A DNA stretch of 64,000 bases, taken from positions 39,042 to 103,041 of the forward strand of contig LNFR01000072.1 of NCBI GenBank assembly GCA_001567185.1, given 5' to 3'. A program made the position numbers and the translations under genes. The DNA is from Bacteroidetes bacterium OLB12. GTDB lineage: Bacteria > Bacteroidota > Bacteroidia > Cytophagales > Cyclobacteriaceae. This document shows positions 1 through 64,000 of this stretch, in pieces (within the stretch, counting starts at the first letter, position 1; every line of letters begins with the position of its first letter). The notes beneath the pieces are model-generated. The model saw only the letters and a list, made by a program, of their open reading frames with translations. It was not told the origin of the DNA and searched no databases.

Positions 1-839
1 ACCACTATCAGCGTAATAGCTGCCAATCCGGTTACCCACCAGCTGGCAAATACATACCATCCAAACATGGTACTAAACCAATGCGGATCGATACTCATTA
101 CCCAATCCCACGCAGCCACCGAAGAACTCACGGCAAAAATTACCAGAAATATTGCCGACAGTTTACGGGCGGAGTACCAGTATTGGGTACCTCCTTCAAT
201 ATCCTCTGCCAACATCTGCTTTTTAATGAGCATATAAAACCAATACCAAAGACCAAAGAAGGCAACCATGCGAAGGATGTAAAAAGTAGGAAATCCTCCT
301 TTTGATCCTAACCAAAAGAAATAGACGCTCTTTTGATCCAATACTTTATCGTAATCGGCAGATTGCGGGTCATACAAATCGTGGTGGGTCCAATGGAACA
401 GATCGCCTTTGCCTGCAAACCAGATAATCAGCATCAACACGCCTGCAATAGGAATCCACTGCCCCATCGCTAACGGGATGCGATTGATCGGGGTTGACCA
501 ACCAGCCTGAGCTGCATACTGAATAGCTACAAAGAACAACCCGATAATTCCAATACCGGCAAAGAAAATATTGTTGTGCCACAAGGATGCATAGATTTTC
601 TTTAACCAAACAGGGCTGCCATGGTGGCCACCTTCTTCGGCAGCACTGGCGGCATGATCGGTACTTGCTACCAACGATTTGGCCGCTTCTATCGATCCGT
701 GTTCAGCGCCTTCGTGATGACCACCGGAATTCATAGCCAAAATTATTCCGAGAACAAAAAGCAAAATGCCCACTCCAAACAAAATGGAAATCTTACGCTT
801 TGCTTCTGGTTTAAAAATATACTGTTCGTCTGCTGCCAT
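1..839 (-). CDS. actF: ActF, quinone-binding NrfD-like subunit of Alternative Complex III (partial)
   Basis: Open reading frame from an ATG at 839 that runs off the left edge without a stop, so about 279 residues are seen. The translation starts MAADEQYIFKPEAKRKIS and continues through several hydrophobic helices; a Gly/His/Glu-rich segment (residues about 35-65) follows the first helix. Segments such as GQWIPIAGVLMLIIWF and DWVMSIDPHWFSTMFGW are typical of the second NrfD/PsrC-family subunit of ACIII. In this complex ActC and ActF are the two membrane subunits facing the quinol pool. It is the last visible gene of the act operon and starts 22 nt after actE. The frame is intact throughout. 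Confidence 0.9.
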   Translation of the reverse strand, partial: MAADEQYIFKPEAKRKISILFGVGILLFVLGIILAMNSGGHHEGAEHGSIEAAKSLVASTDHAASAAEEGGHHGSPVWLKKIYASLWHNNIFFAGIGIIGLFFVAIQYAAQAGWSTPINRIPLAMGQWIPIAGVLMLIIWFAGKGDLFHWTHHDLYDPQSADYDKVLDQKSVYFFWLGSKGGFPTFYILRMVAFFGLWYWFYMLIKKQMLAEDIEGGTQYWYSARKLSAIFLVIFAVSSSVAAWDWVMSIDPHWFSTMFGWYVFASWWVTGLAAITLIV

Positions 840-860
840 TGATATTGTATCTAGTAGATA

Positions 861-1475
861 TTAATTCTTTTGAAGTTGTTTTACATAGCGGGCAATTTTC
901 CAGCGCTCTTCTTCACTAACCTGCGAGCCATGTGCGCCCATCAGGCCTTTTCCGTATGTGATCACATGAAAAATATGTCCTTCGGTAACTCCTTTTATAG
1001 CATCGCCCGTAAGGTTAGCTACACCAGGATACTTATCTGCAACCTTACCATCGCCTGCTCCTTTGGCACCGTGGCAATGCTTACAATTTATATCATACAA
1101 TAATTTACCCTGCTCTAAAATAGAGGGTGCATCTGGTAACGGATTAACCAGTTTATTTGATAACCGAAGACCTGTTGTATCATTAGCCCCCCGGTAAGGC
1201 AACCAGCCGTTGGCTGTTCTACGCACGGTGTTTGGTGCAGGCAGCCTCATGTTCATGGCAAACGGGTTGAATTTGTTCGTGTTATAATATTCGCCCCGGC
1301 CATTATTCAACGAATTAAACATTACCCCATAACCTTCGTCCGTAATTTGAGTGAGCGGCTCGTAAGCTACCGAGTGATACATGTTGGGTGCATACTCCAT
1401 GCCTTGATAATCGCCACCAGCTTTACAACCACCCAGTAGTAAAACTGCTGCCAAAACCCATATTCCTTGCTTCAT
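861..1475 (-). CDS. actE: ActE, monohaem cytochrome c lipoprotein of Alternative Complex III
   Basis: A c-type cytochrome with one CKHCH haem motif in the C-terminal half and a lipoprotein signal peptide ending LLLGGC. Methionines also occur at 1490 and 1481, but an AGGA at 1486-1483 sits 7 nt before the ATG at 1475, and MKQGIWVLAAVL is a normal signal peptide start, so 1475 is preferred. In ACIII, ActE is the monohaem subunit thought to pass electrons from ActA to cytochrome c or oxidase. It lies between actD and actF in the standard gene order. The upstream actD stop is at 1493-1495 by the corrected reading. Confidence 0.9.
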   Translation of the reverse strand: MKQGIWVLAAVLLLGGCKAGGDYQGMEYAPNMYHSVAYEPLTQITDEGYGVMFNSLNNGRGEYYNTNKFNPFAMNMRLPAPNTVRRTANGWLPYRGANDTTGLRLSNKLVNPLPDAPSILEQGKLLYDINCKHCHGAKGAGDGKVADKYPGVANLTGDAIKGVTEGHIFHVITYGKGLMGAHGSQVSEEERWKIARYVKQLQKN

Positions 1476-1492
1476 ACGCATATCCTGCATAA

Positions 1493-2022
1493 TTAAAAAT
1501 TCTTTTCATTTACTTCTGAGGCACCATTGGCTTTCAGAATCTGACCAATTTCATCTTTGCTCAACTTATTTGCAGCCAAATCAATTGCCATTACGTGCTT
1601 ATCGTCTGTGCTGCGGATTGTCGTACGAGCGTGGAGTCTTATAAGGCTTTCATATCACTTACGATAAGGAAGGTGGCCACCATACCCAAAGCAGAAAGCA
1701 GCACAGTCAATTCAAATATTACCGGGATAAATGGAGGAAGGGAAACAAAGTTTTTACCTCCAATGATCATAGGCCAATCAAAACCCAGCATCCAAAATTG
1801 CATGGTTACGGCCAGAATGGTTCCCGTCAAACCGAATAAAAACGCTGCAATGGGTAAACGGGTGCGCTTATAACCCAGCGCTTCATCCAGGCCGTGAACC
1901 GGAAATGGAGAATATACCTCGTGTATCTTTACACCTTTGCCGCGAACGCCCTCTACTCCGTGAAGCAGAATATCTTCATCGTCAAAAATGCCTACTAAAA
2001 ATTTTTCGCTGGTGCTGCTCAT
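1493..2022 (-). CDS. actD: ActD (DUF3341) subunit of Alternative Complex III, two apparent frameshifts
   Basis: The continuous frame (2022-1639) gives 126 residues with two transmembrane helices and the ActD opening FLVGIFDDEDILLHGVEGVR. It then stops early. Removing one A near 1648-1650 and one A near 1617 restores the usual ActD tail (KTPRSYD, RSTDDKHVMAIDL) and a stop at 1493-1495, giving about 175 residues, the normal family length. The span of 530 nt is two more than a multiple of three, as expected for two insertions. The protein is a small membrane subunit with no cofactor. It starts 2 nt after actC ends. I think sequencing error is more likely than real truncation. Confidence 0.85.
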
Positions 2023-2023
2023 A

Positions 2024-3397
2024 TTAATGCTTCTGTTCGGAAGATGATTTAATAATGCTTTTAACCTCTGCCATGTTGATTACCGGGAAGAACTTGGCAA
2101 ACAGGAAGAATGCGGTAAAGAATAACCCAAATGTGAAGATGTACTCACCCATGTCGTAAATGGTAGGGTAAAACATCGACCAGCTGGAGGGAAGGTAATC
2201 GCGGTGAATAGAGGTAACGATAATTACAAAACGTTCGAACCACATACCAATGTTTACAATGATTGACAATACAAACGTGGCTGCAATGTTGGTTCTGATT
2301 TTCTTGAACCAGAAAAGTTGTGGTGAAATAACATTACACGTCATCATAGACCAGTACGCCCACCAGTATGGGCCTGTGGCGCGGTTGTAGAAGGCGTAGA
2401 ATTCTGCCGGCACCATACCATACCAGGCCACAAAGAACTCGGTGATATAGGCAATACCCACAATGGAACCAGTAATGATAATGATGATGTTCATCAACTC
2501 AATGTGGTAAATCGTAATGTAGTCTTCGAGCTTAAATACTTTACGGGTAACAATCAATAAGGTAAGTACCATTGCAAACCCGGAGAAGATGGCACCCGCA
2601 ACGAAATAGGGCGGGAAGATAGTAGTATGCCAGCCCGGTACGATGGAAGTAGCAAAGTCAAAGGATACGATGGTGTGCACAGAAAGTACCAGCGGTGTTG
2701 ATAAGCCTGCCAGGATCAAGGCAACAGACTCGTACCGCATCCACGTTTTAGCAGCTCCATCCCAACCAAAGCTAAGCGCATTATAAATAGCTGCGCGGGT
2801 TTTGTGACCCATACGGGTAGCCCGATCGCGGATTACCGCAAAATCAGGAATCAGACCAATATACCAGAATACCAGGGACACCGTGAAGTATGTAGAGATC
2901 GCAAACACATCCCACAATAAGGGCGAATTGAAATTAACCCATAACGACCCCCATGTATTAGGTAATGGTAATGCCCAATAGAACCCTAACCACAACCGGC
3001 CCATGTGTGCCAACGGAAAAGTAGCAGCACAAATAACCGCGAAGATCGTCATCGCTTCCGCTGCCCGGTTAATGGACATTCTCCACTTCTGACGGAACAG
3101 CAACAAGATGGCTGAGATCAACGTACCTGCGTGACCAATACCCACCCACCACACGAAGTTGGTGATATCCCAGGCCCAGCCTACGGTTTTGTTCAACCCC
3201 CATAGTCCAATTCCATCCCATAACAATGCGGCCAGGCAATAAAAGCCAAAACCAAATAGAATAAGAGAAAATCCAAATGCTATCCACCAAAGGCGGTTTG
3301 GTTTGTTCTCAACATGCCGGCTTATGTCTTCCGACACATCGCGAACGGTTTTACCGCCTGTAATTAGTGTTTCCCGTACTGATGAAGTTGCTTGCAT
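2024..3397 (-). CDS. actC: ActC, NrfD/PsrC-like membrane subunit of Alternative Complex III
   Basis: A 457-residue polytopic protein with about ten transmembrane helices, of the NrfD/PsrC family. Helix segments such as WWVGIGHAGTLISAILLLFRQKW and FATSIVPGWHTTIFPPYFVAG match the ACIII version. It forms the main quinol-binding membrane subunit against which the iron-sulfur domain of ActB docks. The order actB-actC-actD is preserved, with 34 nt to actB and 2 nt to actD. The frame is uninterrupted. Start ATG at 3397 follows directly after the operon's intergenic gap; I see no better alternative. Confidence 0.93.
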   Translation of the reverse strand: MQATSSVRETLITGGKTVRDVSEDISRHVENKPNRLWWIAFGFSLILFGFGFYCLAALLWDGIGLWGLNKTVGWAWDITNFVWWVGIGHAGTLISAILLLFRQKWRMSINRAAEAMTIFAVICAATFPLAHMGRLWLGFYWALPLPNTWGSLWVNFNSPLLWDVFAISTYFTVSLVFWYIGLIPDFAVIRDRATRMGHKTRAAIYNALSFGWDGAAKTWMRYESVALILAGLSTPLVLSVHTIVSFDFATSIVPGWHTTIFPPYFVAGAIFSGFAMVLTLLIVTRKVFKLEDYITIYHIELMNIIIIITGSIVGIAYITEFFVAWYGMVPAEFYAFYNRATGPYWWAYWSMMTCNVISPQLFWFKKIRTNIAATFVLSIIVNIGMWFERFVIIVTSIHRDYLPSSWSMFYPTIYDMGEYIFTFGLFFTAFFLFAKFFPVINMAEVKSIIKSSSEQKH

Positions 3398-3431
3398 ACT
3401 TTAGTTCGTATCAGTTCCTGTTCAAAAATTT

Positions 3432-6400
3432 TTAAGCGTTCTTAGAATCTTTATCCTTATTGCGGATTTTAGTGAGGTAGAAAATATTTGGCTTTACCCC
3501 TATTTCCTCCAACACCCGGTACGCCCGTGGATTACCAATTTTCTTATCGATGGTGTGGTTGAATACCTTCTCCACCTTGCCATCTTTCTCAACCTCCATG
3601 TAGTGATCTATTTCCAGCAACTTGCTGATCTTGCTTTCCGGGTCGTTCATATCACCAAACACAATGGCACCGGTTGAACAAGCAGCCTGACAAGCGGTAA
3701 CAACTTCACCATCCTGAACTGGTCTGCGTTCTTTCTTGGCATTTAGCTTACCTGCCTGAATGCGTTGCGCGCAGAATGAACATTTCTCCATTACACCACG
3801 CGAGCGAACGGTAACATCTGGATTTAATACCATACGGCCCAGGTCAGTATTCATAGCAGGGTTAGCCTGTAAGAACTTCTGGTTATCGTGGTATTTAAAC
3901 CAGTTGAAACGTCTTACTTTATATGGACAGTTGTTGGCACAATAGCGTGTACCGATACAACGGTTATACGTCATTTGGTTAAGACCTTCTGTACTGTGTG
4001 TGGTAGCGGCAACCGGGCACACTGTTTCGCACGGTGCGTTGTTACAATGCTGACACAGCATGGGTTGAAATACTACTTCCGGGTTATCAGAAGCTTTTTC
4101 CAATCCCTGGTAATCCTCTACATCAGCCTCCGAAGAATAGTAGCGGTCGATACGCAACCAATGCATTTCTCTGCGGTTGATCACCTCCTCTTTACCCACA
4201 AGCGCTACGTTATTTTCAACATTACAAGCCACTACGCACGAACCACAACCGGTACAGGTATTCAAATCAATGGCCATACCCCAGTGGTGATTCTTATATT
4301 CATGGCCTTTCCACATGCTTAATGAGCCTGGTGGAACTTTCTTATCCCAAGAAGTAATCTTAGGAGCCTTATCATTCCATTCATTTGGATTGCTCAAATA
4401 ATCAGAAAGTATTGATTCCTGCACCACGTTGGCACGACCCATATACGTTTGATGTATCTGCGTTTGTGCAATCTGAAATGCAGTTTCTGTCTTTTCAATT
4501 TTTACACCGGAAGTGATGCTGTAACCCAGTGATTCGCCTGCAGTAAGCAAGGGGTACACATTTGCTCCAATTCCTTTACCCACAAGCCCCACATTTGTGC
4601 GGCCATAGCCCAGTGCTACTCCTAAAGTTCCGGGAGCCTGGCCGGGTTGAACCAATGCCGCTACTGAAACTGACTTGCCATTTGCTGTAATAGTAACCAA
4701 CTGGGTTCTGCCTTCCGCATCGTTTTCAATACCTAATGCTTCCGCATCTTTCAACGAAATGGTTACATAGTGATCCCAGGTTGCTTTGGTGATTGGATCG
4801 GGTAACTCTTGTAAGAGTGGATTGTTGGCCTGCGAACCACTGCCGATCGCACAACTTTCATAAATCACCAACTCAAACCGGTGTTTGATGCATTGTATGT
4901 AGAAGCAATTGCGGACAATGCGTTATCTGCATTTCCATTGAAGGAATAGGTTTGTGAACTGGCGGGTAATTCATATACGCCATCATACAAACACTTGTCC
5001 CAGAACGATTGGAAGTCCACCCCGCTGGTGGCCGCAAAGAAACGGTTCTTCCAATATTGCTGAACAAAAGAGAAGTAATCGGTATTGGATTCACCAGCCC
5101 AAACCAGGAAGCTCTCCTGAGCCTGGCGGGTTCTAAAAATCGGGGTAATAGCCGGTTGCGATAAGCTGAATGAGTTCAACTTCGGTTCGGCATCATTCCA
5201 GGATTCCAGGTAATGATGATCCGCAGCGATATAAGCCGATGCCGATGCGGTTTCATCGGGTGTTATAGATGTTGAAACCGTGAGCGTAATATTCTTTAAT
5301 GCATTACCAAGTTCAGCACCTTGTGGATGATCGTAAACCGGATTACAGTTGTAGAAAATCACCCCATCCACTTTTCCACTGGTAGCTTCTGCTACAAATG
5401 CTGCCATCTCTTCATCGTTGCCCTGTCTGAAATTAACCGGGGCACTTGTGTTAATGGTAGTACCGTAGCTTCCCAGCAAGTTGTTGATTGCGTTTATCAC
5501 AACCTGCACGTTCTTATCGTTTGAGCCGCTTACTACCAATGCCTTTCCGGCATTGGCTTTCAGTTCGGCTGCCGCTTTTTCAAGATATTTAATACCGTCT
5601 ATTCCGGTTGAACCACTGCCTGAGATCAGTTTATACAGTTGGGCTACCACTAAACCCTCCTGCGATGGCTTGATGGCGGAACGGTAATCTGCATTAGCAC
5701 CTGTTAGCGACAGGTTAGATTCAAATGTATATAACCGCGACATCTCCTTTTTATTGGCTGTGATTTCGCGTGTAGTGGCAAACTGTTTACTGAATTCAAT
5801 TGGCGACAACCAGGTGCCCAAGAAATCGGCCCCAATACTTACAATCACTTTGGCCTTACTGAAATCATAAGAAGGAATGATTGCAGCCCCCAACGACTCC
5901 TGATTTGCCTTTACAATTCCGTAGTATGAAATAGGATCGTACTGAACTACTTTGGTAGTAGGGTATTTTGTCTTAAACTTTTCGATGGCTGCTTTGGTGC
6001 TTGGGCTCAGAATGGTGTTGCTCACGATTCTGATCTGCCCGCCTTTGCCTGCAATCTCATTTAGCTTGGCTGATACTTCAGCATCAACGGTTTCCCAATT
6101 GGAGTCTTTACCAGCTACTCTTGGATGGCGTAACCGAAAGTTATCGTATAAGGATAATACAGAAGCTTCTACCTGGGCACTGGTACCGCCCATCGTTACT
6201 TTCGAAAGGCTATTGCCATCTACTTTGATGGGGCGTCCATCTCTTACTTTAACTACTATGCTGCAATAGTCACCTCCATTCAGATAGGTACTGGCGTAAT
6301 AGTTGGAAATTCCCGGATCGGCATCTACCGGTTTGTTTACGTAAGGAATTGCCTTGCGAATGGGTGCTTCACAGGCTGCCAGCGATGCGGCCGCCACACT

Positions 6401-6547
6401 AAAGCCCATCATCTTAAGAAAATCCCTGCGCGAATGCCCTGGATCTTCCTCTACGGCAAGATCAACAAACTCCTTGTCTGCATCCTTAACAAACTTGGGG
6501 TCATTTTTCAGTTGGGCTAATCCTTTCCAGTATGTTTTTGTAGTCAT
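3432..6547 (-). CDS. actB: ActB, Tat-exported molybdopterin-like/iron-sulfur subunit of Alternative Complex III, apparent frameshift
   Basis: Two overlapping frames together make one ActB. The first (6547-4865) has a Tat motif RRDFLKMMGF near residue 40 and the molybdopterin-oxidoreductase-like domain, which in ActB has no cofactor. The second (to 3432) carries the ferredoxin domain with cysteine clusters NTCTGCGSCVVAC, CQHCNNAPC, CIGTRYCANNC and CSFCAQRI, for 4Fe-4S and 3Fe-4S centres. They join at a TTT run at 4875-4877: one extra T restores NTGFELVIYES and a protein of about 1038 residues, the family norm. Without it, the second part would need a TTG start at 4871. Read here as one gene with a one-base deletion. 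Confidence 0.88.
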
Positions 6548-6583
6548 ATATTCAAAAAATCCGGGTCGAGTTCTATGTTTATA

Positions 6584-7843
6584 TTAATAGTGGCACTTGG
6601 CACATTCCAAACCACCAATGTCTTCTACTTTCAATGCTTTTTTGCTGTTGTGTAGTTCAAGCAACTTATCATAGTATGCGTTGCCTTTTGTGTTTACATC
6701 TGTTTTGCGGTGGCAATCAATACACCAGCCCATGGTTAACAACGAGTATTGCTTCACTACATCCATCTCTTCAATCGGGCCATGACAGGTCTGGCATTCA
6801 ATACCACCTACATTATTGTGCTGAGCATGGTTGAAGTACGCCAAATCGGGCAGGTTATGAATACGCACCCATTCAATTGGTTTTTGTTTGCCTGTGTAAG
6901 AACCGGTGGCCGGGTCATACCCGATGGCTGCGTATATCTTGTTGATCTCGGTAGTGCCGGTGTTAGTACCTTCCCTTATTTGAGAATGGCAATTCATACA
7001 CATGTTGGCCGAAGGAATGTTGGCTTGCTTGCCCTTTAAGGCACCGGTATGGCAATAACGGCATTCTATTTCATATTGGCCTGCATGAATCTTGTGCGAG
7101 AAGGCGATGGGTTGCTTGGGTTGATAATTCTGCTGAATACCAATGGTGTAAAGTCCATCAATTACATTTTTAAACGTAATAGAAGCAACCAGGAATACTA
7201 CTATAAAGATGAAAGCCGGGCTTTTTACCGCTGAGCCAAGTGTATATTTTGAATGAACAATTTCTCTATCCTCATCCGAAAGATCTTTCTGATCGAGGTA
7301 TCTCTTAAGGGCATTGATAATAAGACCAAGAATAATAAGCAGCAATACCAGGATTACTACCAGCCCGATCATAATGGCATTAAGATAACCGGATGGAACA
7401 CCGCCACCACCCCCGGCAGCATCGGCTGTAGTCGATCCCGCAGGTGGTGCCTCCACTTTCTCAGCCTCTGCTTTTACATATGCAACAATACTTAAGATCT
7501 GTTCATCAGTATAACTGGTAAAGGCCGTCATCTGGGCCTTGTTATACTCGTTATAGATTTGGTTTGCGTAGGCATCGCCACTGGCAATTACTTTGGCCGG
7601 ATTGCGCACCCAATCAAAAATCCATTGCATCGAGGGCACCCGGCTTTCCATGCCTGCCAACGCGGGCCCAACCAGTTTTTGCTTTACCCGGTGGCAAGAC
7701 TTACAGTTGCCATTAAACAAAGCTTCACCTGCTTTAATGGTGGCTTCGTCTGTGGGTATCTCCTGAGCGAATAAAGATAAATTGAAAATGAAAGTGAGGG
7801 CGAGCGTTAGAATCGTAACGGGACGAGGTAATCTTTTCTTCAT
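6584..7843 (-). CDS. actA: ActA, multihaem cytochrome c subunit of Alternative Complex III
   Basis: About 419 residues from the ATG at 7843, where MKKRLPRPVTILTLALTF begins a signal peptide ending in FAQ; the open frame continues upstream to 7900, but that part lies across the promoter. An N-terminal cytochrome domain has CKSCH, followed by a transmembrane helix (GLVVILVLLLIILGLI) and a second anchor, then a cytochrome c3-like region with CRYCH, CMNCH, CQTCH, CIDCH and CAKCH. That gives six CxxCH motifs. ActA is the periplasmic electron-carrying subunit of ACIII and heads the operon, 36 nt before actB. Confidence 0.92.
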   Translation of the reverse strand: MKKRLPRPVTILTLALTFIFNLSLFAQEIPTDEATIKAGEALFNGNCKSCHRVKQKLVGPALAGMESRVPSMQWIFDWVRNPAKVIASGDAYANQIYNEYNKAQMTAFTSYTDEQILSIVAYVKAEAEKVEAPPAGSTTADAAGGGGGVPSGYLNAIMIGLVVILVLLLIILGLIINALKRYLDQKDLSDEDREIVHSKYTLGSAVKSPAFIFIVVFLVASITFKNVIDGLYTIGIQQNYQPKQPIAFSHKIHAGQYEIECRYCHTGALKGKQANIPSANMCMNCHSQIREGTNTGTTEINKIYAAIGYDPATGSYTGKQKPIEWVRIHNLPDLAYFNHAQHNNVGGIECQTCHGPIEEMDVVKQYSLLTMGWCIDCHRKTDVNTKGNAYYDKLLELHNSKKALKVEDIGGLECAKCHY

Positions 7844-7884
7844 CGTTGCACGTTTAGGATAGCCGCTTTTTTTACGGAATCGCA

Positions 7885-7915
7885 CAAATCTACACGCCAA
7901 ATGCCTTATTTCAAA
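7885..7915 (-). promoter_or_regulatory. Bacteroidota-type promoter of the act operon
   Basis: On the minus strand a TTTG (7915-7912) is followed after 19 nt by TAGATTTG (7892-7885), an exact match to the Bacteroidota consensus TTTG-N19/21-TAnnTTTG. Transcription would begin near 7879, leaving a leader of about 36 nt before the actA ATG at 7843. This also argues against the more upstream in-frame start at 7900. Confidence 0.7.
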
Positions 7916-8394
7916 TTTATTTCAATGAGTGGTACAATAATTTTGGTCGATTTAAAATCAACAACAATACGATTACACTTGAGTTTACGATCAATTAGTC
8001 CATCATCACTATCAATCTATAAAGACTAACTCGTACACGTGATTATTATTTAGAATCATTATAAACTAAAAATCCTTAAAAAATATCGGATTTCGATTCT
8101 TTTAGTATTCTCATTTCCATCATTTTAGTATAGAGAATAACCCAAACAGTAGTTGACCTTACGCTTATTGTTCTGGGTTGGTGAGGCAAGAGTCCCTTAA
8201 ATATCCATCAAGTTGCGGACTGCATATGTGTTTATTCTGCGCCTGGCCGGAGTGGCGTGCCCCCTAAAATGGGAACAGCATCCGATGAAAATTTTTTTGT
8301 CCTGTTTTTTTAGAAAATCATATCCGTTAGGCCGCTTTTTATGACGCGGGGCTTTTACCGGGGTGTAGTTTACGATGTAAAGGCTAAGCCGATT
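7916..8394. other. Intergenic region between the nos cluster and act operon, no gene seen
   Basis: About 480 bases with no convincing reading frame on either strand and no RNA gene I can recognise. It is AT-rich at the act side (7920-8140) and more GC-rich from 8150. It separates the end of the nos cluster from the act promoter. No clear terminator hairpin was found after the truncated haemoglobin gene. Confidence 0.5.
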
Positions 8395-8748
8395 TCAGGA
8401 AATCAGATTTAAGCGATACTGAAAAACAGCAGCAATATTCTGAGCTCTTGCCTTGGCCTCTTCTGCTTTTTCGCCCTTAAAGTTTTCTTCAATGGTTTCA
8501 TTGAACAACATCAACCACCGGTTGAAGTGAGAAACTTCCAATGGCAACGGCATATGTTTTTGAAAGGGGTTGCCCCGATAACTCTGTTCGCCCAGCAGCA
8601 TGGAAGCCCAAAACTTATACATCGTGGGGAGGTGGTGCGGCCAATCTACATGAGCAAACAGGGGGGCAAGCAGTTCATCTTGCTTCACTTTATCGTAAAA
8701 CCGATCCACCATCTGTTCAATATCCGATCTTGTTTCTAATTCTTGCAT
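8395..8748 (-). CDS. Group III truncated haemoglobin
   Basis: A 117-residue globin of the TrHb group III family. Characteristic segments are LFAHVDWPHHLPTMYKFW, YRGNPFQKHMPLP and SHFNRWLMLF; His74 in the last one is the likely proximal haem ligand. The C-terminal KAEEAKARAQNIAAVFQYRL is also typical. Group III globins bind O2 and NO, and their physiological roles are poorly defined. It is the last gene of the nos cluster, 4 nt after the cupin gene, suggesting co-expression and a role in NO or O2 handling during denitrification (inference). Confidence 0.85.
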   Translation of the reverse strand: MQELETRSDIEQMVDRFYDKVKQDELLAPLFAHVDWPHHLPTMYKFWASMLLGEQSYRGNPFQKHMPLPLEVSHFNRWLMLFNETIEENFKGEKAEEAKARAQNIAAVFQYRLNLIS

Positions 8749-8752
8749 TGCG

Positions 8753-9052
8753 TTAATCCAGTTCTTGTGTAATTAATATGATATTCTCATCAAACAATCC
8801 GCTTACTTCATGATCAACATGTACCGGTATCTGAAAAGTTTCAAGCTCACGCAGCGTTATACGCTCCTCCCCGATTAAGAAATCCACACTACCTTTCAGT
8901 ACAAGCAAAAAACTTGGAACTTTGGCCTGGTGTTTTTTCAATAATTGATTTTTGCAAAGCGCCACACAAAACATCTTAAGTGTATCGGTTTTTTTAATAA
9001 CCAACACCGTGGGTTTGTGGGGATTAAACTCAATGGCTTCCCGGATATACAT
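8753..9052 (-). CDS. Small cupin-like protein in the nos cluster
   Basis: 99 residues. The central part, SFLLVLKGSVDFLIGEERITLRELETFQIP followed by HVDHEVSG, has the shape of a single cupin barrel: a strand, glycine turn and late histidine. The N-terminal part has two cysteines (MFCVALCKNQLL). No catalytic role can be assigned. It sits between the CopD-like gene (3 nt upstream) and the haemoglobin gene (4 nt downstream), so it is almost certainly co-transcribed with them. Cupin assignment is by pattern only. Confidence 0.65.
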   Translation of the reverse strand: MYIREAIEFNPHKPTVLVIKKTDTLKMFCVALCKNQLLKKHQAKVPSFLLVLKGSVDFLIGEERITLRELETFQIPVHVDHEVSGLFDENIILITQELD

Positions 9053-9055
9053 GGG

Positions 9056-9490
9056 CTAAAAATAAATAAATCTGAAACTTAACCCGGTAAGCACCAGCCC
9101 CAACGCAAACACCGTAACCAGCACAATATGAAAGGCCATGCTTGGAAGGTTTTTTTCGGAAAGCCGGGGAATAATAAAAAACCGTGCATGAATAGCTAAG
9201 GCTATGGTTCCTAAAACCAGGCTTACCTTAATCCAAAGGTATTGATGATGCACCGAAGCAAGGCTGAACCATTGGCGCGGGGGTATGTATAAGCTAGCCA
9301 TCCAAAGGCCTGTTATAATTTGCGCCAGCAATGCGGGTATTCCAATACGCTCAAAACTTTTTTCAAATCCGGTAATAATGCTTATATCTTTTGATTGTAA
9401 TGCCCGCGGTAAAAAGCCGATGGAGAGTATTAGGTGGCCGCCTACCCACACCGAGGCACCCAATACGTGCACCAATATCAGCCACTTCAT
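9056..9490 (-). CDS. CopD-like integral membrane protein
   Basis: 144 residues with four hydrophobic segments. The opening WLILVHVLGASVWVGGHLIL, with an early histidine and a WVGGH motif, resembles CopD-family copper-transport membrane proteins and related haem-binding four-helix proteins. It overlaps the end of nosY by 4 nt. Since NosZ needs copper for CuA and CuZ, a role in copper import or periplasmic redox support is plausible. The family call is firm only as a CopD-like fold; substrate is inference. Confidence 0.65.
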   Translation of the reverse strand: MKWLILVHVLGASVWVGGHLILSIGFLPRALQSKDISIITGFEKSFERIGIPALLAQIITGLWMASLYIPPRQWFSLASVHHQYLWIKVSLVLGTIALAIHARFFIIPRLSEKNLPSMAFHIVLVTVFALGLVLTGLSFRFIYF

Positions 9491-10254
9491 AAATCTTTTT
9501 TATTAAAAATGCGAATAGCAAATAAGATGGGCCAAAGCACCCAAAGCGTAAGCAGGGAGCCAGAAAACAAAATACCCAGGTTGCTACCAAAAAAATTCTT
9601 ATAAAATGCACCCGTGTATCCCATCAGGGCTGAAATATCCAACTGAAGCAGCATGATAATCCGGGCCAGGTCAATTGGGTTAAAAGCGATTAAAGTGAGC
9701 GTAAGTTTTTCAAGCGGGTAATCGCTAAAGGAATAAATTACCCAAAGCAGCAGGCCATCATAAATAAGGGAAAAATAAAACCAGAACAACAAGGCGATAC
9801 CGATAGCCTTGGCTTTATCGCGTGTAAGTACCGAAGCAAAAAATGCCAACGACACAAAAACAAGGGTAAGAAAAATGCCCGTCATCATTAACGTAGAAAT
9901 GGGCTGCCAGGCACCATACAGTATAAATGGAAAACCTACACCTGCAACAAAGGCAAGACAAAGGGAAGAGGCTACCGCCAGGTATTCACTCAAAAAAACC
10001 ACCTTCCGATTAACCGGTTGGGCTAACATCAATTCGATAAACTCGTAGGAGTTAAAAAAATGAATAGTCGTAAACACCACACTCACCAGGGGTACAGCCA
10101 TCAGTACTACATTCATCAGGCTTAGTACTACTTTTCCAAAGTCGCCATCAAGCTGAAAAAAGGCAAACGTACAAATCAATAAAAAGGCTGTATAGAAAAT
10201 GATAAACCGCGTGCGCAGAATATCATAAAATACATATTTAATAATGCGTGTCAT
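9487..10254 (-). CDS. nosY: NosY, ABC permease for nitrous oxide reductase maturation
   Basis: 255-residue membrane protein with six predicted helices, of the NosY/ABC-2 permease type. It begins MTRIIKYVFYDILRTRFIIFY and has EFIELMLAQPVNRKVVFLSEY, typical of NosY. It pairs with the ATPase NosF just upstream (2 nt) and with NosD. In the known system NosDFY delivers a sulfur species and copper maturation function for the CuZ centre of NosZ. The frame is intact. Confidence 0.88.
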   Translation of the reverse strand: MTRIIKYVFYDILRTRFIIFYTAFLLICTFAFFQLDGDFGKVVLSLMNVVLMAVPLVSVVFTTIHFFNSYEFIELMLAQPVNRKVVFLSEYLAVASSLCLAFVAGVGFPFILYGAWQPISTLMMTGIFLTLVFVSLAFFASVLTRDKAKAIGIALLFWFYFSLIYDGLLLWVIYSFSDYPLEKLTLTLIAFNPIDLARIIMLLQLDISALMGYTGAFYKNFFGSNLGILFSGSLLTLWVLWPILFAIRIFNKKDL

Positions 10255-10256
10255 AG

Positions 10257-10985
10257 CTATTCGGTTACAGACTCCAGCAATTCGCGCTGACGAATTAATG
10301 TGGCTATTGCCTTATTTAGTTTCGATTCGTTCGTTTCTCTTTTTAGTGTTTCAATAGAGTTGCTGTATTGAACGCGGCCTTCAAACATGTACACCATTTC
10401 TGTTGCAATCTCATCCAGATCACTCAGAATATGAGAGGTAATAACCAGCAACTTTCCCATTCGCTTTTCATGAATAATTTTTTCCTTCAATATCTCTACC
10501 GAAACCGGATCAAGCCCTGCTGTTGGTTCGTCTAAAATCAAAACCGGGGCATGAAAGAGAAACGCTAATGCGGCACTTACCTTTTGGCGTGTACCCCCAG
10601 AAAGCGCATGCATGGGTTTATCAAAGATCTTATAAAGTTTAAAGGCATCAATCAATTCTTCATCAACTTTTGGATTTCCTTTACGGATGTTTTTCATCAT
10701 TTCAAACAACTGACCAATGCGCATGTTTTCGGGGTAGCGCCCAATCTGTGGCATGTACCCAATTTTTTCACGGTACTTCCAGTTATTCAAAATGCTGACG
10801 TTTTCAAATAGTATGTTACCGGTTGTTGGAACCACCAGCCCCAGCATACTTTTTATCAAGGTTGTTTTACCCGAACCATTAGGGCCTATCAGGGCATAAC
10901 TTTTTCCTCCTTTCAACTCAAGCGAAACCTGATTCAATGCGGTTAGCGCTCCGAACTTCTTCGATACATTGTCAATTAAAATCAT
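10257..10985 (-). CDS. nosF: NosF, ABC ATPase for nitrous oxide reductase maturation
   Basis: 242-residue ABC ATP-binding subunit. Walker A is GPNGSGKTT (near residue 35), the signature LSGGTRQKV lies around residue 127, and Walker B with the D-loop is VLILDEPTAGLD. The N-terminus overlaps the nosD end by 14 nt and nosY follows after 2 nt. Together NosDFY form the maturation transporter for the CuZ site. The order D-F-Y matches nos clusters in general. Confidence 0.9.
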   Translation of the reverse strand: MILIDNVSKKFGALTALNQVSLELKGGKSYALIGPNGSGKTTLIKSMLGLVVPTTGNILFENVSILNNWKYREKIGYMPQIGRYPENMRIGQLFEMMKNIRKGNPKVDEELIDAFKLYKIFDKPMHALSGGTRQKVSAALAFLFHAPVLILDEPTAGLDPVSVEILKEKIIHEKRMGKLLVITSHILSDLDEIATEMVYMFEGRVQYSNSIETLKRETNESKLNKAIATLIRQRELLESVTE

Positions 10986-12213
10986 AAGGACGCATTACAG
11001 GTGCTGGATCCATTAAATTTTCTGGTGTAAGAACAGGGATTGCTTTCTCGGCTTTATCCAGTAATAAAACCAGGAAACTTCGCCATAATAAAATGGCTTC
11101 CGGCATGCGCTCCACAATGGTTCCGTACATGCTAATGGGCCGGTAGGGTACATCGCCTGTCTTATCTTTATCTAAATCGTAGCCTTCATAGCGATCCCAA
11201 TAATTGGCTTCTATTTTATTCAAAACCAAACTTCCATTGGTTACCAGATCGAACGTGTTTTGCTGAAAGTTATTCTGTGTAATCTCATTGTCATCGCAAC
11301 TGGCTTGCAACTTAAGCGCATAACCGTTTTGATAAAATTTATTTTGCTGAATGTTGTTTCGGCTGCTCCCCTCCATAAATATACCTACCGAATTTTCTGC
11401 AAAGGTGTTGCCGGTTACCTGGCTGTCGCGTATATCTTTTAATAATAGCCCATAGGCCGAAGCTCCCCAATTATGAATAAAGTTGTTATTCACCATAACT
11501 ACTGCTTTGGTGTACATGACTGCCACACCGGCCCCATTATCTTTAAAAGTATTGTTTCGGTATTCGTCATTATTTGAAAACATGAAGTGAAGCCCATACC
11601 GCATGTTACCTTCGCTGTGATTATTGGTGATGAGCGAGTTGGTTACAAACTCAAAATAGATTCCATCGCGATGGCCTTTTATTATATTGTTATTGATGGT
11701 AATGTTGTTGCACTTCCATAAATGAATACCATTGCCAATCTGATATTCGGCTTCTGCTTCGGATTTTAATTCATTTTCTTCAATCCAAACATGTGCCGAG
11801 TTAGCCAGGTAAATTCCAAAAAAAGTATTTTCGAACTGATTCCTGAGAATGCGAACGTATTTGCTCTCCAGTAGTTTAATGGCTGCCAGGTCGTTAATAT
11901 TGGCAATACCGGTATTTATAAATTTCAAGCCTTCAATTACAACATGATTGGCATGAATGGTGAAAATTTCAAATTGATTTTCGCCATCCAGAACCGGATA
12001 ATCCAGGCCTTTAATGACAAGGGTTTTCTCCAGAATAATATTTCCTTCCCGGTAAACCCCTGGATGTATTAACAGCGTATCGCCAGGTTGGGCAAGTGAA
12101 ATGGCATCTTTTATGCGCTTGATCTTTTGATTGCCCCCTATAACCAGGGTTGCTGCATTGCCCGCAAAGAAACTGATTAGTATCCCCGTTATCAGAATCA
12201 GTCGTATTCTCAT
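10972..12213 (-). CDS. nosD: NosD, periplasmic beta-helix maturation protein
   Basis: 413 residues with an N-terminal signal peptide (IRLILITGILISFFAGNAA) and a right-handed beta-helix built of many Asn-rich turns such as NNITINNNIIKGHRDGIYFE and MRYGLHFMFSNNDEYRNN. These are hallmarks of NosD in the CASH/pectate-lyase-like group. NosD docks on NosFY and on apo-NosZ during CuZ assembly. It starts 7 nt after nosL and overlaps nosF by 14 nt. Confidence 0.92.
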   Translation of the reverse strand: MRIRLILITGILISFFAGNAATLVIGGNQKIKRIKDAISLAQPGDTLLIHPGVYREGNIILEKTLVIKGLDYPVLDGENQFEIFTIHANHVVIEGLKFINTGIANINDLAAIKLLESKYVRILRNQFENTFFGIYLANSAHVWIEENELKSEAEAEYQIGNGIHLWKCNNITINNNIIKGHRDGIYFEFVTNSLITNNHSEGNMRYGLHFMFSNNDEYRNNTFKDNGAGVAVMYTKAVVMVNNNFIHNWGASAYGLLLKDIRDSQVTGNTFAENSVGIFMEGSSRNNIQQNKFYQNGYALKLQASCDDNEITQNNFQQNTFDLVTNGSLVLNKIEANYWDRYEGYDLDKDKTGDVPYRPISMYGTIVERMPEAILLWRSFLVLLLDKAEKAIPVLTPENLMDPAPVMRPYDFN

Positions 12214-12220
12214 TACCTAG

Positions 12221-12658
12221 TTATTTAAACTGGGTTTGAATTTCACCCCAGCTCATCAATACTCCGTTCCACTCCTTCTTAAAAGGTTGTGTTGATTCCT
12301 CTGTTTCAAATGCAGCCACCTCGCTGGCCATTGGCGTGCGAAGGTTTTCTGATTTGATATACCATGCCTGTTGGGCATCAATTAATTTTTCAGGTTGCGT
12401 AAAATCAATTACCTGAACGAATTTAAAATCCGGAATTTCTTCAAATCCTGAATGATAAAAATTCAACATGCAATTCAAATCATCGAACTTGTAAACCTTT
12501 CCCTTTTTTGTTACCAGCTCCGCTCCAAATTTTCTATCCACCAGGGTCATCTTACAGGTATAACAGGCATCGCTTCCAAACACCAGCGGTTCTGGTTTTG
12601 CAGCGCATCCCCACAGTAAGAGTATCATCCATACCACTACCAATGTATATGCCCTCAT
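12221..12658 (-). CDS. nosL: NosL, copper chaperone lipoprotein
   Basis: 145 residues with a lipobox LLWGC near residue 18. The conserved segment GSDACYTCKMTLVDRKFGAE contains the CxxCxM copper-binding motif of NosL, and YKFDDLNCMLNFY matches the family's second half. NosL delivers Cu(I) to NosZ. Its ATG overlaps the stop of the upstream membrane protein (ATGA-type), indicating translational coupling, and nosD follows after 7 nt. Confidence 0.92.
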   Translation of the reverse strand: MRAYTLVVVWMILLLWGCAAKPEPLVFGSDACYTCKMTLVDRKFGAELVTKKGKVYKFDDLNCMLNFYHSGFEEIPDFKFVQVIDFTQPEKLIDAQQAWYIKSENLRTPMASEVAAFETEESTQPFKKEWNGVLMSWGEIQTQFK

Positions 12659-13233
12659 ACCTTTCTACCCTTGTAAATTTCAAAAATCATTGCTCCAACT
12701 ACTAATACACCGGAAACCATAAACAACCAGCCGCCAATATCAGGACCTGAGAATGCGGTGAAGTTCAGTAATTGTTTGGTTCCGATCAAAGGAGGCTGGT
12801 AGGTCATACCCGGTATGTTGATGGCCGCAGTCGGATCCAGGTTGTGGCCATAGTCGTAACCCCACAGCCAAAAATCCACCAGGGCCGCAATGCCGGTACC
12901 AATCAAGAGGATGCAAAACGATAAAAGCATACCCCTCCGGTTAACAAGGGCAGTTAACAAACCAAATCCAATTAAAAAGCCTACGATATAAATCATGTAT
13001 CCAAACTCCGGAAACATTTCCACCTCAATGTGCTTCATACCGATATAATGGTTCAATGCGCTAATTACTTTCACATCACCGGTAATATTGTTAATCCAGA
13101 TATCCATCTCCAAACCTTCGGGATATTGCGGAGCCCACATGAGGATTTGCCAAAGCGGAACAAAGTATGCGCTTACCATCAACAATGAGGCCACCGCCAC
13201 CACCCAACGCGATACAGGCTTAAGTGTTTTCAT
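12655..13233 (-). CDS. Nos-cluster membrane protein, candidate NosB
   Basis: From the ATG at 13233 (MKTLKPVSRW) the protein has about 192 residues and four to five hydrophobic helices. An extracytoplasmic region after helix 1 has YPEGLEMDIWINNITGDVK and ALNHYIGMKHIEVE. The frame is open to 13290, but the start at 13233 places the helix at the N-terminus as expected. It lies directly between nosZ and nosL. Clade II nos clusters carry a membrane protein called NosB after nosZ; this is my best guess by position and size. I see no known cofactor motif beyond scattered histidines. Confidence 0.7.
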   Translation of the reverse strand: MKTLKPVSRWVVAVASLLMVSAYFVPLWQILMWAPQYPEGLEMDIWINNITGDVKVISALNHYIGMKHIEVEMFPEFGYMIYIVGFLIGFGLLTALVNRRGMLLSFCILLIGTGIAALVDFWLWGYDYGHNLDPTAAINIPGMTYQPPLIGTKQLLNFTAFSGPDIGGWLFMVSGVLVVGAMIFEIYKGRKV

Positions 13234-13329
13234 TTTAGTATGTGTTTTAAGTGAACCCCGCATCCGCTTTCGCGGAGCGGGGCCTTTCAACCTGGAAACT
13301 ATGAATATTAACTCATCTTGAGATGAGAT

Positions 13330-15324
13330 CTACAGACCAGCTCCACTGCTTTGGTCTTCGATTTTACCGGTTGAAAATTTTAAAGGAACGTTGCTGCCGG
13401 CAGGTGAAACCCGGATATACCCTTGCATTTCCTGGTGCAATGCCGAACAGAAGTCGGTACAATAGAAGGGGAACACACCGGTTGATAAAGGCTTCCACTT
13501 CAGAGTTTGAGTCTCTCCGGGCATTACCAATATTTCGGCATTGTTTGCTCCTTTTATAGCAAAACCATGGGGTACATCCCAATCCTGTTCAAGGTTGGTA
13601 ACATGGAAGTACACATCGTCTCCCAATTTTACCCCTTCAATGTTATCGGGGGTAAGGTGCGAACGAATGGCAGTCATATACACATGCACCTGATTTCCTT
13701 TGCGCTCCACTTTTGTCTGACCTTCACCCAGGGCTGCATACGGGTGCTTGTTCTCTTCCAGCTTATAAATCTTAGTTGAGTTTGGCATTATCTTCTCGGC
13801 CGGGATCGACTCGGCATAGTGCGGTTCACCGGTTGTCGGGAAGTCCAGAATCAACTTCATCTTATCGCCCGAAATATCATAGAGCTGTGCTGATTGTGTT
13901 AGCTCAGGACCGGTTGGTAAGTAACGATCTTTGGTAATCTTGTTGTAGGCAACCACGTATTTACCATGTGGCTTTACAGTAGGGCCTCCTGGCACTGAAA
14001 GGTGGCCGATTGAGTAATAGGTAGGTACACGATCCAACACTTCCAGAGATTGTACATTCCACTTCACAATTTCAGATGACACAAAGAAAGAAGTATATGC
14101 GTTGCCATTTGCATCAAACTCGGTATGCAACGGGCCCAGGCCGGGTTTCTTCACTTCGCCATGTAAAGCGGATTCGTATTTGATAACCGGAATGCCTGCA
14201 AACTCACCTTCAAAATCTTTGTTGGCAATAGCCTGCTGAATTTTAGTAAAGGAGAATACTGGAATCAGCGCAGCCAGTTTACCACTGCCCACAATGTATT
14301 CGCCAGTAGGGTCAGTATCGCAACCGTGTGGTGATTTAGGACAAGGGATGAAGTAAATGATATCCTTCAGTTCGGCTGGATCCAATTGCAACACTTCGTT
14401 CATAATATTTGAAACTCCGGTGTGTGTGTGTTCATCCCACACGTTGTGCGCGTATTTGGCTTTTGTCATTACCCCTTTTCCTGCCTTAATATATTCTTCC
14501 GCTTTCTTCCAGTTCACGGCCATGATAAAGTCTTTATCCTTTTGCGAAGCATTTACTTCCAAAAGTGTATAGGCTTGCTCGGTATTGTAGGTTGAGAAGA
14601 AGAACCAGCCGTGCGACTTTCCTTTACCGGCACGGGCAAGGTCAAAACTTACACCTGGTGTTTTTAATTGAAAGGCAATTTTCATTTTACCATCAGCCGG
14701 ATCTACTGAAATAAAACTGATATAACCCTTAAAATTCTCTTTGAACGAACTTATCGGCACATCGGTCTTATCACCTACCGGCACACTAAAGCGGGTACCT
14801 GCCACCACATACTCTGTGTTTTCTGTAATGAAAGGAGAAGAGTGATTTCCTCCGCTGTTGGGCAACTCTAAAATCTCTACTGTCTTAAATGTCTTCATGT
14901 CAACCCGTGCTACGCGCGGTGTGTTGTTGGCATTACCAAATGCCCACCGGCCATCGTGTTCGCCTTTGGTGGTGGACAACGCAATGTGGTGCAGGTCGTC
15001 CCACGGCACAAATCCGTGCGAAGTGTTTAGCATGGGAATGGTTTCTTCGCTATAACCCCAGCCATTTTCAGGGAATTGTGAAAATACAGGGATGATGCGG
15101 AACAGCCTTCCGGATGGAAGCCCGTAGATGCTCATCTGGCCATTGAATCCACCCGATACCACGTTGTAGAATTCATCATATTTTCCAGGGGCAACATAAG
15201 CCTTCGAAGCACCATCGCCTGAAGCAACACTTTCCGGGGCTTTCGGTTTGCAACCTTGCCACACGGCCAGGCCAGCCAATACCACAAGCATGGTAAGTAT
15301 GCGATATATTAGTTTTGTTTTCAT
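13330..15324 (-). CDS. nosZ: NosZ, Sec-type clade II nitrous oxide reductase
   Basis: 664 residues. Reduces N2O to N2 in the periplasm. The N-terminus is a Sec lipoprotein-like signal peptide (VVLAGLAVWQGC, Cys25) with no twin-arginine motif, which is the mark of clade II. The beta-propeller domain contains CuZ histidine motifs such as WDDLHHIALS and SPHGCDTDPTGEY. The C-terminal cupredoxin has the CuA ligands: His586 (DVPHGFAI), Cys622, Cys626, His630 and Met633 in YCTDFCSALHQEMQG. All key residues appear intact. The cytochrome c and fasciclin genes precede it and maturation genes follow. Confidence 0.97.
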   Translation of the reverse strand: MKTKLIYRILTMLVVLAGLAVWQGCKPKAPESVASGDGASKAYVAPGKYDEFYNVVSGGFNGQMSIYGLPSGRLFRIIPVFSQFPENGWGYSEETIPMLNTSHGFVPWDDLHHIALSTTKGEHDGRWAFGNANNTPRVARVDMKTFKTVEILELPNSGGNHSSPFITENTEYVVAGTRFSVPVGDKTDVPISSFKENFKGYISFISVDPADGKMKIAFQLKTPGVSFDLARAGKGKSHGWFFFSTYNTEQAYTLLEVNASQKDKDFIMAVNWKKAEEYIKAGKGVMTKAKYAHNVWDEHTHTGVSNIMNEVLQLDPAELKDIIYFIPCPKSPHGCDTDPTGEYIVGSGKLAALIPVFSFTKIQQAIANKDFEGEFAGIPVIKYESALHGEVKKPGLGPLHTEFDANGNAYTSFFVSSEIVKWNVQSLEVLDRVPTYYSIGHLSVPGGPTVKPHGKYVVAYNKITKDRYLPTGPELTQSAQLYDISGDKMKLILDFPTTGEPHYAESIPAEKIMPNSTKIYKLEENKHPYAALGEGQTKVERKGNQVHVYMTAIRSHLTPDNIEGVKLGDDVYFHVTNLEQDWDVPHGFAIKGANNAEILVMPGETQTLKWKPLSTGVFPFYCTDFCSALHQEMQGYIRVSPAGSNVPLKFSTGKIEDQSSGAGL

Positions 15325-15360
15325 AGATATTTGGATTTTTATTTGAGTTTAGTCGTTTAA

Positions 15361-15906
15361 TTATTTTGCCGGAGGTAACAACACCGCATCAATGATGTAC
15401 ACAATGCCGTTGGATCCTCGCGCAGAGCCCAGCACATTGGCACCATTTACTGTAATCTTTCCATCCTTCTTGTTCAGGGTCACATTGTCGAGGCTCACCT
15501 GGTTAAGTGTCATGCCATCCTGAATCATAGCTTCTGATAATACGCCTACATATACATGGTACTCCAGGATAGTACGCAGTTGATCTTTGTTTTCAGGCTT
15601 GGTTAGCGTTTCCAACGTACCAGCCGGAAGTTTATCAAAGGCAGCATTGGTTGGAGCAAACACTGTAAAAGGCCCGGCATTCGACAGGGCATCTACGTAT
15701 TCGGCTGCTTTGAGTGCGGCCACCAGGGTGGTATGATCGGGCGAATTGACGGCTATTTTCACAACATCTTGTTGTGAGTCATCATCTTTTACATTGGACT
15801 GGCCTCCGGCCAGGGCTTCGGTTGCAGATGCAGATTCGGTGGTGGTTGCTTGTTGACCGCATCCCCAAACAAGCAAGGATAGGAGTACGACACTTAGGGT
15901 TCTCAT
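15361..15906 (-). CDS. Fasciclin-domain lipoprotein in the nos cluster
   Basis: 181 residues with lipobox LLVWGC and a single fasciclin (FAS1) domain: the motifs TTLVAALKAAEYVDAL, GPFTVFAPTNAAFDKLP and the terminal NGIVYIIDAVLLPP are diagnostic. FAS1 proteins are generally extracellular adhesion or structural modules and no enzymatic role is known here. It is 36 nt upstream of nosZ and 18 nt downstream of the cytochrome c gene, so likely in one transcript. Its role with NosZ is unknown. Confidence 0.9.
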   Translation of the reverse strand: MRTLSVVLLSLLVWGCGQQATTTESASATEALAGGQSNVKDDDSQQDVVKIAVNSPDHTTLVAALKAAEYVDALSNAGPFTVFAPTNAAFDKLPAGTLETLTKPENKDQLRTILEYHVYVGVLSEAMIQDGMTLNQVSLDNVTLNKKDGKITVNGANVLGSARGSNGIVYIIDAVLLPPAK

Positions 15907-15924
15907 ATAATTGAATTTAAGCTG

Positions 15925-16395
15925 TTATTTCTCTCCATCATTCTGGCGCATGAATTCCAGTACATCCCGTGCATCGCCAATCGACATGTTTTGATTGGGC
16001 ATGCGCATTAAACACAACTCCAGTAATTTTTGTGCTTCCGGATCCTGATCAAGCATGACATCCACATTGGTAATCATGTTCATAATCCATTCGGGCTTGC
16101 GCTTTTTGGTTACGTCTTTCCAGCCCGGGCCAACCACACGTGTTTCATCTAACTTATGGCAGGCCTGGCATTTCATTTCGTAAATCGCTAACCCGCGCTT
16201 AATCCGGTCTTGCTCCAGAGGAGTGTTGAGGGTTACATTTTTTACAGCCCCAATTCCCTTGGTGGGATCGGTGATTGCCTCTACGGCACTCTTATTAATA
16301 TCTGGTTTTTCTTCAGTATTTACCGGTTTATCAGGTGCACAGGCGAACACAATTGCCACCAGGCCTAGTACAATCAGAAGTTTTATTGTTTTCAT
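15925..16395 (-). CDS. Monohaem cytochrome c lipoprotein, likely NosZ electron donor
   Basis: 156 residues. Lipobox VFAC near residue 19 and one haem motif CQACH followed by KLDETRVVGPGWKDVTKKR; a conserved methionine in MRMPNQNMSIGDA is the probable sixth haem ligand. This matches small class I cytochromes c often found in clade II nos clusters, where they feed electrons to the CuA site. Its placement two genes upstream of nosZ in the same orientation supports that role (inference). It begins 28 nt after the Crp/Fnr gene. Confidence 0.85.
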   Translation of the reverse strand: MKTIKLLIVLGLVAIVFACAPDKPVNTEEKPDINKSAVEAITDPTKGIGAVKNVTLNTPLEQDRIKRGLAIYEMKCQACHKLDETRVVGPGWKDVTKKRKPEWIMNMITNVDVMLDQDPEAQKLLELCLMRMPNQNMSIGDARDVLEFMRQNDGEK

Positions 16396-16423
16396 AATTT
16401 ATTGTAGGTTATTTATGGGTTAT

Positions 16424-17041
16424 TTAAAGTACAATTTTTCTTCCAACCAATTTTAGCTTTCCATCTTCTTCCATGCGTTTTACTGTGCGGATTACGGTTT
16501 CTACGCGTAAGCCACTCATATCAGCCAATTGTTGCCGGGTAAACGGCACTTCATAAACATGGTCGCTGCGAACCATCCCATCACCACGCCTGGTTTGACG
16601 CGCCTCGTCTTTCAGATATTTGAGCAAACTCATGATGCGATGCTCCGGGTCATAAAATGAGAGTTCGGATAGCACCATGGATTTGTAGCGAAGCCGTTGG
16701 CACAACACCTGATCGAGGTGCAGGTGTATCTCAAAATTTTCGCGCAGCAGCGTAAGAAATTTTTCTTTCGAAAGTTTAATTATAACCGAAGGTTCTAACG
16801 CAATGGCATGACTGGGATAAGGGAACGAACAAAGCAAGGCGGGTTCTCCAAAACTATCGTTACTCTTAAATACACCCTGAATAAATTCCTGACCATCCGG
16901 GCTATTGGTGATCATTTTTATGGCACCGCTACGTACCTGAAAATAATTCAACGCCTCCTCCCCTTCACGGAAGAGTATTTCATCTTTCTGGAGGCTTATC
17001 TCCCGTGCACCGTAACTCTGTAGAACCAATGGATCGATCAT
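16424..17041 (-). CDS. Crp/Fnr family transcription regulator of the nos cluster
   Basis: 205 residues from the ATG at 17041. A cyclic-nucleotide-binding-like sensor domain (EILFREGEEALNYFQVRSGAIKM, then DSFGEPALL) is followed by a winged helix-turn-helix, FTRQQLADMSGLRVETVIRTVKRM. The frame stays open to 17200, but related proteins begin near MIDPLVL, and two dyad sites lie in the extra segment, so 17041 is preferred. There is no N-terminal cysteine cluster, so it is not a classical oxygen-sensing FNR; an NO-responsive DNR-like role is possible. It heads the nos cluster. Confidence 0.87.
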   Translation of the reverse strand: MIDPLVLQSYGAREISLQKDEILFREGEEALNYFQVRSGAIKMITNSPDGQEFIQGVFKSNDSFGEPALLCSFPYPSHAIALEPSVIIKLSKEKFLTLLRENFEIHLHLDQVLCQRLRYKSMVLSELSFYDPEHRIMSLLKYLKDEARQTRRGDGMVRSDHVYEVPFTRQQLADMSGLRVETVIRTVKRMEEDGKLKLVGRKIVL

Positions 17042-17091
17042 GAGTGGGCCGATTTGTTTCCTCAAACCTACCCCCCTATCAGCGGTCAAAA

Positions 17092-17107
17092 AATGATTTT
17101 TATCATC
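17092..17107. promoter_or_regulatory. FNR/DNR-like dyad upstream of the nos regulator
   Basis: The core TGAT-TTTT-ATCA (17094-17105) with one further symmetric base each side (ATGAT/ATCAT) resembles the FNR/DNR box TTGAT-N4-ATCAA, matching four of five bases per half. It lies 53 nt upstream of the preferred start of the Crp/Fnr gene, a position fit for autoregulation. Seen directly; binding is inference. Confidence 0.45.
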
Positions 17108-17241
17108 AGAATATATGACTTGTTTTAGGTATGCCCCTAAAATCGGGTTCCAGAGGGAATTATATTCAGTGAGGCTCGATGGTATGCTGTTTTTTTTCAT
17201 TGCTCTTTGACCATCAAATATTATGATTGCCCTACACCTTG

Positions 17242-17261
17242 TTTATGACCCGGATCATAAA
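17242..17261. promoter_or_regulatory. Second 20-bp dyad upstream of the nos regulator
   Basis: TTTATGACCCGGATCATAAA is a near-perfect palindrome with only one mismatched pair. On the minus strand its core reads TGAT-CCGG-GTCA, again FNR/DNR-like with N4 spacing. It lies about 200 nt upstream of the preferred regulator start, within the intergenic region between the aldose epimerase gene and the nos cluster. Confidence 0.5.
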
Positions 17262-17344
17262 CCTAAAATAATTCAAAAAAAGGCCATTTGCAGCAATGCA
17301 ATCGATAATTTAAAGAACAATGCAACTAGTAATGTGGCAACAGA

Positions 17345-18439
17345 CTACCTGGTTTTAAACTTATAAACCGTTTTGTGCTTATAAATTTTGCCGGAATCCA
17401 ATACGGTAGATGGAAATTGTGGTTTGTTTGGGGAATCTGGAAAGTGTTGGGTTTCCAGGCAGAATGCCGTACGAACCTGGTATTTCTTTCCGCCTTTACC
17501 GGTTTCGCCATCCAGAAAATTACCAGAATAAAACTGAAGCCCGGGTTCGGTAGTCCAAACTTCCATTACCCGCCCCGAGGTTGGTTCTGTAACAACGGCC
17601 GCAAGACTTAATCCCTCTCCTTCCCGATTCAGTACCCAGTTATGATCGTACCCTTTACCATATTTCAACTGGATATCATCCTGATTAATGCGCAGGCCTA
17701 TGGCCGTTGGCTTGCTAAAATCAAACGCTGTTCCGGCAACCGGTTTTAATTCCCCTGTTGGAATTAATCCTTCATCAACCGGTGTAAACGTATCGGCCAG
17801 AATTTGCAATTCATGATTCAGAATATCGCCCACACCTTCACCAGCCAGATTAAAGAATGAATGATGCGTGAGATTTACTACGGTGGTTTTATCGGTGGTG
17901 GCTTCGTAGTCGATCGCCAGTTCGTTTTGATCGGTTAAGGAATAGGTTACGCGGGTTTTCAGATTACCGGGGTACCCTTCTTCGCCATCGGCACTCATAT
18001 AGGACAGGCTTATACTGTTGGGTGTTGTTTCTTCAACGGTCCACAGTACATTATGAAACCCGCCCGGGCCACCATGCAATGCATTTACTCCATTGTTGAT
18101 TGCCAGTTGATAGGTTTTACCTTCAATCATAAACTGCCCCTTCCCAATTCTGTTTCCATAACGCCCGATCAGTGCACCAAAGTAGGGGTTGCCGGTTGGG
18201 TACTGACTGGCTGAATCGTATCCTAATACAATATCTCCCAGCTTACCCATGCGGTCGGGCACCCAAAGACTGATTATTTTTCCTCCATACGGTGTAAGGG
18301 TGGCCTTTAGTCCGTGGGTATTGGTTAATGTAATGGTTTGTGTATTAGGAGTGTGTTGAGAATCGTCCTGCATAACATCTTGCTTTTTGGGAGAGCAAGC
18401 AATTGCCAGCAGACCCATGCCAAATAAAAATACCTTCAT
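17345..18439 (-). CDS. galM: Aldose 1-epimerase, lipoprotein form
   Basis: 364 residues with lipobox LLAIAC near residue 15, so the enzyme is exported and lipid-anchored. The galactose mutarotase fold is shown by YGGKIISLWVPDR, GRYGNRIGKGQF, the catalytic-region motif NALHGGPGGFH, LTHHSFFNLAG and YDHNWVL, with the glutamate near the C-terminus in EPGLQFYSGNF. It interconverts alpha and beta aldose anomers. It stands alone between the nos cluster and tRNA-Cys, but suits the sugar symporter and galactokinase at 31.7-34.8 kb. Confidence 0.92.
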   Translation of the reverse strand: MKVFLFGMGLLAIACSPKKQDVMQDDSQHTPNTQTITLTNTHGLKATLTPYGGKIISLWVPDRMGKLGDIVLGYDSASQYPTGNPYFGALIGRYGNRIGKGQFMIEGKTYQLAINNGVNALHGGPGGFHNVLWTVEETTPNSISLSYMSADGEEGYPGNLKTRVTYSLTDQNELAIDYEATTDKTTVVNLTHHSFFNLAGEGVGDILNHELQILADTFTPVDEGLIPTGELKPVAGTAFDFSKPTAIGLRINQDDIQLKYGKGYDHNWVLNREGEGLSLAAVVTEPTSGRVMEVWTTEPGLQFYSGNFLDGETGKGGKKYQVRTAFCLETQHFPDSPNKPQFPSTVLDSGKIYKHKTVYKFKTR

Positions 18440-18514
18440 TATGGAAAGATAGAGAAAAAAGTGATGGTACTGTAGTGAATTTTAGTGTACGGTGAGAGGA
18501 TACGTTGCCAAAAA

Positions 18515-18546
18515 AAAAAGAGAATCTTTTAAACGATTCTCTTTTT
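18515..18546. terminator. Bidirectional rho-independent terminator
   Basis: A 12-bp perfect stem AAAAAGAGAATC / GATTCTCTTTTT around an 8-nt loop. It has A/T tracts on both sides and separates tRNA-Cys from galM, both on the minus strand. Confidence 0.75.
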
Positions 18547-18554
18547 CATGTTGA

Positions 18555-18624
18555 GGTTCCGAGCGGATTCGAACCGCTGTAGGAGCTTTTGCAGAGCTCA
18601 GCCTAGCCACTCGGCCACGGAACC
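18555..18624 (-). tRNA. tRNA-Cys (anticodon GCA)
   Basis: A 70-nt cloverleaf. The acceptor arms GGTTCCG and CGGAACC pair fully, the D arm is GCCGAGTGGC-type, the anticodon stem GAGCT/AGCTC encloses the loop CTGCAAA with anticodon GCA, and the T arm contains GGTTCGAATCC. CCA is not encoded. It lies between rpsA and galM, on the same strand. Confidence 0.95.
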
Positions 18625-18723
18625 AATTTACTTTTATAATTTCTTTGCCATCACCCTGGCAAAAATCAGCAATTGATTTACAAAACTAAAAAAATCGCTT
18701 CGCTTTACAACCAACTTAAAAAA

Positions 18724-18748
18724 GAAGGTGGTCATTTCAACCACCTTC
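18724..18748 (-). terminator. rpsA transcription terminator
   Basis: Hairpin GAAGGTGGT / ACCACCTTC with a 7-nt loop, followed on the minus strand by a T-rich tract. It lies 30 nt after the corrected rpsA stop. Confidence 0.7.
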
Positions 18749-18777
18749 TCTATTCTTAAATCATAACCTCTTAAAGG

Positions 18778-20795
18778 TTATTCATTGGTCTTCTTGCTTC
18801 CGCTCATCTTCTCCTTCAGCGCGCTCAGTGCTTCGATATCGCCAAGGGTAGATTTCTCTGCTTCCTGGTTAATCTTATCAATGCTCTTGCCTTTAGGGGC
18901 GGCCTTCTTCTTGGCTGCAGGCTGTTCTGTTTTTTTCAACCTCAGTTGACCAGGTTGCTTTCAGACTTAAAACAATTCTACGCTCTTCTTTCGAGAACTC
19001 GAGCACTTTGAAATCGTACGCTTCACCTGCTTCTACTTTGCTTTCGTCTTGTTTCACCAGGTTTTTGGCTGAGCAGAAACCTTCAATTCCATAAGGCAAT
19101 TCCAACACAGCACCTTTATCGGTCTTACTGATAATGGTACACTTGTGAACCGAGCCTACGGTAAAGATTGTTTCGAAAGTATCCCACGGGTTTTCTTCCA
19201 AATGCTTATGGCTCAGGGCCAATCTGCGATTGGTAGCATCCAGTTCCAACACTTGTACTTCTAAAGTCTCGCCTACCTTCGTAAACTCAGAAGGGTGCTT
19301 GATTTTTTTAGTCCAGCTTAAGTCAGACACATGCACCAGGCCATCAATTCCTTCTTCCAGTTCAATGAATAAACCGAAGTTGGTAAGGTTACGCACCACA
19401 CCTTTATGGCGGGTACCCACTGCATACTTACTCAATACATCCTGGCGGGTCCATGGATCTTCGGTAAGTTGCTTGATACCTAACGACATCTTACGCTCTT
19501 CACGATCGATGGTTAACACTACAGCCTCGAGCTCATCTCCTACTTTCATGAAGTCTTGCGGATTGCGTAAGTGCTGGCTCCAGCTCATTTCACTTACGTG
19601 AATTAAGCCTTCTACACCTGGTTGCAATTCAAGGAATGCCCCGTAATCGGCCACGTTAACAATCTTACCTTTTACTTTAGAACCTACTACTACATCTGCG
19701 GCCAGCGATTCCCAAGGATGAGGTGTAAGTTGTTTCATACCCAGTGAAATACGCTTCTTATCGCCATCAAAATCCAACACTACAACTTTCACGGTCTGGT
19801 CAAGTTTCAATAACTCTTCCGGATGGCTGATGCGACCCCATGAGATATCTGTAATGTGAAGCAAGCCATCTACACCACCCAGGTCGATGAATACACCAAA
19901 GTTGGTCATGTTCTTGATCACACCTTCCAATACCTGACCTTTTTCAAGGTTGGTAAGGATAACTGCCTTTTGTTGCTCCAGGTCTTTCTCAATCAACACC
20001 TTGTGCGATACTACCACGTTATCGTTAGTGTAGTTGATCTTCACTACCTTCACTTCTATGTTTTTATTCACATAGATGTCGAAGTCGCGAATCGGTTTTA
20101 CATCAATTTGCGAACCGGGCAAGAATGCTTCGATGCCGAATACATCTACAATCAAACCACCTTTGGTTCTGCGTTTTACAAAGCCTTCAATAACAGAGTC
20201 GCTATCCAATGCCTTCTGAACATTTTCCCAGCCTTTCAGCAACTTGGCCTTTCTGCGGCTAAGAATCAACTGGCCCATCTTGTTTTCGCGCTCTTCAATA
20301 AAGAGGTCAACCGAATCGCCAATCTTCAGGTTGGGCATGTCTTTAAATTCAGCCAATGGTACAAGACCATCCGACTTGAAACCGATATTCAGAATAACAT
20401 CGCGGTCGTTAATACCTACCACCACACCTACAACTAATTCGCTTTCGTTGATGGTGGTTACAGTACCTTCATATTTTTTTAGTAATGCTTCGCGGTCTTT
20501 TGAAGAATAACCTTCTCCAAACCCTTTACGATCATAAGCATCCCAATCAAAATTTTCGGTGGAAATGCTTGATTCAGTAGCAGCTTTACGGGCTGTTACA
20601 TCTTTAATCATGCGGCTGATACCTTCTTCTTCTTCAGCTTTTTTTGCCTGCTTGAATTCGGTAAGCTCGTTCTTTTTCAAAAAGCTCTTCTGCGGCTGCA
20701 CCTTTAACGGCCTTCTTAACCGGAGCATCGTCAATTACTTGTTTCGTAATTTTTGCTTTAGGCTCTTCGTTTTTTTCTTTCTGGACTTTCGCCAT
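18778..20795 (-). CDS. rpsA: 30S ribosomal protein S1, two apparent frameshifts
   Basis: Contains six S1 RNA-binding domains: DRDVILNIGFKSDGLVPLAEF, KGGLIVDVFGIEAFLPGSQ, NMTNFGVFIDLGGVDGLLHI, VADYGAFLELQPGVEGLIHV, NLTNFGLFIELEEGIDGLVHV and DKGAVLELPYGIEGFC. The uninterrupted frame spans 20734-18893. Removing one A at 20673-20677 joins it to an upstream start at 20795 (MAKVQKEKNEEPKAKITKQ). Removing one A at 18930-18936 restores a lysine-rich tail ending SGSKKTNE at 18778. The result is about 671 residues, normal for Bacteroidota. S1 is essential, so these are most likely sequencing errors. Confidence 0.92.
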
Positions 20796-20875
20796 AACAT
20801 TTGCCCTTTTTACATGCAGCCCGTGGGCAGGTGACTACACTTTTGTTTCAAATACCTGCTTTTTTATTAAAAACA

Positions 20876-20898
20876 AGCCCCATCACTTTGATGGGGCT
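20876..20898 (-). terminator. Terminator after the TolC-family gene
   Basis: Stem AGCCCCATC / GATGGGGCT with a 5-nt loop, followed on the minus strand by a T-rich stretch. It ends the tolC/ABC transcript ahead of rpsA. Confidence 0.65.
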
Positions 20899-20899
20899 G

Positions 20900-20907
20900 C
20901 AAATGTA
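20900..20907 (-). promoter_or_regulatory. Possible -7 element of the rpsA promoter
   Basis: TACATTTG on the minus strand matches TAnnTTTG exactly. No good TTG box is found 19-21 nt upstream. Initiation would fall inside the terminator hairpin at 20876-20898, giving a leader of about 95 nt before the rpsA start at 20795. Confidence 0.35.
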
Positions 20908-20936
20908 GCAAAATATTTGAAAACAGGGCGGCTCTT

Positions 20937-22271
20937 TTACGGAATATCCTCCTCCTGGAGGGTTCCTGTAGCGTAGTTAATCAGCAACTTCTGAAACATA
21001 AGGGTAAACTGCGCACTGGCAAAATCCGACTGCGCCCTTACATAAGCTTGTTGGGCGGTAGTAAGCTGAACAATATTTGAAATACCCAGATCATATCGTT
21101 CTTTTTCCATCTGGTAAGAAAGTTCACCTGCCTTAAGCTGGGCTTCGGCCGAAGTAAAACTTGCCTGGGCATCCTGGTAGTTTTGGTAAGCAATCAATAC
21201 ATCAGACTTTACACGCACTTCTGTGTTTTTTGTGGTAAGCCTGGCATTTTCAAATGCAATCCGCTGCTGGGTTACCTGTGCCCTGCCGGCAAAGCTCCGT
21301 AAATAGGAATGCTTAGCGACAACCCGTAATTAATTCTCCGGTTGTCAGAGCGAAATTGCTGCTCGAAACTACGGTTTGACATGCCATGAATATAATTGTA
21401 TTGTGAGTTTAAACCGGCAAAAGCGGTGAGATTGGGGAAATAGGTGCCTCTTCTTGCAAAATATCCTAACTGAGCCGCACGCTCCTGGTTAGCAACTTGT
21501 TTCAGGTCGGCACGGTTTTCTATAGCTACCGTATTCAGATTCTCTAAAGTAATAGCATCCAGTTGAGTGGCTACGCCCCAATTAATTTCTTCCAGATCAA
21601 AAGAAACAATTGGATCTATCATAAGTGTTTGAGCCAGCAACGCTTTATCATTCTTCAGGCGATTGCCTGATCTTACCACCAGCAATTCTGCATTGCGCAC
21701 CTGAAACTCCTGATTGTAAAGGTCAGCTTCTGCCTTACTGCCTAAGTCCACCTGTTGCTTAATCTGGTTAAGTTGCGTTTTCTTGTGTTTCCAGGTTTTG
21801 CTGATCTATTCTAAGCAATTGCTGATCTAACAAACAGGTTAGGTATTGAAATGCTACGTTGCGAATAACGTCTTGTGTAGTACGAACTACAAAATTAAGC
21901 TGGGCCTCGTTCAACTGCTCGGTTTGGCGGTAGGTGTTGAGTTGGCTAAATGCATTAAAAACCGGCATGGAGGCACTCAGCCCACCGGTTACAAAATCGA
22001 TTTGGCCATTTACTACTTCGCCTGCCTGTTGGTTAAAAGAATTACCATCCGTACGCCCCAGGTTACCGTTGGCTGATACACCCGGCCCCATCTGCAACAT
22101 GGCCGCGGTACGGTTTACCTTTGTTGAAACCAGTTGATTCTTTTGTTGATTAAGCTGCACGTTATTCTCCAGCCCCATCTTAACTGCATTTTTGAATGTA
22201 AGAGTTTGCTGTGCCCTAAGCGGCCCAACTACTAAAACCAAACTCATTAAAACTGAAACGCTATACTTCAT
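20937..22271 (-). CDS. TolC-family outer membrane efflux protein, two apparent frameshifts
   Basis: Three consecutive frames make one protein of about 444 residues: 22271-21768 (signal peptide LMSLVLVVGPLRAQ, then FKNAVKMGLENNVQLNQQKNQ), 21751-21272 (ANQERAAQLGYFARRGTYFPNLTAFAG), and 21218-20937 (long helix, YDLGISNIVQLTTAQQAYV). One extra A at 21778-21781 and one missing T at 21291-21293 account for the breaks. The total span is a multiple of three, as this requires. It would form the outer-membrane channel of an efflux or export system. The ABC ATPase gene lies just upstream on the same strand. Confidence 0.85.
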
Positions 22272-22363
22272 GTATTTATAATTTTATTGGAAGGTTATAC
22301 AGAAATGGTACCGGTTAAATTTCTTGTGGTTGCTAAACATTCCGGAGTAATTCACAATGGTTG

Positions 22364-23044
22364 TTACACTTTTACTTTTTCGTCTGATACAATGGCGCCA
22401 TCGGCAATTTGTACGATGCGCTTGCCCCTCCTGGCATTATCTTCCGAGTGTGTTACCTGTATAATGGTTATTCCCTCTTCATTCAGTTTCTGGAAAATAT
22501 CCATGATTTTTTTGCCCTGTTCGGAATGAAGGTTACCGGTTGGTTCATCGGCCAACAATAATTTTGGCTGCCCTACAATGGCCCTGGCAATACCCACCAA
22601 TTGCTGTTGCCCTCCTGAAAGTTGTTCGGGAAACAAATCCTTTTTGGCTACCATATTAAAGCGATCCAGCATTTCGGCTACCATGCTTTTGCGCTGGCTT
22701 CCGCTTACCCCTTTATACAACAGGGGTGTTTCGATATTTTCATAAACCGTTAGTTCATCAATCAGGTGGTATGCCTGAAAAATAAACCCAATGTAGTTCT
22801 TATGCATATCGCTCTTTTGCTTCTCGCGCATCTTGTGCACGGGCTCATCAAAAAAATAATATTCACCGGCCGAGGGTTCATCCAACATGCCTACAATGTT
22901 CATTAAAGTTGATTTTCCTGAACCACTAGGGCCCATTATGGTTACAAATTCTCCCTGATTTACTTCCAGGTCAATTCCTTTTAGAATGAAAGTGCGCTGA
23001 AAACGGGAATCGATGTACTTATCGATGTTTTTTAAAACAATCAT
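22364..23044 (-). CDS. ABC transporter ATPase, LolD/MacB type
   Basis: 226 residues from the ATG at 23044 (MIVLKNIDKYIDSRF). Walker A GPSGSGKST, signature LSGGQQQ and Walker B LLLADEPTGNL are all present; ETPLLYKGVSG and the MacB/LolD-type H-loop (VTHSEDNARRGKRIVQI) place it with macrolide-export or lipoprotein-release ATPases. The open frame begins at 23134 but the extra 30 residues look non-coding. No permease or adaptor gene accompanies it here, only the TolC-type gene 92 nt downstream. Confidence 0.88.
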   Translation of the reverse strand: MIVLKNIDKYIDSRFQRTFILKGIDLEVNQGEFVTIMGPSGSGKSTLMNIVGMLDEPSAGEYYFFDEPVHKMREKQKSDMHKNYIGFIFQAYHLIDELTVYENIETPLLYKGVSGSQRKSMVAEMLDRFNMVAKKDLFPEQLSGGQQQLVGIARAIVGQPKLLLADEPTGNLHSEQGKKIMDIFQKLNEEGITIIQVTHSEDNARRGKRIVQIADGAIVSDEKVKV

Positions 23045-23297
23045 GAATTTTGGCTTTTGTTTGTGAAGCCTTGCCAGCCAGACCGCTATTTGGCCAATAA
23101 CATGCCAAGACCATAATAATTGAATTAGACGCACAAATACGCGATTAGTTGCACAAAATTGCGTCCGTATGTGAAAAAAAGGTGTCCGAAAACGACCGAC
23201 TTCCTACCTGCGGGTTGCACACCTGCATGCTAAAAAGCACGAGGTATTAAATAGTGCATAACGACCCCAAAATCAAATTAATAACCCGGCATACCCG

Positions 23298-23711
23298 TTA
23301 AAACACGAGTGGATGGAGTATAACATCTACCCTTCGGTTTAACCGCATACCGCGATAGGTTTGGTTTGTGTACACCGGGTTTTCCAGGCCCCAGTCTTTA
23401 ATCGTGATGGAATTCTCAGGAATATCTTTTTGTATCAAAAGTTGAAACACTTCGTTACTCCGCATCTGCGATAACCATTGGTTGTATTCTTTACCTCCGA
23501 TGGGGTCGGTATGGCTGATGAGTTGTATCTGATATTTATCTAACAGGTTGGGGATAGAGTCAAGCCAATCGGAAAGCATTTCCGATTGAAACTCATCTAT
23601 TTCAAAACTACCGCCATTAAAGTAGATGCTCTTTCGTAACTGATCTGTTTGGGCAAATGTATGGAAGGTTAAAAGCAAACCAACCAAAACTAACATCGGG
23701 CAATTTTTCAT
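23298..23711 (-). CDS. OmpA-domain periplasmic protein
   Basis: 137 residues: a signal peptide (MLVLVGLLLTFHTFAQ) followed almost at once by an OmpA C-terminal-like peptidoglycan-binding domain, IQLISHTDPIGGKEYNQWLSQMRSNEVFQLL, ending NRRVDVILHPLVF. The SHTDPIG and RSNEV segments are the domain's usual landmarks. No beta-barrel is attached. It probably tethers to the cell wall. It stands alone upstream of the ABC/TolC pair. Confidence 0.82.
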   Translation of the reverse strand: MKNCPMLVLVGLLLTFHTFAQTDQLRKSIYFNGGSFEIDEFQSEMLSDWLDSIPNLLDKYQIQLISHTDPIGGKEYNQWLSQMRSNEVFQLLIQKDIPENSITIKDWGLENPVYTNQTYRGMRLNRRVDVILHPLVF

Positions 23712-23833
23712 ACGTAAGCCGGGCTACATTCTAAAAAATTGTGTGTGCCTCCTTACGGGCATCTCAACAATCGAATTTAAGGCTATGTTCAGAAAAAAGA
23801 AAGTTACCTTCGCATTAAATTAATTTCGAATAA

Positions 23834-24248
23834 ATGAAACGGACTCTGTTTTTGGTTTTGCTTCTGGCCACCGCATGTTCTAACAAAATTATTTATTATG
23901 GCCGCACCTATCCGCCCACGCAAACCGTGGATATCTTTTTCCGCGACAGCGATATAACCGAACCTCATGAAATAATGGGTAAAGTTACTTACGAGGTAAC
24001 TGCCAAACGCAGCTCGGATAAAGTGCAGGAAAAAATTGTAGAACGGGTAAAAGAAAAAAGGTGCCGATGCCATCTTGTTTGATGAGATAACCTTAACCAA
24101 TACGGGTAGTTCAACAGGAGGTACCGCAGTTGGTACTGGCCGAAAGCGTGTATTCTTCGGAATTTTTGGATCTAAAACTAAATACTCCAAAGGGCAAATG
24201 GTGAAGGCTACTTTGGTAAAATACAAACAGAATTTAGAATCCAACTAA
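23834..24248 (+). CDS. Small lipoprotein of unknown function, apparent frameshift
   Basis: Begins MKRTLFLVLLLATAC, a clear lipoprotein signal. The frame breaks at an A6 run (24054-24059); dropping one A continues VKEKGADAILFDEIT and ends KATLVKYKQNLESN at 24248, giving 137 residues. The 415-nt span is one more than a multiple of three, as expected. The C-terminal half has an alternating-strand look and no known domain that I recognise. It is convergent with the histidine phosphatase gene, 10 nt apart. Confidence 0.72.
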
Positions 24249-24258
24249 GCTGCAACGT

Positions 24259-24759
24259 TTAATAAGTTAACCAAACTGCTTTGGCTGCTTTGCCGCTTTC
24301 CATTACCGTTACGATTAAGAGATTATCGTAATCACTTTCATCAAAATCCTGAAACGCTGTTTTGCCGGTTAGGTAATTGGCAATGCCGGGTACGGTGTTG
24401 GAATGCCCCGCCACCACAAGGGTGCCACCGGCAAACTTCTTTAGCATTTGATCAATCTCTTCTTTCCTGGAAGGATTGTAATCCAAAATGGAAAGTCCCC
24501 TTGCATTGGCCAGGGGCGCCACGGTATTGCGCGTGCGCTTATAAGGTGTAGAATACACCGCATCTACTTTTGTATCTTTTAAGACTTGCGCCAATCGCAG
24601 GGCCCTTTGCTTACCCGCCTCCGATAATTCAGGGTCTTTTGGATCGTCTGTTCCTTTTTCGGCATGGCGCACCAGGATTATCGTTGTTACAGTGGGTTCT
24701 TGTGCATATACAAACTCAAAACCGCCAACAAGAAACAGCGTGATTAGTAAATACTTCAT
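24259..24759 (-). CDS. Secreted histidine phosphatase (SixA/PGM superfamily)
   Basis: 166 residues with signal peptide ending VYAQ. The catalytic motif is LVRHAEKG (RHxE type), followed by AVYSTPYKRTRNTV and the second histidine in VVAGHSNTVPGI. All core residues of the histidine phosphatase superfamily are present. Short length fits SixA-like or periplasmic phosphatases, and the substrate is unknown. It is downstream of and 6 nt from the NTF2-like gene on the same strand. Confidence 0.87.
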   Translation of the reverse strand: MKYLLITLFLVGGFEFVYAQEPTVTTIILVRHAEKGTDDPKDPELSEAGKQRALRLAQVLKDTKVDAVYSTPYKRTRNTVAPLANARGLSILDYNPSRKEEIDQMLKKFAGGTLVVAGHSNTVPGIANYLTGKTAFQDFDESDYDNLLIVTVMESGKAAKAVWLTY

Positions 24760-24765
24760 AATTTT

Positions 24766-25251
24766 TTATTTATACAAATCGGCAATTGCCGGTGGAATTT
24801 TACAATCTGCCGTTCGCCTGGTATCGGCCAGGTGAATGATTTTCCAACCCGAACCATTATTTACCAACTGGAATGCATCTACCCCGCAATGGCTGAATTT
24901 CTTACCAACATAAAATGCATAGTCTGTCCATACCTGCGCAAAATTACCATCTACTTCTATTTTAGTATTCCAGATTGGCTCACTCCAGGGCTCGGGGTGT
25001 GGGGTTGCAATAGCTTTTAAAAAACCTGCAATAGAATTTTCTCGTCTTACCACTACGTTTCCGGCTTTGTCTTTAGCAATTGTAGCCATGGTTATTTCGC
25101 TGGCAAATGCACTGTGCACCAAGGCACTATCGCCTTTATTCATACCGGTAAATAGTCTTACAATGGGTTCCATAACAGCCTGCCCCTCTGTTGACTGTGC
25201 CTTTAGTGATCCGGCACAAATCAGGCAAATAAAAATAATTGTTTGTCTCAT
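24766..25251 (-). CDS. Secreted NTF2/SnoaL-like protein
   Basis: 161 residues from the ATG at 25251, where MRQTIIFICLICAGSLKAQ forms a signal peptide; the frame is open 107 codons further upstream but without a signal or codon character. The mature part has the NTF2-like cone fold pattern: VMEPIVRLFTGMNKGDSALV, WNTKIEVDGNFAQVWTDYAFYVGKKFSHCGVDAFQLV and GWKIIHLADTRR. No catalytic residues can be assigned. It is followed directly by the phosphatase gene. Confidence 0.82.
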   Translation of the reverse strand: MRQTIIFICLICAGSLKAQSTEGQAVMEPIVRLFTGMNKGDSALVHSAFASEITMATIAKDKAGNVVVRRENSIAGFLKAIATPHPEPWSEPIWNTKIEVDGNFAQVWTDYAFYVGKKFSHCGVDAFQLVNNGSGWKIIHLADTRRTADCKIPPAIADLYK

Positions 25252-25383
25252 CCTGGATTTTTTTGAATATGTGAAGATGCTTAAAAAAAACAACTGGATA
25301 ACAGAGGCTCTATACGGATGGCCAGGTTTTAAGTTAGCAGAGCTCTGGATAATTACTAATTTTAGGAGATCAAACACAATTTT

Positions 25384-26550
25384 ATGAAGCGAATTGGTTT
25401 TGTTGTATTGATTTTTGGTGCAAGCCTTACGGCCTTTCCACAAAGCAAAATTGACAGCCTGGAAAAAGCCCTTGAAACCGCTAAAGGTGACCTGAAGGTA
25501 AAAACGCTGAATGAATTTTTCAGGGCCTATATTAACTCCGATCCGGTAAAAGCCATTGAATACACCCGGCAAGCCCTTTCACTGGCCACCGAAATTGACG
25601 ATCAGAAAGGAATGGCCGCCTCCTATAATAATTTAGGTGTAGCCTATCGCAACCAGGGCGCGTTAGACAAATCGTTAGAGTATTACCTGATTAGCCTTCA
25701 GATTTATACCAAACTGGAAAACAAAGAAGGCATTGCGGCCAGCAAGAGTAATATCGGCAATATTTATTCCTTCAAGAAAGATCATGGCCAGGCCATGAAA
25801 TACTATGAAGATGCGCATAAATACTTTATGGAAATAGGTGATTCTTCCAGCATGATTAAGTCGCTCAACAACCTGGGCAACCTTCACAACAACATACAGG
25901 AGCAAGAACAAGCACTTAAATACTATAACGAAGCCTATCGGCTTGCCGAAAGAAAAAACCAGCCATTTGCTGATCCGATTAATAATATCGGAAACATTTA
26001 TTTCAAGCAGGGCAATCTGCAACGTGCAGCGGAATATTATGAACGTGCCTTAAGGCTGGCCCGAAAAGAAAAGGATAATTTGCTTACCCTGAATGTGCTC
26101 AGTAGCCTGGGTGAAGTTTATGCCCGCGCAGGTCAGTTTAAACCCGCACAGGCTTACCTGGATAGCGCCATGACCCTGAGTGGTGAGATGCAAGCCTTCC
26201 TGTTCGAACCCAACATTCTGAAAAGCATGGCCCTTAACTACTCCAAGCAGGGTAAAATGAAAGAGGCTTATGAAACCATGATGCGCTACGATGTAGTAAA
26301 AGAAAAAATTTATGGCGAAGAAAGCAGCCGCAAAATTGCCCAGATGGAAATAGCCCTGGATCTGCAAGAAAAAGAACGTGAGCTCGAAGAAACTAAAACC
26401 AAAGCCGAAATCAATGCGCTCGAATTACAAAAAACCCGCATGATTATTACAATTGTTATTCTGGTGATAGCCGTTGTGGTGGGTGGCTTTAACCTGGTTT
26501 ATTCTAAACGCAAATCCATTACAGCCGTAAAGCGCAGGTCAAATGATTAG
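25384..26550 (+). CDS. Tetratricopeptide-repeat protein with coiled coil and membrane anchor
   Basis: 388 residues with a signal peptide (SLTAFPQ), about six TPR units (NNLGVAYRNQGALDKSLEYY, SNIGNIYSFKKDHGQAMKYY, NNLGNLHNNIQEQEQALKYY and more), then a charged coiled coil (DLQEKERELEETKTKAEI) and one transmembrane helix (MIITIVILVIAVVVGGFNLV). This is the sensor half of Bacteroidota TPR-type histidine kinases or LuxR regulators, but it ends about 14 residues after the helix with no signalling domain. An AGGAG lies about 14 nt before the start. Confidence 0.85.
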   Translation: MKRIGFVVLIFGASLTAFPQSKIDSLEKALETAKGDLKVKTLNEFFRAYINSDPVKAIEYTRQALSLATEIDDQKGMAASYNNLGVAYRNQGALDKSLEYYLISLQIYTKLENKEGIAASKSNIGNIYSFKKDHGQAMKYYEDAHKYFMEIGDSSSMIKSLNNLGNLHNNIQEQEQALKYYNEAYRLAERKNQPFADPINNIGNIYFKQGNLQRAAEYYERALRLARKEKDNLLTLNVLSSLGEVYARAGQFKPAQAYLDSAMTLSGEMQAFLFEPNILKSMALNYSKQGKMKEAYETMMRYDVVKEKIYGEESSRKIAQMEIALDLQEKERELEETKTKAEINALELQKTRMIITIVILVIAVVVGGFNLVYSKRKSITAVKRRSND

Positions 26551-27085
26551 TCGTACAGAGGCCCGCGCCCTATTAAGCAGCCTAACCCAAAGCCTAAGTC
26601 TATTGCGCCACATGCGCACCATTGAATTGGTAATGGAAGCTTACGCTGAAAAATTTGGTGAAGATAAAGAAGCATGGGCTATTGCCGGATTATTACACGA
26701 TGCCGACTACGAGGCGTTTCCCGAAAAACACCCCCAGGTAATCGTTGAAAAGCTGAACGCAATGGACGAACCGATTATCGCACACGCCATTTCGGCCCAT
26801 TACACCAAATGGAATGTACCTTACCAAACCCGGCTGGACAAGGCGTTGCTGGCCTGCGATGAACTAACCGGATTCATTGTGGCCTGTGCCCAGGTGCGCC
26901 CGGAGGGCATTGCTACGCTGGAGCCCAAATCGGTAATAAAAAAATTAAAGGACAAAGGCTTTGCAGCCAAAGTAGAACGCGATGAGGTTTACAAAGGCGT
27001 GGAATTACTGGACGTGGACCTTACCACCCACATCGCGTTTATTATTGAGGTTCTAAAAGCCAACAAGGAAGAATTGGGGATTTGA
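26543..27085 (+). CDS. HD-domain protein
   Basis: 180 residues with the HD metal motif IAGLLHDADYEAFPEKHPQ and a later histidine in AHAISAHYTKW, then DKALLACDELTGFIVACA. This is the small HDIG hydrolase type common across bacteria. Substrate unknown. Its start overlaps the TPR gene by 8 nt, so the two are likely co-translated. The start could be a little downstream. Confidence 0.85.
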   Translation: MISRTEARALLSSLTQSLSLLRHMRTIELVMEAYAEKFGEDKEAWAIAGLLHDADYEAFPEKHPQVIVEKLNAMDEPIIAHAISAHYTKWNVPYQTRLDKALLACDELTGFIVACAQVRPEGIATLEPKSVIKKLKDKGFAAKVERDEVYKGVELLDVDLTTHIAFIIEVLKANKEELGI

Positions 27086-27140
27086 CGCCCCATCGACTCT
27101 CTTCATAAAAAATCAAATAGCTTTTGACTTAAAAAAGATA

Positions 27141-27171
27141 TTGAATTTTAAACCCATTACGCTTACATTTG
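27141..27171 (+). promoter_or_regulatory. Promoter of the small membrane-peptide gene
   Basis: TTG at 27141 followed after 20 nt by TACATTTG (27164-27171), an exact TAnnTTTG -7 box. Predicted initiation near 27178, about 18 nt before the ATG at 27196. Confidence 0.6.
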
Positions 27172-27195
27172 AACCAGAATCTAAATCAAAACAAT

Positions 27196-27330
27196 ATGTT
27201 TTTTGAACAAAATGTAGGAGATGGAGCCAACCTGTTTGTAACCATTGTTGCTGTAATTGTAGGATTTGTAGCAGCCGTTGGATACCTAGACAAAATGAAG
27301 GCTTCCAAAAACGAAAAGAAACAAGATTAA
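27196..27330 (+). CDS. 44-residue single-helix membrane peptide
   Basis: A short frame starting MFFEQNVGDGANLFVTIVAV, containing one hydrophobic helix with glycines and alanines, and ending with a strongly charged tail KMKASKNEKKQD. It has its own promoter (27141-27171) and a strong terminator (27348-27378), which argues for a real gene. I do not recognise the family. The topology suggests a short outside N-terminus and a basic cytosolic tail. Confidence 0.6.
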   Translation: MFFEQNVGDGANLFVTIVAVIVGFVAAVGYLDKMKASKNEKKQD

Positions 27331-27347
27331 TACCTAAGCTTTTCTAT

Positions 27348-27378
27348 AAAAAAAGCCACGCTTGCGCGTGGCTTTTTT
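27348..27378. terminator. Bidirectional terminator
   Basis: A7 tract, stem GCCACGC / GCGTGGC with loop TTGC, then T6. It serves the small-peptide gene on the plus strand and the thioredoxin-like gene on the minus strand. Confidence 0.8.
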
Positions 27379-27397
27379 GTTGCCCTAATGCTACAAA

Positions 27398-27970
27398 TCA
27401 TTTTCCACCCGAAGCGGTTGATGCGGTATAAGGCGATTTATATTCTTTCTGGTAGTCCTGTATCAGTTTGGTTTTATAAATATCGCCACTAACAAAACTC
27501 ACAAAAATGTGAAAGTCCTCCGGCTTGCGATAGCCTGGCAAAGACTGATAACCCTGTATAACCGGTATGATCCGGAATTCCTCATCGAGAAAAACAAAAT
27601 TGGGGTAACTCATCTGGTTGTTCAGCAATGCCATTGCCAACTGGTGCGAGCCCTTGTTTCCGTAAGGTACAAACTTGAATGTGGTGCCGCGAAACACTAC
27701 GTCTTCCGTTTGCTCGGCATCAAATTTTACCGGGTAGAATTTCTCATTCAGCAAGGCTGCAATTTTCGGATCGGTAAAGGTCTTCTGATCCATCACCTTA
27801 CACCAGCCGCACCAATCGGTATAAACATCAATAAAAATTTTACGCTTTTCGGTTTTTGACTTTTCAACCGCTTCTTCAAAGGTCATCCATTTCACGATTG
27901 ACTCGGTTTTCTCCTGGGCCCACAACGGGCTAACCATCGCTATAAACAAAACCGACAAATATTTTTTCAT
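27398..27970 (-). CDS. Secreted thioredoxin-fold protein
   Basis: 190 residues with a signal peptide (VLFIAMVSPLWAQ). The thioredoxin fold has the active-site motif DWCGWCKVMD (CGWC), then KIAALLNEKFYPVKFDAEQ and the family's YPNFVFLDEEFRIIP. It resembles DUF255/thioredoxin_7 periplasmic oxidoreductases. A perfect TAnnTTTG box lies at 28008-28001 on the minus strand but without a matching -33 box at the right distance. Confidence 0.85.
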   Translation of the reverse strand: MKKYLSVLFIAMVSPLWAQEKTESIVKWMTFEEAVEKSKTEKRKIFIDVYTDWCGWCKVMDQKTFTDPKIAALLNEKFYPVKFDAEQTEDVVFRGTTFKFVPYGNKGSHQLAMALLNNQMSYPNFVFLDEEFRIIPVIQGYQSLPGYRKPEDFHIFVSFVSGDIYKTKLIQDYQKEYKSPYTASTASGGK

Positions 27971-28098
27971 AAGGCTGTAATTCTGAATGGGAACACGTTA
28001 CAAATGTAAAAAGAAAAGAAGTTTTGTTGGTTTAATTAACAAACACCGGGCCGCAGTAACCTGCACTGTCCGGATAAGCGCAAAACGATTGTACGCAT

Positions 28099-28374
28099 AT
28101 GAACACAGAATCTGACCAAAACCCTGCAAAATCAACAAATTCGGCCTTGTTGGCGCGTGGCACTGGTTTTGGAAGCCAACAGGTTGTGCAATTCAAAATC
28201 ACTCATAAAGACCTTCTGTTGGTAGCCGGTATTTTGGTGGCGCTTATTATTGTGTTTACTACCTGGCTGTGGCGTGTGCAATCGCAAGCCGAGTCGATGC
28301 AACTTTTTCCAACGCCTAAAGTATCTCAAACGGTGCTTCGCATAATTAATCAGGCAATCATCAGCAAGTTTTAA
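28099..28374 (+). CDS. Small membrane protein of unknown function
   Basis: 91 residues: a polar N-terminal tail, then one helix (DLLLVAGILVALIIVFTTWLW) and a polar C-terminus. No family recognised. It ends 4 nt inside the convergent YkgJ-type gene. The single helix and an ATG soon after a non-coding gap make it plausible, but codon signal is short and I cannot exclude chance. Confidence 0.45.
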   Translation: MNTESDQNPAKSTNSALLARGTGFGSQQVVQFKITHKDLLLVAGILVALIIVFTTWLWRVQSQAESMQLFPTPKVSQTVLRIINQAIISKF

Positions 28375-28949
28375 TCGCGGTAAGCATAGTACTGCAGTAC
28401 TGTTTCGATGGCGTGTTTGATAGCCTGGTTTATTGGATAAAATCGTTGAGCCATTTCAAAATCGATGGCATGCAACTGCATGTACACCTGATTCATAACG
28501 GGAACATCTAACCCCGCATCAATTTGCCTGGTAGCTGACTCATAAGCGGAGGCCTGTTCAGATTTTATTATCGTGCAGGTAACCAATTCTTTCTGCCCAT
28601 ATTTATTGGTTCGGGCGGAGTAGCCAAACAATCTGCATATCAGGCCGCGGTGTTTATATTCGCTGCATAATCCCGCTCCTGCCTGTGTCGGATTAAGAAT
28701 TAAACAAAGTGAATCGTTCTTACTGGCAAGTTGTTCAAGCCATTGTTCGGCCTGTTTGTGCTGATATAAATGCAAAGCAAATGGCAAAAACTCCAATACG
28801 CTTGCTTCAATATCGGGTTTGAAGCAACACTTACCACAACCAAACTTGCAATGGAGGTTTACATGCGTCTGAAAAGTCGCAATGCGACTATCCAGTTCGT
28901 CAAAAACCCGGGTAACCGCATCTACTTTTTCGGGCAAAGTCATGCACAA
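28371..28949 (-). CDS. YkgJ-family cysteine cluster protein
   Basis: 192 residues. Cysteines cluster as LHCKFGCGKCC near the N-terminus, followed by CLIL, LCSEYKHRGLICRLFGYS and VTCTII, the pattern of the YkgJ-like zinc/iron-chelating family. The role in the cell is unknown. The gene is convergent with the small membrane protein gene. Start ATG at 28949 (or the second Met 6 nt in) is the only reasonable choice. Confidence 0.83.
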   Translation of the reverse strand: MCMTLPEKVDAVTRVFDELDSRIATFQTHVNLHCKFGCGKCCFKPDIEASVLEFLPFALHLYQHKQAEQWLEQLASKNDSLCLILNPTQAGAGLCSEYKHRGLICRLFGYSARTNKYGQKELVTCTIIKSEQASAYESATRQIDAGLDVPVMNQVYMQLHAIDFEMAQRFYPINQAIKHAIETVLQYYAYRD

Positions 28950-29016
28950 AATTAAGCAAGCACTAATTCTCCAACTAAAAAAATTATTACCTTCACTAAA
29001 TCGCTAAAAAATTATC

Positions 29017-29790
29017 ATGAAAGCCCTGATTGTTCTGCTGTTAACTACGGTGTTGATTCCCGCTTTTAGCCAAAGCAGGTTGGAATTTTTGGCCGGATAT
29101 AGCTATGCATCACCTTCAGGAAAAATGGAGCAGAACATCAGGCAAGGGCATGGTGTTACGCTGGGGGTTCAACGTGTGGCGCTTGAAAAAAAGATGTCGT
29201 TGGGCCTGGATTTGAATTATACGATTTACGGACTTGATCAATCGCGGCAGCAATATACGTTTGATGATGGTACGGTAGCCGATATGGATGTGCGGGTAAT
29301 CAACTCGTTTACCAACCTGATGGCATCGGTGCGGTACAATCTACTATCCGGAAAAAAGATAACCCCGTATGTTGGGTTCAGAGGCGGTTATGCCTGGCTT
29401 AGAACCAACCTGAATATTTACGATCCCAACGATTTGGACCATTGCGAACCCGTTGAAACTGCCTTGCTCTATAAAGATGGTACCTTGGTGTACGCAGCCG
29501 GTGGTGGATTACAGTATGATCTGACCCGGATTTTTAAACGACTACCAGAAGGTTTGTTGGGTTTAAACCTGAGTGCGTTCTACACACAGGGAGGCATGGT
29601 GAAGTATATGAACGCAGACTCTCCTAACCACCACACGCCTGCTCCTGCAAATCGGGTGGGCGACTTAACTGCCGATTTTATCAATACACAAACACAGGTT
29701 GTTCATAAACACCATGTTGGTTACGTGTATAGCAGTTTATTTAAGATGACGGATTTTCGTGTTACGATTACCAGCAGGCTACCCTATTAA
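29017..29790 (+). CDS. Outer-membrane beta-barrel protein
   Basis: 257 residues. A signal peptide (MKALIVLLLTTVLIPAFSQ) is followed by amphipathic strands with aromatic ends, such as LEFLAGYSYASPSG, NLMASVRYNLLSGKKITPYVGFRGGYAWL and LVYAAGGGLQYDLTRIFK, as in eight- to ten-stranded porin-like proteins of Bacteroidota. A His-rich stretch (HHTPAP, HKHHVG) precedes the last strands. Function unknown. Confidence 0.78.
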   Translation: MKALIVLLLTTVLIPAFSQSRLEFLAGYSYASPSGKMEQNIRQGHGVTLGVQRVALEKKMSLGLDLNYTIYGLDQSRQQYTFDDGTVADMDVRVINSFTNLMASVRYNLLSGKKITPYVGFRGGYAWLRTNLNIYDPNDLDHCEPVETALLYKDGTLVYAAGGGLQYDLTRIFKRLPEGLLGLNLSAFYTQGGMVKYMNADSPNHHTPAPANRVGDLTADFINTQTQVVHKHHVGYVYSSLFKMTDFRVTITSRLPY

Positions 29791-29795
29791 GCCCG

Positions 29796-30245
29796 TTAAG
29801 CAGATCCCAGTTTTTCTTTTTTATGCTGTTCGCGAATAAGGCTTGTACCAAACGATAACTTTTTGGCTAAAGGCATCTTTGGGTTTATCACGCGCCAAAA
29901 CGGTGTGATTTTTCCAATGGATGTTCCTTTTGCTAATTGTTCGTTTGCAGCCTCAGCCACAATGCGCAGAAAAATTCCGGTAGTAACAGGACACGTAACA
30001 TCCGCATGATGGGCTATTGCCAAATCGTTGCGCATCGTTTTTAAATCAATGGATTTTCCCTTTGGAATATTGCGAATGTAGGCATCAATGGTTTTTGGAT
30101 TGGAGATATACATCCGGCTGCCGGCTTTCATGTCTGCAAAATCTTTATCCAGTTTTTTAACCACCGAGTGGTCTTGCTCCATTTTCTCAGCCCAGGATTT
30201 CTTCGGTGCTGGCTTTTTAGTCTTTTTGGATGCTTCTTTTGTCAT
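29796..30245 (-). CDS. Conserved protein of unknown function
   Basis: 149 residues from the ATG at 30245 (MTKEASKKTKKPAP); an in-frame start at 30290 would overlap the upstream gene. The basic N-terminus is followed by DYIRNIPKGKS-like text (IDAYIRNIPKGKSIDLKTMRN) and a strongly conserved-looking core TCPVTTGIFLRIVAEAANEQ and ITPFWRVINPKMPLAKKLSF. I have seen similar proteins in Bacteroidota with a weak likeness to the DNA-binding part of methylated-DNA alkyltransferases (CPxxT, WRV), but the match is uncertain. It follows the 71-residue gene after 16 nt. Confidence 0.7.
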   Translation of the reverse strand: MTKEASKKTKKPAPKKSWAEKMEQDHSVVKKLDKDFADMKAGSRMYISNPKTIDAYIRNIPKGKSIDLKTMRNDLAIAHHADVTCPVTTGIFLRIVAEAANEQLAKGTSIGKITPFWRVINPKMPLAKKLSFGTSLIREQHKKEKLGSA

Positions 30246-30261
30246 ATACAGATTATTTACA

Positions 30262-30477
30262 TTACTCCAATTCTTCGCACGCAAAGCCATTTACAGCAAG
30301 CAATTGAATTGCCTCCTGTGCATTTACGGTGGGCGCGGTAATACGCAAAATGCAGTCGGCATCATCCAGGGCAAAATTCCATTGGTTACTGCCCGCCAAC
30401 TTATTCAACCAAGGTGAAAGTTGTTTCACACCTTCCATCGTGTGCACGGATGTTTTAAAAACCAGGACTTCCATCAT
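30262..30477 (-). CDS. HMA-like small protein without the metal cysteines
   Basis: 71 residues beginning VLVFKTSVHTMEGVKQLSPWLNKL and ending AIQLLAVNGFACEELE: a ferredoxin-like beta-alpha-beta pattern as in heavy-metal-associated domains, but where HMA has CxxC here there is VHTME. So it probably does not bind copper in the usual way. It lies directly upstream of the conserved unknown gene and the two likely share a transcript. Confidence 0.65.
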   Translation of the reverse strand: MMEVLVFKTSVHTMEGVKQLSPWLNKLAGSNQWNFALDDADCILRITAPTVNAQEAIQLLAVNGFACEELE

Positions 30478-30670
30478 TAATTCACAAAGATTATGTAAAG
30501 GGAAATAACGGCCGTAAACAATCCCATTATTATTATCAGATAGCGGTAGCGATTCATTATTCTAAATAACGCAAGGCCCCTGACAGCCCTATGTCAACAG
30601 CATTCAGCTATCCAAAAAAATTCTGCAGAATGGTTATCTCCGACCAATAAGCTGATGGATTGTCGAAAGG

Positions 30671-31630
30671 CTACTTTACCAGGTTGCGTTCCTCCACATG
30701 ATGGTGGTAGAGTTGGTCTGCAAGTTCGGCAACGCGGCTTCGCAGTTGGGGTGGGCTTTCAATTTCAATACTTTTGCCGTACATGAGCAGCCACCGGGCA
30801 ATGAAATCGAGGTCGTCAATTAAAAACTCAGCCCGGATGCGATCTCCCAGATCGGTTTGTGAAGTAGTTGAATTTAGCGGCTGGCCATGTAATGCCTTTT
30901 TATCAAACACCACCGCGGCAGGAATCAGGTTATGATTTGTCGCATACAGGTTCTGGAAATATTCTTTAAGAGAAACCGAACGCATGTTGAATCCTTCACC
31001 GGTATTCACCAAGTTTTTAATCCGGTCTGACCGAAAATCGCGGTAGCCATTGCGCAACCGGCACCAGCCGATCAGGTGCCAGGCCAGGCTATAATAGAAA
31101 ATACCGGCCGGTTCAACAAGACGCTGAGAGACTTCACCCTCTTTGTTAACATAGTCCAGGCGCAACACCTGCTTCTTTGCAACCGCCCGTTGTATTTCGG
31201 TCATGAAATGATTGGGGAACTGATCGTTTTGTTCGCTGCGCCCGCGGTAGGAAATCTGAATATTCGAATCCAGGGTTTCCAGGTTGTCCTTATCCTCGTC
31301 ATTCAGTACCGATTTTATTTTGTAGAGGGCCGAGCCAAAAGCATCTCGTACCGATTTATCTGCCATCTTTTCTACCAACTTACCGGCCAGCATCATGGAG
31401 TTGGCTTCATCCTGGGTAAACATAATCGGAGGCAGGTGAAATCCATCTACAATAAAATAACCTTTGCCAGCTTCAGAGCCGATAGGCACGCCTGCTTCCA
31501 TCAATGCCTTCACATCGCGATACACGGTGCGCAAACTCATTCCAAAACGGTCGGCAATTTCTTCGGCTTTTACAACCCGTTTGGTTTGCAGATGTATGAG
31601 AATAGCAGTAAGTCGATCGATGCGGTTCAT
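30671..31630 (-). CDS. WYL-domain transcription regulator (YafY family)
   Basis: 319 residues. N-terminal helix-turn-helix (DRLTAILIHLQTKRVVKAEEIADRFGMSLRTVYRDVKAL), then a WYL ligand domain with RLDYVNKEGEVSQRLVEP and AWHLIGWCRLRNGYRDFRSDRI, and a WCX-like C-terminal domain. Such proteins repress or activate nearby genes in response to a small ligand, often nucleic acid. The next gene downstream is the symporter, beyond a terminator, and there is no obvious target. Confidence 0.87.
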   Translation of the reverse strand: MNRIDRLTAILIHLQTKRVVKAEEIADRFGMSLRTVYRDVKALMEAGVPIGSEAGKGYFIVDGFHLPPIMFTQDEANSMMLAGKLVEKMADKSVRDAFGSALYKIKSVLNDEDKDNLETLDSNIQISYRGRSEQNDQFPNHFMTEIQRAVAKKQVLRLDYVNKEGEVSQRLVEPAGIFYYSLAWHLIGWCRLRNGYRDFRSDRIKNLVNTGEGFNMRSVSLKEYFQNLYATNHNLIPAAVVFDKKALHGQPLNSTTSQTDLGDRIRAEFLIDDLDFIARWLLMYGKSIEIESPPQLRSRVAELADQLYHHHVEERNLVK

Positions 31631-31672
31631 GCAATAAAGTTAGCGCTTCTGATACTGAAGTGGCAATAAAAA

Positions 31673-31706
31673 AGAACGGATTCCCATTGAAGCCGGAATC
31701 CGTTCT
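31673..31706 (-). terminator. Terminator after the sugar symporter
   Basis: A 12-bp perfect stem AGAACGGATTCC / GGAATCCGTTCT with a 10-nt loop, followed on the minus strand by a T-rich stretch. It ends the galK-symporter transcript. Confidence 0.75.
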
Positions 31707-31728
31707 GATGTTTTTAAAAAAACTTTTT

Positions 31729-33394
31729 TTACCAAAACTTATAATAGATTACAGCCAGCATAATCAACACAATGATTGCACCAATAGCAAAGCCGGGCGA
31801 GGTTTTGAACATTTTTGAAATCAACCTCCAGCGGACGCGTTGGCAGTTTATGTGCCGGTGCCATTACGCTGATCAGCACCATCCCTATCACACAGATAAG
31901 AAATACAAAACCCATGCGATCGAGGAATGGAATTTCCATTAAACCACTGGCCGGGTTGATAACGGCAAAGCCGGTAGATTGCAGGAACGATAAATCCATC
32001 CACCCGGGTAAGAATTTAAAGATTACCGAGCTGATAAATCCACCAATGATGGCAAACAAGGCAGCTGCAGAAGTGGTGCGCTTCCAGAAAAAGCCAAAGA
32101 TGAACATGGCAAAAATACCGGGCGACACAAAACCGGTGTACTCCTGAATGAATTCAAACCCACCCTTCTTATCAATACCGAGGAACGGAGCAATGATAAT
32201 GGCCAGCACCATCGACACGATAACCACCAAACGTCCCATCCAAACCAACCGGGTTTCGGAAGCTTCTTTGTTGAAGTGTTCTTTATAAATATCGAGGGTA
32301 AATATTGTGGAGATACTATTTGCCTTTCCCGCCAAGGAAGCAACCACGGCCGCGGTTAATGCCGCAAACGACAATCCTTTTAACCCAGCCGGCAACAGGT
32401 TTAACAATACCGGATAGGCATTATCCTGCATCAACTCACCATCTTTCAACATTTCGGTTTGAAACTCTCCGTTTTTCCAAAGCACATAAGCCGCAATACC
32501 CGGCAACACCACAATGATGGGCATCAACATTTTTAGGAATGCGGCAAACAGCAACCCCGAACGTGCTGTTTTTAAATCGGCACCCAATGCACGCTGGGTG
32601 ATGTACTGATTGCAACCCCAATAATTAAGGTTAACCACCCACATAGCCCCGATCAAAACGGTTAAACCGGGCAAGCTGATATAATTTTCATTGGTTCGGT
32701 CAAAAATCATATCGAAGTGATCGCCTGCCTGTGTTACCAACAGATTCAACCCATTCATTACCCCTTCGCCACCAAACTTATCCGATACCATGTTTAAGGC
32801 AAGGTACGTGGTAGCCAACCCTCCCAACACGAGAAAGAACACCTGTATCACATCAGTATATCCGATCACTTTCATTCCGCCAATGGTAATCACAATGGCA
32901 AACACCGAAAGACCAATCATACACAATGTAAAGTTGAGGCCGGAAACGGTGCTTACAGCCAGTGCTCCCAGAAACAGGATAGAGGTAAGATTAACAACAA
33001 TATACAACGAAAGCCAGAAGATGGCCATGATCATACTCACCGTTCCGTTATACCGCTGCCTCAAAAACTGGGGCATGGTGTAAATCTTATTCTTCAGGTA
33101 AATCGGTAAGAAAAATACAGCCACTACAATTAACGTGGCCGCTGCCATCCATTCATAGGCCGAAATTGCCAACCCCATTTTGAAACCATTGCCCGACATC
33201 CCAATCATTTGCTCGGCCGAGATGTTGGACGCTATCAACGATGCACCAATGGCCCACCAGGTAAGCGAACCTTCGGCCAGGAAGAAATCTTTCGAGTCGG
33301 CTGTAGCTTTCTTCTTGCGCTGGTAAATCCAGTATCCGTAACCGGCTACAATAATGAAGTAAATAACAAATACGATGTAGTCATAAGATTTCAT
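31729..33394 (-). CDS. Sodium/sugar symporter (SGLT type), apparent frameshift near the C-terminus
   Basis: SSS-family transporter with about 14 helices, resembling vSGLT. Marks include SNISAEQMIGMSGNGFKMGLAISAYEWMA and the WxQxYI-type helix (WGCNQYITQRALGADLK). The continuous frame ends at 31739 with a nonsense tail; removing one A at 31812-31816 restores a last helix (FAIGAIIVLIMLAVIYY) and a stop at 31729, about 554 residues. The gene follows galK on the same strand after a 187-nt gap and so likely imports galactose or glucose (inference). Confidence 0.9.
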
Positions 33395-33581
33395 GGAGAG
33401 AAAGCTGGGGGTTTAGTGGTGAATGTATTTTCCGGTCAGCACTTAAATAATGCAATCAGTTTTCTGATTAAAAGTCCGGTTCTTTTTTGAAAGTAGCAAC
33501 ATCCGTGGCTTAACTACCTGCTAATATTTTTTGAATGGCAAGCGACCACCCTAACACCCGACAGGCAAGGTAGTTCTCAAG

Positions 33582-34760
33582 CTACAAGGTATGAACTCCT
33601 TTTGTGAAGCTAACCGAATAAAAGCCGGGCTCCTTTTTAAAGGTGGCAACATATTTGGCCCGTACCTGGCTGGAATATTTTTCTATGCATGATTCATTAA
33701 TCAGGTGAATCACACAGCCGCCAAAACCTCCACCCATTTGGCGGGCACCCAAAACATCCTGAGTAAATTGATGGGCATGGCTCACCAAAAAGTCCGATTC
33801 CTCACAGCTTACTTCATAGTCCCGGCTCAACCCCCAGTGGGTTTCATACATTAACTGACCAAACGCCTGCATGTTACCGGACTTCAAGACCTGGGCAGCC
33901 TGCTGGGTTCGTGCAATTTCTGAAATAACAAACCGGCATTTAACAAACACATCATCCGGCAGTTGGGCTCGGATTTTTTCAAGTTGATCCAGGGACACAT
34001 CTCGTAAGGATTGTACGTTGGGGTTCATCTTTTGAAGTTCGCGAACTCCGGTTTCGCATGCTGTGCGCCTTTCGTTGTAGGCGGAGGAGCCCAATGCATG
34101 CTTCACTTTTGTATCGATGAGTAAAATCCGGTATGCTCCGAAATCAATCCGCAGGTATTCATGGCTTAGGTTGCGGCAATCCAGTAACAGTGCGCTGTCT
34201 TGCTCGCCAAACAAGCTTGCGTATTGATCCATGATTCCGCACTTAACGCCTGCAAACAAATGCTCGGCACGTTGCGCCACATGGGCCAGGTCTAACCGCG
34301 ATAAACCGGCCTGGAAGATTTCGTTGAGTGCAAACCCAAAGCCGCAGCACAAAGCTGCCGAAGAAGACATGCCGGCACCTTCAGGAATGTTGCCGCTAAA
34401 GACACAATCCACACCTGCTATGTGCACACCCCTTGTCCGAAAACCATCTACCACGCCCATCAGGTAATTTATCCATTGATTGCCTGGTACCAACCCATCC
34501 ATCTGAAAGGAAACTGAAGAATTATAATCGACAGAAAAAATATTGAACTGATCCGTTCCATTTGGTTTTACAGCAAAGGCGAAGTACTTATCCACAGCGG
34601 CCGGCATAACAAAGCCGTTGTTATAATCGGTGTGTTCGCCTATGAGGTTGATGCGTCCCGGAGCGAGAATAACAAGCGGGTGTTTTTGAAAACGGGCAAT
34701 AAATTGATCAGACACAACGTGTTCAGGCAGCATCAGGAATCTTTTTGAATTATCTATCAA
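33582..34760 (-). CDS. galK: Galactokinase
   Basis: 392 residues. The GHMP-kinase signature RINLIGEHTDYNNGFVMP is near the N-terminus, the ATP-binding loop is GAGMSSSAALCCGF, and the C-terminal motif ARQMGGGFGGCVIHLI is present. It phosphorylates galactose to galactose-1-phosphate in the Leloir pathway. It lies between the YfhO-type gene (27 nt) and the sugar symporter, all minus strand. Start at 34760 gives the usual length. Confidence 0.96.
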   Translation of the reverse strand: MIDNSKRFLMLPEHVVSDQFIARFQKHPLVILAPGRINLIGEHTDYNNGFVMPAAVDKYFAFAVKPNGTDQFNIFSVDYNSSVSFQMDGLVPGNQWINYLMGVVDGFRTRGVHIAGVDCVFSGNIPEGAGMSSSAALCCGFGFALNEIFQAGLSRLDLAHVAQRAEHLFAGVKCGIMDQYASLFGEQDSALLLDCRNLSHEYLRIDFGAYRILLIDTKVKHALGSSAYNERRTACETGVRELQKMNPNVQSLRDVSLDQLEKIRAQLPDDVFVKCRFVISEIARTQQAAQVLKSGNMQAFGQLMYETHWGLSRDYEVSCEESDFLVSHAHQFTQDVLGARQMGGGFGGCVIHLINESCIEKYSSQVRAKYVATFKKEPGFYSVSFTKGVHTL

Positions 34761-34787
34761 TTCTTCTTAATGATGACCCAACTTACA

Positions 34788-37235
34788 TCAGTGTAGCTCC
34801 TGCGGCTTCTTAAGACTCCAGCCCAGTGAACCCAACACCACGATCAGCAACAGCCAGCCTGAGGCCATCGTTACCTTGTTTCCAATCGTGTAGGGTTTGG
34901 GTTCAAACTTAAACTCGATGGTGTGTTTGCCGGCCGGAACTTCCAAAGCGCGCAGCACATAGTTGGCACGAAGGATAGGAACTTCCTTACCATCCATAAA
35001 CGCATGCCAGCCTTTCGGGTAATAGATTTCCGAAAAGACCGCGATGCTTTTCAACTCCGATTGCGATTCGTACTTCATATAAGAAGGTGAATGATCTACC
35101 AATACAATGGATGCTAACGTATCGATGGAGGACTGTCCATAGTCAATCTTTCGATTTACATTTAACACTGCTACTTCTTTCGTATTAACAAGACTTGTAA
35201 GCCGAAGTTCTTCTGCGGGCGAACTGGCATCTACCATTTCTCTTACAAACCAGGCCGGACCATTAGCAGCCGGGTTAGGAATTACATTTTCGCGCTCGGT
35301 ACCATAGACAAAATATTTTGCGTTCAGCATATTCAGCACGCCATATTTCTCAAACTGTGGCTTCCCGGATTGAAAATCCTCTATCAGCTTCTGCGTGTTT
35401 TTTGTAATAGCCGAATCGTACAAATCCTGGTACCGCCTTAGCTTGGCACCATGATATCCACCCAATGAATGATGGAAATACGAAGTGTGCGCCTCTGCCA
35501 TGGTGTTTTGTAAATTGTACACCCGGTAATAGGCTTTGTCCTGCAGGATAACTTCATCGGCAGCGGTTGCAGCAAGCACAGCATTATCGCGCTTGCGCAC
35601 ATAGTTATCTTTCGTAAAGTAGCGACTGTTTACCAGGGCCAGATCGGCCCAGATTAAAACAATCAATACCGCATAGACGATTGCCGGTTTTATAAAATTT
35701 TTAAGCAGGGCGAAAATCGCCAGCGAAAACACAAATAATAATCCAATCGATCGCCACGCATCCGATCTGAGCAATGACAGCCGGTCTTTCTTTAAAGCAA
35801 TTTTAAACCAGGCTGGTAATTGCTCCTCTCCTGCTTTCATGAAATCGGCCATGCCACCACCCAAAATCAACAACAAACACAACCCGATGGTAATGGCAAC
35901 CGGCCACAACAATTTTTTCTGATTTTGTTTGTTCCAGCCTTCGGTTAAGAGTTTCTCTAGCCCGATTAATCCCAGCAAGGGCATCGAAAAGAGAATAATT
36001 ACCAAGGCAAAGTTTACCGAACGGAATTTATTGTACCCGGGAAAGTAATCGAACATGAAGTAGTTGAACGAAGCAAAGCTATCACCCCAACTCAGCATGA
36101 TGCTCAACGCACTCAACGACACCAGCCACCACACATATTTTTTATCGGCAAACACAATTCCCAACACAAACAGAAAACAAACCAACACCCCGGCATAATA
36201 CGGCCCGATGGTAAAACCTTGCGGCCCCCAGTACGCAGAAGTATAGTTCGCCAACTGATTGGCCGTTTCATTATCGCCCGACTGTACCAGTGCTTTATAA
36301 GATTCGCTGTTTTGATCCTGAACAAAAAACTCACGACTGCTTCCGCCATAGAAATTTGGTAAGAACAGCGTCATCGGTTCCCAAATTCCATATTTGTAAG
36401 CAAACGCATAGTCTTTAGATAACCCGGATGCATCGGTTGATGAGGTGGCAATCTCCGAAGGACCGCGGATCGAATAGCGGGTGTATTCACTAATTGCCCA
36501 GAATTGCCCGAAGAATGTTCCTGCTGCAAGAACAACAGCCGGAACCAGAATCATAATTGATTTAAAGAACTCATTTATTTGCTTTGCGCGAATGGCCAAA
36601 ATCAATTGCATGAGTCCGTAACCGGCTACGATTAACAGTAAGTAGTAGGTAATCTGCAGGTGGTTCTCACGCAAGTGAAGCGCCATGCCGGCCGCAGTTA
36701 CACCAAAGCCTAAGATGCGCTTACCAGAAAATACAAGATGAATGCCCGCAAACACCAATGGCATATAGGCAATGGCACCAATGCGCGCATTATGCCCGGC
36801 CGATAAGCCAATGATTACGTACGTTGATAACCCAAAAGCCAGGGCACCGGCAATGGCCAGCCACGGGCGCACGCGAAACGACAACAACAGAATGTAATAA
36901 CAAATAAAAGCCAAAAAGATGTGCCGCACCGGGTGTGGCAGAAAAAAGGAAAGCACGTTCTTCATTCCAACAACCACGCCATCGCTCCATTCAATATTAA
37001 CTAAGTAAGCCGGCATACCCGAAAACATCGTGCCTGCCCATAACCCTTCTTCACCGGTTTTATCGCGGTAGTCGCGCAATTCTTTCGATGAACCGCTCCA
37101 CTGCTGAATATCGCCTTGCTGAATGGATTTGTTGTCGAAGAAAACCGGTCTGAAAAAAAGGATGGTTACTATCAGAAACACGCCTACTGCTACCAGGTGC
37201 GGCAATACATGTTGGGAGAAATTAATGGGTCGCAT
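34788..37235 (-). CDS. YfhO-family multispan membrane protein
   Basis: 815 residues with about a dozen transmembrane helices in the N-terminal two thirds and a long periplasmic C-terminal part ending with one helix. The start (FLIVTILFFRPVFFDNKSIQQGDIQQWSG) and FGLSTYVIIGLSAGHNARIGAIAYMPLVFAG match the YfhO group of GT-C-like membrane proteins, implicated in cell-surface polymer glycosylation in other bacteria. Specific substrate unknown. It leads galK by 27 nt. Confidence 0.85.
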   Translation of the reverse strand: MRPINFSQHVLPHLVAVGVFLIVTILFFRPVFFDNKSIQQGDIQQWSGSSKELRDYRDKTGEEGLWAGTMFSGMPAYLVNIEWSDGVVVGMKNVLSFFLPHPVRHIFLAFICYYILLLSFRVRPWLAIAGALAFGLSTYVIIGLSAGHNARIGAIAYMPLVFAGIHLVFSGKRILGFGVTAAGMALHLRENHLQITYYLLLIVAGYGLMQLILAIRAKQINEFFKSIMILVPAVVLAAGTFFGQFWAISEYTRYSIRGPSEIATSSTDASGLSKDYAFAYKYGIWEPMTLFLPNFYGGSSREFFVQDQNSESYKALVQSGDNETANQLANYTSAYWGPQGFTIGPYYAGVLVCFLFVLGIVFADKKYVWWLVSLSALSIMLSWGDSFASFNYFMFDYFPGYNKFRSVNFALVIILFSMPLLGLIGLEKLLTEGWNKQNQKKLLWPVAITIGLCLLLILGGGMADFMKAGEEQLPAWFKIALKKDRLSLLRSDAWRSIGLLFVFSLAIFALLKNFIKPAIVYAVLIVLIWADLALVNSRYFTKDNYVRKRDNAVLAATAADEVILQDKAYYRVYNLQNTMAEAHTSYFHHSLGGYHGAKLRRYQDLYDSAITKNTQKLIEDFQSGKPQFEKYGVLNMLNAKYFVYGTERENVIPNPAANGPAWFVREMVDASSPAEELRLTSLVNTKEVAVLNVNRKIDYGQSSIDTLASIVLVDHSPSYMKYESQSELKSIAVFSEIYYPKGWHAFMDGKEVPILRANYVLRALEVPAGKHTIEFKFEPKPYTIGNKVTMASGWLLLIVVLGSLGWSLKKPQELH

Positions 37236-37335
37236 TCAAATAAATTTGGGTTGCAAAATAGGAAGGAATGATCAAACGGCCACACCGGTTGGCATAAGCA
37301 ATGAATTTGTATCTTCAACCAACAAAACGCCTCTC

Positions 37336-38493
37336 ATGAAATACATTCCACTACTCCTTTTTATTCTTTTCACAGTCAATTCGCAGGCACAAACCACCAT
37401 TCAGGGTGTGGTTTACCATGATAAGAATGCCAACGGTTTGCGCGACCGCGATGAGCCGGGCATAGCGGGTGCGATGGTGTCCGACCAGGCACAGGTAGTT
37501 ATTACCGATGCGCAGGGACGTTATGAACTTGCTTCCGCAGGCTATGGCTTTGTACTGGTAACGCCACCCAATGGGTATGCGGCAAACCCCTGGTGGCAAA
37601 AGGTTTCAACCACCAACAACTTTGCGCTGAAGAAAGTACCTACTTCCACTACCTTCTCCTTCATCCACGCTTCCGATACGCACATCAGTGAAAAGAGCCT
37701 GGATAGAATGGAAAAACTACGTGCCGTGGTGGAGGCTGCCAAACCTGATTTTGTTTTAATCTCGGGCGACCTGGTGAAAGATGCGTTGCGGGTTTCCGAA
37801 CAGGAAGCCAGCAGCTACTTTACCCTCTTCAGGCAGGAGCTAGCAAAATTTACGGTGCCGGTTTGGAGTGTGCCGGGCAATCATGAAATTTTTGGTATTG
37901 AAAGGCACCTGTCGCTGGTAAGTAAATCGCATCCGTTATATGGAAAGAAGATGTTCCACCACTACCTGGGGCCCAACTACTACTCCTTCAATTATGGTGG
38001 AATTCATTTTGTGGGATTAGACAATGTGGATTACGAAGACCTATGGTACTTTGGGCGCGTTGACTCGCTCCAGTTAAAATGGCTGAAGGCTGATTTGGCA
38101 TCGGTGGCGGCCACCACCCCGGTAATTACATTTGGTCACATGCCTTTTTATTCTGGTGGCTTGAGTTTTGCGCCCTTTACCGAAACAGGACCTTCGCGTA
38201 CGTTAGAGCGCGAAAACGGCAAACTGGAATTCCGGCATGTGGTATCAAATGCAGCGGATGTTCTTAAGGTTCTTACCACACACCCCTATCCGCTTTCGCT
38301 GGCCGGACACCACCATGCCCGGCAGGTTTTCTGGTACGAAAGCACCTCTGCAAAAATCCGGTTTGAGCAAACCGGTGCCGTGGTGGGTGGCACTCCGCAT
38401 GGAAATGAAACGTTGCCTTCGGGGGTTACGCTTTATAAAGTTACCAATGGCGTAGTTGGTGAGGGTACATTTATTCCTTTAGACAAAAAATAA
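37336..38493 (+). CDS. Calcineurin-like metallophosphoesterase, secreted
   Basis: 385 residues from the ATG at 37336, where MKYIPLLLFILFTVNSQAQ is the signal peptide. The frame is open upstream to 37123 but that part overlaps the YfhO gene on the other strand. An N-terminal SdrD/CNA-like beta domain (VYHDKNANGLRDRDEPGIAGAMV) precedes the phosphoesterase with metal motifs SDTHIS, ISGDLVKD, VPGNHEI, FGHMPF and AGHHHA. All five metal motifs are intact. Substrate unknown. Confidence 0.9.
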   Translation: MKYIPLLLFILFTVNSQAQTTIQGVVYHDKNANGLRDRDEPGIAGAMVSDQAQVVITDAQGRYELASAGYGFVLVTPPNGYAANPWWQKVSTTNNFALKKVPTSTTFSFIHASDTHISEKSLDRMEKLRAVVEAAKPDFVLISGDLVKDALRVSEQEASSYFTLFRQELAKFTVPVWSVPGNHEIFGIERHLSLVSKSHPLYGKKMFHHYLGPNYYSFNYGGIHFVGLDNVDYEDLWYFGRVDSLQLKWLKADLASVAATTPVITFGHMPFYSGGLSFAPFTETGPSRTLERENGKLEFRHVVSNAADVLKVLTTHPYPLSLAGHHHARQVFWYESTSAKIRFEQTGAVVGGTPHGNETLPSGVTLYKVTNGVVGEGTFIPLDKK

Positions 38494-38497
38494 TCGT

Positions 38498-38920
38498 ATG
38501 AAATACTTTTCCTTGCTCCTGTTTCTGCTTACCTGCACCAATTCCAATCAGCCTACCGAACAAGCCGAGGCGGCCATACGCGAAGTGTTGACGAAACAAC
38601 AACAGGCGTGGAACGAAGGCAATCTTGAATTGTTTATGGAGGGCTACTGGAAATCCGATTCGCTACAATTTATCGGGTCGTCTATCCGCTATGGATGGCA
38701 ACAAACGCTGGACAATTACAAAAAAAATTACGCCACCCGTAAGTTAATGGGGCAATTGCAATTCGACATCTGGCAAGTGGTGCCGCTGGGGCCTGATGCC
38801 TACCTGCTTACCGGCAAATACACTTTGTTCCGCGAAAGCGACCAACCCACAGGACCGTTTACTTTAATCTTTAAGAAGAAGAACAATACGTGGGTGATCG
38901 TGTATGACCATACTTCTTAA
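38498..38920 (+). CDS. SnoaL/DUF4440-like lipoprotein
   Basis: 140 residues; lipobox FLLTC near residue 13. The mature part is an NTF2-like domain (EAAIREVLTKQQQAWNEGNLELFMEGYWKSDSL, then TLDNYKKNYATRKLMG and FTLIFKKKNNTWVIVYDHTS), as in DUF4440/SgcJ-like proteins. Likely co-transcribed with the phosphoesterase, 4 nt upstream. Confidence 0.85.
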   Translation: MKYFSLLLFLLTCTNSNQPTEQAEAAIREVLTKQQQAWNEGNLELFMEGYWKSDSLQFIGSSIRYGWQQTLDNYKKNYATRKLMGQLQFDIWQVVPLGPDAYLLTGKYTLFRESDQPTGPFTLIFKKKNNTWVIVYDHTS

Positions 38921-38930
38921 TTTGGGCATA

Positions 38931-38956
38931 GGAATTTGGAATTTGGAATTTGGAAT
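38931..38956. repeat. Short 7-bp tandem repeat
   Basis: Three copies of GGAATTT and a partial fourth (GGAAT), in the gap between two convergent genes. No function apparent. Confidence 0.9.
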
Positions 38957-38961
38957 GGCGG

Positions 38962-39492
38962 TTAGAATTTAAGAGTAGCGAATCCCTTAAGCTGGTAGGT
39001 TGTTAATATTGTAAGCATGGAAGTGGCCACTTTTACTTCGGGTACCATCTTGTGGCGATCAATCTTGCGGGCAATGAGCGACTGACCACACACAAACATT
39101 TTTACACCGGCCTGGTCTAATTCCTGATATAGCTTCAGGTTTGGATTGGGAACACCATACTTCGTTTTATATTCCTCGTTGTTCATTACCGTATAAGCGG
39201 CACTGCCGTGAATGGCCAGTATTACCTGTAATTTTTCTTTCGGTACGCCACCCACAACATGAAGATTTATTAACCGGGCTACGTTGTTAAGTGCCCAGTT
39301 AAGCGTATCTGGTTTTTCGCTGCCGCGTTCTATTTCAATTACGATTTTATAATCGAGTGTGGGGTCTGGTTTTTCAACCGCATAAGGGATTTCAAATATT
39401 CCGCCATAACTTTTGATAACTGGATTTACGCGCTGTTGCGAAAAAGAAAGCATGGATACCAGGCAAAGCCCGGCCGAAAAGAATAATCTCAT
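38962..39492 (-). CDS. DsrE-like family protein, secreted
   Basis: 176 residues with a signal peptide (FFSAGLCLVSMLSFSQ). The DsrE/F-like fold is shown by KIVIEIERGSEKPDTLNWALNNVARLIN, VILAIHGSAAYTVM and QELDQAGVKMFVCGQSL; the single cysteine in the last motif sits where DsrE has its active Cys. DsrE-type proteins carry sulfur atoms. It overlaps the sulfite-exporter-like gene by 4 nt. Confidence 0.85.
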   Translation of the reverse strand: MRLFFSAGLCLVSMLSFSQQRVNPVIKSYGGIFEIPYAVEKPDPTLDYKIVIEIERGSEKPDTLNWALNNVARLINLHVVGGVPKEKLQVILAIHGSAAYTVMNNEEYKTKYGVPNPNLKLYQELDQAGVKMFVCGQSLIARKIDRHKMVPEVKVATSMLTILTTYQLKGFATLKF

Positions 39493-40226
39493 AAGTGATC
39501 TCTTAAAATGTTCAGGGAAGCAAAGAAAATTAAAAAAGCGGTAATTCTTCGGATGTACAGCGCGTTGAATGTCTTAGCACCCAGACGCGAACCGATTTGC
39601 CCTCCCAGCAAGACCGCCACCAGAAGGGGAATGGTTAGTCGCCAATCTACAGTAGTTCCTGATGCAAACTGACCTGCCAAACCACTCAATGAATTTGCCA
39701 AAATGAATACACTCGCTAACGCAGAAATCTTTTTAGCATCGGCCCAGTTAACGAGATGCAAAATCGGTGAAAGAAAAATTCCTCCGCCAATACTCACCAA
39801 TCCGGAGAGCAAGCCAATGCCCCCGCCCAGTGCCAATTGTGTTGGAATGCTGAACTCCTTTTTTGCTGTGGGTTTGGGTTTGATCCATAGAAAAACCGAG
39901 GCGAGTAAAAGGGTGAACCCTAATAATATAAAGAACGTGTCTGCTTTTAACTTCCAGAAACCACCCACCATTGCAAGCGGTACGCTGGAGAGCAGAAAGG
40001 GCCAGGTATCCCGCCAGCTTAAGCGGCTTTCCTTATAAAAAATGATGACTCCGCCTGTTACCACCACCAGGTTACACAGCAGCGCCACCGGCCGGATGGT
40101 TTCCGGAAGCAGGCCAAAAAAAGGCTGTGCCATTACTGCCAGGTAACTGGAGCCACCCCCAAATCCTACAGATGAATAAATTAAGGCGATGAGAAAAAAA
40201 GAAGATATCAGCAGGTAAGACTCCAT
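39489..40226 (-). CDS. TauE/SafE-family membrane permease
   Basis: 245 residues, seven to eight helices, opening SFFLIALIYSSVGFGGGSSYLAV with the family's glycine-rich turn and a repeated half, GIGLLSGLVSIGGGIFLSPIL. These proteins export sulfite or sulfonates or take up organosulfur compounds. The neighbours (DsrE-like 4-nt overlap downstream, sulfite-oxidase-like 2 nt upstream) support a sulfur role. Confidence 0.87.
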   Translation of the reverse strand: MESYLLISSFFLIALIYSSVGFGGGSSYLAVMAQPFFGLLPETIRPVALLCNLVVVTGGVIIFYKESRLSWRDTWPFLLSSVPLAMVGGFWKLKADTFFILLGFTLLLASVFLWIKPKPTAKKEFSIPTQLALGGGIGLLSGLVSIGGGIFLSPILHLVNWADAKKISALASVFILANSLSGLAGQFASGTTVDWRLTIPLLVAVLLGGQIGSRLGAKTFNALYIRRITAFLIFFASLNILRDHL

Positions 40227-40228
40227 GG

Positions 40229-40732
40229 CTATAATGCACGCTTAATTTGCACTTCAGCCAGGCCTTTCAGGTATCGCCTTCCGGTTTTATAATCGCGGGG
40301 TGAGATCATCAAAATGCTTTCTTCAAGGTTGCCGGCTGCTACCCCATTATTAGAAGTAATCAGGTAAATAGCTTCACCGGCCGGGTTGTTAAAAATTTCG
40401 TTCCAGGAGTAAACAATGGTGTAACCATCAGTAGCCTTACACACAATGTAAAATGTACTTAGCTCTTTAGGGCCAGGAGTTTTGAACTCTACCTTCTCCA
40501 GTATATCGCGCAGCAAAATGCCCTTCAGGTTTTTCTGCGTACTTTTAACTTCACCCAGGTGGTTGGTGATTATAACATCTCCCAAAGCAGATTCGCGGTA
40601 GCCTGCAAAATCCGCGATGGAAATCTTCCTTTCTGATTTTACTTCGCCAGTGATCTGAAACGATTTTGTTGATTCATTTTTCTGTGCAAACACAGAAATA
40701 TTGATGAATAGTAAGAAGTATAAATATTTCAT
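40229..40732 (-). CDS. Molybdopterin-binding-domain secreted protein
   Basis: 167 residues with a signal peptide (YLYFLLFINISVFAQ). The rest matches the oxidoreductase molybdopterin-binding fold in part: FQITGEVKSERKISIADF, KGILLRDILEKVEF, GYTIVYSWNEIFNNP and an SPRDYKTGRRYLKGLAEVQIKR tail. The usual Moco cysteine is not seen in a convincing place; one Cys is in IVCKATDG. So cofactor binding is doubtful. moaA lies just upstream on the same strand, and TauE/DsrE genes follow. Confidence 0.8.
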   Translation of the reverse strand: MKYLYFLLFINISVFAQKNESTKSFQITGEVKSERKISIADFAGYRESALGDVIITNHLGEVKSTQKNLKGILLRDILEKVEFKTPGPKELSTFYIVCKATDGYTIVYSWNEIFNNPAGEAIYLITSNNGVAAGNLEESILMISPRDYKTGRRYLKGLAEVQIKRAL

Positions 40733-40854
40733 GGTTATAAATTTAAAGTGAAGTTACATCCATTAATTGTTTCTTATCGCAATGGGTACTTTTTGTCTTC
40801 CCAACGCACGTGAGTTTCAAGATTAAAGTTAATCGGTTAACAACCAAATTACGT

Positions 40855-41862
40855 TTATCCCCCGATGGTGGACATGGATTCATGAACCGATTTATTTTTT
40901 CGTTGCAACTCAGCTTCAAAGCCATCGCGCGGCCTTGTGGCAAAGGCCTGAATCAGTTTAGACTTTATTGCCTCGTCTGTCAGTCCGGCCCGCATCAGTT
41001 CTTTGATGTTCAATACTCCCTCATCGTACAAACAAGTTTTTAAAATACCCTGTGCCGTAACCCGAATGCGGTTGCAGGTACCACAAAATGTACGGCTGAA
41101 GGCGGCTATCACACCCACATCTCCTGCATACCCTGGTACTTTGTACGTATAGGCAGTGGCATGTGGCTGGTCTTTCATTTTTTCAAGACCCGGATAAGCG
41201 CCCTGAATGTATTCCAGAATCTTTTTATACGTCCATGAAAGCCTTGCGTAATGATTTCCTTCGCCATTAAAGGGCATTTCCTCTATAAATCGAACTGAAA
41301 TAGCCTGATGCCGGGTTAATTCCACCATTGGAATTATATCTTCTGTGTTTTTTCCCTCCATCACCACCGCATTAATCTTTATGGGAATCTGGCTGGCTAT
41401 AAGCTGTTGCAGCGTTTGCCAGGTATTATCAAATTCATCTCTGCGGGTAATATTTTTAAAGCGTTCGCGATCTAATGTATCAAGACTTAAATTGATGGAT
41501 GCAATTCCTAATTGTTTTAATTCTTCAATGTGTGGTCCCGTTAAGATTCCATTTGTAGTAAGGTGTAAACTTTTAACACCATCGGTAGCTGCAATTTTCC
41601 GAATCAACTGCATCAGATCAGTACGTACAAAGGGCTCACCTCCGGTTAAGCGGATTTTGGAAATACCTAGTGAAGCCATGATCCGGATCAACCGTTCGAT
41701 TTCCTCAAAGGAGAGCAACTCTTTTTTAGGCAGGTAATGTATGCCTTCTTCAGGCATGCAATAAAAACACCGCAGGTTACACCGATCGGTAACGGCCAAC
41801 CGCAGGTAGTTGATTGGCCGGCCGTGGTTATCGTAGAGTTGGGGTGTCATCATGCTGTACAA
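40855..41862 (-). CDS. moaA: MoaA, GTP 3',8-cyclase
   Basis: 335 residues; radical SAM enzyme for the first step of molybdopterin synthesis. The N-terminal cluster is CNLRCFYC (Cys28, Cys32, Cys35) and the C-terminal cluster CGTCNRIRVTAQGILKTC, both complete. It also has IRLTGGEPFVR and the SAM-site LSLDTL. The tail, normally ending in GG, ends SMSTIGG as expected. Starts at Met1, 4 or 5 are all possible. Diverges from moaD. Confidence 0.96.
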   Translation of the reverse strand: MYSMMTPQLYDNHGRPINYLRLAVTDRCNLRCFYCMPEEGIHYLPKKELLSFEEIERLIRIMASLGISKIRLTGGEPFVRTDLMQLIRKIAATDGVKSLHLTTNGILTGPHIEELKQLGIASINLSLDTLDRERFKNITRRDEFDNTWQTLQQLIASQIPIKINAVVMEGKNTEDIIPMVELTRHQAISVRFIEEMPFNGEGNHYARLSWTYKKILEYIQGAYPGLEKMKDQPHATAYTYKVPGYAGDVGVIAAFSRTFCGTCNRIRVTAQGILKTCLYDEGVLNIKELMRAGLTDEAIKSKLIQAFATRPRDGFEAELQRKNKSVHESMSTIGG

Positions 41863-41923
41863 ATCATCTGTAAGTTAAAAGGCAAATTGAAGATTGAGAA
41901 GTTCAGTCATGTATATTTGTTAA

Positions 41924-42163
41924 ATGAATCTTAAAATTAAGGCGTTCGGCATTTCGCGCGATATTCTGGGTGGCCGTGAGGTGCACCTGATGTTGAATGG
42001 TACGTCAGTAGGTGACTTGCGCCACCAGCTTTACACTACGTATCCCGATCTGAAAAAACTTAACTCACTTTTTATTGCCATTAACCTGGAGTATGCTGCT
42101 GACGAACTCGTGCTAACCGAAAAAGATGAGGTGGCCCTTATTCCTCCGGTAAGTGGTGGATAA
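41924..42163 (+). CDS. moaD: MoaD, molybdopterin synthase sulfur-carrier subunit
   Basis: 79 residues with a ubiquitin-like fold: KAFGISRDILGGREVHLML at the start, KDEVALIPPVSGG at the end with the double glycine that becomes the thiocarboxylate. A TATATTTG box (41912-41919) is only 5 nt before the ATG, so transcription could begin at or beside the start codon, a possible leaderless gene. Confidence 0.93.
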   Translation: MNLKIKAFGISRDILGGREVHLMLNGTSVGDLRHQLYTTYPDLKKLNSLFIAINLEYAADELVLTEKDEVALIPPVSGG

Positions 42164-42201
42164 TCTCATGGCTTAAATAAAGCCTTAGTTAACAGTAAAG
42201 A

Positions 42202-45011
42202 TTAATTTACAATTACTTTTGTAGTCAACAACACACTGCCCGCTACGCGAACTAAATACATACCGGTTGGCTTTTCTTTCATATCTACCGGAACTTCCAA
42301 TGTTCCTCCTTCGTTGGCCACGCCAGAATAGGCTGCCACCGAAGTTCCCCGGCTATCGGTAAGATTTACGATTACCTGTTGATTTGGCTTTAAACCGGAT
42401 ACCACAATCCTGAAGGTTTTGTCGATTGTTGGATTGGGAAAAACCCGAAGGCCGGCTGTCTCTTCCAATTCAACCAGCACCAGGTTGCTATAGGAATACC
42501 TTCCATCGTAATCGGTTTGTTTTAACCGGTAATATGATTTTCCAATCCAGGGTTCTTCATCGTACGAGACATAATTCGACTGCGCATTCGTAGTTCCCTT
42601 ACCTGCAACCCGGGTTACTTCATCAAACGATTCACCATCTCTTGATTTTTGGATGGTAAAGAAGTCGTTATTCAACTCTGAGGCGGTTATCCAATTTAAC
42701 CTCACGATATTATTTTCCGGAATAGCCTTGAATGAAATTAATTGAACAGGAAGTGGCGAGTTTATATTATCAGTAGATGAAATATGGAAATTGTTTGCCA
42801 GGTTGGCTACTGTTAGCGCAGTCCGGTTTGCATACCATTCGGTTGGCCCTCCTGAGCCAGCGCCATGTGTACCCACAACACCCGATGAAGTAGCAACACG
42901 CAAATGCGCACTATTGGCAATTACTCCAAAGTTAGTTCCACCTATTCGTAAACTCCAGCTACCTGCTGACATTCCTGATGTAGTAGTGGTCCAGAAAGAG
43001 TTATGTCTGCGTAGAATAAAAGTACCACCATCATTAATATTAACGTCACTGGTTGTGGTACCATTTGTGTGTGACACTGTAATGGATCCATTGCTGCTGG
43101 CTACGCTGGATTTTCCAATAAACAAAGGTCTATAATCAGTTGCCGAGCCCAGTGGGTAATAACCCGCCACATTACCAATTGTAATGGAGGTAGTGGGGAA
43201 TGCCCTGCGGAAGTTGCCCCCATACGCCCAACCACTTGCTGAGCTCAGAGATTTCGAAAGAGCTCCCGCGGCTGAACTGGTGAGATTAAGGGTATTGCCA
43301 TTTAAATTGATATTTCCCGCTGTCATGGTAAGCACGTTTGTAACCGTGATGGAGTTAGGGAAAGTAACTTGCGGAGACGTAGCAAACGTATTATTGATGG
43401 TGAGGTTATTAAATGTTTCGCCAGCAGGATTGGTAATGGTTTGCGCAACTGTACCGTTTAATGTTACTGTTCCGGTGCCTTCAACAAAAGAAGCCGTGCC
43501 GGAAACAAGCCAGTTACCACCTACCGCGAAGCTTGCATTGTTTGCATCTTTTGCACCTGAGTTTGATAATGTAATATTATGGTATGAAGTAGGAATTATT
43601 CTTTGCGCTCCGGCACCTGAATAATTAAAGGTATTGGATACAGCAGTAAGATTCATTACCGAAGCAATGTCAGTATCAAATGTGGTATTGGGTGTTAAGG
43701 ACCAGTTCCACACGCCACCGGCCAGGTTATCAACGTTTGTATCTCCTGTTGAAATGCCAGAAAAATTACCGGATTGATTTACTGTACCAGAATTGAAGAA
43801 ATCAAAATCGCCATTCGCAAAATTGAGATTACCAACATTCAATACAGCCCCGGCAGTGTTTGTAAAACCGTTGTCATCATCCGTATCGTTTCCTACAAGG
43901 ATATCAGAAGTAATTGTCAATGTCTGGTTGTTAATAAAACGGGCATTGTCTTGAAAAAGGTTGTCTAAAACTCCCAAACTCGGTTGGTCATAAATGAGAT
44001 CATCGCCAATGGTAAATGTTCCTGTCAGGTTATTATTAACAGTAATTTCATCTTCAAGCAGCCTGAAGTCACCGGTTGTGATAATCGAACCTGAGCCGGA
44101 AATATTCAGGGTAACGCTTGCAACCGTAAGTTCAATATCCTCGGTTGTAACCGTGCCGTTAACAATAAAAGAGGTAATAATGCCGCGATCAAAATCTAAC
44201 TGAACTCCGGTTTGGCCATTTCGGTTTATTGAACCGCCCGCATCTACCTGCAAAATCCCCCGGTCGATATTCAGATCAATGGAGGAGGCGGTCCATCGCA
44301 AACTTCCTGTATTTCTAACTTCAATACCACCGGCTGTTGCGGCTACATTAATGTTTACCGTATTTGAGTTTCCAATAATCAGGTAATCGGTGGTAAGGGG
44401 TGAGCAATCACAAGATGCGCCTCCCAGCGAATTTGCAGACCAGGTTCCATTGCCTGTAGTTATATCATTCCAGTTGCCATTCTTTCTGGAGTAGAGTGTA
44501 TTGATAGCGGTGACTACAATATCATCAAAAGAGAAAGAAGTTAATATTCCATCAACCGCAGTCCGGACCACCAATTGCATCGAACTCCCGGTAATGATAG
44601 CCGAGCCCGCAAGAGAAAAGTTAAGTACCCCACCATTTTGTTCAAAGAAAAGTGTCTCCGGTCCGCCATCTACCCGATAATAACAACGGATATAGTCACC
44701 CGAACCTACCAACACCCCAAAAACATTCATATCAACAACCGCACGACCAGTTCCTGAAATATCTATTGGGTCTGTTGTCCAAACACCTTCACCTGTTGTT
44801 TGATAGGAATAGAACCTTTCTCCCAATGTTGATTGCTTGGAGAATGTTCCGCCAGGTACAGTTGAACTCCAGTTTCCACCTATGGATCCACCGGCTGTTC
44901 CCGATGTTACGCCATCGGCATAAGAATTAAAGTTTTCAGTCCATAACTGAGCTTGCGCAAATTGTATAGAAAGAAATACTACAAAAAAGTTAACTGGCTC
45001 TTCAAGCGCAT
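42202..45011 (-). CDS. Type IX-secreted protein with sorting domain, apparent frameshift in the signal peptide
   Basis: About 936 residues. A carbohydrate-binding or concanavalin-like N-terminal segment (LWTENFNSYADGV) is followed by many short beta repeats rich in Asn/Thr/Gly, a fibronectin-like module (FKAIPENNIVRLNWITASELNNDFF) and a C-terminal T9SS sorting domain (LRVFPNPTIDKTFRIVVSG, ending LTTKVIVN). The ATG-derived frame at 45011 (MRLKSQLTF) gives a proper signal peptide if one T is added at 44983-44988; without it the frame starts at 45045 with an odd N-terminus. Exported to the cell surface or medium. Confidence 0.85.
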
Positions 45012-45179
45012 AGGTAAAAACTCTTAAACTGTAAATATAAGCCATAGCAGAATAAGTAACCGGAATTGTAAGGAATTTTACTCAAACACCCTTTGAGCTA
45101 GCTTCAGTTATTCGCTCAGACTGGGCAGGGTTGATGGTAAGGATTTCTGTGAAGGAGCGATTGATCTGCACTCCTCATC

Positions 45180-45934
45180 TCACTTCATCACAAATTGTTT
45201 ATCCAACGTATAGATTAAACTAATATTCCAATCAAAATCCTTTGCGGCTATCTCCGACTCAATGGCTTTGTTAACTATTCCTGAAATAGTTATTGGAAAA
45301 TTATGTATTCCCAACGTAGTAGTTGCATTCACATAAAAACCATCGAACGCATCCACTTTAAGATAATAAGCTTGCGGATTAAAACTGAAATACGATTTTC
45401 CGGCCAGTTTAATTTTAGTAAAACTACCCTGCAAGGATAAAAAGTTAGAGATCTGGGGGCCGTGCTTCTGGAAACCATACCCTCGCAAATAATAAATACC
45501 AAGACTGGTTTGATTTGTAAATTTATAGGTTGGTATTATTTCAAACGCCAGGAATCGCCTTGCTATGGAAAGGGGCTCCTGAATTCCGTTTACATCTACC
45601 GTACGGGTTATATAATTTAATCCGGCAGATGGCCACCAAACGTTAAATCGAATTTAGGTTTTGCGATTGCTTTGTAGCGATAGATAAAAACAAACGACCA
45701 GGGGCGGCCCTCCAGAGCATACCGAAACTGCGGTTCAAAACTGAACCGCTTGTTCCCCATTTTCATATCCAGAAAAGCAGCCGGATCGCCCAACGTAAAT
45801 GCGGGAATAATAGAGAACCCATTATTGGTTACACTCAAATCCGCACGAAAGAAAAACGTGCTGTCTTTAGATTGGGTATAACCAGAATTCAAGTAACAAT
45901 AACAAAAAATGAACAACAGCAATTTGATTTTCAT
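45180..45934 (-). CDS. Outer-membrane protein of unknown function, apparent frameshift
   Basis: Two frames, 45934-45617 (signal peptide LLLFIFCYCYLNSGYTQ, then strands) and 45488-45180, with strands between them (LNYITRTVDVNGIQEPLSIARRF) in the third reading. Adding one base near 45622-45626 gives one frame of about 251 codons. The pattern of aromatic-ended strands and NLS-like turns suggests a small beta-barrel. No family recognised. The 755-nt span is two more than a multiple of three, as one deletion requires. Confidence 0.7.
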
Positions 45935-46023
45935 AGAACCTGATTACAATGGCTTATAAATTAATGATACACTATTCCCATACAGGCTCCAACTAGTGAA
46001 AACCGTAGCCGTCATTTTAATGG

Positions 46024-48267
46024 TTAACCCAGCGAGATATCTTCTTTCAAAAACGGTTGTTGGTAATAACGCTTGCCTTTGGCTTTATACAAGGCATTGG
46101 CCACCGCAGCAAATACCGGTGGAAAGAGCGGCTCGCCCAATCCGGTAGGCTCATGTTCGTTTTTTACAAAGTGTACTTCAATTGCTTTCGGTGCTTCCTT
46201 CTGTCGGATCATCCGATACTGGTGGAAATTATTTTTTTCCGGTACACCATCCACAAAAGTGAGCTCGCCAAACAACGCATTGCCAATACCATCCACTATT
46301 CCACCCTCACCCATGTTAACCGCTGCATCGGGGTTAATCACAATTCCACAATCTACAGCAGCCACAACCTTTTGAACGATGGGCTGGTTGTTCTTCATCT
46401 CCAGGTCAACCACTTCGGCTACATAGGTATTATGGCAGAAGTAAGCAGCTACTCCCCGATTGCCGGCCTGTGTGCCCCAGTTGGATTTCTCCCGCACCAA
46501 CTTCAACACACCGGCATAGCGGTCAGCATCGTAATCGTTATTTTCTCCAACCGGTTTATCTTTTGCTCGTTGCAATAATTCTAACCGAAAATCAATCGGG
46601 TCTTTACCTGCCAACTCCGCCAACTCATCTAAAAACGATTGCTCGGCACCTGCAATAAAATTTGAGCGTGGCGCCCGGAAGGCACCAATCGTAATGTTGG
46701 AATTTATCTGCCAGCCTTCTGCTAAATAATTATCCACAGCGCCAGCCGGAAAACGGTTGGCATGTACGGCATGTTCAGGAACGCCCCCACCTTTTACATG
46801 AAATGCAACCAGGTTATTGTTTTCGTCCAATGCAGCACGATAGGTAGCAGTATAGGTAGGTCTGTAAATGCCATATGTCATATCATCCTCGCGGGTGTAC
46901 ATCATTTTTACCGGTGCATTTAATTTTTGTGAAATTACTGCCGCTTCCACCAGGTGATGACCGTACGCGCGCTGACCGAATCCACCCCCCATGCGCTCCA
47001 GTTTAATGCTGATTTTTTCGCGCGGCATGCCTAACCGGGCCGACAAGGTTTGCATAATAAATTCCGGTGCTTGTATCGGGCCACGGATTTCAGCTTTATC
47101 TGATGTAACGTGGGCAAAACAATTTACCGGCTCCATACAATTGTGTGCGAGAAACGGTGCTGAATACGTGCGCTCCAGCACTTTCGCTGCTTTCTTAAAG
47201 GCTGCTTCAGGGTTGCCATCTCTACGCAACACACTGGCGGGCTTCTTGCTCAGCTCAGCCATCATGGCATTATGTGTTAATGTGCTCTCAAGCCCTGCTG
47301 GAATTGTTACCGTCTGTTTGCCTCCCCATCCGGCCACCACCACGTTCTTATCCGTAATTTTTTCCCATTCAACCTGCACGGATTTTTTAGCATTCAATAC
47401 TTCCCAGGTGGAAGTTCCTGCAACCACAACCAGTTCGGTAAAGGTTGTTGTATCAAACCCGTTGCGTTCGTAATCATCGGCTAACGTTTGAATTACAAAC
47501 ACATCTTTTATTCCGGGCATTGCACGCGCAGCGGCATCATTAACCGATTTAACTTTTAGTCCAAATGCAGGCGGATGCACAATCATGGCAATCAACATTC
47601 CTTCCTGCTTATAATCCATTGTAAACAGGGGCTTGCCCGTTACAATGTTGGCACCTTCTACATTCTTTTTAGAGTTGCCGATTACTTTGAAGTCTTTGAT
47701 TTCTTTTACCGGAACATCTTTTGGCACCTCCAGCTTGGCAGCAATCGAAGCCATTGCGCCATAGCCGGCCTGCTTACCACTTGTTTTATGAAACAACACA
47801 CCTGCTTCTGTAGTGATTTCGTTGGCCGGAACATTCCAGGTTTGAGCTGCGGCATTTTTCAGCATTTGCCGGGCCGTTGCCCCGGCTGTACGTAATGGTT
47901 TCCAGCCCTGGCGAATACCCTGACTTCCACCGGTAAACTGCCGGTTGAAACGCTCCGGAAAAAAATCAGCCTGTTGTACAATTACATTTTTCCAATCCAC
48001 ATCCAACTCATCGGCCAGTATCATGGGCATGGATGTTTTTACATTCGAACCAAACTCCGGGTTTGGTGACATTAACGTAACCACACCATTCTCGCCAATC
48101 TTGATATAACTGTTTAGCTCAAACCATTCTTTTGGAAGCGTCAATAATTCTTCGGCAGTAGGTTTGCATCCGGCCAGCCAGCTAAAGCTCAGCATCATGC
48201 CACCGCCCGCCAATGCGGATACTTTCAGAAATGATCTTCGATCAATGGTATTTTTTACAAGAGTCAT
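46024..48267 (-). CDS. Molybdopterin-binding large subunit of a xanthine-dehydrogenase-family enzyme (IorB-like)
   Basis: 747 residues. A Tat signal (DRRSFLKVSALAGGGMM) marks export to the periplasm, unlike classical xanthine dehydrogenase. The aldehyde-oxidase/XDH large-subunit folds show GGSQGIRQGWK, LERMGGGFGQRAYGHH, GAFRAPRSNFIAGAEQSFLDE, and VVAAVDCGIVINPDAAVNMGEG with EPTGLGEPLFPPV near the end, where the active-site Glu lies. Paired with the 2Fe-2S gene 17 nt upstream, as in IorAB isoquinoline oxidoreductase and related periplasmic hydroxylases. Substrate not determinable. Confidence 0.88.
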   Translation of the reverse strand: MTLVKNTIDRRSFLKVSALAGGGMMLSFSWLAGCKPTAEELLTLPKEWFELNSYIKIGENGVVTLMSPNPEFGSNVKTSMPMILADELDVDWKNVIVQQADFFPERFNRQFTGGSQGIRQGWKPLRTAGATARQMLKNAAAQTWNVPANEITTEAGVLFHKTSGKQAGYGAMASIAAKLEVPKDVPVKEIKDFKVIGNSKKNVEGANIVTGKPLFTMDYKQEGMLIAMIVHPPAFGLKVKSVNDAAARAMPGIKDVFVIQTLADDYERNGFDTTTFTELVVVAGTSTWEVLNAKKSVQVEWEKITDKNVVVAGWGGKQTVTIPAGLESTLTHNAMMAELSKKPASVLRRDGNPEAAFKKAAKVLERTYSAPFLAHNCMEPVNCFAHVTSDKAEIRGPIQAPEFIMQTLSARLGMPREKISIKLERMGGGFGQRAYGHHLVEAAVISQKLNAPVKMMYTREDDMTYGIYRPTYTATYRAALDENNNLVAFHVKGGGVPEHAVHANRFPAGAVDNYLAEGWQINSNITIGAFRAPRSNFIAGAEQSFLDELAELAGKDPIDFRLELLQRAKDKPVGENNDYDADRYAGVLKLVREKSNWGTQAGNRGVAAYFCHNTYVAEVVDLEMKNNQPIVQKVVAAVDCGIVINPDAAVNMGEGGIVDGIGNALFGELTFVDGVPEKNNFHQYRMIRQKEAPKAIEVHFVKNEHEPTGLGEPLFPPVFAAVANALYKAKGKRYYQQPFLKEDISLG

Positions 48268-48284
48268 GATTCAGATGATTTATT

Positions 48285-48746
48285 TCAGGAATTGATTTGA
48301 GCGGCAGTCTTAATAGCTGCTTTAATTCGCAAATAGGTACCACACCGGCAAATATTTCCATTCATGGCTTCTTCAATCTGCTCATCGGTTGGATCAGGAT
48401 TTTCTTCCAGGAAGGCAGCGGCATTCATAATTTGGCCTGCCTGGCAATAGCCACATTGCGGCACATCATGTTCGAGCCACGCTTTCTGTATCGGGTGATC
48501 TCCATTTTTAGATAACCCCTCAATGGTTGTTATTTTCTGCTCTCCCACAGACGAAACCGGAAGTACACACGACCGCATGGCACGGCCATCCAAATGAATA
48601 GTACAGGCGCCACATTGCGCAATACCACAACCATACTTGGTTCCCACCAGATCAAGATGATCTCGAAGTACCCACAAAACAGGCGTTTCCGGATCAACAT
48701 TTACCTCATGTTTTTTACCGTTTACAGTAAGACTAAAGGCTGCCAT
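48285..48746 (-). CDS. 2Fe-2S small subunit of the molybdenum hydroxylase (IorA-like)
   Basis: 153 residues with two 2Fe-2S sites: the plant-type ferredoxin CGIAQCGACTIHLDG plus C near residue 61, and the four-helix domain with CGYCQAGQI and NGNICRCGTYLRI. It passes electrons from the molybdenum subunit. It has no signal peptide of its own, so it would be co-exported with the Tat-tagged large subunit. It is 17 nt upstream of that gene. Confidence 0.92.
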   Translation of the reverse strand: MAAFSLTVNGKKHEVNVDPETPVLWVLRDHLDLVGTKYGCGIAQCGACTIHLDGRAMRSCVLPVSSVGEQKITTIEGLSKNGDHPIQKAWLEHDVPQCGYCQAGQIMNAAAFLEENPDPTDEQIEEAMNGNICRCGTYLRIKAAIKTAAQINS

Positions 48747-49009
48747 AAGTAATGATTTTTAGATTGAAGATGGAATTTAGCAAAAAAACAAACCGGTACA
48801 TTGAGAAAATTGATGAATTTCAAAATAGACACGCTACCCCGCAAAGATGCTCCCAATCCAAGCCTCTAAACTTATACAGATTACAGATTGATCTACCAAT
48901 TTTACTGGTATGCGGTTGATTTTTCCTGCAGCGATGACATTGGGAGCCATCCCTCACATTGGAAACCTGAGACAGGTTGTTTATTTTGGTGGACCTAAAC
49001 ATTCATACT

Positions 49010-49357
49010 ATGATCGTTAAAATAATAAATGCCGTACTCATTCTCGCAGCCGTGTTCATGGGCCTCAAGCAAGGTTCAGCCATGGCCATGGGTAAACCCG
49101 AGATGCTCGAAATGTTTGGTAAATGGGATTTTACTAAAACAGGCGTTATGATCAATGGCATCATTACCATGCTGGCTGCCGTGTTGATTTTGTTTCCCAA
49201 AACATTTGTATGGGGAAATTTTTTGATGGCCGCGGGCATCCTGCTGATTATCTGTTTTCATTTGATGGATAAAGATTTTAAAGGCGTGGCCATCGAACTG
49301 CCGTTTCTCCTATTGAATCTGATCATCATCTACCTGCAGCATCCCCTTAAAAAATGA
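49010..49357 (+). CDS. DoxX-like small membrane protein
   Basis: 115 residues from the ATG at 49010; an open frame from 48977 exists but MIVKIINAVLILAAVFMGLKQ begins the first helix cleanly. Four hydrophobic helices, small-residue rich, in the DoxX-like manner. Role unknown. The stop overlaps the next ATG (ATGA), so translation is coupled to the following gene. Confidence 0.72.
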   Translation: MIVKIINAVLILAAVFMGLKQGSAMAMGKPEMLEMFGKWDFTKTGVMINGIITMLAAVLILFPKTFVWGNFLMAAGILLIICFHLMDKDFKGVAIELPFLLLNLIIIYLQHPLKK

Positions 49358-49755
49358 GGGCAATAATTCTATTCTTTATTTTGGGGATGTTCGGACAAAC
49401 GAACGCCCAACAAACAAACACGCAATCAAAAACCATGGACCTGTCTAAACTAACAAACAAAACCGTGAAGGATGCCATCGAAGCATTGCAAGCCGGTGAC
49501 AAAAGATGGTATTCCTTTTTCGTTGAAAACCCGGAGATGACGGACGATGGAAATTCTGTCAACTTTAAAAGCTTTTTCTCCAAAGCATTGGGTACTGAAA
49601 AATTCCTGACCATCGATAAGGTGGAAAACAACGGCCACGATGTGTACGGAAATTTTAAAGCCGGAAGCTGGGGAACGTTTAAGGTCTTTTTCAAATTTCA
49701 CCAAAATGCCGATGGCAAGTTTTACAAACTGGATATCGGACAAGCTTCGTACTGA
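49354..49755 (+). CDS. Small secreted protein
   Basis: 133 residues with a signal peptide (AIILFFILGMFGQTNAQ). The body, starting LTNKTVKDAIEALQAGDKRWYSFFVENPEMTDDGN and ending GKFYKLDIGQASY, fits an NTF2/SnoaL-like fold only loosely. Function unknown. It overlaps the upstream DoxX-like gene by 4 nt and the downstream antiporter by one nt (TGATG), so the three are likely co-translated. Confidence 0.72.
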   Translation: MRAIILFFILGMFGQTNAQQTNTQSKTMDLSKLTNKTVKDAIEALQAGDKRWYSFFVENPEMTDDGNSVNFKSFFSKALGTEKFLTIDKVENNGHDVYGNFKAGSWGTFKVFFKFHQNADGKFYKLDIGQASY

Positions 49756-51362
49756 TGCACCATAATTTACTGTTCGTTCTGGGGTTATTATTTGCGGTGT
49801 TGCTGTTGGTGATGCTCGCCCACCGCATCCGTGTTGCCTATCCCATCTTTCTGGTTATTGCGGGCTTGAGCATCAGCTTTATTCCGGGAGCACCCGAGGT
49901 TCATTTAGATCCCGAACTGATCTTTTTAATTTTTCTTCCACCCCTGTTGTACGAAGCCGCCTGGTACACTTCGTGGAATGATTTCTGGAAATGGAAGCGA
50001 CCCATTGTGTTGCTGGCGTTCGGCTTAGTGTTTTTTACCTCGATGATCGTGGCGTACGCTTCAGCATACTTTATTCCCGGCTTTACCCTGGCATTAGGAT
50101 TTCTGTTGGGTGGAATCGTATCTCCACCCGATGCGGTTGCAGCGTCAACAGTGTTAAAAGGGATGCGCGTGCCGAAGCGATTGATAACAATTTTGCAAGG
50201 CGAAAGCCTGGTGAATGACGCCTCTTCGCTCATCGTCTATAAGTTTGCACTGGCTGCGGTACTTACCGGAGCCTTTTCGATGCAGGAAGCCACGCAGCAG
50301 TTTTTTATCGTGGCGGGTATGGGCATTGTGGTCGGGTTGATCGGAGCCCACATCATGTATGCGATTCATCGGTTTCTTCCCACCACTGCAGCTATCGATG
50401 CGGCTTTTACCGTAATGACTCCCTACCTGTTATTTTTAGCTGCCGAGCAATTTCACTTTTCTGGCATCATGGCCGTGGTATCGGGCGGCTTGTTTATTTC
50501 CTATCGCTCACATGAAGTATTTCAAACAGGTAGTACCCGATTGAACATGCTGGGTGTTTGGACTACGCTGATCTTTGTATTGAATGCACTTACGTTTGTA
50601 TTGATTGGTCTCGAACTTCCTGAAATTGTGAAGGGACTTGGAGAATATTCCATTGCCGATGGTATTCGCTATGGATTACTAATCAGTGTCCTTACCATCC
50701 TTCTGCGGTTTCTTTGGGTATATCCTTCCGCATTTATTCCGCGCTGGCTTTTTGCCTCTGCGCGCAAAGATCCTTCACCCGGATGGAAAGGACCGTTGGT
50801 CATCAGTTGGGCCGGTATGCGCGGGGTGGTGTCATTGGCTACTGCGTTATCCATTCCGTTGCTCTTAACTGATGGCACTGCATTTCCACATCGCAACCTT
50901 ATTATCTTCATCACCTTTGTTGTGATTTTCGTCACGCTGGTGTTTCAGGGATTAACATTGCCGTTGATTATCAAACTGATCCGCCTGAAGGAAATAGACG
51001 TGATTGCATCGGAAGACGAACAACAGGCCGGCATACAAGTACGAATCGATCGTGTTGCGCTCGACCTCATCACCAAAAAATATACGGAGGAGGCGAAGAC
51101 AAATGAACTGATCGGATTTTTGAAAACGCGTCTTGAGAATGAAATAAGCTCAGCCAGTCAGCAACTCGAATCGTTAACCTGCGATGAAACAGAAAAGTAT
51201 GAGGTTGACCTGTATCACCGCGTGCTTCTGGAAATCTACTCGCTGCAACGAAAAGAACTCTTTTTACTGCGGAAGGAAAAAGTTTTCAGTGATGAAGAAA
51301 TCCGAAAAGCCGAGTTGCAGTTGGATTTGAACGAAATGAAAATAACAGGCGCGCAAGAATAG
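49755..51362 (+). CDS. Na+/H+ antiporter (NhaP/CPA1 family)
   Basis: 535 residues with 12-13 helices and a cytosolic C-terminal tail. Conserved segments are DPELIFLIFLPPLLYEAAW, GGIVSPPDAVAASTVLKG (the CPA1 ion-site helix), LQGESLVNDASSLIVY and SWAGMRGVVSLATALSIPLLL. It exchanges Na+ for H+ for pH and salt control. The long tail (from about residue 420) is helical and probably regulatory. It ends the DoxX-secreted-antiporter operon. Confidence 0.93.
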   Translation: MHHNLLFVLGLLFAVLLLVMLAHRIRVAYPIFLVIAGLSISFIPGAPEVHLDPELIFLIFLPPLLYEAAWYTSWNDFWKWKRPIVLLAFGLVFFTSMIVAYASAYFIPGFTLALGFLLGGIVSPPDAVAASTVLKGMRVPKRLITILQGESLVNDASSLIVYKFALAAVLTGAFSMQEATQQFFIVAGMGIVVGLIGAHIMYAIHRFLPTTAAIDAAFTVMTPYLLFLAAEQFHFSGIMAVVSGGLFISYRSHEVFQTGSTRLNMLGVWTTLIFVLNALTFVLIGLELPEIVKGLGEYSIADGIRYGLLISVLTILLRFLWVYPSAFIPRWLFASARKDPSPGWKGPLVISWAGMRGVVSLATALSIPLLLTDGTAFPHRNLIIFITFVVIFVTLVFQGLTLPLIIKLIRLKEIDVIASEDEQQAGIQVRIDRVALDLITKKYTEEAKTNELIGFLKTRLENEISSASQQLESLTCDETEKYEVDLYHRVLLEIYSLQRKELFLLRKEKVFSDEEIRKAELQLDLNEMKITGAQE

Positions 51363-51474
51363 TATTAACACTGGGATCAACCTCACAACCCTAAACACCA
51401 AAATTGCAGCAACCTTTTACTGGCCTGGCACAAAAAAAATTTAGTACCTTAGAACTGAAATAGCCGCTTTTGAG

Positions 51475-51663
51475 ATGACAACGAAAGACATAAAATCAGC
51501 GATTCAAAAATCGCTGGACAACGTACCCGAAAGTGTACTTCAGGACGTATTGAATTTTTTAAAGCAGGTGGAAAATCAACCCGCAGATAAGGTGAACCTG
51601 GCAAGAAATTTCCGGGATATATTGATGGAAGACAAAGAACTCCTTGAAAGACTTGCTAAATGA
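51475..51663 (+). CDS. Putative antitoxin of the Doc pair
   Basis: 62 residues: MTTKDIKSAIQKSLDNVPES, then a helix and a charged C-terminus (RDILMEDKELLERLAK) that might wrap the toxin. It is not a Phd homologue by eye; it looks like short DUF2281-type antitoxins. Its stop overlaps the toxin ATG (ATGA). Only the context supports the antitoxin call. Confidence 0.65.
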   Translation: MTTKDIKSAIQKSLDNVPESVLQDVLNFLKQVENQPADKVNLARNFRDILMEDKELLERLAK

Positions 51664-52034
51664 TTGATATTGTCGAGGTCGAAAAGATACATGATATTCT
51701 AATAGAAAAGTTTGGTGGCGTAAAAGGCATTCGCGACAAAGGACTACTTGAATCATCCATCAACAGACCCTTTCAAACCTTTGACGGACAGGAATTATAT
51801 CCACACCCGATAGACAAAACTGCAGCGATTTTTGAAAGTATCATTGCGAATCACCCGTTTATTGATGGTAACAAACGAACCGCCTACGTACTCATGCGAC
51901 TTACGCTTAAAAATTATGGCATTGATATTCACTCAGTACAAAACGATAAATATGACTTTGTTATTAAAGCAGCTAGCGGACAAGTGAAGTTTGATCAAAT
52001 AAAACTCTGGATTAAAAACAATTTAAAATCGTAG
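51660..52034 (+). CDS. Doc/Fic-type toxin
   Basis: 124 residues with the Fic core motif HPFIDGNKRTA (HxFxDGNKR, the form seen in Doc), which makes Doc a kinase that phosphorylates EF-Tu rather than an AMP-transferase. The rest (DIVEVEKIHDILIEKFGGVKGIRDKGLLESSINRP) is typical of short death-on-curing toxins. All key residues are present, so it is likely active. Partner gene immediately upstream, overlapping 4 nt. Confidence 0.9.
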   Translation: MIDIVEVEKIHDILIEKFGGVKGIRDKGLLESSINRPFQTFDGQELYPHPIDKTAAIFESIIANHPFIDGNKRTAYVLMRLTLKNYGIDIHSVQNDKYDFVIKAASGQVKFDQIKLWIKNNLKS

Positions 52035-52096
52035 CATAGCAGTTTTCGTCTAAAATGAAAATTACGGGTTCACAAGAATAATTTTACTTCAACAAA

Positions 52097-53115
52097 ATGA
52101 ATGTATCAAGTCATTACAGGTTGCAGCATTTCATACCGTGGACACGCACCAAGATTTATAAAATGCTTGTGCTGAGCACGGTGCCAACCATGTTGTTTTA
52201 TTTTTTAGGATGGCATTGGCTGGCCATTCCCTGGGTGCCGGTAGCGCTCATCGGCACGGCAACGGCTTTCATTTCAGGATTTAGAAATACACAAACCTAT
52301 AACCGCACCTGGGAGGCACGCCAGATCTACGGGTCCATCATCAACAGCAGTCGCACGTTCGGCATGTTGATACGCGACTTTGTGCGCGTGAATGACAAAA
52401 CGAAAGAAGCGTCTTTACACAAAGAATTGATCTACCGTCATTTCGCGTGGTTAACGGCCCTGCGATTTCAACTGCGTGAAACTAAATCGTGGGAGTACGT
52501 GAAGATCCGAAGTTATAACCGCGAGTATTTGAAATATTATAAAGTACCCGAATGGGAAAACAAACTTGATGAGGAGTTGAAGTCTTTTATTGATGACGAA
52601 GAACTAAAGCATACGCTGGCGACCAAAAACAGAGCCACACAAATTTTTAGCGAAGCAGTCGGCCCGGCTCCGGAAATTAAATGAAGAAGGTGCGATTACG
52701 GATTTCAACTACGTGTCGCTGGAAAATCAATTGAAGGATTTATACGATCACCAGGGCCGAGCCGAACGCATCAAAAACTTTCCGTATCCACGGCAGTTTA
52801 CGAGCATCAATTTTATTTTTCACCAACATCCTGTGCTTCCTGATCCCGTTGGGATTTCTGGGAGAGTTTTCAAAGCTGATGGAAAAACACGGTGAACACA
52901 TCATCTGGTTTACCATTCTGTTCAGCGTGCTGTTAGGTTGGGTGTTCCTGGTGCTGGAGCAAATTGGAGAAAGTACGGAAAATCCATTTGAAGGAAGTGC
53001 GAACGACATACCCATCACGCAAATCAGTCGCATGATCGAAATCGATCTGCGCGAGATGCTGGGCGAAACAGATCTGCCTGAGCCGTTAACTCCTGTCAAT
53101 AATATTTTACTTTAA
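52097..53115 (+). CDS. Bestrophin-family anion channel, two apparent frameshifts
   Basis: The first frame (52097-52684) starts MNVSSHYRLQHFIPWTRTK and has the bacterial bestrophin core TATAFISGFRNTQTYNRTW and RQIYGSIINSSRTFGMLIRD. It breaks at a T5 run (52644-52648); dropping a T continues AKQSARLRKLNEEGAITDFN, and dropping an A near 52809 continues FTNILCFLIPLGFLGEFSKL to 53115. Net length 1019 nt equals 339 codons plus two. Homologues form pentameric anion (Cl-, HCO3-) channels. The LCIB-like gene starts 11 nt later on the same strand, so they probably share a transcript. Confidence 0.9.
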
Positions 53116-53126
53116 ACCTGAACCCT

Positions 53127-53873
53127 ATGCCAAGCCCTTATCTTGATACAGTAAAGAAATGGTATCCAAACGCCATGACAACGGTAGATACCGTGAACAG
53201 ATTGTTGGATGTAATTGAGGAAAAACTCCACCTGAAACCAAACCAACTCATGCATGCCGACAGTATGTGTTGTGATGATGTGAACGCCATACAATATCCG
53301 CCCCGTGCTTATGAAATGTTAGGACCGTTTAAGATGGGCGGACTCAACGGGTTTCCATTTGCCGGTGTAACGGGAATGAATGCCTTTGCTCATCATGTAC
53401 CCGAAGATGGTGCGGTGGTGGTTTTTTACGCACCGCATATCGGAATAACGAAGGATGGTACCATTGGAGAAATTCATCGCATCGGACAAAGCAAAAACTC
53501 CGGATGCTGTGGTGCAGCAAAAGCCGCGCTTGGCAAATTATTGAAAAATGAGATACAACACGGTGCTGTAACAGACCTGGACTACCAGATGAATACGATC
53601 GAGCAAATTTTTCTGAAGCAGGCCGACCGGATCAAATCAGCATCCAATCAGATTTTCGAAGCCACCGAAGTAATGTATGAGGCCATCAACACGCGCATAG
53701 AAGAGTTGGTGGCTAAAACCGATTACCCGTGCAAATACCTGATATTAATTGGAGCGGTTTTCATCAATGGCGATCGGGAAATGGGATCGTTCTGTTCGTA
53801 TAAACGATTTGAATACATCGATCTGAAAACAAACAAGCGGACTGATTTGCTTAAGTGCTATTACGATTTTTGA
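53127..53873 (+). CDS. LCIB-family (theta-type) carbonic anhydrase homologue
   Basis: 248 residues. Three stretches match the limiting-CO2-inducible LCIB/C family, whose members have a beta-carbonic-anhydrase-like zinc site: DSMCCDDVNAI (Cys48, Cys49, Asp50, Asp51), GGLNGFPFAGVTGMNAFAHHVPEDG (His89, His90) and NSGCCGAAKAA (Cys127, Cys128). Cys-His-Cys zinc ligands and an Asp plus Arg (Arg60 candidate) would be available. YAPHIGITKDGTIGEIHRIG also fits the family. There is no signal peptide, so it is cytosolic. The gene follows a bestrophin channel gene after 11 nt. Activity is not certain, since some LCIB members are inactive. Confidence 0.85.
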   Translation: MPSPYLDTVKKWYPNAMTTVDTVNRLLDVIEEKLHLKPNQLMHADSMCCDDVNAIQYPPRAYEMLGPFKMGGLNGFPFAGVTGMNAFAHHVPEDGAVVVFYAPHIGITKDGTIGEIHRIGQSKNSGCCGAAKAALGKLLKNEIQHGAVTDLDYQMNTIEQIFLKQADRIKSASNQIFEATEVMYEAINTRIEELVAKTDYPCKYLILIGAVFINGDREMGSFCSYKRFEYIDLKTNKRTDLLKCYYDF

Positions 53874-54106
53874 GTCAACCAGAACACCTTACATCGGGAA
53901 CCCATACGGAACGATAATAAAGATTATGTTCTATAGCTGCCTACCACCTGACACTCGACCAACCCGTTTTTAAAAAACCAGGAAATGGTTAAGGAATAAC
54001 TTTCAACGGATAAAGTTATCTCCAACCCTGGTGAAGGAACAGGAATCCATCCGTGTTTTTGTGGTTACTACTCAGGATACACTTATTCCCAATACAGTTG
54101 ACCTCA

Positions 54107-54800
54107 TCATCTTGCTGTGTACTTCAGCCAAACTACTCCATGATCCAACGTCTTTACATCGGCTAGTTCTAATTCTTGAATAGCCTTTTTAGGAAGACCC
54201 GCAGCCACTTCGAAAGAGGTTGGCGTGTTGGGTGTGCCATCGGCAAATGGCATCACGAGAATACTGACTTCATCAATCAGCCGTGCATGAAGAAGAGAAC
54301 CATTGATGTGTCCACCTCCTTCGAGCATCAATGTCTTAATTCCAAAAACGTCATACAGTTGACTGAGCGCATAGGCGAAATCAATGGAGTCCTTACCAGC
54401 AAAAATGTAAGAGATGTTTTTGTCCTGAAGGTATTGAAGATACTGATCGCTGACGGACTCGTTGAGAAGTTCAATGATGTGATCTCCGTCTATTTCATTT
54501 TCATCCCAGCCAAGTTTGCCTTTGGAATCGACCGCGATTGCAAATGACTTGGCCTCTTTATCTGCCACATGCGGAGTTCTGGGAAACGTTTTGCCTGGCT
54601 TGGGTAGGTCGGGTTTCCTCCCTTCCGTAAAATCCTTCTCCATCGTAACCCTTCCTACCATCCAGGCTTGACTATTAAAGCTGTTGTGACATTGCTCAAA
54701 CAGCCCTGAAAAACTTTTTATAACTATCACCCCAATTGTCCACAATCGTTCTGCCATCAATTGTGGAAGCCATGTGACATATTACCCGTGGTTTGTTCAT
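54107..54800 (-). CDS. RibD C-terminal / dihydrofolate-reductase-fold protein, apparent frameshift
   Basis: The start at 54800 gives MNKPRVICHMASTIDGRTIV, the family opening; a T5 run on the minus strand (54709-54713) breaks the frame and dropping one T restores YKKFSGLFEQCHNSF. The remaining 210 residues read on cleanly: GGGHINGSLLHARLIDEVSILVMP is typical of RibD_C reductases. The 694-nt span is one more than a multiple of three. NADPH-dependent reductase of unknown substrate; not clustered with riboflavin genes. Confidence 0.85.
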
Positions 54801-54861
54801 ATTCTTTTGTTGTTTTTTGTTATCTCTGATGCTGCTTGTTAAAATCGAAGACAGCAACAAA

Positions 54862-55951
54862 TCAGATTGTTACTGACCTGCCATCACGAATACCTTCATT
54901 AGCTTTTAAGATCAAAGTATCATTCTCATGGAGATCGCCACTAAAAATCTCAACACTGTCTTCTGATTCCAGGCCCGTCTCTACCGGTAGCCAGGCAGCT
55001 TTGCCGGCCACAACTTTAATCACAAACACTCCCTCGGAAGTATTCATCACAGCCGTCTTTGGAACAACGAGGGTTTGCGTTCTGCTTTGCATAACTAAGT
55101 TAACCTGTCCGATCATACCTGGCAATAAGTTGCCATGTGTGTTTTCAATGTCCATCTCCATTCGTTCAGAACGCAAACGGCTATCTAATGCACCCGACAT
55201 TCTACTTACCTTTCCGTAAAATTCTTTCCCTTTTATTGAATTCACTTTAAAGGTCAGCGAGTCACCAATCTTTAAGTAGCCGGTGTATTGTTCCGGAATC
55301 GAGGTGCTCAGTCTGAGTGTGGAGATTTGCTGAATCGTAATCAAGGGCTGATTATTGCTTCCGCCAACAAATGCGCCCACATTCACATTCCGGTTGGTAA
55401 TAATTCCGTCAAATGGCGCACGGATTTCCAGGTAGTTACGCATGTTGCTGATCTCTCTGTGATTTGCACGTGCAGCTTCCGCTTGTGCAAGATCCGCATT
55501 GCGCTTTGCCAACGCTTGTTCCAGATCATTGGCAGAAATGGTCCCTGCCACTTTGCTTGTTTCGAGTATTCGGTTATAGGTGGCATCAGAAGCAAGATAA
55601 ATTGCCTCCTGTGATTTTAGATGAGATTCAGCCACGGATAGCCGCGAGTTGATTTCAGGTGCCTCCAACACAACGATGAGTTGGCCGGCTTTTACCTTAC
55701 TACCAATATCAACGTTCAGTGTTTTTATGTAGCCAGTTACCTTGGCAAAGATATCCACCTGTCTGTATCCCGTAAGTTCAGCAGGTAACGATACTTGTGC
55801 AGATACTTCACTTTTTTTTAACCGCGAATACTTCGGTCTTTTCTACCTCCTGTATGGCGTTACTTGCGCTGTCATTGGCCTTACTGTTACTACAGGAGTA
55901 AAATGCAATGGAGGCACAGGCAACCATTAACAAAATCAAAATCTTTTTCAT
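54862..55951 (-). CDS. RND efflux periplasmic adaptor (HlyD/MFP family), apparent frameshift
   Basis: From the ATG at 55951 the lipoprotein signal MKKILILLMVACASIAFYSC leads to a frame break at the T8 run of the plus strand (55812-55819). Dropping one base gives KKSEVSAQVSLPAELTGYRQ and joins the long frame (VDIFAKVTGYIKTLNVDIGSKVKAGQLIVVLEAPE), a biotinyl-lipoyl-like adaptor with a coiled-coil hairpin, about 362 residues. The adaptor bridges the RND pump and the outer membrane channel. It lies 11 nt after the RND gene. Confidence 0.88.
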
Positions 55952-55962
55952 CTGTCTATAAT

Positions 55963-58900
55963 TTATTTAGCGTTATCAAAATATTTACTATGCTCATCAT
56001 CCGGATGCAAGGAGACAGACTGCGTACTTGTTCTATTCTGAATCCATGCATAGATGAGCGGTAAGATCACCAGCACGGCAAAAGTTGAAAACAAAAGCCC
56101 ACCGATCACGGCTCTACCCAATGGAGCTACTTGCTCTCCACTTTCTCCATGACCGATTGCCATGGGCAACATCCCTACTACCATGGCCACGGTTGTCATC
56201 ATGATAGGACGTAACCTTAACGAAGCTGCCTTCTTCGCAGCTTCCAGCGCATTGCCGGTTTCCAGTCTGATGTGTTCAGCATTTGTAATCAGCAGTACGG
56301 CATTTGCAATGGAAACGCCTACTGACATAATGATGCCCATGTATGATTGCAGATTTAACGTTGAACCGGTAAGCAATAGCAGCAGTAAAGAACCTAAAAC
56401 TACCGCGGGTATTGCCGTGAGTATGGTAAGCGAAACTTTGAACGATTGGAAGTTTGCCGCCAGCATCAGGAATATAACCACAACCGCTACAAACAATCCG
56501 CCTTCAAGACTCGACAAGGTTTCTTCCAGCACGGTTCCTAGTCCTACCTGATCGATAAACAAACCTCGGGGTAGTTCACCCAAATTATCAATCACTTGTT
56601 GCACCGCTTTGGATGCAGTACCAAGATCGTTGTGATCAATATTAGCCGTGACTGACAAGAAAGGCATGGTACCGATGTTATCATTCTCACCGTTTGTTGT
56701 GGTATTGGTAATTTGTACCACATCACCCAAAATCGGTCGGGTAGCATTGTTTAACAGCGGGATTTGAATAATATCATCTATGCTCTTCATTTGGTTGGTT
56801 GGAATCTGAACCTGCACATTGTAAGTCTGACCGAACGGCTCATCCACCCACATATTTTGAGCGGTATATCTTGAAGAAGATGTGGAAGCTACAAGTGAGC
56901 GACTGATGTCGTTCATATCCACACCAAGTTGGGCAGCTTTGGTTCGGTCGATATCAATGTTTAATGCCGGGTAGCTAAACGACTGTGCGATTTGTACATC
57001 TCTTAGATAAGGAATCGTGCTAAGGCTGTCAACCAATCGTTTTGCGTAGGTTGCATTGTTTGCCTTGTTTGCACCACTTACTCTGATTTCAATGGGTGTT
57101 GTTGAACCCTGACTAAGGATTCTGTCCGTTAATTCAATGGGCTCAAAGGAAAGTTTCAATTCGGGAATATTTTTATTGATTCGCTTTCTCAGTTCATCTT
57201 TAAAGTCATCCATATCGGTATGCAAGTCTTTTAGAGAAACCTGGTAAACGGCCTCATGCGATCCTGCCATAAATAAATAGATTGGAGATACCGAATACTG
57301 TGCAGGGTGCATGCCTACCATGGCAGAGGTAATGCCGATGTGTTCTTTTCCGGCAAGTCCTTCAATCTCATCCAACACCCGCAGTGATAGTTTTTCGGTC
57401 TGCTCCATTCGGGTTCCTTCCGGGGCGCGCACTCTAAGCTGGAACTGACTGGAATTGACTTTTGGAAATACATCCCTTCCAATGATATTGATGGCCAATA
57501 CTGCCAAAAGAGAAATACCGATTAAATAACTTACTGATACTAGTCTTCTTTTGCTCAACAATCTTTCCTGAAGGTTCATGAATTTGTTTCTGAACTTATC
57601 GAACCGACTTACTTTATGGTCTTCTTCTTTTGTATGATCGTTTCCCTTCATGATCCAGTTTGCCATTACCGGAACAAATGTTTGTGATAGAAGAAAAGAG
57701 GTGATCATAGCAAAGCCGATAGCAAGCGACATGGGTAGAAACAAAGCCCCTGGTATTCCATCCATAGTCAATGCCGGAACAAACACGGCAAGAATACTCA
57801 TTAAGATCAACAGCTTTGGAAGTGCAATCTCCTTACAGGCATCCCAGATCGCTCTTGCTTTAGATTTACCCATATCCAAATGTTGATGGATGTTTTCGAT
57901 GGTCACCGTACTCTCATCAACCAATATCCCGATGGATAGCGCCAGCCCACTTAAGGTCATCAGGTTAATGGTTTGCCCGAATAGCTGCAAAAAGATGACG
58001 CTTGAAATAACGGAGGTTGGAATGGTGAGAATGACAATCAACGCTGCCCTGCGGTCGCCTAAAAATAATATCACCATCAACCCGGTAAGTATGGCTCCAA
58101 TAACGCCTTCGGTAAGAAGACTTTCAACCGAATTCATTACGTAAACCGACTGGTCAAACTCATACGTTAATTCGACATCGGCCGGCAACATACTTTGAAT
58201 GCGTGGAAGATTTGCCTTTAATTGCTTTACCACATCCCACGTAGAGGCATCTGCTGATTTCGCTACACTTAAATACACGGAGCGATTTCCGTTTACGAGT
58301 GCGTACCCTTGCACCAGGTCAGCTCCATCTTTTACGGTTGCAATATCTCCGATCGTCAGGTTGTTGACATTTCCTTTGAAAAGTGGAATCGTTTCAAAAT
58401 CCTTAACCGCTCTTACTGTATTGTTGGTTGGTGTGATGTAATTGTACCTGCCAATCCGGGCACCACCGGGAGGAGAAGTACGGTTGTTGATCTGAATGGC
58501 TTCAACTACCTGATCAATGGTAAGACTATGCGCGCGCAATTGGTCGGGGTGTACATTGATCTCAATCGTTCTTGGGCTACCACCAAACGGAGGGGATGAA
58601 AGCAGGCCGGGTATTGCCGTAAAACTGGAGCGAACGGTAGTGTTTGCAAGCTCCTGCAATTCATTATTCGATTTTGTGTTGCTGCTTAAAACCAATTGTC
58701 CTACCGGTAATGACGAAGCATCGAAGCGAACAATGAACGGAGGACTTGAACCTGGCGGAAATGCTACCTGCATGCGGTTGGAAAACGCTGAAACTTCCGC
58801 AGCAGCCTGAGCCATATCCGTTCCTTCATAGAAGGTAAGTTTCATCAACGTTAAGCCCTGAATGTTTTTCGATTCGATGGACTTTACTCCATTTACCATG

Positions 58901-59115
58901 ATGAAAATGCCCACATACTTTTTGCCGAAATAAGCTTCCATCTGATCGGGAGTATATCCGCCAAACGGGTGCGCCAGGTAGATAACCGGCAAATTCATTT
59001 GGGGTAAGATGTCAATCTTGGCATTGTTTACCGCTCTTATTCCAAAGAAGAATAAGGTGGCTACCAATACCATGATACTAATGGGTTTATGTAGCGCAAA
59101 GCGTATCAGGTTCAT
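55963..59115 (-). CDS. RND-family efflux permease
   Basis: 1050 residues with twelve helices and two large periplasmic loops, matching the AcrB/HAE1 group. Segments: ALHKPISIMVLVATLFFFGI at the start, LSGLALSIGILVDESTVTIEN (helix 4, the proton-relay helix with Asp), and LRPIMMTTVAMVVGMLPMAIG in the second half. Drug, solvent or metal substrate cannot be told. It is between the adaptor (55.9 kb) and the TolC-type gene, in the order TolC, RND, adaptor on the minus strand. Confidence 0.95.
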   Translation of the reverse strand: MNLIRFALHKPISIMVLVATLFFFGIRAVNNAKIDILPQMNLPVIYLAHPFGGYTPDQMEAYFGKKYVGIFIMVNGVKSIESKNIQGLTLMKLTFYEGTDMAQAAAEVSAFSNRMQVAFPPGSSPPFIVRFDASSLPVGQLVLSSNTKSNNELQELANTTVRSSFTAIPGLLSSPPFGGSPRTIEINVHPDQLRAHSLTIDQVVEAIQINNRTSPPGGARIGRYNYITPTNNTVRAVKDFETIPLFKGNVNNLTIGDIATVKDGADLVQGYALVNGNRSVYLSVAKSADASTWDVVKQLKANLPRIQSMLPADVELTYEFDQSVYVMNSVESLLTEGVIGAILTGLMVILFLGDRRAALIVILTIPTSVISSVIFLQLFGQTINLMTLSGLALSIGILVDESTVTIENIHQHLDMGKSKARAIWDACKEIALPKLLILMSILAVFVPALTMDGIPGALFLPMSLAIGFAMITSFLLSQTFVPVMANWIMKGNDHTKEEDHKVSRFDKFRNKFMNLQERLLSKRRLVSVSYLIGISLLAVLAINIIGRDVFPKVNSSQFQLRVRAPEGTRMEQTEKLSLRVLDEIEGLAGKEHIGITSAMVGMHPAQYSVSPIYLFMAGSHEAVYQVSLKDLHTDMDDFKDELRKRINKNIPELKLSFEPIELTDRILSQGSTTPIEIRVSGANKANNATYAKRLVDSLSTIPYLRDVQIAQSFSYPALNIDIDRTKAAQLGVDMNDISRSLVASTSSSRYTAQNMWVDEPFGQTYNVQVQIPTNQMKSIDDIIQIPLLNNATRPILGDVVQITNTTTNGENDNIGTMPFLSVTANIDHNDLGTASKAVQQVIDNLGELPRGLFIDQVGLGTVLEETLSSLEGGLFVAVVVIFLMLAANFQSFKVSLTILTAIPAVVLGSLLLLLLTGSTLNLQSYMGIIMSVGVSIANAVLLITNAEHIRLETGNALEAAKKAASLRLRPIMMTTVAMVVGMLPMAIGHGESGEQVAPLGRAVIGGLLFSTFAVLVILPLIYAWIQNRTSTQSVSLHPDDEHSKYFDNAK

Positions 59116-59125
59116 ATTCTTTAAA

Positions 59126-60525
59126 TTAAAACTGGTCGATAAATAAATTGAAATCGCCTACGGCCGCTGCTTTCATCAATAGACTCTGCCATAAATTGAC
59201 AGCTATAATGTCTGCATCAGTTTCGGCACGGTTAAGTGCATACTGTGTTGTGATTACATCAGTAAGGTTGGTTAATCCGTTGTTGTATAAAGTAAGTCGT
59301 TGGGTGTATGCCTGCTGTGCAGCTTCCACCTGGTTCGGAGCTTCTCTGTAATTCTCCAGGGCATAAGCAATTCTTGAATTGGCCGCATCTTCACGACTTC
59401 TCAACTCCAGGTCAATTGCTTTATACTCTTCTTCCAATCCGGCTGTAATTAATTTTTGTGATGCAATATTTCTGTTAGCCCGCGAGATGGAAGTCAGATT
59501 CCAAACTACGCCTACACCAAAGAGATAATTTTGTCGTGTCGGGTTAATGCCCTGGAGGTAATCGCTCGTGAATGAAGTTCGGTCTGTTGCATAGTCTGAA
59601 CTAAACCCTGAAGCCCTGGTTTGATAGACACCGAAAATTGAAAATGACGGCATGTAATCCTTTCGATATTGTTGCGCAGTTTGATTACTATAATCAATTC
59701 GACTTTTGAAATATTGCCTTGCAGGGTGACTTATACTATCATCAGCATTCAATGCTTGCTGAATCTGGAAAGGCCCGGTAAACAAAAAGCTGCTGTCCAA
59801 TTCTATGCTTGATATTTCTGATCCAAGGAGTTGTGCTAAGTCATTATTCCTCGCTTTTGTTTCTGCTAATGCCTGATTAAGCGTGATCTTCGCCCGCGAT
59901 ACTTCTGCCATTGCCATGGTAGAATCGACCCCCGGCAACATGCCTGTCTTTACCCGGGTTGCAATGTTGTCTTTAATAACAATTGCGCGTTCCAGATTTT
60001 TTTGCTGCGATATTAAAAGACGCTGGCTTGCCAACAGGTTTAAGTACGCGGATGCCACTTTTACTTTATGTTCGAATATTTCCTGTTGATATTCTTCGTT
60101 CACCTGATTCGCTTCGGCCCTGGCAAGCGCAATGCGTTGTTTGTTTCGTCCGAAGGAGAAGAACTCCCAATTGATATTGGCCAGGTAGAGCGCTCCGAAA
60201 GCTGCATCCCAATTTTGTTCGGCTGAGGGAAGACCCGATGAAGCAACGCCCAAACCACCTAAGCCATAAGCCGGTCCGTTTTGGCCGTTTACAGTGCCGT
60301 AACTTTGCTGCGCTGATAAATTGAAATTGGGTAAATAGTCCCGCTTTGCCTTTTCAATTCTTTCGTAGGAAGCAACGACATAGTTTTTTTGGCCTTAATA
60401 TTTCCGTAGTTGCTCACTGCTTTTTCCACGGCATCGTTCATTGATAATGGTTGAGCTTTGCCAGCGTTTACCCATAAGGCAATAGCAAGAAAAAGGAGCA
60501 TGGTATATTTTGCTTTGCAGTTCAT
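59126..60525 (-). CDS. TolC-family outer membrane channel of the RND set, apparent frameshift
   Basis: From the start near 60525 (MNCKAKYTMLLFLAIALWVNAGKAQ) the frame breaks at the A-run 60384-60390; adding one A gives AKKNYVVASYERIEKAKRDYLPNF and joins the main frame (60253-59126), about 466 residues. Long coiled-coil hairpins (RLTLYNNGLTNLTDVITTQYALN) and RIALARAEANQVNEEYQQEI are typical. Outer-membrane duct for the RND pump 10 nt downstream. The start could also be at 60540. Confidence 0.88.
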
Positions 60526-60540
60526 TTTTTCCGTAATCAT

Positions 60541-60852
60541 TTTTTGTTTTCTTAAATCCGATCGGGCATTGGGATAGCCGCGAATCGTGATACAAAGGTG
60601 GGTCAGAATGGCCAGAGCCGTTTTATACGGATTACGGATGTTTATACCAATATTACTTTTTTGGGTTTGCTACCATGAAACAGGCAGACTCGCGGAATGG
60701 GAATAGTCCAGATGTTATTGATTCTGTAAACGATGGCAATGAATGAAACCTCTGAAGATCTAAGATGCTTCAATCTTTCTTCTTCAATAGAAATGGCGGT
60801 CAACGATCTGCGTAGAGCAGACAATGACTGCCAACCTCTAACTCAGGTTAAA
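60541..60852. other. Intergenic region, no gene supported
   Basis: A 312-bp gap between the RND set and the aldo/keto reductase, both on the minus strand. A 60-codon frame (60642-60824, minus) lacks any family or codon support. I see no clear hairpin or promoter. Confidence 0.5.
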
Positions 60853-61696
60853 TCATTTTAACTCACTAAACCATTTCACCACTTCAGGGTCAGTATGATT
60901 TTTGAAGCTGCTGGCATTCTGATCCAGCGTTTTGATTTGTTCCATTTCCTGTTCGGTCAACGTAAAATCAAAGACATTAAAGTTTTCCTTCTATCCTGTT
61001 TTTGTGAACTGATTTTGGAATAACAACAATATCACGCTGTATCAGCCAGCGCAATACTACCTGCGCCACAGACTTGTTGTGTTTTGCAGCAATGGCAAGG
61101 AGCAGTTTGTCTTCAAAAACATTCAATTTCCCCATACCCAAAGGCGACCAGGATTCATGCTGCACTTTATTTTCTTTTAGAAATTTCTGGTTATCTATTT
61201 GTTGAAAATAGGGATGAGTTTCTATCTGGTTAACTGCCGGTACTATTTCATTGTATAAAATAAAATCCATTAACCGGTCGGGCCGGAAATTGCTTACACC
61301 AATGGCCCTTATCTTTCCTTCCTTGTAAAGCTCTTCCATAGCCCGCCACGAGCCATACACATCGTTGAAGGGTTGATGAATCAGATACAGATCCAGATAG
61401 TCGAGTCCTAATTTCTTCAAGGATGTTTCAAACGCTTTCTTTGCTTTTTCATAGCCTGCATCCTGTATCCAGAGTTTTGTGGTGATAAACAATTCTTCCC
61501 TGGGCACACCACTATTCTTAATGGCCTTTCCCACTGCTTCTTCGTTGTGGTAAGCGGCTGCTGTATCAATAGACCTGTAACCTATTTCAAGGGCATCGAG
61601 CACACTTCGCTCACACTCTTTGAGGTCGTTCATCTGATATACGCCAAATCCAAGAATTGGCATTTCTACTCCGTTGTTTAATGTTACGTTTTTCAT
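60853..61696 (-). CDS. Aldo/keto reductase, apparent frameshift near the end
   Basis: [21 protein letters not shown] at the start, [22 protein letters not shown] with the catalytic Tyr, [18 protein letters not shown] and [13 protein letters not shown] for NADPH binding. The frame runs to 60977 but ends early; dropping one G at 60987-60988 restores [20 protein letters not shown] and a stop at 60853, about 280 residues, usual for the family. Short-chain aldehyde or ketone reductase. Confidence 0.9.
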
Positions 61697-61757
61697 TTTT
61701 TCGAATATTTCCTGTTTAAGATTGTAAACGCGTCAGTTATTTGTTCTGTGTTTGACA

Positions 61758-62957
61758 TTATGAAAGTGTCGCACCATCAATCACATACCTGTACCTTGCT
61801 TCTTTGTTCACAACCTTATCCCAGGCTTCATTAAGTTGGTTGGCCGAAATGATTTCTATCTGTGGATAAATTTTGTTTAAAGCACAATAGTCCATCACTT
61901 CCTGTGTTTCAGGGATGCCGCCAATGGTAGAACTATTGAAGTTAACCCGATTGTTCATCATCAATGAATTATTCAGTTCCAAAGCTCCATTAATGGGTTG
62001 ACCTACCTGAGTGAAATATCCATACGGTCTTACACAAGAAATATAATTAGCTAAATCATACGCATAGGGTATAGTGGAAATCATATAATCCAGTCTTCCG
62101 TACCAGGGCTGCAGATCTTCAGTTTTGTTCACTACAATTACTTCCTTTGCGCCAAAAGCTTTGATATCATTCACTTTTGATGGAGATGTAGTAAATGCGT
62201 AAACTTCTGCACCTTTGGCAATTGCCAATTTTATAGCGATGTGTCCCAAACCTCCAATTCCGGCTATACCTACTTTATCTCCTCTTTTCAAATTAGCTTT
62301 CATCAGAGGTGAATAGGTGGTGATGCCTGCACACAATAATGGTGCTGCATATTTGAGGTCTATGTTTTCCGGGATTTTAATTGCAAAATGTTCAGTCACG
62401 ACCAGATTGTTGGAATAGCCACCTTGTGTAATCCCGGTTGGTGAAGTTTTGTCGGGTGCACCGTAAGTTAATACCCGGCCTCCCGGTGTTTCGCAATGAT
62501 GTTCTTCACCGTTTTTGCAACTGTCGCAGTGCATACAGCTGTCCACCATGCAGCCCACACCGGCTTTGTCACCCACTCTGAACTTGGTAACATTCTTACC
62601 CACTGCCGTAACAATCCCGGCAATCTCATGACCGACTACCTGAGGATATATTTGTTTTCCCCAATGCCCTCTGATCGTGTGAATATCGGAATGACAAACC
62701 CCCGAGAATTTAATTTCAATCAGGATGTCATTATCACCAACCGGGCGTCTTTCAAAATTCCACGGTTCCAGTTTGCTGTGCTCGTTCTTGCCGGCATAGC
62801 CTTTAGACTTTACATTGCTCATAATTGTTGAAGTTTGTTCTGTTGTTTGTGAAAACATTGGCAATGGTCCGGCCAGTATTAGACCGGCACCTGTAAATGC
62901 GCTTTGCTCCAGAAATTTTCTTCTGGAAGAATGATTGTCTTCTTTCTTGTTTTTCAT
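61758..62957 (-). CDS. Zinc-dependent alcohol dehydrogenase with a Tat-like signal
   Basis: 399 residues. The N-terminus is SSRRKFLEQSAFTGAGLILAGPLP, a plausible twin-arginine signal. The medium-chain dehydrogenase follows: catalytic zinc ligands Cys88 and His110-Glu111 (GVCHSDIH, VVGHEIAG), structural zinc Cys141, 144, 147, 155 (CMHCDSC, HHC), and a nucleotide loop GIAGIGGLGHIAI. It resembles YahK/CAD-type aldehyde reductases using NADP(H). An exported NADP enzyme would be unusual, so the signal may be non-functional. It lies between the two aldo/keto reductases. Confidence 0.9.
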   Translation of the reverse strand: MKNKKEDNHSSRRKFLEQSAFTGAGLILAGPLPMFSQTTEQTSTIMSNVKSKGYAGKNEHSKLEPWNFERRPVGDNDILIEIKFSGVCHSDIHTIRGHWGKQIYPQVVGHEIAGIVTAVGKNVTKFRVGDKAGVGCMVDSCMHCDSCKNGEEHHCETPGGRVLTYGAPDKTSPTGITQGGYSNNLVVTEHFAIKIPENIDLKYAAPLLCAGITTYSPLMKANLKRGDKVGIAGIGGLGHIAIKLAIAKGAEVYAFTTSPSKVNDIKAFGAKEVIVVNKTEDLQPWYGRLDYMISTIPYAYDLANYISCVRPYGYFTQVGQPINGALELNNSLMMNNRVNFNSSTIGGIPETQEVMDYCALNKIYPQIEIISANQLNEAWDKVVNKEARYRYVIDGATLS

Positions 62958-62971
62958 AGCGTTTAAGTTAC

Positions 62972-64000
<1,029 letters not shown>

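Follow-up and report, generated by a model that had tools for sequence, protein, structure and literature searches.

A DNA window of 64,000 nucleotides from Bacteroidetes bacterium OLB12 carries bestrophin sequence followed, after 11 nt and on the same strand, by a gene for an LCIB-family carbonic anhydrase (CA) homologue. With about even confidence, we take this arrangement to be one copy of a recurrent Bacteroidota module in which interconversion of CO2 and HCO3- is coupled to ion flow. The computational results on which this reading draws are of five kinds: membership of the protein families, conservation of the ligand residues, clustering of the genes, exchange of LCIB for a beta-CA at the same place, and recurrent cation pathways. 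The features of the window that concern us, all on the plus strand, are these:

48977..49357, plus strand: DoxX_2-like small membrane protein, first of the co-directional cluster (PF13564, E 3.9e-7)
49354..49755, plus strand: NTF2-fold protein, 133 aa (AlphaFold model, pLDDT 86.5, with Foldseek)
49755..51362, plus strand: CPA1 Na+/H+ antiporter, 535 aa (PF00999, E 3e-56; TIGR00831, 354 bits against a cut-off of 279.6)
51475..51663, plus strand: 62-aa frame from the ORF list, putative antitoxin by position and 4-nt overlap
51660..52034, plus strand: Doc/Fic-type death-on-curing toxin gene (TIGR01550, 58.5 bits against a cut-off of 38.65)
52097..52684, plus strand: bestrophin, N-terminal part with pore neck T/F/F (PF25539, E 6e-17, 62.5 bits)
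52626..52802, plus strand: bestrophin, middle part in a second frame (profile piece 157-215, E 4e-6, by six-frame reading)
52849..53115, plus strand: bestrophin, C-terminal part in a third frame (PF25539, E 3.7e-10, 40.2 bits)
53127..53873, plus strand: LCIB-family (theta/beta-like) carbonic anhydrase homologue, 248 aa (PF18599, E 2e-70, with Foldseek)

The 248-aa product is an LCIB-family protein, by profile and by predicted fold. A first-pass annotation had proposed this from CCDD, HH and CCGAAK motifs, and named a search against the family profile beforehand as the test; the Pfam search returned 237 bits against a curated cut-off of 25. The motifs are all present (SMCCDDVN, GGLNGFPFAGVTG...AFAHH and GCCGAAK), and by eye there is no signal peptide. 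The best sequence match in the PDB is 6kfs (E 2.4e-29); PtLCIB4 and Chlamydomonas LCIB/LCIC are also among the matches. The predicted model (pLDDT 83.8, pTM 0.84) resembles diatom PtLCIB4 (PDB 5b5y; Foldseek E 3e-16, TM 0.76) and 6kfs (E 3e-15); LCIB-family chains take Foldseek ranks 1-8, and beta-CAs come next at E 0.06. The predicted zinc site can be placed as follows:

53268..53270, plus strand: codon of C48, predicted zinc ligand 1 (C in 115/115 rows; the residue before the PtLCIB4 S47 position)
53394..53396, plus strand: codon of H90, predicted zinc ligand 2 (H in 115/115 rows; aligns with PtLCIB4 H88 by spacing from S47)
53508..53510, plus strand: codon of C128, predicted zinc ligand 3 (C in 115/115 rows)

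From published structures, we take C48, H90 and C128 to be the zinc ligands. Together with D50 and R118 they are invariant in all 115 aligned LCIB rows, a set that includes the duplicate records L082, L084 and L092 (these three are absent from the tree discussed below) and omits, as the tree does, the broken 101-aa frame of L071. A structure alignment (A1) takes in the window plus 35 of the 80 loci described below. PtLCIB4 and 6kfs share with the window protein the fold and the positions of the Cys, His and Cys residues, at about 25-29% identity by fold alignment. Residue 49, the position altered in the PtLCIB4 S47R structure, is Cys in the window; it is Cys or Ser in 87/87 close rows and Ser in 47 of these, and PtLCIB4 has Ser there. 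The zinc site proposed at first pass thus stands as an alignment of invariant residues; its three-dimensional geometry is not readable from the model, in which residues 50-55 and 70-77 have pLDDT below 50. Going by these residues, the protein would be expected to hydrate CO2. It is not the sole carbonic anhydrase of its genome, an idea that was dropped since two beta-CAs are found there as well.

The bestrophin is less tidy. The first-pass annotation described a bestrophin gene followed by LCIB after 11 nt: the bestrophin sequence, the strand and the gap all hold, and the single gene does not, as this assembly contains no one complete reading frame. The frame at 52097-52684 ends after 195 aa, and the protein continues in pieces in two other frames, of which the middle one lies at G000:C72:91667-91843 on the genome contig. 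Both pieces tested against PF25539 exceed its cut-off of 27 (62.5 and 40.2 bits). In 61 other loci the bestrophin close to LCIB is an unbroken single frame, 327-353 aa long; broken bestrophins do occur elsewhere, for example in G542 and G520. The breaks might mean that the window copy is a decaying operon, with an inserted toxin-antitoxin pair and a bestrophin pseudogene, and the pieces in three frames, the unbroken state of the other 61 and the low G+C of the inserted segment would all fit this. We consider it doubtful: the outer pieces are still conserved in relatives, the middle piece still matches the profile, and neighbouring genes appear to be split too, which makes errors of assembly the clearly likelier cause. 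The RibD-like gene just downstream of LCIB has its start in another frame, and its Pfam match sets in at profile position 41, the 40 positions before it being unmatched; two further genes at 54862-60540 look split by eye alone. In the interval 54107-60540, N-terminal parts in another frame belong to this RibD-like gene and, judged by eye, to two members of an RND-type transporter cluster, a pattern suggestive of indel errors in this stretch of the assembly.

The presumed insert lies between the antiporter and the bestrophin. Local G+C falls there to 37%, against 44-45%, and the Doc/Fic gene finds no homologue within five genes on either side of LCIB in other loci, so 51475-52034 is probably a later, recent-looking insertion of toxin-antitoxin type. 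An NCBIfam search with the 62-aa putative antitoxin gave no match. A PADLOC defence search with the Doc/Fic gene gave partial matches to candidate families, the best at E 9e-12.

Each of the three genes that lead the cluster matches a cluster of genes found near LCIB elsewhere. The DoxX_2-like protein (listed with a TTG start, although the real one may lie further in) belongs with 24 proteins near LCIB in other loci, the best at 81% identity. The NTF2-fold gene overlaps it by 4 nt and has homologues near LCIB in 20 loci; its product bears, by eye, a signal or lipoprotein N-terminus and gave no match in a Pfam search. The Foldseek matches of its model are headed by C-terminal domains of the orange carotenoid protein (E about 1e-5, TM 0.56) and include the NTF2-like 3dmc (E 3e-5). 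The antiporter start overlaps the NTF2-fold gene's stop by 1 nt, and the antiporter itself is 83% identical to one upstream of the bestrophin in L006. On the minus strand at 46024-48746, reading of the translation suggests genes for an aldehyde-oxidoreductase-type large subunit and a 2Fe-2S small subunit.

How general the pairing is was addressed by a contig scan with the LCIB protein as query. The best 80 of 101 loci were analysed, and are therefore near relatives; they come from records named Bacteroidota or their taxa, except that L055 is titled 'bacterium'. The first pass had called for a survey of adjacency across Bacteroidota, and the pair proves to be widespread there: among these best 80 of 101, 61 loci have a bestrophin at most three genes away from LCIB, and the two genes share a strand in 61/61, LCIB lying downstream in 58 and upstream in 3. 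These linked loci span ten named families in five orders, besides 12 loci without an assigned family. Spacing was taken from a partly different set of 61 pairs: 49 gaps of 1-100 nt, 6 longer gaps, and 6 overlaps, the last measured from the first possible start codon. In the other 19 of the best 80 LCIB has no bestrophin within five genes; two of them, L057 and L061, have one about 4.9 kb upstream, with an antiporter between in L057. Within the set used for spacing, distances among LCIB proteins and among their bestrophins are correlated (r 0.65, a value reached in 0 of 5000 permutations), a result that speaks for joint inheritance and not for function.

Beyond near relatives the link thins out. 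LCIB was found in 8 of 58 relatives searched (the window's genome included) and in 35 of 395 genomes of the phylum. A bestrophin adjoins it in 5 of the 12 LCIB genomes of the class found in this way, and is lacking beside it in 7; outside the class none of 29 LCIB genomes has the pair, and 28 of these 29 gave no bestrophin match, so that a phylum-wide link is ruled out. In a class sample of 149 genomes LCIB lacks an adjoining bestrophin in 3 of 6. These surveys overlap and are not independent (L084 is L067, L082 is L050, L092 is L014, L159 is L007 and L176 is L048). Outside the class, a second and more distant group of LCIB homologues (family codes f42 and f65, loci among L093-L117) has no bestrophin alongside, and a DEAD-box helicase gene is among its neighbours. 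In the Spirosoma loci L062 and L071 a membrane H+-pyrophosphatase with an OmpA domain stands directly before LCIB, without a bestrophin within five genes; the assignment is by profile in L062 and by cluster mate in L071.

Distribution within lineages is sporadic in a way that points to exchange. The window LCIB is 83% identical to proteins of Flavobacterium croceum and Chryseobacterium and at most 64% identical to copies from its own genus (L082, L084, L086, L088 and L089). In the tree (a quick search with SH-aLRT support only and three long rows present) it falls in a 39-row set with support 100, in which many families are mixed and 38 of 39 members have a bestrophin. Given these identities and the mixed-family tree, transfer of the module between lineages would be the simple reading. 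A PLSDB search for LCIB on plasmids gave no match. A candidate bestrophin-LCIB fusion, a 582-aa frame in G457, was rejected, as the locus reads as two separate genes with an overlapping open frame.

The place beside the bestrophin can be filled by either CA family. This emerges from the class sample, drawn without regard to the pair: 149 genomes, 73 of which contain 134 bestrophins, after split pieces were joined and two matches below the cut-off (G550:C165 and G000:C91) were dropped. Sixteen of the 134 adjoin a carbonic anhydrase: 13 a beta-CA (PF00484; one half of a split beta-CA in G523 is left out) and 3 an LCIB. In each of the 16 pairs both genes lie on one strand, and in 15 the CA follows downstream of the bestrophin. 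Where a bestrophin and a beta-CA share a contig, the distances that separate them are bimodal: 13 fall at 173-1366 bp, and the next is 52 kb. Because of this bimodality, and because 61/61 linked LCIB loci share one strand, the pairing is more than chance. The remaining 118 bestrophins have no CA beside them; the link thus belongs to part of the family only. By size, a CA adjoins 0/34 short-form, 7/44 middle and 8/52 long-form bestrophins; four rows lie outside these bins, among them the window's, which is linked. In a second set of 57 bestrophins, which like the first contains the window, 4 adjoin a beta-CA (one of the 4 being a 104-aa piece) and 5 an LCIB; one further beta-CA-adjoining bestrophin was met in G328, among seven further genomes. 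Of the evidence gathered, this exchange of one CA family for the other in a single position speaks most strongly for CA activity as the point of the pairing. This beta-CA version goes beyond the first-pass annotation, as do the co-directional antiporter, the DoxX-like and NTF2-fold genes and the toxin-antitoxin-like insert.

A cation pathway is the third recurrent element. In the window it is the co-directional Na+/H+ antiporter upstream. Among the 61 linked loci (of the best 80 of 101) a K+ channel (PF07885) occurs in 31, directly upstream of the bestrophin in 30, and a CPA1 antiporter in 10; the two never occur together, a count of raw loci uncorrected for shared descent, with labels clustered on the tree. 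The remaining 20 of these 61 have neither pathway recognisable within the genes seen. Of the 38 loci in the near clade, 33 carry a K+ channel or an antiporter. The selectivity filter [ST][IV]G[FY]GD is present in 33/33 members of the K+ channel cluster, whose best PDB matches are KCNQ channels. A K+ channel of another type, TMEM175, was identified by profile in L172 and L173, where its gene separates bestrophin from beta-CA, and in L003, where it lies close to LCIB; L026 has the cluster mate of the L003 gene. At G014 (L086) an antiporter directly follows LCIB, with no bestrophin there.

The bestrophin pore gives a hint of what may pass. Klebsiella KpBest (PDB 4wd7) belongs to the same family; the unbroken relative in L005 matches it in two stretches (E 4.9e-27). 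It differs in the neck, where KpBest has I/I/F (I62/I66/F70) and the window T/F/F, and it is a Na+ channel in which the change I66F favours Cl-, according to PMC8496536. Phe occupies the I66 place in the window and in 63/63 LCIB-linked bestrophins; since I66F makes KpBest favour Cl-, this hints that LCIB-linked bestrophins may be anion selective. From there HCO3- permeability would be a further step. At the first neck position 60 of the 63 have Thr, where eukaryotic bestrophins have Ile. Phe is also found in 7/17 beta-CA-linked and 13/36 unlinked bestrophins; the notion that it marks CA-linked bestrophins was therefore abandoned, the Phe neck being a trait of the long-form clade. The unlinked group began as 40 bestrophins not beside LCIB, hand-picked from longer lists: L147 was dropped as read in the wrong frame, L146 and L154 as copies of beta-CA-linked G008 genes (L174 and L165), and L148 (neck I) was moved to the linked group, leaving 36 and 17. 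Of the 17 beta-CA-linked bestrophins of the two sets above, 16 were taken for the neck comparison; the piece from G033 was left out.

How might such a module work? In the cytoplasm, the LCIB-type carbonic anhydrase would hydrate respiratory CO2, yielding HCO3- and H+; the inside-negative potential would drive HCO3- out through the bestrophin pore, and the proton would stay inside; the cation pathway encoded in the cluster would balance the charge, through a K+ channel in about half of the linked relatives and through the Na+/H+ antiporter here. On balance, cation would go out and H+ come in, acidifying the cytoplasm or serving homeostasis of pH and potential, and the module would be most useful under alkaline or cation stress. 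Catalytic activity, HCO3- permeability, outward direction and physiological purpose are what we infer in this scheme. For the direction, Nernst arithmetic is instructive. Membranes are freely crossed by CO2. With 2 mM HCO3- outside and a potential of -120 mV, HCO3- inside would stand at 0.019 mM at equilibrium, about 1% of the outside value, whereas CO2 by itself would supply at least 0.15 mM for the CO2 and pH values used in the calculation; net flow would thus be outward. Since an open HCO3- channel would cost membrane potential, tight gating would be required.

The same arithmetic weighs on a different view of the pair. The first-pass annotation had offered two purposes, anaplerotic carboxylation and pH control. 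Under the former, HCO3- would be taken in through the bestrophin and LCIB would balance CO2 and HCO3- for anaplerotic carboxylases. The genome does have a piece of PEP carboxylase, at a contig end, and the lack of a Rubisco match in the 92% complete assembly makes anaplerosis a plausible use of carbon. A passive channel in an inside-negative cell would drive HCO3- outwards, holding it inside below what CO2 equilibration provides; moreover, the genome already has its two beta-CAs, and the K+ channel and antiporter partners would have no obvious role. Intake is therefore the less likely of the two purposes, and in our judgement unlikely overall; pH control is retained as a supported reading. A neighbouring possibility keeps the outward direction and changes the purpose: the bestrophin would be a general anion valve (for Cl-, HCO3- and organic anions) paired with K+ exit in the release of salt and volume, with the CA supplying HCO3- as a cheap counter-ion in osmotic downshift. 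The K+ channel directly upstream of the bestrophin in 30 of the 61 linked loci (among the best 80 of 101), and the TMEM175 genes of L003, L172 and L173 (by profile) and of L026 (by cluster), speak for it; such a valve would need no partner as specific as a CA that recurs from two families, and the version with the antiporter fits poorly. It too seems to us improbable.

There remains the thought that the genes do not act together at all, being passengers in a shared mobile stress cluster of AraC, SDR, DoxX and aldehyde dehydrogenase genes. Such stress-type neighbours do recur, and patchy presence within the genus, with mixed families in the tree, suggests transfer. We find this quite improbable: the paired bestrophins are divergent (28-77% identical to the N-terminal piece in the window), the enzyme is LCIB in some loci and a beta-CA in others, LCIB pairs occur in either gene order, and some loci with the pair lack these stress genes.

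The pH-control reading, in which HCO3- leaves the cell, can be carried one step further, more tentatively. A CA of either family, a bestrophin acting as an HCO3- channel and a K+ channel might together constitute a composite ion exchanger, one that might correspond in bacteria to the LCIB-bestrophin partnership of algae and perhaps be ancestral to it. K+ out with H+ in is also what a cation/H+ antiporter achieves, and this would account for the way in which K+ channel and antiporter stand in for each other in these clusters.

Other systems invite comparison. Bacteria have fusions of SulP transporters with carbonic anhydrases, in which a CA is likewise coupled with an anion transporter; these differ in that the transporter family is unrelated, and in that separate genes are involved here. 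The CO2-concentrating mechanism of Chlamydomonas employs the same two protein families, as LCIB/LCIC and BST1-3. In PMC6708349 and PMC8825250, LCIB/LCIC are reported to interact with thylakoid BST proteins, as the first-pass annotation stated, and BST1-3 are proposed to carry HCO3- out of the stroma into the thylakoid lumen, the same sidedness as the outflow proposed here. Unlike that of the alga, the bacterial module is a gene pair, often with a K+ channel or Na+/H+ antiporter, and its link is known from genes; also unlike the algal mechanism, it occurs here in a genome whose 92% complete assembly gave no match to Rubisco (PF00016). Each protein family and the algal partnership are thus known, and the bacterial bestrophin-CA pair is apparently undescribed in the literature searched: no description came up in a full-text literature search that yielded mainly listings and abstract openings, nor in passages of PMC6708349, PMC8496536, PMC8825250, PMC7215798 and PMC8119650, and an earlier mention is possible, for example in the 2016 LCIB structure paper or the 2005 paper on prokaryotic bestrophins.

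To our knowledge, little is known of the roles that bacterial bestrophins play in their hosts. Their genetic link to two CA families leads to a testable hypothesis of substrate, HCO3-, and the module is carried by culturable hosts in Chryseobacterium, Dyadobacter and Flavobacterium. These offer a non-photosynthetic setting in which to study the LCIB-bestrophin partnering of algal CO2-concentrating mechanisms, with relevance to building such mechanisms into crops. If the composite exchanger were true, a class of bacterial bestrophins would be bicarbonate channels.
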